Assembly (NCBI RefSeq): GCF_003945595.2
Contig: NW_024104407.1
Span: 434,001 to 498,000, forward strand
DNA from: Pipra filicauda
Lineage: Eukaryota > Chordata > Aves > Passeriformes > Pipridae
DNA length: 64,000 bases
Direction of reading: 5' to 3'
Of this stretch, positions 1 to 64,000 are shown one piece after another. The translations under genes were made by a program, and so were the position numbers. Each line of letters begins with the position of its first letter. Position 1 is the first letter of the stretch. The notes under the pieces are model-generated. The model was not told the origin of the DNA and made no database searches. It worked only from the letters and a program-made list of their open reading frames with translations.

Positions 1-3000
1 ATATACTGCATATATACTGCTATCAAGTCCATACAGTACTTTTGGGTACCATCAAAGACACGTTTGAAGTGGGTAGCGGACAAGCCAAGATGTGGAATAT
101 TCAAAGGATCAGTACTAAAGTCTGAAACATGGAGGTAGGTGAATGCCCTAAGTAGCAAGAGTTGCATATACATAAGCATAGTGTTTTAAGAACACCAGGA
201 AGTGAACCATTTATCTTATTATCTAATAATGTCCCATTCTTTTTGTCGAATGGTAAATGTATTACGATAACTGGAGCAAGTTGTTGGAGAGAGAACATTT
301 ACTGAAAAAGTATAATGGCATTGGTAGGTTTGAGACAGAGATTGGACTACATAATAATTCTACACAGGGCTGTGCAGTTTACAATCACAGCTAATAGCTG
401 TTCCTTTTCAGAAAAACCCAAAACATCAAACATAGATTACAGAATAATACAGAATTACTCCAATGCATTTATTAAAATTTTAGTGCATAAAATTAGGGAT
501 TCCTTCTCCTGGAAAACTGGACTCTGCAGGATATTCTGACACTCTCTCACTTTGCCACATTTTTATTTTTTCTCCTTGTACTTGCAGGTGGCAGAAGGTT
601 TGTGAGCCCCACGGTGCTTCTCGGTACACACCATATTCAGATGTTGGGAGCAGCACCTCTGCTCCAGCTGCTGGGGAGAGGTTGTTCCTTCACCTTTAAA
701 GAAGGGTGGGGTCCACCTCATCCACTCCTTGGAGAATAAATACTTTCCTTTTTTAGTAACAGGAAGACTGAAACTCCTGTGGAAATGGGATCTTGATGGA
801 TTTAAAAAAAAAAATATAAAAAAGACTATTTCATAGTAGCAAAATAATATAAATGGGTATAAAAATAAGTGCTTATTTATTTCAGAGCAGGATCCTTTTT
901 CACCAGAAATCAGAATAGCTCTCAGCTCTGGGAACTTGAGCAAAAATAAAACCACTGACAAAAAGCCCTTGAGCTCAATTATCTTAGAGGATAAAATTCA
1001 GAAGTTGACTCTTTTTATAAGCTAAAATAATAGAACAGCACATTGGTATACAGCTGTAGAAAAAATTTAATTAATTTTTTTTCTTTATTCAGGCTACCTG
1101 GACAGTGTTCACCTCCCCAAGAAACAAAATGAAGGGTCTCTGAGTTGTCTGAAATTGCTTAGGGAAATCATGGCAATTAGGAAGCCACATGGAGATGGTA
1201 AAGGTGGTACCTTGACTCTGTTGGAACTGGCAGGAAAAGTTTGAGCAAGTGGGATTCAACCTAATGGTTCTCTATGGATTCCTGTTTAATACCTCCTCCA
1301 CTGAATTAAATAGAGACCAGAAACCATGTCAAAAAGCAAAAAAAAAATGCAGGTAGGCAGTAACAGGAAATTTGTAAGGAACTATTAAGGACATTTATGA
1401 TAACAAATGTCTAAACCCAGTTTTCAGGAATTGCTTTGTTTTATTGTACTAAAGAGTGGTGATGAATATTTGTCTACATCAAGGAAATCACAGATAATTA
1501 TTCCCGATAATTCTGCAAACAAAATGTAACATCTCATTAATTCTTTCAGTTCCTGATGGTTTTGATTCTGTCTGGTTTAGATACAGATCAAATTGTTACT
1601 TTGATTTGTATCTGTTCTCTTTTTTTCCTACAGATGCACGCTAAATGAGATTAATTAACAAAGCAACAGGAGGGCAAGGGAAACACCAGAGCATGGAATT
1701 TTGATGGGTTTGTCTCTCATTTTTGATGAATTTTGACCTCAGCAGAGTGCTTGACTGTACAGCAAATAATAACTGAGTAAAATGTTATATTTGTGATAGT
1801 TATTATCATACAAGATCAGCTATAAAAATATTATCTGCTGAAACATCTCTTATATGAGTTCAGTATAGAAAGCTGATGATTTATCTGAGATTACATGATA
1901 TGTGTTTAAAATTTGTGGACACGTGTGTGATACTAAAAAGTATTACAGAGGCCAGTTATTTTTAACATTTTGATTTCAAAGTCAAAATAATTTGTTTCTT
2001 CTCAGAATGATAGGGGAAAAGAAAGATGAAAAAGAAAATGAAAGGTTTCATAGACTTTTATCTGAGCTGTAATTTCAAGAAGTCCTTATGTAGAGTGTGC
2101 ACAAAAAAAAAAAAAAAGACAAAAAAGGAAAATTCCAAAAAGGAGTTGTGTCATAAGTGGTAAGCGGAGTCAGACTATATAGTGAGGAGAAAAGAGAATA
2201 AATCTTTGATACATCTTGGTTCACATTAATAATTGATGAAGACTGCATAAATTGATTTTGTTAACTCTTTTTACTTTGATGTTTAATTCATGGTTTAAAA
2301 AATACAAAATGTCCAAGAAAACTTCTTTAGAGGATCTTGAAATATGTTTTAATGGTTTATGTTTAGAGATTAGGTTTATTGTTATGATTAGAGGTATGAA
2401 CAGCTGCCTAATTTAGAACTCAAGCACAGAGAAAATGAATGGGATAATGAGGAAAATCTGAAGTATCCTCTTTCCTTTTTACATTCCACTTTTCAAAACC
2501 AAAATACACATTACAGAAAATACCTATGTTGTGAAATGACCTATAACTGGTTTATCTTGTGAAATTACATGATTTAATTTGTTTCCATTTAAGAGTAAAA
2601 AATATGAGAGTCTGTCGTGGATCAGAGAAGCTTGACAGAACCTGACATGAGACTATTATGATTTTGAGAGCTATATGTAATGGTGCTTATATACAGCCAT
2701 TTTTTGTTTTATTTTTCTGTAGATATTAGATTTTTTTGTTTATGACGTACTTGGCTTAGTGAAAATAAAGTTTTAACTGCTTCAATAAACCTGGCTTTTC
2801 TTTTGTACAAAAAGATGTGCAAAGTGATGAAATCAGACATGCTCCCAAATCACTTGTTATAATGTTCTGGCTGTCAAGCAATAGACAGAAAATAGCGATC
2901 AGGTCACTTTAGTACTTTTTCCAGACAATATGCCTTCATTTATTATGCTTTTTCATAGAATCAAAAAAAAATGCAAATGAGTGGCTCTGAAGAAAATAAT

Positions 3001-6000
3001 CTGGGAGGGAGGAGAAATAGTAGGCAGCAAATATCTGTGCTACCTGGCTCTAAGTGCTTAGCTGGCATTAAGTCATGCACTCAACAGTTCTCTGAGGTGC
3101 TTTGCTGGAGGTGTTATCTCCACTTACAGGATTTGACCATCAGCACTGCTTTTGCTGGGATCTCAGGAGAGGAATGAAAAAAAAGAAAGCTGAAGATGCT
3201 GCATTTGGTTCATGATACTGCAACAACGCTTTTGTGAGACTTTACTCATAGAGTCTGACATTAGAGGGGCTTTTTTTTTTTTTTGTCAGGGAGGACTTAA
3301 CCCGTGTATCAGTATTGTTATGACTGGTTGAAGAATTATGCAGCAAATTTCTTGACACTTGTGGAAATACTGAGCTTTTTTTGCCATTTTGGCATTTTAT
3401 GCTCAAGTCAGTCATCAGATCAATAGTTACTAGAGGAACAAACCATGGTTCCTTTTGGTTTCCTAATACTGGTAGTACTGGCAGAGATCAGAAAGTAGCA
3501 AGCAAACCTTTATGGTGAGGATGTGCATTAGTTAGAATAGGAAGTAAATTTAAGAGGACCACAACCACTTCTGCCTGCTAAGCCAGCATTTGCTTGCAGC
3601 CCTCTCAGTCTGTGGTGCAGCCACCTGCCCAGGCTGTCCCAGCCCTAGAAGGGGTTCCCCTTGGCAGTGCTCCAGGGACATCTGTGATTTGGGGAGGAGC
3701 AAAAGTTGGAGTGCACAGGTGGCACGGGTTGAAAATGACATGAACAAAATTTTGGTGCCAGGAATTTGGACCTTGTGGATTACTTGCACCCACTTAGGAG
3801 GACATAAGTAGCTGCTTCTGCCTCATTTTTCATTTCTGTGTCTCACAGCAACTCAATGAGTAGAGAAGTATGACCTCCATTCGAAAGTTACTTTTTTATT
3901 ACACAGCAATTATACTGCCATTTAGGGATAGAAATACCCTCTTCTGTCCTTATAGACTTGGACAATCATCATGTGCCCTATTTAGGCAGGATTTTGTAAT
4001 GCTTTGAGTGGTCCCAAGGAGCAGGCAGAAGGGAAGGGTGGTCCCGGTCTTTCTTGTTATACTTTAGAAGTAACACTTCTGCTTTGAATGAGAAAGAGAA
4101 AAATTCAAGCTACTTTTAATAGCTTTGCTGTAATTAGATACTGAATAGCAATAGCTGAGAAAGTATTGTATGATTTCTGTGAGTATGGTTGCAGGAAAGC
4201 ACTGCTTCACAGAGCAGTCTGTAGGATAAGAATGTATTGTAGCCTAGAGCAGAGACCTTGAAAGCACAGACTCAAGAAGAAAGCAGTTACACCAGAGGAT
4301 CATGTATTGATCAGAATGAATGCAACCCAGAGAGACACGGGTTTTAGAGAATTGCAAAACCAACATACAAGGTTTAATTTTGCTGATGAAGGCATTAGGA
4401 TGCTGTCTTGGAGGTGTACATCTTGGAAAGGGGTGAGAATAGCAGGAATTGTATATCTTTATTGATGATAGAGTCTGGACTCTTCATTTTAGTCATTTGC
4501 CAATGACTGCTTGGAGCCCCCAGTTAAATTTCTATAGCCCTATGTATCAATTTCTGAAAACCATTCATAACTAATAGCACAAATGAAATTGTCTTTAGAT
4601 TGTATTTGTAAGCCTGTAACAAAAAACTACTGCTGCTATGCATCAGAAAAGGGTCGTCCTGTATCCTGTTCTGTACAGGTACGTGCGTAGGTTATTTTTG
4701 CTAATGAAAAGCATCAGTACTTTAGTATCTGGTTTAAGGTTTTGCTGATTATTGTAAATTGGCCTGGTATCGCACTGTTAAATCTGGATGCAACATCTCA
4801 TTGAAGTAAAGTCTATTTATGTATCATCAGACAGGTCCTTTGTGTATTAATTATTTCATAGTTTCTTTTGTGAATGTCTTCTGTCTGAACAACCTGCCAG
4901 GAGTACACTCACGATGAATATCCATTTTCCCCGACTGACTCTGCTAGCAAAAATATCAAGGTTTTACTGTAATTAGTTCTTTTTCAGATCTGTGTATAAT
5001 CTTTTGATTACATTTCTTATTTCATTTTGGTACAGATAATTAATACCATATCCTGTAACACAATTTTCTATAAAAACAGACTCTATGCATTCCTTTTATT
5101 TAAGAGTGCAGCGTGCTACAATAATTGAATTTAATAGACTGGAGGATTAAAAGGAGTGCTGTTTCTTGATTACAATGGAGTGGTGCTTTTAGAGTTTCAA
5201 GGTGTGCGTTGCTTGCCAGGAATATGCTTTTTTCAGTCTGTAAGTCTTGATGGACCCTGAGGAATCTCAGCTAAAGTATCTGTGGTGGTGACAGAGGTTG
5301 GTTGGCTGTGTACTTGGCATCCTTTTCCCCTTTCCTCCTCGTGCAATACTGGAAATGAGCTCCCAAAATGGGTGGGACTTCCAGTCTCTCATGAAAAGGA
5401 GCTCCATGCTTGATCCTCTTCAGATGTTTCCCAGCAGCCAGAGCTCTGTCATGGTTTTCCTCTGAACACAAACAACTCCTTGGTCTTTCTGTCAGGCATG
5501 CTTGGCCCATGTGCTAATCGGTTGTTGAATTTTGCCAGATTCTTTGCCTCTAATTCCTTCATCTTTGGGAATGACATATGGTGGAACGTAGTCCAAGGGG
5601 GCAGGCATCTTCATGGGTGGAGTATTTCAAGTATAAGATGATGTGCAGAATGTCTCAAGTGAATGACAGCATAGTTATTTTTCTTGCAAAAAAAACTCTT
5701 ACATAAATCTGCTAACTCTGCTTGGCTTTTCAGAGATCAGTTCAGCTTGTGACTTGATTTCCTGTGATTTCTCTTGATTTTCCCCATACTTTTTAACAAT
5801 TTAAAAAGTAAAAAAAAGGTTTCCATTTTATTTTACTTTTTGTACTTGTTTTTTCTCCCATTTCTGTTACTAGAAAGAAGCCCAATTTTGGTGTAACATC
5901 TGAAATTTACACTGATTTGCAACCTGCCATCCACTGGTAAATTCATGCGTGCCCTGATTTTCAGTGAAAATCAATTTCATACAATCTGTATTCTCTCAAT

Positions 6001-7253
6001 TTGTATGTGATTTCCTTTAATTCTCTGTTTTAAATGGATTGATAATAATGCAAAATAACTGTTTTGATATCTAGATGATGGTAATTTCTACTGTATTAGG
6101 CACAATACTGACAAAAACTCAGCCTTCAGAAAGCTATTAAAATAGAATCTGAGACTTCTCATATCATTGGCTCAGCTGTGGAAGAGGAAGAAACAGAGTG
6201 AAAGGAACTGCAGAGTTGTGTCAATGGCAAACAAAATTCACAGTATATTGAAACATTACAAATCCGTTTGGTTCCCAAAGTGCTCCTGGTTATCTGCTAT
6301 ATTACATAACTTTAATCTGAACTGCTTTAGAAAGCAAAAAGGCTTTTTTTTTTTTTTTTTGGCATTAAGCTGTATGCAGTACCCAGGCTGACATTTTGAA
6401 AAGTAAATGATGGGTTTGTGTGTCTGAGAAGTCAGTTTAATATGTCCTAAAGACTTTAAGAAGTTAAGCGCCTGCCATCTGCAAAGTAGTCCTTTCTGAG
6501 GCCACTAAACTAGAACATCCAATTTCATTATCTCTTTCTGGAAACTTTGCTCACACAATACCTGCATGGCTTTTTTTGCAAGATGTCCCATGTTTTAAGT
6601 TGTTCATAGGCCAAATAGGACAAGAAGTCTACATGGAGGAAACAAATGCTGGAAGACAAAATGATACTATAGAATCTGAATGAATTGCCTGAGTTTTCAC
6701 GGCACTGCTACATGCACAGCAAAGAATTACCTCACTTTTAGTGTAGTGTTTCCATCCAATGGGTGGCAATACAGCTCACAAAGAATTTGTTTATGGCCAA
6801 TCCTTTTTTAGGGATTTTATTCCTGTATGTGGTGGTTTTTATAAGGGTTTGGTTTGATGTATACACATGTACTTATCATGGAGAATTAGAAACTTACTGG
6901 GCTAGGAATTGAGTTGTGTTCAAATAAAAACTGGCCTCAGAGCAGAGGGATAGGAAATCTCAAGTGCTTCTGTTTTAATCTTTTCAGAAATGCCAATGGA
7001 GGCAGTTAGGATTGGAGAAGCTAATAAATAAATTGAGGTGTAAACTTATTTACGCGTTACTAATACGCACCTCTATGAAAGTGTATTCAGAGGATCTGAT
7101 TGAAGGGCTTGACAGAAAATGTTACAGATAAATAGGCAAAGTCAGTATTAATAAATATCCAAGATCAGATGCTAATCACTGACAAGTTTTTTAGTAACTC
7201 AGAGATGAAGCAGTTCAGATAAGTTACCAGTTGTGATGTGAAGCTTTTCATGT
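1..7253. other. Unique AT-rich non-coding sequence, no gene recognised
   Basis: No open frame here has coding character and I recognise no repeat family. The longest frames are interrupted and AT-driven. Visible low-complexity items are an A15 run at 2103-2117, a T14 run at 3271-3284 and a T17 run at 6344-6360. Splice-acceptor-like pyrimidine-plus-CAG strings occur at about 587 and 1633, but the frames after them close quickly and no matching donor is evident. Slightly GC-richer patches at about 3550-3800 and 5280-5520 could be old, unrecognisable repeats. The stretch fits intergenic or intronic DNA. Confidence 0.7.
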
Positions 7254-7258
7254 AAAAC
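7254..7258. repeat. Left target-site duplication of the solo LTR (5 bp, AAAAC)
   Basis: The five bases AAAAC directly precede the TG that opens the LTR at 7259. The same five bases directly follow the closing CA at 8432. This paired duplication is direct evidence of integrase-mediated insertion and fixes both LTR boundaries. Confidence 0.8.
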
Positions 7259-7618
7259 TGTAATTGGTTTCTGTGGCTGGGTTTTGGTAGTGGGGGCTGG
7301 TTATAGGGATGGCTTCTGCTAGAAGCTTCCCCTGTCCTGTGGAGGCAATGCCAGCCGGCTCCAGGATGGACTTCCTGCCGCTGGCCAAGGCCAAGCCAAT
7401 TAGGAGTAATGGTAACGCCTCTGTGATAACATATTTAAGAACAGAAGGTTGTTGCACAGAAGAAATTTCAGCCAGGGAAGGGCAGAGTGAGGACATGGGA
7501 ACAACAATGCAGACACCAAGGTCAGTGCAGAAGGAGGGCAGGAGGTGCTCCAGGCACCGGAGCTGAGGCCCTGCAGCCCGTGGTGCAGCCCATGGTGGGG
7601 CAGCTGTGCCCCTGCAGC

Positions 7619-7735
7619 CATGGAGGACCATCGGGGTGCAGAGACCCCCCTGCAGCCCATGGAGGACCATCAGGGTGCAGAGACCCCCCTGCAGCCCATG
7701 GAGGACCATCGGGGTGCAGAGACCCCCCTGCAGCC
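7619..7735 (+). repeat. 39-bp tandem repeat, three units, inside the LTR
   Basis: Units start at 7619, 7658 and 7697, each opening CATGGAGGACCATC and ending CTGCAGCC. A fourth start at 7736 diverges after CATGGAGGA. The three units are nearly identical; one visible change is CGGGG versus CAGGG. The unit is divisible by three, which is why open frames run through it in several phases. The near-identity points to recent unit duplication within an older LTR. Confidence 0.92.
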
Positions 7736-8237
7736 CATGGAGGAGCCCATGCTGGACCAGGTGGATGCACGAAGGAGGCCGTGACCCTATGGGAGGCCTA
7801 AGATGGAGCAGGGTCCTGCCAGAGACCTGCAGCCCATGGAGAGGGAAGCCCACACTGGAGCAGGTTTTTCCCGGGTAGGACTTGTGGCCCCTGTGGGGGA
7901 CCCATGTTGGTACAGCTCATTTGTGAAGGACTGCACCCCATGGAGGAGTGACCCACGGGACAGCAGTTTGGGAAGATCTGCTGCCAAAGGGATGGACTGA
8001 CACCATAGAGGTCCATCAAGGACTGTCTCCCATGGGAGGGACCCCACGGGAGCAGGGGAAGGACTCGTCTGCCTGAGCAGCGGCAGAAACAACAACTGAC
8101 TGTAACCCCCATTCCCCATCCCCCTGCACCACTGGGAGGGAGGAGGGAGGAGGGAGAACATGGAAGGACAGAGGGGTGGGAGGAAGGTGTTTTTAAGATT
8201 ATTTTACCTCTCACTCTTTTTCTCTGATCCCATTAGT

Positions 8238-8243
8238 AATAAA
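8238..8243 (+). promoter_or_regulatory. LTR polyadenylation signal AATAAA
   Basis: The hexamer AATAAA lies about 190 bases before the LTR end and is followed by T/G-rich sequence. It matches the position of AATAAA at 38141-38146 in LTR copy 2, which supports homology and shared orientation. Confidence 0.65.
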
Positions 8244-8432
8244 TTTAAGTAATATCCCCACTTTGAGTCTGTTTTGCCCATGAAGGTAATCAGTCACTGA
8301 CCTCTCCCTACACTGAACTCATGAATCCTTTGCTTTTTGTTTTTTCCCTCTCCTCTGTCCAGTTGCAGAGGGGAGTGAGAGAGTGGCTGTAGTGAGTACC
8401 TGGAATACAGCCAGGGTTAATCCACTACCACA

Positions 8433-8437
8433 AAAAC
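8433..8437. repeat. Right target-site duplication of the solo LTR (5 bp, AAAAC)
   Basis: Exact match to 7254-7258, immediately after the terminal CA of the LTR. Confidence 0.8.
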
Positions 8438-10304
8438 TTTGATACCTCTTTCTGACACCAGGACTCCAGGAGAGAGCTGAGAACCAGTGTCAGTGAAGGC
8501 TATATGGAACAAATGAGGAGAAACCATAGCAAACAACGAGTGGGGGAACACAGGAGCAAAGTACAATAGACCAGGGAAGAGTCTTTTAAAAGGGAATTCA
8601 TGTTTAGATAAAATCAGGTTTGCCATTTGATGCAGCTTGCTAGGATTTCCAGAAGGCATGAGATAGTTCCCTCTAATCAAAGGCTCTTACGAAAGTGAAG
8701 CCATGATGGGAAGAAGGGAAGATCCTTGCAGGTGTGGGTAGTTGCTTAAAGAAGAATATGTCTCTGCCCTTTCTTTGCTAAAGTATTAACAGTAATTAGG
8801 GTAAAATAATATGTGAAATAGATAAATACATAAAGGATATTAGTACAGCAATGATGTATAGTGGTAAGAGATGTTGTCTGCTGCTTTTTGCTGAAACAAA
8901 CTTGTGATTTTCTGAAATTATTTCGGCAGCTGACCAGAGATGTACCTTACAAAATTAACAAACATTCAGCTGTGTCACTCTAATCTACCACTAACCTGAT
9001 AGTCAACAGATTTCAGTCTCTCACTCATCTCTATACCATTGGTTCACTGTTCACTTATGGAATCAGGGAACCTGCCTGAGTCAATCCTCCTGATTTGTTA
9101 GTGAGATGCCCAACACAAAACCCTTCCAGAAATTAGCTATTCTAATGTCCTGGAAATGTGAGTTCTTTGAGAGTACACTCTGCTGGCTTCAGAAAAGTTT
9201 GGCTCAGTCCTACTTTATGGCTTTGCTGCTGTGGTAACTAGCCAACTGACCTGAAAAATTGGCTTCATCATTTTGTAGCTATAAATTCCTTAAGATTCAG
9301 TCAAATAGCTGTCTGATTTTGAACACCTCAAGCATAACCAAACAAGGAAAACCTTTCAGACATATAATGTACATCCAAGGGATTATTGGAAAGGGAGATT
9401 AAAAAGGGAGACACCAAATACAGCATTAAACATTCAGATTAGAGCAAGAAGGAAACAGGAGAAAAGCTGCTTCAGATCAGCCTGGTTAGAGGAAGGAAAT
9501 AAACTTGAATTTCTGTAAACTTGGTTTGAATTGAAAATGGTTTGAAATGTTTATTTGAGACACTTCATGAAGCCCAGAGTGTTCTGAAGTGCTTTCGTTT
9601 TGCTTATTTTGAAAATTCTTCTGAATATACCTTTGTATCTTAACCTGTAAGGTTGGGTTTTTTTTTGGTTTTAATATTTCTCTGATAGATGAAAGCTGTG
9701 AGCTTTACAAAATAAAAAGTCAATTTGAGAAAGTTGTTTTTCTGTATCCCTGAACAACGTTTCTGAAAAATATAGCAAATGTATTTACAGTTTCTGCAAG
9801 TAGAACTAGAAAATTCTGACTAGATGTTTCAGTTATGCTATAGGTGTTTGTTCTCTAGCTGTATGTGCTTTAGAGATTCAGGTATCAAAAGTCAGGTACA
9901 TACTTGGGCTTCTGGCAACTTTGTGGTGGTATATCTAGAAAGTAACCTATTTTTTTAACTATTTCATTACTAAAGGTCATTTCGTTCAGTAGAGTACCAA
10001 ATCAAAAATGGAGCAGTGTGACATGGGAAAAATACAAAATAACAGATGATTTGCGTCTCAAATTTCATTGTGCTTCCAATTAAAGTAGGCACTATTGAGG
10101 GCCTTACTGTACTGGGAAAATATCTAATATTTGCGACTTCAGAATATTTTTTTTACTAATGGAACCAGCCTCAGTTTTCACCAGTATTCCTTGTCCATAT
10201 TTAACTGCTGCATCCAAAAATAATACAATCTGTTTTCTCACTGTGTTATGTCATTCACTCATCCATTCGGTTCTTAGAGGACATAGCACAAGTATCCTGC
10301 TTTT
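8438..10304. other. Unique non-coding sequence, nothing recognised
   Basis: AT-rich sequence without a coding-like frame or a repeat I can name. A short T/G stretch occurs near 9650-9672. Confidence 0.65.
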
Positions 10305-10533
10305 TTGGGTTGAGACTGTTTCAGTTTGGTTTGTTTGCTTTTTGTTATTTTTTTTGTTTGTTTGGTTGTTTTTTGTTGTTGTTGTTTGTTTGGGTTTTTG
10401 TTTTGTTTTTGGTTTGGTTTGGGGATTTTTTTGTGGTTTTTTGTTTTGTTTTTTGTTTGTGGTGTATTGTTTTTGTTTGTTTTTGGTTTTGTTTTTTTTC
10501 TAGTTGGGTTTTGTTTTTTTTGTTTTGTTTTTC
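10305..10533 (+). repeat. T/G low-complexity tract (GTTTG/TTTTG-rich)
   Basis: About 230 bases composed almost only of T and G on the + strand, dominated by GTTT, GTTTT and GTTG motifs, with A and C nearly absent. Open frames of about 90-115 codons rich in Phe, Cys, Val and Leu, and Lys/Asn/Thr-rich frames on the opposite strand, are composition artefacts. Similar but shorter tracts occur at about 14518-14575, 15549-15591, 26943-27009 and 59374-59576, all with T/G on the same strand. Confidence 0.9.
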
Positions 10534-12096
10534 TAAGTGCCAGATTCTCCATAATCCTCATGTCACTTCTGAGTCACTTGGAAATGGTTGGACTAACAGA
10601 ATAAACTGTATGTATGGTTAAATTCTCATTGTGTTTAGCAGTGGTCTTGGTAATGGCTAGATCTTTCTTAGTAAATTCATACAGGACTATATAGCTCAAG
10701 AACAACAGCATATTTTAAATTAATTTCAATATCAAGTTAGGCTTTTTCATTACTTCTTTTTTACTTATCTCTCAATGGCAGAGACTATTTTAAATGCTTT
10801 TTTAAGGTTGTGCAGTTACACTTTGGAATTGCATTATATCAAATAAAGTTTTGACTAGTTATAACCCAAAGCATCAAAAATGTTTACACTTAATTCTGTG
10901 AAGAAAAAGGAAAAAAGACATAAATTATTACATGAATTTAAATTAATACTTCGTTCCTGGATAGGACTTTTTCTTTGAAATTAATGAATATGTTATTTCT
11001 CTTTCTTGTTGATGTGAAGTTTTCAAAATTCCAGATAAATACAGTACATACTTATATGAGGTGAAAAGATGGATACTTTTTGAATGTTTGTGATAACTCT
11101 CTTTTGAGATTTTCTCAGATATTAGTATTGAGAGCTTGCATTTATTTTGAAGTTCACTTAACATTTATTTTCACATTTTATACAATTTATATAAATAGGA
11201 CCTGCATAAGGTCCCTCATTTCATATTCATGCTCAAAAACACACTGTGGAAAAGGGTCTAGCTTTGGTTACAAATAGGTTACAAACGCCAAAATAATGCC
11301 AGTGAAATAAATGTGTAGTGTTGGTAGCAGTCATATGTAGCTTCATGTATCTAGAAGAAAAGAGACATTTGTATTCTCTGAGAGTTTTCTCAACTTGTTA
11401 AATGCCTGTTTAAATACAGTCGATGACATGGAAAATCAAGTTTAGTGTTAGAGACTTCCTGCCACGACAGAACAAATTTTCCCAGTAATTTAATCAAAGG
11501 ATTGTTCTGGGTTTATATGGTGGCATCTAAAGGGAGAAAAACTATGACATTTCTAAGATTTAAATAATACAAGAAGGTGAATATCAACCTGAGAACTGAA
11601 TTCTACCTCCATGATATCTCATTTTTTGGCAAGTCCAAAAATCTCAGTATTGTGCCAGAATAGGTGCCAATGTCATCACTTAATTCTATGAGGGCATTTA
11701 TATTTTTGGAGCAGATGAGTCCCTGAAGTCTGTATGTAAGTCACAGAGATGCCAGGCTGGTGGGCACATGGCAGGGCTGGCGTGGCTGTGGGGCAGCCTG
11801 ATGAGAGCCCTCCTCGGGCAGAGCAGGGCCTGTGCCCCCAGCACTGTGAGGAGGGAGAGTTGTGCTGGTGTTCCCCTCCTTGGTGGGACACCAGCTGTAG
11901 CAGTTCTGATGGCTCTCTGTGGCAATGGATTTGCCATATGTAGGATGGAAGAAGTCCTGTCAGAGATGGACTAGTGAAGAAAAAGAAGAAAACAACTCAA
12001 ATGTTATAGAAACAGAAGTTTTTAAGGTGGTTTAAACAGGTTTTAAAATGGCTTTTGCTTTTTGCAAAGTCATTACCCCTTCTTCCCGACACCCCC
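10534..12096. other. Unique AT-rich sequence with a GC-richer patch
   Basis: No gene recognised. A patch at about 11700-11960 is clearly GC-richer than its surroundings and carries overlapping short frames on both strands. This is typical of an old degraded repeat, but I cannot assign it to a family. The A/T-rich segment at 12000-12096 directly abuts the next LTR and could belong to it. Confidence 0.55.
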
Positions 12097-12157
12097 TGTG
12101 AAGGACTATTGTCTCCCATACAGGAGTGTCCTGGGAAGATGTCCTGAGGTGTTTCTC

Positions 12158-12209
12158 ATTGGTCTTTGTTAACCCCCTCCTATTGGCTGTTAACTCCTTA
12201 CCTGATTGG
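12158..12209 (+). promoter_or_regulatory. Three phased ATTGG (inverted CCAAT) boxes in the LTR U3
   Basis: ATTGG occurs at 12158-12162, 12182-12186 and 12205-12209, spaced 24 and 23 bases. The first two are each followed by a TTAAC and a C/T-rich run, so the array is an imperfect tandem repeat of about 24 bases. CCAAT boxes bind NF-Y and are common in retroviral U3 promoters. The last one ends about 58 bases before TATAAA. Confidence 0.6.
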
Positions 12210-12267
12210 TTTTTTCTGTATGACCCTGAACCTGTAACTGGTCCCCTTTTGACCCTCCTAAAAGCCT

Positions 12268-12291
12268 TATAAACCCCTACCCCACAATAAA
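12268..12291 (+). promoter_or_regulatory. LTR core: TATAAA and AATAAA 18 bases apart
   Basis: TATAAA at 12268-12273 and AATAAA at 12286-12291. Their start-to-start distance of 18 bases means transcription initiation and the poly(A) signal lie very close together, consistent with a short R region. This gives the plus orientation of the LTR. Confidence 0.6.
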
Positions 12292-12538
12292 CTTCCTCTT
12301 TCGTCCGTTCCTCCCTGGTGGTCTGTGTGAGCTCCTTATGGGGTCGCCGGGCCACGTGGCGAGGGCAGGGGGGAAGAGCATTCACCTCCAGGTGATGGGC
12401 TGGCACCCAGGGCCTGAAGGTTCCCCCTCCAACTAATCCGCCGTAGCTCTCCTTTCAGCAAGCTCTCTGCTTCGTTCTGCGCAACGGGGCAGTGGTGAGG
12501 AGTGGGTTGAATAGAGTGGTTGTGACTTTTACCCTACA

Positions 12539-15500
12539 CCTTGACCCACGAGGTTTGTTTATTTTAATGTTATTTTACAAACCAGAATGATGAAAATGTG
12601 GCATAAACAGGACAGGCAATATTAGCTGCACTCTTCCTTGGTTTTGGAGAAGTGCATCACTACTTCATTGCAGCTGATTTTAGAGGACTAATCCAACTTC
12701 AGCTATTATTGCAGCAGAAGCTGTGGGAGAAAAGTGAAGCCCTGGTTTGAAGGTAGAGTTGAGAGGATGCAATCACTTTTTGGGTCAATGACAACTATAA
12801 GGAGCCAGTCAGAATGAGATGAGGCAGCAAGTGACTTTTTCAGATTTAGAGGAATTAGTTGATGAAACGGTACTTGATGTAAGGAGTTCTTGTGTGGAGG
12901 CTCTGTGTGCAGTCCACTAGATGGGATTTCTTCTTGGGAATGAGGAGAGCTTTTAAAATTATTTTTGACAATGAAAATAACTGCAGAATTGGCCATGAAA
13001 GGATGATAGTAAAAGAAAAATGCATGAAAAAACACCAAAGGGATAAATATTGCTGAAACTGTGGGAAGCTCTTCTACCTTTTTGTTTGTTCAAAAAATGC
13101 AACAACCTAATGTGTGAAGTAGCTGGGAATGCACAGATCCCCACAAAGGCACAGGACATATTTCAGTCCTTTGGGATTGCCTTTCTGAGATATTTGTTAA
13201 TTTATTTTATTTTGTCCAGAGGCAAAGAAAGGTGCTGCCTGTAGCAGGTAATCCTGTAGAAATATGATCATCAAAGTATTGCTTATGTTGATTCCTGCTG
13301 AGAAATTATAGAGGAAATAGGCTCAGAAGTTGCCTGAGTTTTGCCACTGAAGCACATTTAGATGGAAGTGTGGATCTCATAAGATGTAATCAGTTTGTCT
13401 TCTGGTGTCATGGCTATGTTTGCAGCAGGTTTATAGCTTTGGGAATTCTGTATCTGTTAGGGAACAGATATAAAAGGAATTTGAATGTAATTTGAAGGAA
13501 CACTTAAGACTCCTGGGGTAAAATCTGTTTTGGTTGCCAAGTCAAATTTTTCATAGTAGTTGTGTTGAGTAAATTTTATATTTAAATTTTGATTTGAGAG
13601 AAATTAAAATAATAAATCTTGCCTGCAAAAATGGTACAAATACTGGAATATTATTCTAAAAATAATAAAGCATATGTTTCCTAGTCTGCATTTTGTTTGT
13701 TGAATTTTGAAATTGGACCACGTTTGGGCTTTCTCCAACAGAATTAGAGGGAGACTGCATAATTTTCATCTGAGTTTAATGTAGCAAAGAAGATATTGAT
13801 ATAGGTGCTAGAAAATTCTTTTAAGATTTCTCTAAGCTGTAACCATTGAATTTCACAAATATCATATGATATACAGGAGTAAGGAACATGAAGAACTGAA
13901 GGCATAAATTGTATTAAGCTACATCATAAATCTGAAAGCTGGAATATTGATATAATCTGAAAAAAAACCCCAATTGCTGCTGTAGAGAAAAATATTTCCA
14001 ATGTTGTAGGAAAAAACCCAAGACTTCCACCACTTTTAAGAGTCTATATTTTATTTTATACACTCAAATCAGTTTTATGAAGTTTAATTATTTATTTACA
14101 CATCTGTACAAAATTATCTTTTTTTCCCCTCAGTTTTCACTACTTCCATTGTCTTTGTTGATGGGTTAAAAAATATATGCTTCTGTACGCTGTATTTTAA
14201 CTTAATTGTTCAGGTTTATGTTACCTGGAGGCTGGCATTTCATAGAAAGCATGAATCTTGTCAGTTTGCTGTTGTAATAACTGTCATCTGACTAAAATTT
14301 TATGTCCTGACATTAGTTTTGAAATGGATTTAATAATTTCAGGTTAGGGATTTTTCAGCTGTAAACACCTTGGGAGGAAGGGGGTTGTCTTTGCTTTTCT
14401 GACCTCAGAGAGCAACTTCAGCATTTCACATTCCCCAGAAGTGACTGGACCAAAACTAGATCCAAAGTTATGTCAAACCTTTATTTTTCTTTGTTTGCCC
14501 AATTTTTCTAAGGCGTTGTTTTTTCGGGTTTTGTTGTTGTTTTTATTGTTGCTTGGTTGTTTTTTTCCTGTATATGTGTTGTTTAAAAAAAAAAAAAAGT
14601 CATAGACTGGTAATTTAAAAACTCCCTCTTGTTCTTTCTCTTAACATCTGAGTTTTTAAGCCACACAGCACCCCTCTCTCATTTTGAAGATGAAGAAATT
14701 CCTGATGAAACCCAAAAACTTAGCAAGTTAAAGCATGAGGAAGAGATCCAGACATGGTTTTAGCCATCAAGATAATCAGTGAAGTCCATTAATGCTTTTA
14801 TATCATCCGCTTTTTGTATGAGTGTGTGGGTAGGGTTTTGTTTGTTTTCATTCTTTGAAAATATGTTAGTACTTCTAAGCATATTACTTTTGGCAGGAAA
14901 TACATATTAAAAAGGGACATTAAAGTTTATGCTTAGTTCTGGTAAAATGGAATTGTTTTCTTAGAAAGATGTGAGCATGTCTGGTCACCAAAACACCAAG
15001 AGATACAAAAATCGAGACTGTATAAATCGTAGGACTAGTTTCCCTTAATCAGTCTTGACTTCTCTGGTTTTGTTTTTCTCTGAATGTAGTACTTTTTGCT
15101 AAGATCTTCTTTAATCTCAACTAGATTGCACTGTAGTTTAAGAGCCCATAATTTTTGGTACATTTATGATGCACTTTGTGGAAGAGGTATTTTGCTTTAA
15201 ATGGGAATAAACTTTAGTCTCTGGAATTGCAGGTTAATTAACATTCATTATTATGTGATTAATGGTTCAGTGAAAAGAAGATGTCTTTGATGTTTTCTTT
15301 TAAAAGTAGTACTTGGTCACTCCTTTTGGTCCTCCCAGTGCCACAACTGTGAAATAGAGATTGATCTTGTGGCATTTTTCCTGGAAAAAATATCTTTACT
15401 GAAACAGGGGAATCCTAATTCCTTCAGGATATTCTCTAAAGAACTTAGCTTCTAGCTCTTTTCAGAAAACTGGCTCTGATTTCTTCTTTTAGCAATCTGC

Positions 15501-16857
15501 TAAAAACAAAATACCTGATTTTCTTTTCAGCCATTGCCTTTTAAGTGTTTGATTTTTTTGTTTTGGTTTGGTTTGTTGTATTTTTTTTTAGTAAATCTTC
15601 AGTGCTTAGTCTCAGCCTAGTTCTGAGCTTTCCCTGTGGCAATGTTTTGGGGACGATTCCATCAATGGTTCTTGCTTATAGTTCCTCACTGCAGGGGATT
15701 TGAAGGTTATTTATTTATTAAAGCACATTTATTCAAACAGTGCTCCATAACTGTTTAAGGAGATCATGTAACAATGTGGTTTTATATTGCAGGGACATAA
15801 TATTTGGCCCATGGTTGTGCCAAACAAAAGTTACAAAAAGGAACTAGTCCAGGCCCATTTCTTTTCCCCCTTCTAATTTGTTTTCCTGCCTGCACTGCTG
15901 TGACTGCAACTAGAGACAATATTGCTTTTCAAATAGCCAGATCAGAAAGGGCACAACATGGCATCATCCTCTTCCAAGCCTTTTTCTCCTTTGCCTCTTG
16001 TCTGAGGCAAAGACGTCACCAACACCTGGCCAATGAGGATGTGCATTTCATATGTTGGCTGTTCAGGGTTGTGGAAATGAAAGTATGTTGCTGATTCTCT
16101 CACTGCATTATGAATACTAAAATATAATTGTTATTATTTCGTGTTCATCCCCTGCAGAGTTAAACAGAACCATATTGCATTCCTGACCTTAAAACAGGAG
16201 TACAAGTTGTATAGCTCCCTGCTTCAGAGCATTTTTCTTTTTTCTGGTTGCAATTTCAAACCCAAACTCTTATTAATATGTGAAGTTATTGTTCAGAAAA
16301 CCTCTGAAGGAAAATCCATACTTCATTTAAGCCTCCCTTTCATCAGGACTAGTCAGAGCACTGAGAACATGAAGGTGTCACAGGGAAAAAGAAAGGTAGC
16401 CTTGAGCTGGGTGGCAAGTGATTCATTAGCATTGCTAAGGAGGCAGCTTTGTGTATAGGGTGCAGTGTTCTCACTGAAAATGTGCTCTTGTGGCACGAGA
16501 GGCAGAAAGATATAGATTAAGGCTAAAACAAACAAGTGTTTAGTTATGATTTCTGAAGAAATGCAAAGATGTCCCAAGTACAGGATTCCTCTGGTGATGA
16601 TGTGCAGCACAACAACCACAGGCTGGCTATTTTCAAGGCATGAACAGCAACACCAGTAATAATAACTCACATATATTTTCAGATTAGAATATGTGGATAG
16701 CATATCATTAGCAATCAAGGAAATAATTTCCTAAATGCTCATTTCAAAGGACGGTCATTGACATAATACCACTGCATATGAAAAAATACATTTAATACCA
16801 TCTTGCTGCGATGTTGGGCCAGAATTTGTAGATGTTTCTTTGATTTATTTTGTCAGG
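12539..16857. other. Unique AT-rich sequence, nothing recognised as a gene
   Basis: No coding-like frame. The frames at about 12706-13038 (minus), 15804-16094 and 16141-16458 (plus) have no domain or motif I recognise. T/G-rich tracts occur at about 14518-14575 and 15549-15591, with an A14 run at about 14585-14598. A perfect 8-bp hairpin lies at 15990-16011. Confidence 0.65.
15990..16011. other. Short perfect hairpin (8-bp stem, 6-nt loop)
   Basis: TTTGCCTC at 15990-15997 is the exact reverse complement of GAGGCAAA at 16004-16011, separated by six bases. It may be chance in a window of this size. The flanks show no further pairing that would suggest a microRNA precursor. Confidence 0.5.
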
Positions 16858-17237
16858 GATCACAGAATCACAGAATATGCTGAGTTGGAAGGTACCCACA
16901 AGGACCATCGATTCCAACCCTTAGCCCTGCACAGGACCATCCCCAAGAGTCACACCATGTGCCTGAGAGCATCATCTAAATGCTTCTTGAATTCTGTCAG
17001 GCTTGATGCTGTGACCACTTTCCTGGGGAACCTGTTCCAGCATCTAACAACCCTCTGGGTGAAGAACCTTTTCCTAACATCCAACCTAAACCTCCCCTGA
17101 GACAACTTCAGGCCATTCTCTCACATCCTGTCACTGGTCACCACAGAGAAGAGATCAGTGCCTGCCCCTCCTCTTCCCCTTGTGAGGAAATTGTAGAGGG
17201 TGATGAGGTCTCCCCTCAGTCTCCACCAGGCTTAACA
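16858..17237 (-). mobile_element. CR1 LINE, 5'-truncated 3' end
   Basis: Reading the + strand, the element opens with its 3' terminus (CACAGAATCACAGAATATGC), then GAGTTGGAAGG, the CR1 3' UTR, and the tail of ORF2 near 17160-17237 (GGTGATGAGGTCTCCCCTCAG). This is the antisense of a standard CR1 3' end, so the copy lies on the minus strand and is truncated at its 5' end, as most CR1 copies are. The plus-strand open frame across it (16840-17100) is not a gene. The next CR1, about 0.9 kb away, is in the same orientation but comes from a different CR1 subfamily. Confidence 0.93.
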
Positions 17238-18138
17238 GTATTAGGAAGAATGAAGGATTAAACATAATATTCATAAATTGCTTCCCCCTATTATGTATTT
17301 TCTGGTAGTCAACCTTTTATTTGAGATATAGTGATGGATTTTTTAAAAAATATGTTATTTGCTGTCAGTCAGATGTGACAAATAGAGGAAGAAACCTATA
17401 AACATCATTGGTTTTGCCTGGTCAGTCATCAGCCTACGTGCTCTCCAGGTGGATGGCACTAAATTTAGGGGAGAGGGTAAGGTGCCTTGGGTATTATCAA
17501 CAGTAAGTATTACAAATAGTGATTGACCTTAGTTACTTGAAAGAATTTTAATTTCTTGGATGCTATCTAGTACCTGTAACTTGTGGGGAAGCTTGGAACA
17601 GTATTTGAAGAAAGAGGCGCATTTTAATAAACCTATTATGTAAAGATTTTTTTGCTTGAAATTGATTTTTATTCCCCTCCACTTTCTCTTCTGTTCTCAA
17701 GAAAGTCTCCAGACCTCTTTCAGGTGATACACTGAACTCCCAATAGCTTGGGCAGTGGCTGACAATAGTTCTTAGCGGTTTACTCTAATATTTGTATTTT
17801 ATTAGTCAAGATGTCAGAAGTCTGCTGCCAGAGGTTTTGATAGAGGCATATGAATCCATGCCTTTTTTCTGATGACTGTCAGCTAAGAACAGAGGTGTGA
17901 CTCTGTGTCCTGGGTTGCCAGTGATTGCATTCAGTTAGAATCTTTGTCCATCCAGCATTTCTTATGAACCAGGTTCTAATCAGTACTGGAGCTGAAGGCT
18001 CCAAAGGGTAAGGGAGAAATATGTCCATCTTATACATGTTGACATTTTATCACAGAATAACATTGTATGTAGAGAAATAGATATATAAGTAATTTTTTAA
18101 TATCATAATTGTATGTTATTAATAATTAATATTATAGT
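17238..18138. other. Unique sequence between two CR1 copies
   Basis: AT-rich with no gene or repeat recognised. The last 80 bases before the next CR1 are very A/T-rich with repeated TTAATA/AATTAAT motifs, a plausible LINE target. Confidence 0.65.
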
Positions 18139-18425
18139 TATAGAATCGTAGAACTGTTTGGGTTGGAAGGGACCTTTAAAGGTCATCTGGTCCAACCCAT
18201 GTGCAGCGAGCAGCGACATCTTCCACTAGATCAGGTTGCTCAGAGCCTCATCCAACCTGACCTTGAATGTTTCCAGGGATGGGGCATTGACCACCTCTCT
18301 CTGCAATCTATGCTTGTATTTCATCACCCTTATCATAAAAAATTCCTTTCTTACATGTAGTCTGAACTTACCCACTCTGAATTTTAAACCACCACCCCTT
18401 GTCCTATGACTACAGGCCCTATCCA
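18139..18425 (-). mobile_element. CR1 LINE, 5'-truncated 3' end
   Basis: The + strand starts TATAGAATCGTAGAAC, then GTTTGGGTTGGAAGGGACC, the hallmark of an inverted CR1 3' terminus. The CR1 3' UTR and the end of ORF2 follow, up to about 18425 (CTTGTCCTATGACTACAGGCC). Compared with typical CR1 it has scattered substitutions and loses similarity after about 290 bases. It carries no functional coding region. Confidence 0.93.
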
Positions 18426-21400
18426 GCCACACTTTAATAAAATGTCATTCCTCAGTGCATTCTAGGACATAATTGATACTATTTACTGAATTTAGTTTTA
18501 AACCATTTAGAACTGGAATTTTTACCTAAGTTAGAAATTTTTGTAATTCTTAGATTTGTTTTCTTGATTTTAAACCCAGAATTGCTGTAGGCACTGTCTA
18601 ACTTCTGTGTTTTGCTTTCTGAGGACATTCAAGCAATCAAATTTTGCTCACATCAATGCTCCTGGTAAACAAATTTTAAGTTTCCACACTTCAGTATGCA
18701 CACTGGGAGTGGAACTGTACACAGTGCTGTGGTATTACTTGACACAGTGATAGAAGTGAGTTCCCAAAACCCCCAACCAGAGCCTGGCACAGAAGCAATT
18801 AAATATGCCATTCTTAGCTAGGAAAGTACAGAAAGATGCAATATCTTTGTGTGAATGTGATGAGAGAAAATTGCATTTAAACTCTAGTCCCAGCCAGTAA
18901 ATCTTACAGCTGCCTAACTTTTCTTGGAATGATGCCACAGGCAAAGTATACAAGTGTCCCAGAAAACAAACAAACAAAAAAAGAAATCCCTTAATGTTTT
19001 CATGATTATCTATTGCTTCACCGTAAATTGCAAGTCCTCTCACACAGAGACTCGGAGCCTTAGGGCTTTTAGTGAAGTTCTCCTACTGACTGTGTTACAC
19101 TTGTCCCATAGAGCAAAAAGAAACTATATCTTGTCACATCTTCCCATTCACATCACACACTTTCTAAAGATCAAGTATGCCAATACTTGCAGCAAATGAG
19201 TCACTCTCAGTCCACAGTGTGCTTAAAAATTAAGAGAACTTTTGATGTATTCACATAATACATTCAGTTGAACATGAAGTATTTTCCATGAAGTGATAAA
19301 CTGAACAAGATGAAGCTAGTTCATTAAAGACTTATTTTTTTTCATAAGTCTTTTTCTGCATTTGGTTTAATTCAGGTTGTGCCTTAGCCATACTACACTA
19401 ATGAAGTGATTTTTTTTTTTTCTATCTGGTACAGTAGGCACATGTAGACTTCAGTTTGAACAACTATCTTTGGAAAAGTTTCTAGACCAAAGCTGTACAG
19501 ATTTAAAGAGCACCTGCAGCTTTGGTATTGTTCAAAAGTGCTCAAGGGTTGATATATAAAGCTATATGCATGATTTAGGCCTCAGAGCGTTTCTTAGTTC
19601 CTTTTTCTACTTGAAATGGGGAAGGGAGTTGCTTTGTGGCATTCCTTCCCCCACCTCCCGCCCCATTTTCAGTGTTGAGTGGATGCCAATTTAGACTCAT
19701 GGCCAAAACTGTTTTTGGAAATCAAGAGCTGAGTTCTGTTCGTAACAGAAGTGCTCATATGGCTGTTTCTTGCTGATTTTCAAAAGACTTTCTGGCTGAT
19801 AATGTGGCCCCATTTTTCCAGCCAGAGAAGAAGCAGAAGAATGATGCTCTTACTCAAGTCTGTTGAATTGGGAAGTATTGACAGACATGCAGACAGTTTT
19901 GGGAATATATTGATGGCAGCAACTTCAACTGTGTATGTTAAAGTCAGACGGTGATAAGTCTGAAATGGTTATGAGGAAGCTTTATGCCTGCATCAGGGAA
20001 GCATCTTTCCTGGGCTTTTGTTGTTCCTGTTGAGGGAGACATGAGTGGGAAAGGGCATTAATACTCATTAACAGGAAACCAGTGTGCACGTGGTGTTGAA
20101 ACACTATCTTTCTCTTCCAAAGTTTTTCCTAACTCAACCTAAAATGTCTTTGTGTAATTATGCAAAGGAAAAAAAAGAGTTTTGCATAGAGTTTAAAACT
20201 AAAAGTTTAAAGTCATGCAAAAGGTATAAATTAGAATAAAAAGACAAATATATCAGTGAGTCCTCTGTCATGTCCATCCCACACATACAAGCACAGTGAC
20301 AGTGATTGCCTTGGCATTCTGGATAGGTTGATTTGATTATGGACCAAATTTGAGTACTTACTGTTTTCTAAAGAACGGGGATGTGGAATTGGTGAGTATC
20401 TGGAAGAGAGGAAGGCACTAAAACTTCCCAGGTGCCACTGCTGTTGCTGACATTTTTGGACTGCATGCAGAAGCTAGGGTACCATATGCATAGTGAACCT
20501 TTCTTTGTGCAGTCTCTGTGTTTGCTTTCTATGATACCATTTTGCTGCCTTTCTGTGCCTTGCGCCGGATCTACTAAGTCCAAAATGACCTAGTGGGATG
20601 CTGCATGGAGCAGCATCCACGTTACACACCAGCCCATTGAACTGAGAGTTCTTGCAGGTGTCTGCCACTTTTATTGGAACTGGCTTTCTGCTTCTATCAA
20701 CTGAAGTCATGGTTTCCTGGGAAATTTGCAAGATAATTATATTTTTGTGATAATGAGGTTGTTAAATCCTGCATTTTTTGCATAAAAAGAGTTAGTAATG
20801 TAAATCAGTGTGAATCAAGTAATGTAATACCATGTTATATGCTTAGTAGGATGTGCTGTGAATTATAAATAGTTGAAAAAGGAAATATTAACTGCTCAGG
20901 GAACATGTATTCCCACAACACCTTGTTTCCATATTCAGTATCTGGTTTAAGAATTCACCTTTTGTAATTGTTTTAACAAAACTTTGAGCTATGTTATATA
21001 CTCTGTTGATATAACCAAATGCTCAGCTATTCTACTGATACAATACAAAATTGATTGCACTCTGATATTATGCAAAAAAATGTTAAAAATGAAGCCTGGC
21101 AAGCAAAGTGATCCTTGGCAGCTGGCACCCTGCTCACTGGTGCCATTCAGTGTCCCAGATACGCTGGAAGTTTGACAAGATGCAAGAGAGAGGGTTTAAT
21201 TAGGCCACAGTTTTACTAATTCAACTAATCTGGGAGTTATGCATCAATCACCCCTTAACAATGCAGAGTGTTACTTCTTCCTCTGTCATTCCTATCTATT
21301 TGGGAGGTGCTTATGGTCTCACATGTGGCTTCACAGGTGTGAGGTTTAGAGGCCTGATGACACAGGGTTCTCCAATTCCTGTCTGCTTGGGAACTGACTC

Positions 21401-24400
21401 TATAAGGGTCATGCCTTCCCCTAAATCTGCTTTCAGTTCTGCCTGAATGAGAAAAGGTTCTTGATGAAGCGACTTCTAAATTACCATTATATGCCCTTCT
21501 AACTAGGGCCTGTAGGGCAGCCCAAATAATTCACTGTTCCCTGGCAGTTCTGGGGATTAAAAAAAATAATAAAATATTCACAGTATCTTCTTCAAACTTT
21601 TCATGAAAAAGGACATTCATGTGAAAAATGGACATTCAAGGTCTCTCTATGCTGAAGTTGAGAAGGTTATCAAGCACTAACAGTTGTGGATGGTGAATTG
21701 AGCATTTGTTTCAGATTTAGATTTTTATCTCAAATCCCATATAAAAGCAAATAAACAAATACACGCAAAAACCTCCAAACCCCAAGACTACAACTGCTTT
21801 TTTGAGTATACATTATTCTCCAGAGAAACCAAGTTGTCTCCATCCAATCTGTCCTACTTTGTGTGTGTATTGTAACAAAATAGTAGACATCCAGTCTTAA
21901 ATCTCCGAAGTCAGAGCAGATTATTCAATGATGAGCACAATCTGTGGGGTATGTTATTTCTACTGATGAGGGAGGGTAAGAAGGGTGAAAGATGCTTTTC
22001 TTTGTGAACCCCACTACTAATTTTTATTGTGGCAAGAGCCCTACACACTGCAGGGAGAACTCTCTAAGGCAATAAGTCTGCTGTGAGCTGCAAGGCAACT
22101 ACCATGGATTTTATTTTGTTTTAATTTAGAAAATATATTAAAACATATAATAATGATGCTGAGTAGCTTTATTTCCTACTACAGAAAGAGTAAAGTCTTA
22201 TGATATTTTAATATTTTGAGCCCACATTACTGTATTTATCCTAGGAAGGGGAGAAAGTGTTCACCTCCAAGCTCAACTGCTGCCATGCACAGAAATCACA
22301 AACAGAAACCCCAGATTGTACAGCCAGGCTTGCTCACTGAACATTAAGGAATTTACTTTCTTCCCCCTATATATTTTTTTTAGGTTTTTTAAGAACCTTT
22401 AATGTATTGGAAGCAGCTGAATAACTTCTGTCTGTGTGAGGTGTTCAGTTTGTCTTTTAAGGGAATTGCTAGAGTTTTCTGAAACAGGTACTGGATTTTA
22501 ATGGACTTGTGTCAGAAAGTTGCCTGGGATTTTAACTTAAGCCCTTAACTGAGAAGCAAAGCCTTAGGAAGTGTTGCCTGTTAAGAATTCTCAGTTGCCA
22601 TCTTTGGAGATTTTGGACTTGTGTTAGCAGTTGCAGTCTCATCAGTAATCTTAATCAGAAGTCTGTTTTTAATATTAATACAACCCAAACCACATAGATA
22701 ATTAATTTAGGGAAAACATAGTAAAGAAACAATAGGAAGATAAGTTTGAGATACTACAGGAATTTGCAATATGGTAGAATCAGCTTGAATTAATTTACTT
22801 ACATGTAGCTGTCATACACATTTTACCAGCTCGTTAATGTTCCATCAGAAAGCCAATACAATGAATCAGAAATACCACTAAAGCAGAATATAACTGCAGT
22901 AGCAATAGAAGTAACCAATAGAAAGCATTTCAAAGCACGCAATCTCCAAAACATTTATTGACCAACAGCCATTTAACTAATTCCTTAATTTAGCTTAGGT
23001 GACAATCATCTGCATTTGGTGAAAATTGAAAGGACTGTGGAGTATGTTAATGGAGAGCCATACCAGGTGAGAGTGCTGATGAAGTCAAAACCACACTGAG
23101 CTGAGTACTGGCATACCAGGGGCTGCACAGAAGGGCAGGCTGTAAGGCATGTACTATGTCTGGGTAGTTTTGTTTTGGTTTTAATTTAATTTTATTTTTT
23201 ATTTATTTAATTCCTGGTACATCTGTTTTGTATCATTTTATACACGGACTGCAGCTGCAGAAAGAATGAACAAATTAAGATGCTTAAGTCAGTAATTATT
23301 TCAAGCCCAGTACTGCTGAACAATGTATTTTCTCAAAGAATAAAGGTATAAATGAAGAGGGTTAAAGCTGTGTAGCTCAAGTCACTCTGATTTAAAATGA
23401 GCTGTAAGAGAACAAAATACATATTTTATATAATTAGCATGAACTTCATGTCATTGTTCAGTTTTGTGCTAACAGCACATATAAGCCTTCCTTGAGGAAG
23501 ATTAGCAGCATTTGCTGAAGAGTTCAAGGTCACTAATTCTCTGAGTGTTAAATAGGGAAACTCTGTATGTTTCTGCTTCCTGATGTGTGTTAAATATTTG
23601 GAGAATGAGTTAACTAGATTTCTTTTTTTCTCTCTAGAACCTAGTATTTTAAATTCAGTGTCACTGAAATACATATGCTGTGTGAGAACAAAATGTAGAC
23701 TGTGTGCTGGCTTATCTGTAGACATAAGCAGAGGTTGACATTAAAAATCCTCAATAGTTGCTGCATTTGAGAGATTATATTATCCATGTTTGCAGCAGTG
23801 TTCAGATGACTGTATCACACAGCAATCTGCCATTAGAGATGATCCCAGAGAACTGTTTCTGTAGCATTTTTTATGAATAACTTTTTTATCCAGGTCCTGT
23901 AATATGAAATCCTGTGGTTGCTGAGGAAATCATTGCTTGTTATTGTTGTAAGCACATCTGTAATAAAATTTTGCAAAACTTTTTATCATAAGCAGATCAA
24001 TCTTTCTTTGAAATTTTGGTCAGAGTCCTCCTACAACATCCTCAGATAAGCGTGTTCTGAGCTTTTGGCTTATGATGAGTGCCTGAACTTGGGTGAATGT
24101 CATACACCTGAGATTCAGTTAAAAAATTAAAGATGACTTCTGCGCAAAAGTAACTGGATAAACTGTGGTCCAGATGAGCGAAAAGTTTTATAAAAACCCC
24201 AAAAGTTTCAGCTGCTGGAATGGCTATCAATTGCCTGGCTGGCTGGCTTCAGACATTCACACCTGAAAAATCTCTCTGGTCGACACCCTGATCTTGTGTG
24301 AATGACTGGGCCTTTGAACCTTTCCACTGGAGTCTCAGGGCTTGTCTGCATGAAGAGGGTGGTTTGCTTTTAGTGGCTAGGCTTTTAGTTTATAGAGACA

Positions 24401-26942
24401 TGACTTCTATGCATTTTTCATTTTCATTTTTTTATACAAATTGTCTGTAGTAATTTTTTTTTAAATCTTGAACAGTCAAAGCTACATTTGCCATAACTGT
24501 CAGAAGTTATCCTCTCTAAACTATTGAGATAGTGCCATTAAAATGAAAGTACTGATGAATCTAACGAGATGGGAAAGTGACTCTTTATGGACAGATTACT
24601 TTTATAATCATATGTCAGAAATCCTGTAATGGAGAAGTAATTAATATAGAATGGTTAACAGTAAGAAAAAATGAATAATTCCTGGCTATGTTATACAAAC
24701 AAACTTTCCAGTGCCTCTATTGGAGATGTTTATTAATCTAAACATGCACAGTATATCATTGAGGTATTTTCTTGCATGATTGATCGATTGAATTAGTTGT
24801 TCACTGGGAGAGGGATGGAGTATCTGAGTATAATGGGAGGCAGGGAAAAAGGGAAGAGAAATTGACTTTCTTCAGGAGACATATTAGCAAAACAAATGAA
24901 CGGTTTTTGCTAAGCAAAATCAGCATTCATTTCTGCATACTAGAGAGAGTGTATTATGGAGAGCATCATGTAGAGCTGAAGGTCAAGGCCAATCTGCTTG
25001 CTTCCTATTTTTCAGTGATCCATTATTTACCCTTGCTTAGTCAGAGTAGCTGGTACTTCCAAAGAGGAAAACAGAAAGCAAAAAGAAATGGCAGCAAGAA
25101 GAGCTTGTACATGGTGTCTTAGTTATTATTGTAATGTGCACACACCACCACAATCAAACTCAAGCACCCTGAATGCACCAATTAGTCACTCTAGTAGCAG
25201 TGAAGCAATTAAACTGAATACACATCTTTGCCATAAGATGTAGATGGAATAGGAAGAGAGTTGTCACACAAATAGACTGGAGTTTCTTTGCCTGCTGAGT
25301 TCAGTACTGTAAAAAGCAGAATACCACTTGATGAGTGTTTTTCCACTTGTCATTTATTTCTGCTTTTTCCAGACTGAGGACAGCTCTGTATAAGACAAAA
25401 AATTATGTATTTGTGTTATTGTAGATTCTAGGAGCACTACCCATAGGGCTTTCTCTCTAAAGCAATTCATTCCATATGGGTGGGTTACTATAATTATATC
25501 TATGCAGATGCTGAATCCACTTACAATATGCAGAAACCATGGCTGTTGTTTTCCCAGAAAACTGCAGAAAAAACTGGAGACCAAAGCCAGCTATTAATCT
25601 GGCCTATTAGTATGTGGACAGAATGACTGATACTGGTTTCTCCTCCCAGATTATCCATTCATTTCTGAGCTGTTTTTCTATACAGCTAGTGTACACAGAA
25701 GATGCAAAACCTGATATATTGAGTTTCCTTCCCCTCTGAAAAAGTAATTAAAAATATAACTTTTTTTTCCAAGACAAAAATGGCTACTTCCCATAGACCT
25801 GATCTGAATGGGAATATGTGGCTAAACTACGTTGCACCTACTGTATGCTGTGTTGCAAGGCTATAATACTGAATGTTAAACCACAGTGGATCCTCCCTGT
25901 ATGGCCGTGCTTATTTCTCTGGAAATATCTTTCATAATTCCCTCTCTGTTTTCCTCCCCGTTTGGTTGTTTCTCCCCTTTTTTACTTATGTCTGAGGTAT
26001 TCTGGGTGGGATAGGATCCTACTAAAGCATATTTATGCCATACTAGATGCCCCCATTCTCTTTTCATTATTATTTGTCTCACTAGCATGTGAAATGTTTT
26101 TCTGGATATTTCCATCTATAATCTTGCACAGCTCAGGATTCAGAGAATTAGAAATTAAGCCCATGTTGAGTTTCTGGGTACTTTAGGTCTTCCCTGCAAC
26201 TACAGACTATATGAGCTATGAGCTCAAACTCATCTTTTGTGAAATACCGCGTAAATTCCTTGTTGCTGTGTCTATGGTTTTAAAGTCGTAATGCAGATAG
26301 AAGTGTGAAATATTAAGCATATCTTTTTATGTACTTGGAATTGATGGCGACTTCAAAGTCAGTCCTCATTTATTGCCTGGTTTGTTTCACTTCAGAAATG
26401 GCTTGAACTGTGAACAAAAAAGGAGCCGACAGTATTTTCAAACAGGCGCTTTAGAGTTGTGCACTTTGCCACTATATGGTAGGACTGTCTCTGTTGCCTT
26501 GAATGCAAAATTGGCTTGTTGATACGTGCTCCTACAGACAGAGGAACAGATGTAGTAATTCTATTTTATTTACATGAAATCTCTAAAAAGGCGTTTTCTG
26601 GCAGCATGCTAGGAATAAATACAGTATCAAATATAAACCGCGCCGTGCCATGTTAGCTCATTCAGGTGTCAGCTGTGCCATTTCAATGTGAGTGAGAGCA
26701 GGGAGTTGGATCTCTCCCAGCAGGGTTGGAAGCTCTCTCATACTCAGCAACCCTGGCACCAGCCTGTCCCTCTGCCCAGGGACCCTGTCTGTAGCCCCCA
26801 GGTTGGGGCTCTGCAGAGGGCAAACAGGGACGTGCCCGTCAGTCCACCCACTGATAAACCCCTGTGGGAGGCCTAGAGGAAGATATCAGATGTCCTGATT
26901 CTTTATTTCTATTTTTTTTCCAAAATAGGAAACTCTCTTACC
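18426..26942. other. Long stretch of unique AT-rich sequence, no gene recognised
   Basis: About 8.5 kb without a recognisable repeat or exon. A short AAAC tract occurs at about 18962-18982, a perfect 10-bp hairpin at 19326-19353 and an AT-rich simple stretch at about 23170-23215. A pyrimidine tract followed by CTCTAG at about 23620-23638 looks like a splice acceptor, but no coding frame follows. All open frames are below about 100 codons and lack protein-like composition. Confidence 0.65.
19326..19353. other. Perfect inverted repeat, 10-bp stem and 8-nt T-rich loop
   Basis: AAAGACTTAT at 19326-19335 is exactly complementary to ATAAGTCTTT at 19344-19353. The spacer is seven T and one C. Pairing does not extend outward, so it is too short for a canonical microRNA precursor. 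It could be a small cruciform or simply chance. Confidence 0.6.
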
Positions 26943-27009
26943 TTTTTTCCTGGTTTGGTTTATTTGTTTGGTTGTTTCTTTGTTGGTTTGTTTGGGATTT
27001 TTTTGTTTC
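26943..27009 (+). repeat. T/G low-complexity tract
   Basis: About 67 bases of GTTTG/TTTG/TTGG motifs, again with T/G on the + strand. A C/T-rich run (CTCTGCCCACCCTCCCC) follows it directly. Confidence 0.85.
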
Positions 27010-30000
27010 ACTCTGCCCACCCTCCCCTCCCCCTTTACTTTCTGTGACTCAGAGCTCCCATGAGCTCGTGTTTGCAGGTTTATTGTTCATAGCCAAGAGC
27101 TTCAGGAACTTAACTGAAATTAGGAAATTATGGGGGAGGAAGGGACCATCGGGGTGGGGGAGATTGCAAACCACAGAGAAGTTCATTATCTGAGTAAAGA
27201 AGTGAGGCTTAAGTAAAACCCTGTGAGCCTTTTGAGCTGGGAGTATGAGAACTGGTGACTGATGCTAAACTGGCTAACTGCCACAAAGAAAAGCTTTTTC
27301 TGGGGGACTCTGCCCTTTTCCCCCTTCCTCTGTCCTTTGCCATTGTGCAAAGGCTGAGGAAGGAGGTATTACTCCAGGGACAGTCCTTGCTCTCCCTCAC
27401 CATCTTAACTTAACTCACCTCCCCTAACTATCCAGTTTTAGCCAGGCAGCTGCCTCTGTTAAATTGTCCCTTTTTTCTCTCTCAGGTATTCAAACTTTGC
27501 AGTGTGGGGTTGGGGATATTTATTCAGCTTATGAGCAAGCAGACGTATTAGAGATGAAATGCCTTGACTCTGAACTGCAGGCAGAAGGGGTGGGAGGAGA
27601 CGCAGCTAATTTAACTTGGAGGATGATTGATGTGTATATGTCAATTTCTATTAATACTCTTTTGAAATCACTGACGCAAGCCTGTTTTTCCCCCACTCAA
27701 CAGAAAATATAAATAGAAAGACAACAAAACAACCCTATCCCTTTAATTCACAATACTCAAAAGCAGTTAGGCAAACTCTGTCATTCGAGAGTGTCCTCCA
27801 CAGGCTGGCAAAACGCAGCTTATGGGGGTGTTCTTACCACTTTAAGAATATCAAGATGCTCTAACGGAGCTATCCACTTACTGTTAAAATGTATAAAGCA
27901 CAAAAAGCAAGTATCACCTACAAATAGGCTTAGATAAATTGCTTAAAAATGTGCAGTTCCCTCATTAGACAGCCATTCATTGCATGAAAAGAAGTAAATG
28001 TATTTGTAGAGGTGTAGCTATAAAAGGCATGTTCAAAATGAAACAGAGTTGAGAGCCTGAACGCACAGCACTGTTATTCAGAAGTAGCTTTCGAGCAGAG
28101 AGTTTCAACGGGAAGGTGCTGTTTGGTTGGACAGAAATCAGCAAACGTTTAGCTGGAGCGTGCATAATTCAAGCGTGCATGAAGAGCTGTGCTTTCTGAG
28201 GAGACAAAATGCAAGAATAAAAGAAAAAAATCTTCAAACATTCACATCAGCCTTAGAGGACAATACAAGCAGCAGGATTTGAAAGAGATTTGCAGATGCA
28301 CTCTCTTTAGGCAGGGAGAATTCTCATTAAATGCAAGATGCTTCTGTGGCTTGTGGGCTTGCACGGAGGTAGAGGTTTGCAAGACTGACGTATCAGATAA
28401 AGTCAGAGTGGTTACCACACCGACGGTGTAGCAGCTGCATAATAAATGATGGAGAGAATCATGTTAGGCATGCCCACCTAACCTAACTTGAATCATGCGA
28501 AAGGGGAGCTGCTGGAATTCAAATAGACTTTCTGGTTCCCAGCAGTCGGCAGTAATAGAATGCTTTCAGGAAGATGACAGATGCAGGGGAAAGATGCTGT
28601 TTTGCACTATCTTGATTTGTTACGGCAGCCAACTTATTGGCATGATGGAGTGACAAGAAAAGCAGCTGGCATGGAAGGTAGGATTATCAAAGCTATTGCA
28701 TCATTATGAATGTAATTAGAAACTGACCATGACAAAGCATATGCTAGAATGAGCTGTCGCCGATGGCAGGGGATTTGTTGCTGAGATCTTGAAACTCTGA
28801 AAACAACATTCCTCGTGCAAAATGGATTTTGCAGTTTCATTTATGCTTGTGTTACTCTTTCTTTGCTGCTCGCCTCCAAGCTCGGGAAATTGCTTGCTTG
28901 AAAGAGAGTGTCGTGCTAGGATGAGACTGAAGAATAAAGTCTTTTCTAAGTCTGTGAAGCCTCAGGTAGATAGGAACAAACAAATGTGAAACAAGACTAG
29001 GAAAAGCTCTCTCGGATTCACTAGCAAGCTCTGACCTATAGGTATATTGAGGAATCCCAAGGATATGAAGGTGCATGTACTGAATGTTTTGGTATAACGA
29101 AAAGATATTATTGCAGGTCCCTGCTTTACAGTTAGTTTTTATGACAGGTTTTATTCCCCATCAGTTTTTAGCTCTTGACATTTATCCGGTTGTTCAGTAT
29201 TATATAAAGAAAATACATCAATATCTCCTGCAGGGTTTCTCAACAACTTCAGCATCTGTTTCAGCTATTGAACTGTATTCACGTTTTGCCAACTTGATGC
29301 CTACCCAGCTGGTCTATCATTTCTCGCTTGATTACTGTTCTTAATTTCTCTGTATCAGCTTGTTTCAGACAGGATTTTGAAAGCTGTTAATGAGAAATGA
29401 CAGTAACTGCTAAACTGTTGAGAACTGGAGTATTCTCTTATTTTTGAAACATCAGAGAGCATTTTTGTGTGCATTTTATTAAATTCATGTTATGTGTTGT
29501 ACTGTGAGGTTTTCATATAATAATTAAATTTAGCTGTGAATACTTTGAACTAGATGGGTCACAAGCATAACTTTCAACTGACTATTTTGAGAGAGTTTGA
29601 GAAAATGTACAGGTGTTTGCTTTGGTGTAGGTATTGTCTTAATATTTGTTCCTTCCTCCTGTCCACCTCTCCCCCCACAACATATATACCCTCTCTCAGT
29701 CACAGTGAACAGTCATTAAGTGTATACTGTACATATTGAAATATATTTTATCACCACTAGGGTGAAACTGCTAAGCAGCTCTGAACAGGTGATTTGAACA
29801 GGTTTAAAACAGACGTCAGCTCTATCAGAGTGGATCACCCTCGATGTAAGAAGTATTGCTTTCTAAATGTAAGGCATTCTCTTTCCTTCCTATTTGCAGG
29901 TTTAACAACCTCTCAAACACTGCTCGATAGCTCACAGGTGATGATTATGTTAAATTATTTGGATTATTTGGCTTTACAAAATTATTTATTTTATGTAAAC

Positions 30001-33000
30001 TTTATTCTTCATTAGGTCTATATTTTTTTCCAAGGAGATGATCAAGAAATCTCTTGTCACACTGGGTATTCACTTTTCTGAATTTATCTTAAATTACTTT
30101 GTTGGCTGTACTCTATGTTGTCTTGTCAAAAGGGAATCAGGCTATTAAACACTAAATGTTGCTGAGTGAAGCTGTTACAGTTTTAGAAAGATAGATGTTT
30201 CTAGATACGCAGCAGTGAACCAGCCTTTAGAAAGTTTGAAGGTAAGGATCAGTAAAACTGATATACTGTTTGCTAGTTTGAACATTTCCCTGCTTTGATC
30301 ATCTCTGTGAGGCATTTTAAATTATTTTGTAACTGCCAGAAAGGGAGATGTACTTACTAATGGAGAGGATCACTGTGGGGTATGTATAGCCAAAGATAGT
30401 TCTATAGTTTTGATGACAATAAAAAAAATATTATTCCATTTCATGGAAGTTCAGTTAAATTTAACAATAATTTGTTGTTGTTGATCAATGAAACCATAGA
30501 GAGAATAACCCTTATAAGCAGCTTAAGTGCCATTCTCCTTTTCAGGGTAGTAGTAAAACTGTTTTATATTGCATATATGATATTTATACTCCTGAAGCTG
30601 CTAGTCTCTTTTCTCAAGAGTGCTTGCTGGAAATCATCATACAGTAGTTACTTAAAATGGCCTTTTCCCCATGATGCCAGAAATTGTAACTGCATGCTGT
30701 CTGTGGTCGTCATCCAACTGACAAGTGATTTTATAGTTTGTTTCTGGTTTATCTCTAGTATTTGGTTTTAGCTTTCTCTTTCGCTGATGAAGTAAGACGA
30801 CACTAGGTGGAGCTAGCTGTTGATTATAAATAGAGCCACAGTAATACAGGCCTGTCTAATGAGCAAGCCCCTGTCTATAACGATTATTAATAAAAATAAC
30901 AATTTTAAATGTTAAGAATTGAGTTGAAACTTAGCCATGAGAGTCTAGATCTGGTGAGACTAGAGGAAACCATTTCTTCATTTCCCTTTCCTTTTATTAT
31001 CTTAAAAGCTTGTAGTCAAATATGAAAAATAATAATAAGGAAAAAACTTTTACATTCAATAAAGAGGTCTGGGAAGAAAAAGAATGGAAATAGAAAAAGA
31101 AAAGAGAAGCAGCAATAAGAGGCAGTAGATGTTTCCACTGTAGATACATGCAGATATCCAGTTGTGTATGTACATCTTTAGTCTGATGCACATAGATTTT
31201 CTCTCGTCCTTACATTTAAATCCTCTTTCCATTCTGTCTTCCTGAGGTAATTTATAGAGCTGACATCTTTCACTTTATATTTAGATATGGGACCGATGTT
31301 TTTCAAACCTCTTCTTGGGAGGGTGATCTGAAAGGTGTGCAAGGGCACAGAAAGTTGTCACTCACATGTTGGCCAGAGATAATTAAGAAAAATGTGAAAG
31401 GATATTTACTGACTGAGATGGGATCTGATTGTATGTGCTCCTTCACATGATTCCAGTTATTAATCCTAGTCAAGGATAAGAAATCTGTAGTCCTAGGCAG
31501 TGTGACAACATATGAAAAATACGCTCAGTTCCACACAGATTTACTGATATGTACCTTAGATATGGTGCATATATTAATGCAGCAATGAAAAGACAGAAAT
31601 CAGGATATATGCTGATACTTAGGTACAGGAACTGAAGAGTAAAAAACAGGGAATAAATAAGAAATATGTGATGAGTACAAGGTAAGGGACAGGCAAACAC
31701 AGAGATTAAGGATATGGGCTTGGGGCAGACTGGCAGAACAATTCCCATCAACCTCTGTTGATTGAAGCACCTGCAAGTTCAATCAGTGTCTTGTTCTTAT
31801 AGCAGTAAAAGGGAATTAGGGTAGGGAGATACTCAAGTCAGTGATAAAAACTTGCACAAGAGGGAAATGACAGCAGCCTGATGCTCCAGGAGTAACAAAA
31901 TCTAGAAGCCTGCAGACTGACCTTTTTGAATGTTAGAAACTTAAAATTTTAGTACTGACATGGTTAGAATGGTCCTGTTCTACACAAAACCAAATTGTGT
32001 ATGGACACAATGGAGGAGTCTTGCAGGAAAGCAGTGCTGCATTGTCAACCTTAAAAGACCTTTTTGATTATGAGATCAATAGCACAAGCATGAGAGGTGA
32101 TCAGCTATGGTGGAGACAAAGTTTATTAGTTTTACAAATCATTTAATATTTTACTGAGGCTAGGCCATGATTAATTGTTAATATTTTTTATTTTAATGGA
32201 TAATCTCAACCAGAAACCAGGCTTTTCAAATATGTTATGGTGTCAGTACTTCCATATCTGCTTCTATACAGTTTTGTCAACCAGCACCCCAAGGCTCCTG
32301 CTTTAAATGACCTCATCCTGCTGTGTCCTGAATGTTCCTTCTGACAACAGCAAGATGTCTGTAGTGTGGCAGCTCTTGCCTTTCTGATGCTAGTCACCTG
32401 CTGCTTCACTCAGTTTGTGGTTCCTCCTGAACAAGATCAAAATTATAGTTGAGAAATACTCACAGTGTGGGGAAGTGTCTGACAATCTTGGGTAAGGGTC
32501 ATGAGGAGCTCAGCCAGAAGAAAAAGGAGGTGTACTCCTCCTTCTCTCTATCATTAAAATCCGTCCATTTTAAAATCCACTAGAATGAGGAAGAGGACAG
32601 GAGGAGAGAAAACAGCGCATAAGGTGGGAATGAAGGGTCTTCAGGTGTTCCATGAGATGGTCATTTGATGAGTAAATGGTATTCACCTTGAAAAAAAAGC
32701 ATAAGGAAAGGCACACATGGGAGTCAAGTTATCCAAGGGATATTACTGAGCGTTTGGTTATGTACTGCCAGAAAATTCTACAAAGATATATTACTTATAT
32801 GCAAAATATGTTAATAAATTAAGTCTATTAGCAAAGAAGAAAATATTTTTGTCCTTCAAAAGCCAGAATTCAAATTCTGTGGGTTATTAATTTATTCTTA
32901 CTGTGTAACAGAATTAAAATTGCTAAAAATTTGGGGGCATTATATTTGATAATAAATGCTGAAGGATATCCTTTCTCTTCATCCCAGATAGGAGCTGTTG

Positions 33001-33344
33001 GGTTTTTTTCTCAGAATATTAAACCACTTGTCCCTGAAATCATATTTTAACTTCTATAGGAAATGTTGAGATTTCCAGGAGCTGCTGGTTGTTGCTAAGT
33101 ACCGTGTTAAATTTCTGTATAATACTCAAAGGAGTAAAGGGCAGGGGAAAGATGATCTATCTGAACTACCCAGACACAACTAGTTGCTGTCTTTTGTTCA
33201 GAAAGGCATCTAGAGAAATGTTAGAGAATTTTCTGAAGGCTGGTATTTTCTTGCTTCACCTTCTCACTCTGGAAAAATAAGGCCAGAATATTACTGTGTT
33301 TGAATTGGAAATAACAAGAAATCCTTCAGCTTCCTGCTCCACTG
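27010..33344. other. Unique sequence with possible regulatory DNA, no gene recognised
   Basis: No recognisable repeat or coding exon. The part at 28000-29100 is repeat-free, less AT-rich than its surroundings and contains several CpGs and homeodomain-type ATTA/TAAT motifs, so it is a reasonable place for conserved non-coding DNA; that is inference. A CTCF-like core lies at 30799-30815. The rest, including 31200-33340, shows nothing I can name. Confidence 0.6.
30799..30815 (+). promoter_or_regulatory. Candidate CTCF-binding core
   Basis: The string CACTAGGTGGAGCT at 30801-30814 differs at one position from the classical vertebrate CTCF core CACTAGGTGGCGCT. It is preceded by GA instead of the preferred CC. 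It lies outside any recognised repeat. Binding is inferred from the motif only. Confidence 0.35.
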
Positions 33345-34219
33345 AATCTCACAGCCCATCTCCTTGGTGACAACACCAAGCTGAGTGGCGCAGTTGATAA
33401 GGCTGAAGGACAGGATGCCTTCCAGAGGGATGTGGACAAGCTCAAGAAGTGGGCTCATGGGAACCTGGTGCGGTCCAGCAAAGCCAAATGTGCCTGGGTC
33501 AGCTGTCAATCCAGGCTGGGGGATGAACAGATCAAGAGCAACCCTGCCAAGAGGGCCGTGGGGGTGCTGGTGGATGAGAGGCTGGGCATAACCTGGCAAT
33601 GTTCACTCACAGCCCAGAAAGCCAATTGTATCCTGGGCCACAATAAAAGCAGCATTGCCAACAGGTTGAGGGAGGTGATTCTCCCCCTTTATTTTGCCCT
33701 TGTGACACCCCACTTGGAGTACAGGGTATAGGTCTGGGGCCTCCACACAAAAAAGACATGGGCCTGTTGGAGCAGGTCCAGAGGAGGTCCATGAAGATGA
33801 TCCAAGGGTTGAAACACCTTTTCTACAAGGACAGGCTGAGAGAGTTGAGATTGTTCAGCCAGGAGAGGAGAAGACACTGGGGAGGCCATATAGAAGCCTT
33901 TCAGTACTTAAAGGGGCCTTACAAGAAGGCTGGAGAGAAACATTTGACAAGGCTATGTAAGTGATAGGACAAGAGGGAATGGTTTTAAACTAAAGGAGGG
34001 AATGTTTAGATTAAATATAAGAAAGGAGTTTTTTACAGTGAGGGTGGTAAAACACGGGAACAGGTTTTCCAGAAAGGTGGTGGATGTCCCATCCTTGGCA
34101 ACATTCGAGGTTGAGTTGGACAGGACTCTAAACAACCTGATCTAGTTGAAGATGTGGCAGGGAGGTTAGAATAGATGACCTTAAAAGGTCCCTTCCAACT
34201 CAAACTATTCTGTGATTCC
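33345..34219 (+). mobile_element. CR1 LINE, 5'-truncated copy with the C-terminal reverse transcriptase region and 3' UTR
   Basis: This is the longest CR1 3' end in the window. It starts near GACAACACCAAGCTGAGTGG, a conserved point in the CR1 RT thumb region, and runs in the sense direction through the ORF2 C-terminus and 3' UTR to CCTTCCAACTCAAACTATTC and TGTGATTCC at 34219. Conserved CR1 peptides are legible in pieces: GVLVDERLG, KANCILG, REVILPLYFALVTPHLEY in the frame of 33432-33731, and LLEQVQRRSMKMI and LKHLFYKDRLRELRLFSQE after a frame change (frame of 33758-33964). A stop at about 33729-33731 and the shift show it is dead. Divergence is moderate. Confidence 0.95.
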
Positions 34220-37200
34220 TTAAACTGCAAAGTATGGCTGGTCTTGCATCTTCTCTTCTCTCTGTCACTAGTTCCAGAATGTTCAAGAGATTCACTGCAG
34301 CACTGAGGTTACGAGTGCAGTACTTGTGAAGTCCTTGCAGAAATGTCCTGAACATGATAGACCAAGTGATAGAATCATGACAGAGGGGGAGCTAAAATGG
34401 AGAGGTGAAAGAAGGGAAATCACGACTGTACTAGAAATGGAAGAACGGAAGTAACAATAATTTTGCCTGCATCTTTTTTTTTAAACTTCTTCTTTTTTTC
34501 TTTCTTTTTTTTTTCCTTCCACTCTCTTCCCTCCTGCCCATGACTTGCCACAACTGTGGAAAAAAGAAGATCAGAAAAAGTTAAAGCAAAATTTGTACAA
34601 AAATGAAGCTACTTGAAACTTGCGTTGTCTTAACCTATATCTGGTTACACCTTCACCTCTTTTTGTGTCCTTCTGATGCTTAGGAATAAAGAGCATGCAG
34701 AATTCCTTTTATAGGGTCAACTTCTTTTAGCATTCACTTCTGATCACTTATATTGATCTGTTTCCCTGAAATTTAAAAGCCACACTAAATAAAACCACCC
34801 CATGCTGTTTTCTGTAGACTTACTTTTTATGAGCAGCCTGCTATCTTTTTATAGCTATTATGCAGGTCACGTTTACTTTTGCAACAAATAAAGCACAAAT
34901 ACTTGCAAAAAGTTCATAATTTTCTCTTTTTTTTATATAACAAAATTCATTGATGTATTCCCACAGTATGCTCATATTTAACACATCTTTATTTCCTCTT
35001 AGTACAAAATACCATTAATAGTGGGAATTCCCCTGTAAGATAGATGTTAATGGTCCCAAATGGTGCTTAACAAATATCCCTGGGTACAAAGACAACTTTT
35101 TCAAATGACAAGCTGGAATTTCAATGATTTGTTTAAATGAAGGTTTTTGTCAAAAAACAGGCTTTTCACTTTGCAGTCCCAGGCTGCTTTTCTTTCAGTG
35201 TTGGTAAGGCAGCTGATGTCTTCATCAGTGCATCCTTCATCAACCTTACATGTTGTCTTCAGTAATTATTGCAGGCCCTTAATTGTAACTGGATCAGGTT
35301 TGGTAACAAGGCAGAAAAGTAAAGGTGTTAAACAACTGCATGTGTATGGAAAATGTTATATCTATATTTTTCTGAGCCATAATGGGAAGAATCTTTTAAG
35401 ATGGATGATTTGGTGAAATAGTTTTGGTGCCATTGAAATATTTAGTGAGTGAAGTTTGATGTTAAGGTAATTAAGAAATTTAGGATGTTTATGGTTCAAT
35501 GTCTGTGATGACTCTCAAACTAATAGTAAAATTACTGACTTCTCATTTCTTAGTGGCCTTGTTTTAGACTACTGAAAGGCACAAGGGATTTTTATCTTAC
35601 GAATGAATTTGGTACTTAGCAAAAACAGCAAAATGAATTGCTAGTCCAGTTGATTCTGTAATTAAATCTTTGTATGCATGTGTCTCTTCAGATACTTCTG
35701 CAGAAGCCAAGAAGAAAAAGTATGTTACAGATTTTGGTAAATCCCACTAACTAATTATATTTATTCCCAGGTTGTGTTACTTTTTAAAACTTCAGAAATA
35801 ATGAGGATTAGGTTAGCAATTAGTTATGCAATCTGAACAAAGATCAAACAACTACTAAGACAGTTTAGGGTTATGAGGAGATTCTCAGGCTACTAATTTA
35901 ATGATGTAATGAGGAGGCAGGAATTCAAAATTCTTGACATACCTGGGATCCATATGCAAAGTAAAACCAGCACCATCATATGCCCTCAGAATGTGCAAGG
36001 TCAAATATGATTTGCTTCATTTACAGAACCTAGTCTTCTGTTAAGTACTTTTTACAAGTTAAAAATGCTTTAAGCAGTAATACCTCATTGTCTGTCATAA
36101 TATCTAATCCTACACTTTTCTTACAGGTACTGTTTGTTAAACTATGTGAGCCTAAATGTGACTTTGAATCATCAGCATTAGCCAGTTGATAGTGCAGATA
36201 ATAAAGGTCCTGTAACTGGAGGGAAATGGTGTGCTGCTGAAGAGTACCAATTACAGTTATTCCTCTGGCAATAAGCAAATGAATTTTTCCTTAACGAGTC
36301 CTTAGTGAAACTGGTATTTAGTATGAGATTCTGTGTGACCTGGCTGACCCATCAAATAAACAGCAGCCCAAGCAGCTCTGTCGGGCTACATGTATCTCGC
36401 AGTTCTATAAATCTGCCTAAGCCTAGGGAGCAGAACACTTATTAATTTTTTATTATTTAATGTGAACGCTTTATTATTTATTTTGTGATATCAGTGTATG
36501 TAGCAAGTGATAAAGCGTAGAGAAAGGGGACTTCTTTGCTCTAGGGAACAATATGTAATCAATGTGAAAGGTCTGCTTTGTATCCTGAAAACCAGTCACA
36601 GAATGATGGCTGTAAGCCTTGGCCAGCTGTGAAGCTATTATATACCCCAAGCAGAAATGGAATTGCATTTTGTGACCTTCTTGTTACTGAGACACAACTT
36701 GAGGATTTTACACTGAATGATAATTGTATTGCACAGGGACAAACCACCCATTGATGATTCTGAGACACCATGGAAGCAGAAGCACAGAGGTACCGTATTA
36801 GTTGTTGCACTTCGTGTGTGAGCCAGAGATAGGCATGTTATTGGGAATCCTCCACAGCCTGTACATCAATAGAAACACTGAAACTGAGAGTGAGAAGATG
36901 CATCCACATTGAAAGACAGAAAATATGAGCTAGTCAATTAGATGTGGGAAACGCAGAGGTGTCAGTTCAGAGGACTAACTTATTCTGCTGTTGTTTCATG
37001 TAACTTGTTGGTATCTACCAGGTCAATAATAGAGAGAATAGATTTTGCCTGAGCAAACAACCATCTCAAAACAGTTGTAAGCATTATTATAATTCAGAAG
37101 AGAAAACCCAAGGTATGTGGTTTGTGTTGCAGAGTAGTTTTCTGGAGTTGTAGAAATATGAGAAAACACAATGAAACCATTGAGGAGAGGTGTATCAATG

Positions 37201-37459
37201 CTGAAATTGTCAGTTTTATTTCTTTCTCTGGGATTTTATTAGATCCCAGTTGCCTCAAGTTAGTTTAAAGGAAAAATAAATCCATATTAATAGTGCTCGA
37301 CAGAGCTGCATTGACAAGATGGGAAAAGAAAGTCTGTGTGCCCCCAGCATAAGTATGGGACTGGGAAGCATTAGGCTCACCCACATCAGCACTCTCCCGG
37401 ATGCAGAGGCAGAGAGAGAACAACGGAGAGACGTTTTGAGGGTGCTGATGCCTCTTTTC
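34220..37459. other. Unique sequence with a polypyrimidine tract, no gene recognised
   Basis: A C/T-rich stretch at about 34471-34535 (long T runs with C interruptions) is the only simple feature. The segment at about 36330-36600 is repeat-free and has a TTATTAATTTTTTATTATTTAATG-like A/T core that could be regulatory, without proof. No exon recognised. Confidence 0.6.
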
Positions 37460-38300
37460 TAAAGGGCTGTATTTGGTATAGGTGGTGAGGTTGATGGACT
37501 CCAGAGGAAGGGCTGTGGACTTCATGAGAAAAGGCCAGGGGCTGTCCTCTGGGTGATACATCTGATTCCAGCCAGCTCCAGTGGATCCACTGCAGGGCAC
37601 AGCCGAGTCCCACAGCCCGGATGGTGGTGCCTCAGGAAAAGCCTGTTTAAGAAAGGAAGAAACACTGCCCTACAGCAACTGAGGGGAAAACGCTCTGAAA
37701 CACCAAGGTCAGAGAAGGAGGGGAGGAGGTGCTCCAGGTACTGGAGCAGAGATTCCTCTTCAGCCCTTGGAGCAGACCATGCTGGAGCAGTCCATGTAGG
37801 ACACCATGTCAGAGCACGTGGATGTGCCCTAAAGTAAGTTGCAGCCTGTGAAGAGCCTACACAGGAGTGGATAGTTCCTGAAGAGCTGCAACCTATGGGA
37901 GGACCCAAGTTGGATCAGGGGAAAAGTGTGAAGAAGATGGAGCAGCAGAGAGGAGTTGTTATGGACTGAGCACAGTCCCCATTGACCAACGCCCTGTGTC
38001 CCACATAGTGAGAATGATGGGGAAGGAGTTGGGAGTGAAGTAAAGCCTGGGGAAAGAAGGGACATGGGGAGCAGGCAATTTCAATCATTTTGTCTTTTTT
38101 TTTTTTTCTGTCCAAATCTACATTAATTTGCAATAATTTAAATAAATTTTCCCCAAGTTCACTCTGTCTTGTCCATGACAGTAACTGTTAAGTCATCTCT
38201 CTGTCTTTATCTTAACACAAGAATTTGCATCCTATTTTCTCCTCCTGTTCTGCTATGGCTGGGTGGGTGTCTGGCTGCTGGCCAAGGTCGACCTACCACA
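37460..38300 (+). mobile_element. Diverged, internally deleted LTR of the same family as 7259-8432 (copy 2)
   Basis: Homology to copy 1 is visible at several anchors in the same order: CCAGCCAGCTCCAG near 37571, ACACCAAGGTCAG near 37700 followed by GGAGGAGGTGCTCCAGG, the CCTATGGGAGGACCCA type unit near 37895, AATAAA at 38141-38146, and the 3' end CGACCTACCACA at about 38300. It is about 330 bases shorter than copy 1 because most of the CATGGAGG-type internal repeats are missing. The left boundary is approximate and I could not confirm a target-site duplication. The substitution load is much higher than expected from a recent insertion. ORFs crossing it on both strands are artefacts. Confidence 0.85.
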
Positions 38301-40252
38301 GTGAGATCAGACAGGATTATTCCAGCTGATCTTTCCAAATTGACAGGACATAATGACTCATGTTTGGTCATTTTAAGGGATAACGAATATTAGAATGGAT
38401 GGGTGTGAAACACAGCTGATATTTGGTAAAACAAGAAAGTATGTAAAATTAAACCTCCCTCTGTTTGAAGCAATGAGTCATTATAGAGATATTTATCCTG
38501 GACTTGCCCTAAAAAGGCAGATTAAAATATGCAAAAGGCAGTATTAGTAGTTTAAAGCTGCTGTCAGTTGTGCACACCTGAGATAAGATTAAGAGCATGA
38601 GGAATTATATTTGAGCAACATCACGAGTGCCTTGCTTTGCTAATGTTTTTGTGTACTAGAGAGGGATTGTATGTATCAGAATTTTTCCTTGGCTGTCCTC
38701 ATAATACATGATCAAAACTTGAGTTTAACCAATTCCAAAAATGTTTCTTTGCTTTTAACTACTTAAAAAAGAAAGAGATATGGTGCTGTGCTTGTGACAG
38801 GCTACTCATTCAAAAGAGTTAAAAAAAAAAAGAGAAAGTTTTATTAAAAAGATATGCCATAAAAATAATGACAAAAAACATAGGTTATGTCCTTAAAAAA
38901 TGCTACTCAAATGGGTGTCTGTGGCATTTCACAACACATTGCTTGTACAGATGTTATCTGTTCATAGTGGAGTTTGGAGGGGAAAAAGAGAAGCTATTAC
39001 AGCATTTGAGTTGTTTCATCATTCTGAGATAATCAGTGAAGGAAAAATAGTTTGTGTCTTCAAGTTGAGAAAGTGTCAAGAACTGTCATATTGGGCTGAA
39101 ATCAGATTGGGGAAGAGCAAGTTGTCATTTCTGGGATGTTGGAAGCTGTCTGAAGTAACAGACTGTATTCTGGAGGTTGGATTCCTCTTCTGCCATTGCT
39201 AACATAATCTAAGTTTGAACCAATGCACTTGTTCAGTAAAAGTGTTGTCTGTAAAAGGAAGGTTGTAAGCTTGAAGAGTGAGTGGAGGTGAGATGGAGTC
39301 TGCTCAAAGGTATGTTATGTTAGGAGCCACTTTGGAGCACCCAACTGGAGTCTTGTGTCAATGACATCTCAAGACAAACTCGTTTAAACTTGAAAAGAAA
39401 ATGAAAGATTTACAGGGGGCATTGCCTCAGCACCATCTTATTCATTATTGATTTCAAGCCTGTGACTTGGAATTAAAAAGCTTTGTTTCCCACTATTGGC
39501 CATCTAAGCTTCAGACATTGGCAAACTAACAGCACCAGTCTCCTTTCTGTGTGGAAAACTGCTGGAGTTCCAAGATTTCACTGAAAAATAGGAAAAGCCT
39601 CATTTTAATCATTGGAGTTGTAGACCTTCAAAAGGAAGTCTTAACAGAAATGTAGAAGAGTTGGGAAATGTAAGGAGCCACAAATCTTTTGGTGGGAGCA
39701 AGGCAGTTTTTGTTATTTATTTTTATTTATTTGTTGGTCTTTGGACTGTAGAGCAAGTCACTAGGGGTTTTGGTCCACTTCTTGTCAAAATTTGTGAGGG
39801 GGTTGTCATTTCTGGCTTCTTTATGCATGAGTTAAAGAACAGGGTTAGACATCAAGCTGAATGTTAGGGTTGAGTGGAGACACTCATGGAAATCTGCCTT
39901 TTCTTGGATATCTGTCCTATCTTCAGTAAAATGGAGTTGGGAAGTTGGATGTAGCAAACTGGTTAGGTAGGACAGGGTTCATGTCTTCATCTGTTGCTTC
40001 TGGAGGTCAGTCAAAGCATATTTATGGAAGCCTGGCAGTACTTTCTCTCCTTGTAACCAAAAAAATGAAATTACCCCAACCCATTACTGGAATAAAATGT
40101 TCATCTTCATTGCAGATGCATTTTTAGATTAGATTTGTGATGTTTCTTTCCACATTCTGGCATGTTGCTTTGCACCTGTAAGTAATTTGTCTTGCTAATA
40201 GTACTTGCAAGTAGTCTGGAATAGTCCAAATCCTTGTAGTAAGTAATGATCT

Positions 40253-40272
40253 CCATTGTTCAAGAACAATGT
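40253..40272. promoter_or_regulatory. Inverted pair of SOX-type motifs
   Basis: CATTGTTC at 40254-40261 and GAACAATG at 40264-40271 are exact reverse complements separated by AA. Each half matches the SOX HMG-box consensus (A/T)ACAA(T/A). Dimeric SOX sites in enhancers are known for SOXE factors; function here is inferred from sequence only. Confidence 0.35.
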
Positions 40273-41233
40273 GAAAGATTTGTAGTGAATTATTACAAAA
40301 CTTAAAAATTCAATAAGAGAAAGCTCATCTATACTTGAATCAGGATTAATTTCATTAATTACATTCTCACATTATTGTAGCTTCCTAAACTTTGACTTGT
40401 TCTTTCAGATTTTTTGATACTGTATTCCTACCAGGTTGTGGTATTGAACACTTTGATTGCTAATATTGATACTACTACTATTTCAAGAGTAGAGTAGGGC
40501 TTTAAAGACCTTCTTGGTTAAGCCAGAACAGGTCTGAAGCAGTGAGATATTTTTTTTCCTGGCAGAAGAAGCAAGGGTGGAGTAGACACACCTAAAAATA
40601 AAAAGGTTTTATTTCTTTTTGTAATCAGTAGTTGAAAAACAACGAGTCCCTTAAGAGTAGAGAGGGAGAGAAAAGTTACTTGAGTCTAAATAACACATCA
40701 AAGAACACTTTCTTGTGTATTTTTAGAAAATGTCTGTTTTTCTCCATGCATTTCAAGTGATTCACAGAATGGTGCTCCATGGTGCGTGCGTTCAGCTCAG
40801 AGAAAAAAAATGAAGATTTGAGCCCTCAAAGATTTGCTCCTTTGTAATCCTATTTACAGTCATTTAAGATCAGGTCTGAAGTTTAATATTAAAGGAAATG
40901 TTGTTAACCCTGGAAAGTAAACAGCATGAGAGTAATTGAGCTTTTCCCCCTCCGGAGAGTGGATAAGAAGAGAGAGAAAAACCTTGCATAAAATAATTAA
41001 GAGAACTAATTGTTTCCTTTTTACCTACTCAAGTATTTTATTCTGTGTTTCTGAACACTGAGCATTACATGTCCTCCAGGGGAACAGTCCTCAGAATTCA
41101 GGTTTTATAGTGTTGGGAAACACTGCATGATTATATGTGGGGAGTTGAACAAAGAATATTGATGGGAAGCCATTCCTAGACAGGGAGATGCTGCACCACA
41201 CTGAAACACGTGCATATGATTGCTGAAAATGTT

Positions 41234-41261
41234 ACAGAGCACTATATACAGAGCACTATAT
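41234..41261 (+). repeat. 14-bp perfect tandem duplication
   Basis: ACAGAGCACTATAT at 41234-41247 is repeated without change at 41248-41261. This is a small recent duplication, probably by replication slippage. Confidence 0.9.
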
Positions 41262-42925
41262 GAAGCAGCCTTGCCTCTCGTGCTCAGAGTCTGAAGGTCA
41301 CAAGGTACATCACTGGAAGACTGTGCTCTCTGCTCAGGTCTGTTTGGGAGCATAGAGATTGGGGTTTACAGGGGAAGAGTCCCCATCCCAAATTTCATCC
41401 CGAGTTGTAACCTTGCTTGGCTGTAACCTAACAGTGTTAGAACTATTAAGTTCACTTCCTAGATCCTCTGTCTCAAAGATTTATAGACATGACTGGTGGA
41501 ATACTTGGCTTTTTCCAGTGAATTAATGTTATAATGAGTATGATAGGACAAGTAGGCTTCTTCCTTTATCAGGTCTCCAGAAATACAAGAAAAAGAATAT
41601 ATCCAGGGAAACTGAAAAGCAGTTCCTAGAGAAAGGAGAACCATTCTTAACCTTAGGAACACTTTCTTTCTAGGGCTTGTTTAACATAGTTATTTAATGG
41701 TCCCATGGTCTTTATAAAATTATTAAATTAAATCAGTTTTCTTTATTTTGGTACAATTATGTTTTAATTTTATTAATCATTGCTTAACATTTTTTAAAGT
41801 AATGTATTTCTTTTGTTCTTGTCTTTCTTGTTATTTTCACCTATTTTTAATTTTTAATATTTACAATTTGCTACATCTTCCATGCACTTTGATTCCTTTT
41901 TTTATTTGTTTTAAGCATTGTATTTTATGATGCCTGTAGGTAATATTCAAGATTGAAGGTGCCAGTAGTTAATAATTACATTAAATTTAATGCATATCAT
42001 TCTCCAGAGATGTAAAAGAAATTGTTTGGCAGTTGAAGCTCTCAGGTAAAAACTAAAGTGACATACATATTTCATGCATCACATCAACCTGTTTTGCATG
42101 CCACTATCATCCTGCCTGAAGTTGTGCAAGATCAGATTCAAACCATGCAAAACAAACAGGACAGGTATGTTGCTGCCACTTTGAACTGTGTGTATCACAT
42201 TGACTCTTCTGTCAGTTATGCTTAAACTGAAAAATAACCAGTGTATGTGGTCTTGGTCACCTCCCAGCCTTACTCAATAGCTGTGGTCGTGTTTAACAGT
42301 ATGTAAAATTGACCAGTCTCTACAGCCCACCCACTTTGTTATTAATATAATTGTTGAAAATCAATCATTCCTTAGATCTTGGATTTATTTCAGGTTTGTG
42401 TAATTTCTATTGCATACTGAACCACCTTCTCCTGCTCATCAGCCCTTGCCACAGTTGCTGGAAACCTGGCTAGAATTACCCCTCCAAGAGGACCCTCTCT
42501 AGCAAAGACAGCTCTCTCTAGCTTAGCATATTCTTTGGCTCTCCATTATTTTGAGCTTTCTTGCATGTTGTCACATATAGAAGTAGTAATTTTATTATGA
42601 ATTCTCAAGTTACAAAGAGCAGTTTTTAAAAAGAGAAAGAAGGTTTCCTTGGATTTATATTCTCTAAGACTTAGTGGGTTTTTTTCCCCTACATTTTGCA
42701 TATTGTCACTTCTGCAGCAGAAGCAAAAAGTGACTTTATCCACTTCACCTGTGATACTCTTTTAAGTACATTTTGATTTTCCAGTGATGTGGCCCCAGAA
42801 ATCTGCAAGTTAGACTATCTCAATCTCCTCCTAGGATCATGGATTTACAGCCTCCAATTTATTCTCCTCATGTGAAGCTCTGTGAAGCTTGTCTAAACTT
42901 ACTAGAAGAGTAGAAATTTCTCTGT

Positions 42926-43070
42926 TATAGAATCATAGAATGCTTTGGGTTGGAAGGGACCTTGAAGATCATCTAGTTCCAGCTGTCCTACTATGGACAA
43001 AGACACCTTCCACTAGATCAGGTTGTTCAAAGCCCAATATAACATGGCCTTAAACACTTCCAGGGATGTG
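42926..43070 (-). mobile_element. CR1 LINE, short 3' fragment
   Basis: The + strand starts TATAGAATCATAGAATGC, then TTTGGGTTGGAAGGGACCTT and the CR1 3' UTR, ending at about CTTCCAGGGATGTG. Only about 145 bases of the element's 3' end remain. The intact TAGAATCATAGAA terminus shows that truncation is at the 5' side, as expected from incomplete target-primed reverse transcription. Confidence 0.93.
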
Positions 43071-44296
43071 TAGACTTTTATGGAAATTTTGGGAATATGG
43101 GGAAACTGAAATAAAGAAACATTAATATGTACAAAGCTATTATATGTACATGTATTCCCTCTTCTAATGAGACAGTTGTATTTCATATTATGTCAGAATT
43201 TCATTCTGAAGGACTCTCGGTGATTTGCAACCATGGGTGAATTTTGAACGTAACGATACAGAGATGGGTAGGAATGTTATAATCCCTTTTCTAGAAATGG
43301 AAACAGCACAAGGAAGTTCAATAAGCCAGTGAAGAAAGCCAGAGAAACAGAATTTCTGTCTGGTTTTGTATTTTCTCATGTCCTTCTAGAATATTGAATT
43401 AAAAGGGAGAGAGGAAAGATCTGGAAAGTCTGCTGCTTCTCTGCTACTCCATATACCTTTGCTGACCCTGTGAATACAAACTGGCTAGAGCCTTACTAAT
43501 TTGTTTAACTTTGGCCTGTGCTTGGGTTGCATTAATGTAGCTCATTTCTGCTAAGTTTAGATAAAGCCTCTTGTCTTCACCTTCATTCTTCTAAAGTGAT
43601 ACTGTGAGAGATGCCAAGTTCCTACAAGCTAAAGGCAATCGAAACCTAGGGCTTTCTGCAGTCTGGTTTTTGCTCCAACTTTTGCATCTTCTGAATTAAA
43701 GGATATGTTCAACCCTCTAAGTAAAACCTTTCAATCTTTTGTTAGAGCTCCTCACATTATACTCTGAGTTTTGACAAGGAACAGTTTAAGGTTTAGTCTT
43801 GATTGGCCTTTCACAAGTACATAGAAGCCTTCAGGGTCCCCAGGCATAGTCGTGTTCTTTCCCTGTTTTCTCTCTCTTCCCAGTTTTTCTGAGACTTGAA
43901 TTTTGCATGGTTGTTGTCATTGAAAGCAGGGACAGAGGTGCTATTTGTCTTCTCCTACTCAAAACAGCAGGAGAGCAGATGTTAGTAGGAGTGGTGCTAA
44001 TAATCTGCATAGGCATGGCAGTACGTCTAGCAGGAAAGATCCCTGGCTGACCGTGTTTTCCACTGCTGTAGGGCACAACTACAGTGTGCAGTGAAGAGAG
44101 CCATGCCAACTCCAAATGAGCCAAATCTGGAACTAGAAACTCTTTATGGCTGTGTTGCACAGGAGGATGGTGAAGTTGCCAGGCCTGCAGACTCCTGAAA
44201 CATGCTGCATCTTAAGGATTTTATCATATGATCAAAGGAAATGGGATATGTGTGTGGAATCCCAAGAGAGCACTCTGGAAAATTCATCAAAACTTA

Positions 44297-44300
<4 letters not shown>
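43071..44300. other. Unique sequence, no gene recognised
   Basis: The minus-strand frame at 43831-44160 has no recognisable domain. No repeat identified. Confidence 0.6.

Positions 44301-44329
<29 letters not shown>
44301..44329 (+). repeat. (TG)n dinucleotide microsatellite
   Basis: Fourteen uninterrupted TG units plus one T. It is likely length-polymorphic, and alternating purine-pyrimidine tracts of this type can adopt Z-DNA. Confidence 0.97.
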
Positions 44330-44331
<2 letters not shown>

Positions 44332-47300
44332 CACAGGTTCACAAACAAACAGATACTGCCAAACAACTATATTCATAGTACTCTCTAACCATTTCCTCTA
44401 GAATTCTGTAAATGTGGTAGCCTTGTAATGATTTCAAATTAGTTTGAGGGTAAAAAATTAACTGGAAAGCCATTATCACAAGACTAACGATAAACACAAT
44501 CTCCAATGCAATATACTTCTTGATTTCTGCTGTTGCCTTTAAGTTGAAAGTAAATAAAAGTGACTCTCTTTAAGCCTAGTTTCTCCTCAAATTGACAACA
44601 TTCACAAATACAGGAACAGAACTGAATGTGTTTATGGCAGTCATGATAATTATGGAACACAAGATTAACCTAGCCAGGAAAGATAAATATCTTGGTACTC
44701 GTTGCAGTGATAAAATGGCTTTGGAATGCAGCCTGACAGAGTGGCAGATTAAATTTGATTTTTCTAGCTATACATAGCTCACAACAGGCCTCTGTAATAT
44801 TTGTTGAGTCTAAATGTCCTGAGAACCTTGTGTTGTCTTTGTAGCATGGGTAGTTATTCTCTTATAATATTTTATGGGAAAAGACTATACTTTTAATGCT
44901 GAAAATAGGTAAAAATCTTTTAAAGATGTTGGAAAAGAGAAAGAGACTTGCTTGAGCTGTAGAACACGGTTTTTGTCTTAAGTGTGAATTAGACCTCTCA
45001 CAAAGGCCGTGTGTTCCACATCTGCCTGTCTAAATAATTGAGTTGCGTTGGTACTGTATAACATGCTCTCCTTTAGAAAAAAAGCACATACAGTTCTTCT
45101 AAGGGGGAAGATCAGATTTTTCTGAGCCGTGGTTGACTACCAAAAATACAGGCTGGATGTATATAATTTGTGAAGAAAAATACTGTTATCTTCTCCCTAA
45201 ATTGTGGGTTAAATAAGATGATATGATGGTGGAGAAGACAGAACAGTTACTAAATAGTTGCTGGTCTGGGTTCTCTGTTTCACCAAAGTATTACTGACAA
45301 ATATCTGCTCTCAGTTTCCAGTGATGTCCTCTATACATGGAGAGAAGTTTCACAGTGATGTTTATTCATTTTCTTAACTAAATAAAAGCCTTTCCATAGG
45401 TTCCACTTCAAGGGATGCCTTCAGTAATTTCAGTAAGTTCTGGACTCTTTGCTTCGAGCCATCAGTGTCCAGTCACCAACATTCGCAGAGAATCTCTGAC
45501 GCTGAAATTGTGTTCTGTAGTACACTCTTCACTTTTCTTCTGAGTTGAGGCACACAGATCTGAATTATAAGTGCAAGAAGGGGGCTCACAGCAGCACTGT
45601 GTTCTTCTCCTGAGCTCTTGTCAGCCTCTTTCTGTGTAAGGCACAGAATTTAAGATCAGGGATAACCCTTAGATCATTCCCCCTGACCTCCTATTAAAAC
45701 CAGATCATTACATTTTACATACATACCACATGGTTGATCTCAGTAACTTCTGTTTGGCTGAAGTGTAGCTCTCGGAAAGACACCCAGAAAGACAGCAACA
45801 AACACAATGTGCATTACTGCTCTTGGCAGTGTGGTTGCACTGGTTAATCACCCTTTCTAAACAAATATGCCTTTCATAGCTGAAACCTTGCCTCAGTCAG
45901 CTGGCACACTGTCACTACAAAACTTCTCATTCTTAATTTTTAGCTTGACTTTGCTTGGCTTCATCTGTTCATTGACTTTGTCAATTGATGTGTTGGTTGA
46001 GGACTGTGATTTCTGCAGGTTCTTGACCAATGTTTTTCTGCGATATCTCCATGGGTACGTTTCCCAAGTGTCTTCACTTCATAAATGTGTATTTCCCTGG
46101 TTTCCATCCATTTACAGTGGATTACTTCTCCTCCTCTTGCATTCATTGTGTATCAGCTACACAATGAGCAGTGCCTTACACTTCCTCTTCAGCTGTGCAT
46201 AAATGCACTACTCTGCTGCTCTTGAACTTGACCCTGTGGTGGCATACCAACACTTCTAATTATAATAAAATTAAAGACCCCGTATTTGAGACATGCTTTT
46301 GTAACTGGTACTTGAAAGTAATTTTTCATCAAGAAACTGTGACCTGTAACTGATTGAAGTGATTAGAAGCAACTCCTTTCAATGGCTGGGTTTTCTTTTG
46401 AGGGGAGAATGGAAGGGTTTATGACAACAGAAAATCTAAATCATCCTATTCCCTAATGAGGGTTACAATTCCTAAAAGGACAAACAAATGTTAGTTTCAG
46501 AAAGTTACGTTTGAGGTGTGGGTCTTAGATTAACATCCCAGTTGTGTTCCTGGCCTCCTCCAGCTGTCTGCACATCAACCTAAGGCTTCCTCCACCTTTT
46601 GAGCTATAACCAATTTATTATGCTTTTGAACTCCATTCATGCACACATAGACAAATCTGACAAATCTCTTATACTGGGATTTTTCATCATTTTATACATT
46701 GCACATTGCTTATTTAATTTCTTACTGATACAACTCATTGTAGAAGAATGGCTTTTTGAAATAGTTTCCTTCAGCTCTAGAAGATGATCTGAAGCTCTGT
46801 GTGTGTTCATTCACTACTGATGGCCACTGCATGCTCTGCATTTTTCTTTCAGTTCATTGTTTCTCTCACATCACAATGGAAAGTGAAAGATGGGAGGTGT
46901 GTGGGTGGTCTGGTTTGGACATAGATTTGAGTCATAAATCTTTAAGCTTATTTTAGCATCCTAGCATACATGTTTCAAGTAGGTAAATGTATTAACAGAG
47001 TTTTATTAGTAATTAACAAATATTTTATCAACAATTAAAAACCTTCCTTACTGTTGCTATAACACACAGCTTTGTTGACTAGTGCTTATTCTGATGATTG
47101 GGCACTAAATTTAAGAAGAAGACTGGTAAATTATTTCACTTATTTTTGAGAGCTTAGGGACTACTAAAGTTTGCTCTAGATTGCACTATTGTTTTCCTTC
47201 TCTTAGAATGTGTTTTGATGCTGGATACTGCCTTGAACAGACTTTGGAGACCAAATTTACTCGCTGCTGCTCAGAGTTCAGTAAAACTCCTGAGTATATG

Positions 47301-49739
47301 AAAACTCTATGTGTGCCCTGAGCTTTAAGTGCATACTTTTTTTTTTTTTAATAAGAAATCCTTGTACTGAGGAAGTTAGTCTCATGGAGTTTGTAAAACC
47401 TACACAACAGAGGCTTTATTCTCAGCTATAAGCTGTATGGCATCCAATTCAGCAATCATTTTTTATTCATGCTCTCAATTATCCAAATAATTTTCATGCC
47501 TTTTATATTAGATACAATGGTCAAAATGTGCTCAATAATTATTTAGGCATTCAAGATGTTTGAAAGTGTTAACAGAGCCCTTTGTGCATCTCTTACAGTA
47601 TGTGTGTGGGAAGTGCTTCTGTTTTAAAAATACTTGTCCAAATTATGTTCTTGGTAATGAGAGTGTCACCTCAGCAAGGTTTCAGCTGTGAAGCTCAGTG
47701 CAGAGTTGGGCCACATTAATACAGAAACAGCTCATCAAGTTCCTAGAAGCGATTTAAATCCTATTAGTGCAGGTATTGTGTGATATTGAAGCTGACAGGT
47801 TATCCGCTTTTAGCAAGACTAATCAAGTGGGGTTTTTTGAATTGTTTTATTTTTGGAGAAAGAATAGGAGTGTTGTTATGCAGCAGCCTTTGTAAAAGGT
47901 TGGAAATTTTTCAGGACATAAGCCTCTGCTGCTGAAGACACTGCTGAAGGCAAATATTATTTGGGAGGAACTTAGAAAAAAACTACTAATATGCCATCAA
48001 GCCTCTCAGTTCCCCATAACCTTTCAAGGGCCCTGTTGAGCTTCAGTGTGGTTATTATTAATAACATCAGCCTCTTCCTGTGTTGTCTTTTACAGGCAGA
48101 TACAAACTCCTCTTGTCAGTACTCTGAGTGAAGATTTGTTTACTCTGACCAAGCTCCAGATGCACTAAAACCTGGGCATGCTAACACTGTGATAAATAGA
48201 TCTTACCAGGCTTAGTAGCTTGGCTTTAACAACTTTTTTTTTTTTTTAACTGTCTTTGTAGTTTAGTAGCTCAGCTACCCACCGCGGCCATACAAGTTTT
48301 ATTTGGCTGAGGCTATTGGCAGAGCATGTTTGAATGCACCTGGAGAGCAGGTCACAGGGGTTTGTGTTTGCCTTGGGAAGACCATGCCAATATACCTCAA
48401 GAAAGTGAATTTCCTTGAGCTTTGCCTGTCAGCACTAAGGAGAAAGCGGATTAATACAAAGATGGTCCACTGACTGTAGAGGCCTGTGGAGGTTACTCCT
48501 GAAAATTAGTTCTTGTTGGAGAAGAGAACTGGATATTTCTCCTAATGAAAGTGAGTTAAAGAGAGAAAATGGCCCAAAGAAGACGGAAGATGGAGAGGTG
48601 AGGGTGGGTGAAGAAAAGCTAAGAATACAGAGAAGAAGAAGGTGACAGTGGTAGAGAGTTGGCTGCAGCCAAGGGTTGTTTTTCCAGTCATAGGCAGAAT
48701 GTGCTTCTGGAAAATCTGCTTCTGGGAATGTTGAGAGCCACGCAGAAGCCTCCACCTTGGTAAAGTATGTGAATTTCAAGCACTTGTAAGGCAGAGAGAA
48801 AAGTATTCTGTTTCAGATTACTGCAAAGTCGCAGCCGAGTAAAACTATTTAGGGGATATTTCAGGTAATAGGAATGTCTCAAAAGACTTCCACCTACAAA
48901 ATGCCACCAAATGGAGAATTTCTCTTTAATAACTCATCTTTCTTTAACTGCAGCTGCTACAGGGGCTAGATATAGAATTATTACATTATAAAGATCAAGT
49001 TTCCAGGGTAGACCAATGGTACGCTAAAATGTCAGTTTGCCTAGTGCAAACACTTGACATATGTTGAGCTGCATAGGGAGTAATGAGGTTGGAGACTGTC
49101 TATTTGCTCCTGGTCATCTCTCTTCAGAATATTTTTCTGGATACACACTTGACAGGGTCTAGCTGGCACCATTTCATCTCCTCTGTTCAGAAAACATTCA
49201 CCAGCTTAATGTGTGGGAAGCTGAACTGCTAATGCTCTATATGAACTTGCTCATGGCTGGACTGTCATAATGATTCTGCTGTGGCTTTAATGAACTAGCT
49301 GTGAGACCAATTACACCCTGTAAAAGCTGTAATGGTTAATTAAACTATAGCTCTTACTGCAGTCGGTCAAACCTGGAGCCTACTGAAATATTGGGTGTAT
49401 ATCTGAAAGTGAAGTGAGACTGAAACACACAGGACTTCTTTCTCTTCTTAGATACTTTGCTTTAAGTTGTCCAGATGAGGTGAACAACTGAATAAATTCA
49501 AGAACATTTCCTTTTTAAGAGACAAGGAGTTTACTTAATGATTCCAAACCTGCCCCTTTCATTCCTGTTTCTAATGCACCACCTCTCTCACATCAAAGAA
49601 GAGATGAAAATGGCACCCTGCAGAGATCATGAACACTGCTCTAAAAGTGCTAGTAATGAGAGGTTGATTTTTAGTTTAATACCGGGCCAGCAAGCAGCAA
49701 CTGCCTGATTTCTGCCCTTTCCCACCATTTTATCTGTCT
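44330..49739. other. Unique sequence, no gene recognised
   Basis: No exon or named repeat. T runs occur at about 47338-47349 and 48234-48247; the latter is followed by CTTTGTAG, a fair acceptor look-alike. Repeat-free segments at about 47680-47830 and 49260-49400 (the latter with GGTTAATTAAACTATAG) have the look of conserved non-coding DNA, but I cannot show conservation. Confidence 0.6.
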
Positions 49740-50320
49740 AGGATGCAGGGAACTGTGGCAGCACTGAAGCCCCACATTTACGTGGTGTGTTTGTCTACTG
49801 CACCTACTGCAGTACCTGGAGGGGAGAGAGTGAGGGGCTGCAGTACCTTGTTTTAGTTGGTGTTTTGGTGTGTGAGCTGTGATGTGTCTGTGAGGGAGAA
49901 CTCGTGTTAACCTCTTGTCTTGGGGGAGTATTGCAGTTCTCTCTGGTCATGCCTTCCTCTCAGCCTGGTGACCGGGTGTTACAGGAGCTCATCACATCTG
50001 GAAAAAATGGGGCTGAGGTCCATGAGGATCCTCCTCCAGTGGAGCTCAGACCACCCTCTGCTCAGGAGAGAGGAAAGGGAGTACTGCCACAGCAACACAG
50101 AAAACACCAGAGGGAGAGATGGATCCTTCTTGGCTTTGGTACTTCCAAACAGTGGTCAGGAGCAGGAGGTGACACCAGGACCACCTCCAGAAGCTCATCC
50201 CTCTCTCCCCTGGGAGCAACAACAGGAGCACTGCCACTGCCTGACAGCAAACTCCTTGGGACAGGATGAGTCAGGACAAATGGCTTTCCCAGAGAAGTTT
50301 CCACTTAGCTTCTAAACTCC
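49740..50320. other. GC-richer block with overlapping open frames, identity unknown
   Basis: This block stands out from the AT-rich neighbourhood. It contains plus-strand frames of 121 codons (49904-50269) and 131 codons (49920-50315) in different phases, and minus-strand frames of 63-80 codons. Several long overlapping frames in different phases argue for composition and against one gene. The first has Gly/Ser/Pro/Gln-rich content (for example PPPVELRPPSAQ and QQHRKHQRERW) with no motif I recognise. TATAAAATC occurs near 50321 just after the block. It could be an old LTR or other retroelement remnant, or a lineage-specific exon. Confidence 0.35.
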
Positions 50321-53300
50321 TATAAAATCATCCACTGTATTATTTTGTGTCTCTCAAAATCTCAGTACTGCGTAAGAGGGGGAAAATGAGAGAAAAAGAA
50401 GGAGAGCGGATGATGTGGCAGTGAGAATGGCTTTGGGGAAAATGGGTGTGTTCACACAAGCGCTGTGCCTATGTGGGGAAAACAAAATGTTTTAGTAGGT
50501 AATTACAAGTTAAGCACTTAAATGGCATATTGTTTAGGACCCCTCTTTTCAAGGAACTACTTAGAAGCTCATGAGCAGAAAGGGAAGTATTTAACTGGAG
50601 GTTGGAAGTTATTCTAGACATGATGAGCACCCCCTAGTTCTGAAAAAAACCCACCAAACCAAAAATAACCAGAATGAAAACAAACATTGAATCTAGTAAC
50701 AGCTGGTTGTTTTCCAGGCATAATCTTTCAATAGCTGTTTGAGACAAGAAGAAAAAAATCCATCCCCAAAACAGCAATTCACAACTATTGCATTGAACAG
50801 TTACGCTCTACCAGCTAAGGCTGGTAGTTCTTGGTTTTCATTAATATAAATGCCCCTCCCCTGCAACAGGGAATGAGTGATAATGATTGTGATACAAGCT
50901 AGCATTAGTTTTACTTAGCATGTAGGTGAATGCTGCCTTCAAAACAACACCATAGAAACAGGATTTGAGGTTTTTTTTCAAATGACAAGCTATTTAATTT
51001 TCTTTTTGCATATTGTACATTTGAGAAAATTGAAATGTTCAGTCAAAAATGAATACATAAAAAAATCTGGTAAGAAATGTTGTTTAATAGTATTACATGT
51101 CTTTATAGCATGATAATTTCTTGGCTTTTTTCGTATTTTTTCTCTCCAGCAGCAGCATTAATTTTCAATCCCTTCTGCTCTACGTGGGCTGTTGTCCAGT
51201 GACCTAAAAACTGACGTGTTACAGATTTTGAACCATTACTATTTATGCATGGGGGGGGCACAGGAGGTTATTATTTGAGTAGCTGAGGTAATGTCATGCT
51301 TTTCTTTTATATGTTTATCTATATATCACACCCGCACACACAGTCTTTAGATATATATGTGCGTATGTAGCTTATCTCCTGTAAATAATCAGACATAAAG
51401 TTTGTATTTAGGAAAACTTGTAGAGTCTGATGAGTGAGAGCTGGAACTGACGTGAACTGGAATTATCGAAACTTGATTTGCTCCTTATCTTTCCTGTTGT
51501 GAGATGAGATTGTTCTCTGCTGGGAGCAAGGTAGGGTATCCATTTCCCCTGAAGGTTTGTAGTTGCTTGCATAGAAGAGGACTTTTGGGTTGAGCAGGAT
51601 TTCACTTGGCTAGTGCAGTGTCTTGTGACTATGGTCAAAGTAAGTATTTTAAGATACCTGTGATGGTGATGAGTTTAAGCAGTTTTGGCACTAACAGACA
51701 GCTTGTGGCTGAAGAATATAAGTTCACTGGGAGCTTACTTAGACTCCAATATATGAAACAACTTAGTCAGTCGTGCTTATTATGTAAAAACATCTCCCAT
51801 GCCACCCAACCCCCCAAATCAACCAGGTCGTTGGTTGCTGTCACTGAGCATGTGGCCGAGGATGCTTTATCTGAGCCCATGTCACTGCCACTCATTGGAG
51901 GTCTGCCTTCAGAAGACCTGCAGAGCACAGAGCCTGTCCGGAAGGACTTTTTTAAGTTATAGTTACAATAGGGCCAAAATGCATAGCAAACTATACAGTT
52001 TCACTGTAATTGTGTAAGAATAGTTAATATAAACTGAAAAAAATAAAATATTTATCAAATCATTAATTATGTAGATCCTGCAGATATTACTAATTTACAG
52101 GCAGCAGAATAGTTTTCATTAAAGGAATAAATAGATATTAAAAAATATCGCTTTGCTTTTATATGCGATTACAGAAGGCCTCGTGATGAAGTGCTGTTGT
52201 TTACTTATGTTCCAATGATATTCTCCCTCTTTTATCTTAAATATTCCAAATATAAGCATCATACATACCTAATACATGTGTTGTGTAAGTCGTGATGATT
52301 TGCTTATTCATGATTTGTTGCCTCTTTCCAGCTGTATCCGGATGCTTAAATATTAACTATGTGGGTTTTTTTCCCCCATTTTTATTTTCTTACCACATAA
52401 GCATCATTATAAATAATACATTTTTTGTTGCCATGTGTCAAAGATGTTTAGAAATAAACCTTTTTTGCATTAGTAGCTGAGAACACAAACATCCAGCCGC
52501 AACTTGTTTAGATGTTCTTTTATCTGAAACCCAACTGTTTGATTAGTTCTATTTAGAAGACGCTGGAGGCTCTGATGCTCTGTGAACACCTCTCTGCTCT
52601 TTAATGAACACTTCTGAATCCTCCAGCAACACAGAATCAAAGTCTTATTGTCTAAGCTGTTATGAGTAGCTCTGTCAAAGGGGTGCGTGTCATTTGCTGT
52701 GCTCAAGTTGATTTTAATTTAACAGATGACACAAGTCCCCTTCTTCACAAGAATTCATGTTTATAGTATAAACTTACTGCTCTCGCCTGAAATTCCTTTT
52801 TGGAATTGTTCAACTGAATCACAGACAGGAAGGACATGAGGATGTTTAAGAGACGGTTTGTCATGCAAGTTGTAACAGCGCATGAAGCCAGTGGCACCAG
52901 TGGCACCCGGGCTGTCACACTGCAAAGGCGGGTACGGTGTGTGATGAGGGGACTGTGCTGTGCTATGGCCATGCAGCACGAGCACCCAAGTTACACATGT
53001 GGTTTCTGCTTCATCTTGGTGTAGACTTTGCTTCTAAGGCAAACAAACCCAGACATCATCACCAGTAGTCCATATTCAGACAGAAGGCAAAGCCTTGCAT
53101 TGCTGCGTCTGACTCAGTTCACGGAATAGTTAATGAATTTTCCCACATAAAGGCAAGGGATGGATGGGCAATTAAGTGTGATGATTAAGTAATTCTGTAA
53201 CCTTGTTTACCCTTTTAAACAGCATGAAGAAAAAAGGTGGCATTAAAAAGAAGAATAGAAATTGGTCTGGTGCACAGAAAAGCTAATTTGCAATTAGAGG

Positions 53301-55920
53301 AAAAAAAATTGTGCCACTCAAGCACTCTGCCTGTATTGAGAAAATGGGATCATCAAAGGCTTCAGAGAAAGTGACTTAAAGAAGCAACAACTTTTAAAAC
53401 AATTAATTTGCAGGTGCTGGGTAGAACATATACAACTAGCATACAACTAACACAAACTTACAGAAGTTGGTCAGAAAAACTACTACTTTTTCTCTTCCTG
53501 TACCCAAAATATCTGACAGTGACAACACCTGACATCTGACAAATCTGTGGTTTTGAGCTTTTTGCACTACAGAAGTCATTGAAGTAATTAATAAATTGCT
53601 GATATAGTTTGGTTCTGTAATGGATAAATCATGACAGGAGAAGAGTACATATGAGTTAATGAATGCAGTATTTATAGAAGTCCTGCAGGGCAACACGAAG
53701 AAAACATGCACGTTAACAAACCCAGTTTAATACCCAGGAAATGCAAAACAAACTGACTCCATAGAAACCCTAGGATGAGTAGGAATAAATATAACTTTAG
53801 TTCCTTGTTTGTCTAATTCTACAATGCTTTATGAAATTAACCTATTACTGTGTTTTGTGTGATTACCCTAACACATTGTAATTAACCTTTTAGTTATCAT
53901 GTCTGTAAATAATTTTTTGTTACATGCTTGCTCTAGGCTTGTGGACAGAAAAGCAAACTGTTCCTTCGTGCATATCCTGTGACTTGATTCTCCTTGTAAT
54001 TCTTCCTCTGTCCTCTGGTTCTGAAACTGCTCTCAATTTTGGCTCAATTTTCCTCCTGATATTCTGTGCCTTTGTCATTCTCTCCCATGACTCATGCAAC
54101 TCTTTGCTCAGATGTGCAGATTATCTGAGATATTATATTCTTCTTCAGCTTAATTATTTTTAAGAGTGTTTCAGGTTGCACTACGTCAAATTAGATATTA
54201 AGTTTTAATGTACTATTAAAAAAATAATAATATTTTTATATTAAAGACATTAATTTAAACAGTAGTTAATAGTAGATTCTTTCAATGAGACTTGATTTTT
54301 TATTGAAAAAGCAAAGATTTCATGTTTCTTATGTTCCCTTTCCTCTGGATATTTCTGTAGAAATTAGACAGTGTTGTGTGGTTTCTCTCTTTAAGTAACA
54401 GCTGTATTCAGGATATTTGGTAAGATATTATGTGCCATCCACAGCATTTTATTATATACTGGAGTTCTTGTAAAGCTGGCATTTCCATTAGAGTAGATCA
54501 GTGAGTTTTAGTCATCAGAAGCCTATTACAATTATTTTATCACCTTGTTTTTTTTTTTTTTTCCAGCAGAGTAATCACTTTCTCATTGATCTGGACATAC
54601 AACTGATAGATGGATATAGGGAAGGGCTGAAAGCAGCAGGCTCCAACTGCATTAGATTGATGTATCAGGCAGCTTCCAGCTGAGTGTGATAGGAAGATTA
54701 CAGAGCTCCAACTGTATCTCTGTGCAACTCCAAGTAAGCCATGTAAAATCTATCTGAAAGATTGAACATTGAATCCTTCAGAACTTCCCATTACAGTGGA
54801 TGCAGGAAGTACTGAAAAGGGAACCTTAATTTTCAGAGACGCTAAAATTCAGATCATCACCATTTACGTACTGTGATTCTATCTGTAGGAGTAGAACTTT
54901 GAAACAAAAATAATGAATCAAATTACCCAGAAAAACTTTCCCACTTTGCTTCCAGAGGTGCAAGTTATCTTCCTTAGTAATAGTAACAACAGGTGATATT
55001 GGTAACAACAAAATTGCCCAAGCATGCAGTACCACAGTGTCCCTGTCATACTCCTGACTCTCTGGGAGTCCTTTGCTTGCCACCTGCAGCCTCTGCCCAG
55101 AAGTGATCTCAAACACAATTTTATCTTTAAAAACAGATAGTTAACTAGAAAGTGGTGACAAGTCTTCTGGCCTCTTTTATATCCTTTATAAAATACTATT
55201 TTCTGTGATTACATTTAATGTAAACTGTATCTGCTTGTGTGATACATGTAAATATTGCACCATAAGAGACAACACCAATATATAAATTGACTTATTTTCC
55301 TTCTGTACTTCCAGTCAAGTTTTAAAAAAACACTTATTTAGCACAACTTAATGTTTGTAGACACAAAATTTTGTAATTGGATATGAGTCACTGAAGATTG
55401 GTCAAAGAAAAAGCAGTGAAAATATTGACTAGTTTGTAAGCATTAGAATGACTTAAAGCTTTGGACTTTCTTCCCAGACAAACTTGTATTTCATCCTGAC
55501 TTTAGAACCTAGCCTCACTAATGACTTTGGGCACAATCTCATATAATTGATTTTATATTAAATCAACTGGTCAAAGGTTCAGAATAAACTGACACGTCCA
55601 CATTGTTGTTACAAAAATAGCAGCCTTAGGATAATATTGTTTTTTCTCTTTTTTCTTTTCCACAGATCTGTCCTTTTGCACTCATTGCTTGAAACTGTAC
55701 TGTTTACCGAGTGACTAACAAATACTGATTCCTGGTTTGTTTGAGGTTCTGAGAAAGTCAAGGCAGTGTAACACATGCAACAAAAACACTTGGGTAGTGT
55801 AGTTAATCCATTTGTAGAGGTTTGGGTTTTTAACGATAAACAACATTTTTGTTAAATTAATACTGCAGTAGTTTAACGTAAAGAATTGTGTAAAATCCAG
55901 TTAATAGTCAAAAGATATCT
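50321..55920. other. Unique AT-rich sequence, no gene recognised
   Basis: A purine-rich tract lies at about 50374-50412 and a G8 run at 51251-51258. A small GC-richer patch at about 52850-52990 has overlapping frames but no recognisable product. A T run ending in CCAG at about 54549-54566 and a long pyrimidine tract ending CACAG at 55665 resemble splice acceptors, but no coding exon with a donor follows either. Confidence 0.6.
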
Positions 55921-57171
55921 AGGAGAGCAGGTTTCAGCTTGGCAGGATCCCATGAGAGGCTGCTCTGGAGGGCAGAGGGGCTCAGAGCACAAGGACAGTC
56001 CTTTCCAAGCTGCAGGAAGTAAAGCAGGTGTGGCAGGAGATCAGCACAAGCAGAGCCCGCAGATAAAACTAAGTGCACCAAAGGGGGTGGCAGGGGTGGG
56101 CTACCCAGTAGGAGCACAGGCAGATTGTCCAAGCTTGCATGGGTGGAGAAGGGGTGTAGGAAAGCCACAAGTTAGCTGAAGCTGAAACTGGGAAGGATGA
56201 GAGGGCCAACGTAAAAGTCTCTTTACATACCTTTCAGCAAAAGAAAGGCTAAGAAAAATGGGAGCCCACTCCACAAAGGAGCAGGGAATGTGCCGACTGA
56301 TAGGTTACCTCAGCTTTTTCTGTGTCTTCCTGTTTTTTCCTGGTAAATTCTGCCCTTAGCTCAGCCTCTGAGCCATGTGGCAGAGTTCAGGGGAGTGAAG
56401 TTACCTAGAGCAGAGAAGGATTAAGACTGATGGCTTTTAGGCCAATTGAACGTACACACGTCTGATGGACCAGGCAGGCTGCACCAGAGAGTGCTGCGGG
56501 AGAGGATGACAGCGGTCATTGCGAGGCTACTCTCTGTCATCTCCAAAGAGGTTCACAATGACAGGAAAGAGGCAAACATTGCTCCCAGCCTCAAGGACAA
56601 GGAGGAGGATTAGGGAAGGTTATACAGCAGATCCTCCTAGAAACCATGTCCAAATGCATAAAGATCAAGAAGGTGATTGTAAACAGCCAGCATGGAGTTA
56701 CCATGGGCAAGATGAGCCTGACCTTCTGGGTTGCCTTCTCTGATGGATTGGCTGGCTGTGTGCGTAAGGGAAGAGCGGGTGATGGTCCCTACCTCTGACT
56801 TTAGCAAGGCCTCTGATCGTGTCTTCCATAGTTTCCATGAAGAGAGATCCATGAAATATGAGCTGGATTAAAAGATGGGCAAGAAATTGCTGAGAGGGAT
56901 TGGGGGACATCCCGTTGCCGTGCTTGATGGGTAGGTGTAGAAAAAATTAAGGTTCTTCCCAGAGGTATACAAAAAAAGAAGGAGAGGCAACAGACATGAG
57001 CTGCAATGCAGGAGATCCAGATCAGGGGTAAAGAAAATGCTTTTCACTGTGAAGGTGGCCAGACAGTGGAGCAGAAACTCAGAGAGGTTGTGGGATCCTT
57101 GGCCCTGTGCAATCTGCTGTCCTTTATGCTGCTTTGAAGAAGTCCCTTCCAACCTGAATCACTGTCATTCT
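55921..57171 (+). mobile_element. CR1 LINE with endonuclease-RT linker, N-terminal RT and 3' UTR; internal deletion
   Basis: Sense-strand CR1 sequence starts around TCTAGGAGAGCAGG and continues through the linker between endonuclease and reverse transcriptase (GGAGGGCAGAGGGGCTC; GTGTGGCAGGAGATCAGC). It then enters the RT N-terminus: GACCAGGCAGGCTGCACC, a stretch equivalent to the conserved VLRE region, TGATTGTAAACAGCCAGC and CATGGAGTTACCATGGGCAAG near 56670-56710, and a degraded D-x-x-KAFD motif A region near 56795-56815. After about 56930 the copy jumps to the CR1 3' UTR (TTTTCACTGTGAAGGTGG at about 57039, then CCCTTCCAACCTGAATCACT). The palm/thumb half of RT is therefore missing. Indels and stops break every frame. 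It ends at CATTCT, 57171. Confidence 0.9.
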
Positions 57172-59373
57172 CAGCACTTTCAAGGAGTATTGAGCCATTT
57201 CTTCCCTACAAATTTACTGTGGTGTAAAGGAACATAACAGAGTGTAGTATCATTTTAAGCATCAGTTCTAAAGAATGTGTGAAGATGCTCTCTGTGCTGT
57301 AAGGCAACAGACCAACCCTGAGTCCCAGAAGGATACATGTGTGCAGTTATTACTTGACCTGCATATAAATCTGCCTGAGACAACAGCGTCATTCCCCCTG
57401 TGTAAACGCATGCAGTTTCTCACTAGGTAATTAGGGCTTGGTTTGTGAAGGTGAAGGAAAAACGGGGAAGGGGAGGATGAAGGCTGAGGGCTACAGCAGC
57501 AATATCATCACCTCTCCCTTCAGCGACATTCACAGCAGAGGTACCGAAATTCAGAAAAAAGGCAGTTTACTGAATCTTCTTTACATTTTTTGTAAGTGAG
57601 ATTGAAATTTTAGACTTGACTTCTGTGTAAACTGAGCTCATTTAGTGTGCTTTGAATAAATATCTGGTAAGACTGTTGCACTGGATTACTGTAATTGCAG
57701 AGAAAGAAGAAAAGACTTCTAAATGCAGTAAAAATGAACAAGCTTCCAATATGTGCACCTAATTTTCTTATTCCTGGAATGCTGCCCCAAGTGTTCCCAG
57801 AATAAAGCAACCATTATTTCTGAAACTATAGCTAAATTGAAAGAATATTTTGCCAAGCAACTATTTCGAGAATTCAGTTCATCTAAATGAAAAAAAAAAA
57901 ACCCTAACCACTAAATAGCAGGTTTTGTAAAATATCTAAAATTGATTTTCAGACATGTATCTAGGGACTAACAGGGAATTTGGATGTCTGAAACAACCAG
58001 TGAATCTCAAAAAAGCAATAGAGGGTTATTTACTTTTGCATAAATGTGAAATATTCACTGAGTGATAAAGGACTTGTAACCTGGTTTTGATGCTTTTTGT
58101 GAGGAAATATCTCCATAGCTGGTTGGAACTGGTAGTGTTTCAAAGTGAATCCAAAAAAGTGAAAACTTTTCACTCTTTTGCTCTGTTAGTGTTTCTCCCA
58201 GCCTTCAGTTGAGTACTTTATAAATGTTTTGAGGAACGTGTTACACTGTCTGGAGAGCAAGCAATAAAAAAGCAAACTAAAAGCAAAACATTTAAAATGA
58301 AAGTCGATTAAGGACAGACACTTTAAAAGTGATATTTAAAAAGTGTAGGCTAACAATAAATATTTGAAAAATAATGTTTGCAACAAAAACACAGCAGTAC
58401 CCACACTGAGCTCTCTATGAAAAAATTTAATTAAAAAGATTTATTTGTGCATTACTGACTGTTGGATATTCTTTTTATGGTAAGTTTATATGCTGTGGGT
58501 ACTGTATTCGTTTTGCTGCAATTTCTGACTAATTCCTAAACACGGGAGAATTAGTTTCAGTGGAACAGTAAGAATGAAGTATTAAAGTTTCATTGAGTTA
58601 TCATGAGAGACTTAATTTGGCTCACATTCCTGTCTAAGGCACTGCTGCTAGCTTTATTTATCCTTTTAGTTAGTTCCACTAGGGCTGAATAGTATATTGC
58701 CTTTTCCTGTTAGTAGCTGCTGCAGTGCTGGTGTCCTGCACCCTGAGAACAGGTCTCAGAAACATCCCTTCTAGGTTGAGTGGAATTTTTAGGTAGCTAT
58801 TTATGTGGAGAAGCATTCAAACTTTAAGCCCAAGTGTCTTCCAGGGAAATAATTCCCTATCATCACTTGTAACTATTTAAGGTCTTTTAATTATGCTGAG
58901 GTAAATTGAGTGAAAGAAAATAATTTGCTTTCAATCATAAAATCTGACCGCTCTAGTAAGCACTAAGTTAGTGACTTTATTAGGTTGAAAACATGGGTTT
59001 CTGCGTGTATTTATGGTCCTAAAAAGTTCATATAATGGAGAAGCACCCTCAGTCCGTCATTCAGAAATTCTGTACTATCACTGGCAGAATTCCAGGCTAA
59101 TTTATAGAGTGCTTTTCAGACAAATATGATAGTAAATTAAAGCTTTCATATTAGTTCATTTTAGTGCTGAGCAGACTTGATAAGGATCTCTGTTGCACCT
59201 ATTCCAAACCCAGACAAATTCCTTATTTTTAGAACTGAAATCAAGTTCAGCTCTTGAGGTCTTGAAACATTTTTTACTTCTGGCAGACCTGAAATTCCAC
59301 ATGACCAAGTACCACATAAGACTAAGCTTGTAGTATTTTTAACCCCAGAAGTACTAAGGAGTGGTAAAGGAAA
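57172..59373. other. Unique AT-rich sequence, no gene recognised
   Basis: An A-rich run occurs at about 57889-57901. The rest has no coding-like frame and no repeat I can name. Confidence 0.65.
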
Positions 59374-59576
59374 GGTTTTGGTGGTGTGGGCTTTTTTGTT
59401 TATTCTTGGGAGAGGTTGTATATTGAGGTTTTTCTTGGTTTGTAATTTTTTTGGGGGCGGTTGGGTGTGTGGTTTTGTTTGGGTTCTTTTAGTTGGTTGG
59501 TTTTATGGGTGTTTGTTTGTTTTTCGTGTTGTTAGGTTTTGATTTGCTCTTGTTTTGTTTGTTTGGGGTTTTTTTC
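59374..59576 (+). repeat. T/G low-complexity tract
   Basis: About 200 bases dominated by GTTTG, GGTT and GGTGTG motifs, with few A and C on the + strand, including G-runs (GGGGGCGG near 59452). It is similar to the tract at 10305-10533 and has the same strand asymmetry. Confidence 0.85.
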
Positions 59577-60239
59577 TGAAGGACCTTTTTCATCTTGGTA
59601 ACGAGAGCTAAAACTTCAAGTAAAACTTAGCCAGCATTCTGAATAACTGCACATATACAACACTGGTCCTGTGGTTTATCTGAGATCAGAACCTTTTGTA
59701 CCTGTAAGATTAATTTTGTAGATGGAAGTGTTATCTTTTCTATTTGAAGTACACAAATATGTTGTCTAAAACTATTTCTGTGCAGAATAGATTCTACAAA
59801 CCAGGATAGTTAGAGGTCATCCAGAGAAACAATTGTAGCATACATTTTCTTCTACAAGTTGTACCCGAGAACTTCTCATGAAGTCTGAAAACACTGACCT
59901 TGAGAGACTGTTATAATTGCCTATGACAAGCATACTTAAAATAGCAGATACATACATTTTGAGCTGAAATAGTATTTGAGAGATTAGTATTTGAGTTTGT
60001 GAGTGATTTTGCCGTAGTTAGGCTTAGTGTGTCTGCCATATATGTTTCAACATAGTAATATGAAGTCAATTCAGACCTCACACCATGGACATGGTTCTGT
60101 TTACTTTGCCATTTTGAACATGTTTCTTGCTGGTTTTGGTCCCTTCTCTGGGCTAAGCAAGTCTGGATCCCCCAGCAGTTCCTCACAGGGCTGCTGCTCC
60201 TGACCTGGAGCTGCCCTGGACTCACTTCAGATTTCTCCT
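59577..60239. other. Unique sequence upstream of LTR copy 3
   Basis: No gene recognised. A 163-codon minus-strand frame (59911-60402) runs partly through the adjacent LTR and has no recognisable domain, so I treat it as spurious. Confidence 0.55.
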
Positions 60240-60572
60240 TGTCTCTTGCGCTGGGTTTGTGTGGCAGAGTTTTGGTAGCAGATGAGCTGCAGAGGTGGAT
60301 TCTGTGAGAAGCTGCAAGAAGCAGCCCATATCTGACAAAGCCAAACCCAGACAGCTCTGAGATGGATCTGCCACTGTCCAAGGCCAAGCCCATCAGTAGC
60401 ACCCCAGGGACAAAATAGTTAAGAGGGTAAAAAAGTTGTTGCGCTGAAGCAATTGAAACCAGAGAAGAGAGGAGGGAGGATATGTGAGAGCAACAGCCCT
60501 GCAGACACCAAGGTCAGTGAAGACAGAGAGGGAAAAGGTCCTCCAGGTGTTAAAGCTGAGATTCCCATGCTG
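60240..60572 (+). mobile_element. 5' part of an LTR of the same family as 7259-8432 (copy 3, truncated)
   Basis: The start TG at 60240 leads into GTGTGGCAGAGTTTTGGTAG, matching copy 1 near 7271-7290. Shared anchors follow in order: CTGTCCAAGGCCAAGCCCAT near 60374, AGACACCAAGGTCAGTG near 60505, and CCTCCAGG then GCTGAGATTCCC near 60540-60570. After that the homology stops, so the CATGGAGG-rich middle, the AATAAA and the 3' end seen in copies 1 and 2 are absent. The flanks give no target-site duplication. Orientation is plus, like the other two copies. Confidence 0.82.
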
Positions 60573-60643
60573 GAAATAAAAACATAGGTTTGTCACCTTG
60601 CTTGTGACTAGGCAATGCCTAAACAAGAACAAAATTTTACAGA
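60573..60643. other. Short spacer
   Basis: No feature recognised between the LTR fragment and the coding-like stretch. Confidence 0.5.
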
Positions 60644-60991
60644 CTAGTAATAAAACAATTTGCTGTGTAATAACACAATGAGGGGAGCAGGCATTTGTCC
60701 CTGTAAACTGAGCCAGCCATCAGTCACAATGAGAGGATCAGCACAGTCTTCTCCCTCATTGTTTTGCGCCCTGGTCAGCAACTGGACCAGCGTGGGGCCC
60801 TGTAGTTGCAGCACAGGCACAGATGAACCAAAGTACAGGGTTAAAAAGTGCAGAGGGAAGGACTTGCCAGGTGTCACCTTGTTATCCTCATCCATCAGGG
60901 CTGTCCCATGCAGTACGTTAGTATTTTGCAAAAGAAAAAAACATCCATGAGCAGTTTTCAGGTTTTCAGTGGTCATTTTCTGCAATTCCAA
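60644..60991 (-). other. Unidentified coding-like stretch, about 110 codons on the minus strand
   Basis: The minus strand is open for about 115 codons. Unlike other frames in the window it has protein-like composition and many C/G-ending codons (CTG, GTG, GAG, AAG, ACC). Legible peptides are NTNVLHGTALMDEDNKVTPG, FLTLYFGSSVPVLQLQ and DPLIVTDGWLSLQGQ. I do not recognise the protein. There is a weak, uncertain similarity in pattern to the C-terminal OB-fold region of DEAH-box RNA helicases (an LTYF-like segment followed by a DGW-L motif). The first ATG in frame encodes MTTEN; the frame end is KLFYY-stop. A possible acceptor (GGAATTGCAG) precedes it on the minus strand, but no strong GT donor is seen. 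It could be an exon, a retropseudogene fragment or chance. Confidence 0.3.
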
Positions 60992-62544
60992 AACTTTAGG
61001 CAGATTTGCTTTTTATTCCCTCTTGCTTTTAGAGACTCAGGATGCACTTTTAAACTGAATTGTCGACAACTGTTCTACCAAACTTAATACAGGGCTGAAT
61101 AAAGGCATATTCTCTAATGTCTGATCCAGCCTTTGCCTTAACAGAGCCACTGCTGCCTGGTTTTGCAATTACAGTGGCCCTGTCTGTTCTGAGATCTTGG
61201 CAGGGGAAAACAGATTCATTCATCAGTAGTTGATTTCTGAGCCTGTAAATCTAGCAAGACTATGGAAACTGCTTTGTTAAAAACTAATGCCATATCAGAC
61301 CCATCTTCCGGAGCACAGTTATTTTATGTTCAAGCTTCTCAACAGTTAAAGGAATTTAGTTTCTCTCAGTTTTTATAGGGTAATGACCATGAAACTCACT
61401 TTTGTCAGATTGAAATAATAACTTCATTTATTTGCTATTTAGTAATAAATTGATTTGGGGAGGATACAACACGCAGATTATTTCAATGCAAGTATATGGA
61501 TTTGTGTGAGTCCTATACTTCAGTGATCAGATGATGAAGAAAAAAGCACTCTGGCAGCTCTTGATTTTTAAAGTTCTGTTTCTATTTATAAATTCTGTTA
61601 GGAAGGCACAGCCTAAGCAGAAAGACAAATTTAAATGACACTTTTTATGTAATAGTGCTCATTTCTCTAAGGATCTGAAATGTCCCATTCATCAGTTCTG
61701 TTATCTCTCAGCTTGATGAGCACTTAAAGCTGAAACATGTAGCTATCTTAATCTACTCTGAGATATAGTGCTTTTGGATACATCAATTAGAATCTGCACT
61801 AAGGCAACCATGTAATTTCTTACAGTGGCACAAGGCAGCCCTGATGAGGTTAGATATTTTTCTACCTCTTGTTAAGCTAATTAATTTTTGAAACCCCATT
61901 TGTTGGTGTTTTTTATTGTTTTTCCTCTCATATGCAGTCTGAAAGGAAAAAAGAAAAAGCCAACATAACCAACCCAACTATCCCAGAAGATTTTACCTGA
62001 TGAATTGGACATTATAATCAATTTTGTGTGCTTATCAGGTGTTGCAAATGGATGAGAGAGGGATATTAATGGTATGATAGTTGTGGAAATGAACAAGTCA
62101 CAAGCGCAATCAATCTCACTTGTGTCTTCAGGGAGGAGGGTACTGCAGAGTTTTAGCATGGATGTGACAGCTTCACAACTCAAGGTTATTTCTCTTTGAG
62201 AAGTGAAGTCATGGGTAGCATGTGGTGGCAAGATCGTAGCCCAGAAGGGTAGCTGGGGTAGTTTAGGCCTCGCAGAAGGGGTCAGTGGCTGCCCAGGGCT
62301 GGGTGCTATGGAGACTTGCACCCAGGGAGCCTGCAGCCTTGTGGGGCAGCTCCCAGGGATGCTCCTCCTGAGATCCAGCCTGAGCCTCCCCCGTGTCTGT
62401 TTATGCCCCCTGTTTCTAGCTCTCCCACCGCTCACACCAGTTCAACATACTTTGATCTTAAGGATAGAAATTGTCATATAGGAATACTTGGGTAGAAAAG
62501 GAGAAACATTTTTCTTGCTAATGAGAGGTAAAAAAACCCCTTAG
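60992..62544. other. Mostly unique sequence, possible old CR1 fragment
   Basis: No gene recognised. At about 62335-62440 the + strand resembles a degraded inverted CR1 (CCAGCCTGAGCCTCCCCCG, then a CCCTGTTTCT stretch), but similarity is too short to be sure. A 184-codon minus-strand frame (61881-62435) crosses this patch, is Pro/Ser/Arg-rich at its start and has no domain I recognise, so I regard it as spurious. Confidence 0.5.
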
Positions 62545-62545
62545 T

Positions 62546-62559
62546 TAATCATCATCATG
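62546..62559 (-). repeat. GAT-repeat tail at the 3' end of the LINE
   Basis: On the element's sense strand the sequence just after the hairpin reads ATGATGATGATTAAC. Short tandem-repeat tails instead of poly(A) are typical of RTE-type and some other LINE clades. The tail marks the probable insertion boundary near 62545-62550. Confidence 0.6.
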
Positions 62560-62565
62560 GCTAGA

Positions 62566-62579
62566 CTTCGCGAACGAAG
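62566..62579 (-). other. Hairpin in the LINE 3' UTR
   Basis: Arms CTTCG (62566-62570) and CGAAG (62575-62579) form a 5-bp stem with a 4-base loop. In the element's sense RNA the loop reads UUCG. It lies between the ORF stop and the GAT-repeat tail. In several LINE clades a 3' stem-loop is recognised by the RT; that role is an inference here. Confidence 0.6.
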
Positions 62580-62593
62580 ATTTGGGGAGGGCT

Positions 62594-64000
62594 CTACCCA
62601 TGTTTGTTGCAAGCGCGCTGGTGGCTAAAAAGGCCAAAAAGAGATAGGCACGTCCGGTTGCAAAAGGCACAGCAGAAGGACTTCTTAGATGGTAAATTCT
62701 GCAAGGCACGATTCTTTCTGCATTGTCTTTTCTCCTCGAGAGTGATCCTGCGTGCTTTCTCAAAAGCACCAGCAGCGTTATAGATGGTGTGTCTCCAGGC
62801 CTCCCGACTGAAGGCCAGAGTAGACCAGTTAAGATGATCAATATGGCCAAGGCTGAGATGTTGTTTCAGGGAGTCCTTGTATCTTCTCTTTGGGGCTCCT
62901 CTCATGCGGCAGCCGGTGGCAAGTTCACCATAAAGCAAGATCTTAGGGAGGCGGTGGTCCTTCATCCTGGAGACGTGCCCTGCCCAGTGCAGCTGTGTTC
63001 TCAGCAACATGGCCTCAATACTTGTGACTGCTGCTTATTCTAGAACAGATGTATTGGTCACATAATCTGACCAGTGGATGTTTAGGACTGTGCAGAGACA
63101 GCATTGATGGAAGCATTCTAGGAGACGCAGGTGGTGGTGGTAGATGACCCATGATTCAGATCCATATAAGAGAGTAGACAGCACTATGGCTCTGTAAACG
63201 CTGATCTTTGTACTTTTCTTCAAGTGTTTACTTTGCCAAACTCTTTTATGAAGCTTTCCAAAAGCACTATATGCCTTAGCTAACCTGTTGTCTATCTCTC
63301 CATCAATCTTACCATCCGAGGAGATGAGGCTACCAAGGTAATTAAACTGCTGGACTGATTTGAGCTCTAATTGGCCAATGGTGATGTGGGGATGATGGAA
63401 GACTTCCTGAGGTGCAGGTTGATAGAGAACTTCTGTCTTCTTTAAGCTGACTTCCAGTCCAAAGAGCTCAGCAGCATCTGCAAAGCAGGATGTTAAACGC
63501 TGCAGGGCTGCTTCTGTGTGTGCAATAAGGGCAACGTCATCAGCATAAAGCAGCTCCCGGACAAGATGGTTTAAGGTCTTGGTGTGGGCCTTCAGTCGTC
63601 TTAGGTTGAAAAGGTTTCCATCAGCACGATATCGAATGTAGATACCGTCCTGATCCTCGAGGTCTGCTGTGGCCCTTTGGAGCATCATGCTGAAAAAGAC
63701 TGTGAATAGGGTTGGTGCAAGAACGCAGCCTTGTTTTACAGCACTGGTTATTAGAAAGGGCTCAGAAAGTGCATTTGCCATATCTGACTTGGCCGTGCTG
63801 ATCCTCATGGAGTGAGATGATCATTTTAAGGAACTTGGGGGGACAACCTAAACGTTCCAAAATCTGCCATAGACCTTTTCTGCTCACAGTATCAAAAGCC
63901 TTGGTCAGGTCAACAAAGGTTAAATAGAGACCTTTGTTCTGTTCCCTACACTTCTCTTGCAGTTGTCTGAGAACAAATACCATGTCTATGGTACTCCTGT
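62594..64000 (-). pseudogene. LINE ORF2: reverse transcriptase plus C-terminal CCHC finger, partial, two lesions
   Basis: This is the retrotransposon polyprotein that would copy its own RNA at a nicked target (target-primed reverse transcription). Three frame segments line up. 63762-63983 holds RT motif A (FVDLTKAFDTV), and the frame extends upstream as STID to the window edge. 63038-63808 holds AVKQGCVLAP, the catalytic YADD (codons at 63536-63547), the LKKTEV and FNYLGSLISSD motifs, LLYGSESW and a thumb. 62594-63034 holds LHWAGHVSRM, LLYGEL, RYKDSLKQHL and a finger C-x2-C-x12-H-x3-C near the end. Lesion 1 is a one-base frame change at about 63771-63785, probably an extra T in the TTT at 63774-63776. 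Lesion 2 is an in-frame TAA at 63035-63037, after which the same frame continues. Otherwise the frame is intact for about 460 codons, so inactivation is slight and recent, or the lesions are sequencing errors. Confidence 0.85.

Follow-up and report, generated by a model that had tools for sequence, protein, structure and literature searches.

We analyzed a stretch of 64,000 nucleotides, hereafter the window, the right-hand end of which carries coding remains of a reverse transcriptase (RT) on the minus strand, followed by a short 3′ UTR. The features of this region are as follows.

62545..64000, minus strand: 3′ part of a LINE copy, almost certainly AviRTE, which runs on beyond the end of the window
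63762..63998, minus strand: upstream part of the RT, its frame running open to the end of the window (RVT_1, E 3.3e-08, profile positions 48–115)
63038..63820, minus strand: RT palm and following region (RVT_1, E 5.6e-12, profile positions 110–202)
62594..63034, minus strand: C-terminal stretch of the ORF, with a zinc-finger-like Cys/His end and a terminal TAG, preceded by an in-frame stop
62545..62593, minus strand: 3′ UTR with a small inverted repeat and a GAT tail, read from the sequence, at most 49 nt
63593..63614, minus strand: site of primer AviRTEfull-4F, 3 mismatches in 22
63567..63587, plus strand: site of primer AviRTEfull-3R, 2 mismatches in 21
62551..62569, plus strand: site of primer AviRTEfull-4R, 2 mismatches in 19

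Reverse transcriptase and 3′ end of the element

The three minus-strand frames, of 78 codons (63762–63998), 261 codons stop to stop (63038–63820) and 146 codons (62597–63034), are parts of one RT and its C-terminus. Both RT pieces scored above the Pfam gathering score for RVT_1, and the palm part (63038–63820) contains what we take to be the YADD motif. For 62594–63034 on the same strand Pfam returned sub-threshold matches only, and one solved-structure match (8gh6_A) was weak (E 0.0065). None of 500 mononucleotide shuffles reached a stop-free run of 261 codons (shuffle mean 100, largest 199); the coding stretch is real and not a product of chance. The visible part of the copy is broken, with one frameshift and one premature stop: the frame of the palm part is shifted relative to that of the upstream RT part, the change falling near 63771–63782, and a single in-frame stop separates 63038–63820 from 62597–63034, through which a manakin relative (P0007) aligns unbroken. 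Multiple frameshifts and stops are also described for all full-length AviRTE copies examined in PMC4844689.

The ORF ends in a TAG at 62594–62596, leaving at most 49 nt, GAT tail included, from there to 62545, and the last base of the element can be placed to within 62545–62550. This length agrees with the 3′ UTR of around 40 bp given for AviRTE (PMC4844689). The initial annotation had described this end as a hairpin plus a GAT repeat. The inverted repeat CTTCG/CGAAG (62566–62570 and 62575–62579) and the GAT units (three, below the tandem-repeat finder's length and read from the sequence) are indeed present, whereas the hairpin proved no stronger than expected by chance, with 29 of 200 shuffles folding equally well or better, and the CTTCG/CGAAG stem is absent from the minimum-energy fold of the stretch. 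The 3′ ends of CR1 elements carry ATTCTATG repeats; this octamer had two matches in the window (16861 and 42926) and none near 62545.

Published primers and relatives of the element

AviRTE is a LINE of the RTE superfamily that was acquired horizontally by several groups of birds and is present in 141 to 8,306 copies per avian genome, with a single ORF of around 3.2 kb that includes an endonuclease, and with a 5′ UTR of around 800 bp (PMC4844689). Consensus sequences from manakin, antbird, tinamou, trogon, mesite, hornbill, hummingbird, parrots and Loa are deposited in Repbase. A read-based test in PMC6542046 found the AviRTE of two birds and of Loa not to be contamination. All ten AviRTE primers printed in that paper were searched for in the window, allowing up to 3 mismatches. 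Three of the ten matched, with 55 of 62 bases identical and in the expected order: 4R reads into the element from its 3′ end, and the site of 3R is found shortly 3′ of that of 4F, fitting the overlapping amplicons of the paper. In shuffled windows, 4R found a match in 3 of 100, and 4F and 3R in none of 100. The seven others (int-F, int-R, 3F, 2R, 2F, 1F and 1R) had no match in the window within 3 mismatches and, judging from the primer numbering, their sites would be expected 5′ of the visible part, past position 64000. Nucleotide identity between AviRTE subfamilies is 83–99% (PMC4844689).

A protein search with the RT piece retrieved 871 proteins, and the figures given here are from the best 120 of these. 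Bird names were found on 13 of the best 120, and all belonged to Pipridae (Manacus 3, Corapipo 1, Pseudopipra 1), Tyrannidae (Myiozetetes 1, Pitangus 4) or Thamnophilidae (Willisornis 3). These three are suboscine families. Within the same best 120, four manakin matches were 88, 88, 90 and 90% identical over 83–95% of the query and a fifth was 77% identical over 63%, while the Myiozetetes protein reached 86%, and those of Pitangus and Willisornis 77–83% and 72–83%, respectively, over 57–73% of the query. Among the matches listed, the top protein without a bird name was P0005 (77%) and the top one with a non-bird name came from Nucella (75% over 65%). The other named matches among those listed were from fishes, molluscs, crustaceans, a sea urchin and lancelets, in agreement with the placement of AviRTE among the RTEs of aquatic animals (PMC4844689). 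One turtle protein was found in a further protein search.

The search with the C-terminal piece was dominated by birds, which accounted for 37 of 51 proteins (Willisornis 30, Pitangus 3, Amazona 3, Manacus 1). The manakin protein was the best match across the whole query, at 82%, and the parrot fragments were 65–68% identical. None of these database relatives is labelled AviRTE, and we infer their membership of the family from their hosts (suboscines and a psittacid parrot) and from the primers. Five suboscine gene models (P0004, P0078, P0150, P0171 and P0208) hold pieces of the AviRTE element; three of them are fused to other sequence, and two carry the names of host genes (AlkB homologue and craniofacial development protein 2). 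The suboscine models with AviRTE pieces are likely annotation errors.

Phylogenetic position and repeat context

Trees were built from hand-picked rows to which the window was added, comprising 38 of the 237 fetched proteins (39 rows), 16 proteins (17 rows, the longer ones) and 29 proteins (30 rows, including 13 unnamed ENA proteins). Two of the three Amazona fragments and a minority of those from Willisornis were included. The bird rows and the window formed one group at 100/100 in each of the three trees, placing the window with copies from AviRTE-bearing birds. The window fell among the manakin rows at 91/84, 92/89 and 94/88 with 39, 17 and 30 rows, respectively; none of the three trees has a star on the whole group of manakins plus window. 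Grouping the window with the antbird rows was rejected (p 0.0037, 17 rows), as was grouping it with the tyrant flycatcher row P0002 (p 0.020). Its grouping with both tyrant rows was also rejected (p 0.0016, 17 rows), a result that says little because a clade of the two tyrant rows by themselves was likewise rejected (p 0.042). A manakin clade without the window was not rejected in the AU test with 39 rows (p 0.30) and gave p 0.051 with 17 rows. At five manakin-type columns, defined as those where at least 75% of the manakin rows differ from both the tyrant and the antbird rows, the window has the manakin residue in four and another residue in one; at seven columns where antbirds alone differ, it shares the antbird residue in one.

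Elsewhere in the window, CR1-type fragments at around 33315–34218, 18137–18411 and 42924–43068 are alike by self-comparison and have octamer-like ends; the label CR1 is our assumption, made on recognizing the translated frames. The octamer-like match at 16861 is additional to these. Pfam searches of eight other ORFs, including two frames of a CR1-type fragment, gave nothing up to E 0.1. A second, dispersed repeat family occurs at 7343–7766, 37700–37790 and 60339–60565. The element had been noted as lying around 2 kb from a bird-type LTR fragment: the repeat at 60339–60565 is real, with similar stretches at 7343–7554 and 37700–37756, and it lies 1,980 bases from 62545, while its LTR-like character is presumed by us from recognition alone. 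Inside the dispersed repeat there is a 39-bp tandem unit in 3.5 copies (7609–7744), and part of the repeat resembles the tail of the Manacus candei gene model P0078, which also contains AviRTE (17 of 43 residues, E 2e-06 in a single comparison). An imperfect T/G-rich tandem array of around 200 bases lies at 10324–10532. Pattern scans of viral and genome contigs matched 14 and 66 stretches, respectively, none of which was confirmed. The repeats of the window are most naturally read as those of a bird genome.

Neither the element nor its 3′ end occurs a second time in the window, the only matches being two of 12 bases, and no Rfam match at the gathering score and no tRNA gene was found there; hence no AviRTE-mobilised SINE was seen in the window.

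Identity, origin and comparison with known elements

We conclude that 62545–64000 on the minus strand is, in all probability, a broken AviRTE copy in the genome of a suboscine passerine, most likely a manakin. The finding amounts to a single broken copy from a family that has been described before, most likely in a known host group, and retrieves from raw sequence an already published instance of horizontal LINE acquisition in birds. The AviRTE membership suggested in the initial annotation is upheld by the published primers and by the nearest named proteins, which are suboscine bird copies. The expectation that the element would narrow the host to AviRTE-bearing birds is likewise borne out, the element itself pointing most probably to manakins.

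LINE proteins nick DNA and then reverse-transcribe their own RNA from its 3′ end, a process known as target-primed reverse transcription. The copy may have arisen in this way: an active AviRTE would have produced its RNA and a protein carrying both endonuclease and RT, which would have nicked host DNA, and reverse transcription would have begun at the 3′ end of the RNA, leaving a GAT-ending 3′ terminus at around 62545. The inserted copy would then have decayed, acquiring the frameshift and the premature stop of its visible part. That the boundary is the element's own 3′ terminus fits reverse transcription from the 3′ end of the RNA. The endonuclease, the 5′ end and any target-site duplication fall past 64000, outside the window; in one published case the duplication measured 13 bp (PMC4844689).

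A new LINE lineage in birds, the alternative raised at the outset, is not supported by these comparisons. That the element belongs to a different, undescribed RTE-like lineage is extremely unlikely, given the three primer matches, the protein identity of up to 90% to manakin copies and the 100/100 support for a bird group containing the window. AU tests gave mixed evidence against placing the window outside the bird rows: a place on the non-avian side was not rejected with 39 rows (p 0.15), which would suit such a lineage, whereas with the longer rows of the 17-row set it was rejected (p 0.03). An assignment to CR1 or to an old amniote L2 element appears vanishingly improbable. CR1 is the common bird LINE, with CR1-type fragments in this very window, but comparison with one of them, itself only part of an RT, was not significant (E 0.19), CR1 appears in none of the protein-match names listed (some automatic ones read jockey or LINE-1), and the element's 3′ end has no CR1-type octamer. 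The original call of a non-CR1, RTE-like LINE in an apparent bird genome is supported.

The sequence could also stem from a filarial-nematode AviRTE or from a chimeric assembly join rather than from an element integrated in a bird genome, and AviRTE is indeed known from Loa, Brugia and Wuchereria (PMC4844689). We regard this as very unlikely. Among the database proteins compared (bird and non-nematode rows), the nearest sequences are those of manakins, and the table of PMC4844689 gives a difference of 0.169 per site between the consensus sequences of Loa and Manacus. The join falls at the 3′ terminus of the element itself, at the primer 4R site, as would an insertion, and the CR1-type fragments are present in the same window. 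There is, finally, a small chance that a manakin-type AviRTE is carried here by a bird that belongs to none of the seven published AviRTE lineages, which, if true, would mean one more horizontal transfer.

The broken AviRTE copy can be set against four known groups of elements. CR1 is a non-LTR retrotransposon too and is represented by fragments in the window, but differs in showing no significant RT match and in having another 3′ end. BovB also belongs to the RTE superfamily and is described as a distant relative of AviRTE (PMC4844689). Next to the bird rows stands a tight set of ENA proteins (P0005, P0006, P0008, P0022, P0125, P0140, P0147 and P0148), closely alike RT proteins of 293–629 aa. 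These are of the same protein family and share 72–76% identity with the window where they align, but they form a tight group of their own (100/98) that adjoins the bird rows at 92/85, a node that was not starred. Their short branches suggest that the element was active recently, and their host would be a lead on the source of AviRTE. With manakin-type AviRTE, of which the endonuclease half and the 5′ UTR would lie beyond 64000, there is no difference in the part seen: the RT is up to 90% and the C-terminus 82% identical to manakin proteins, the primer sites are present, and the copy shares the short 3′ UTR, the GAT tail and an ORF broken like those of the published full-length copies.
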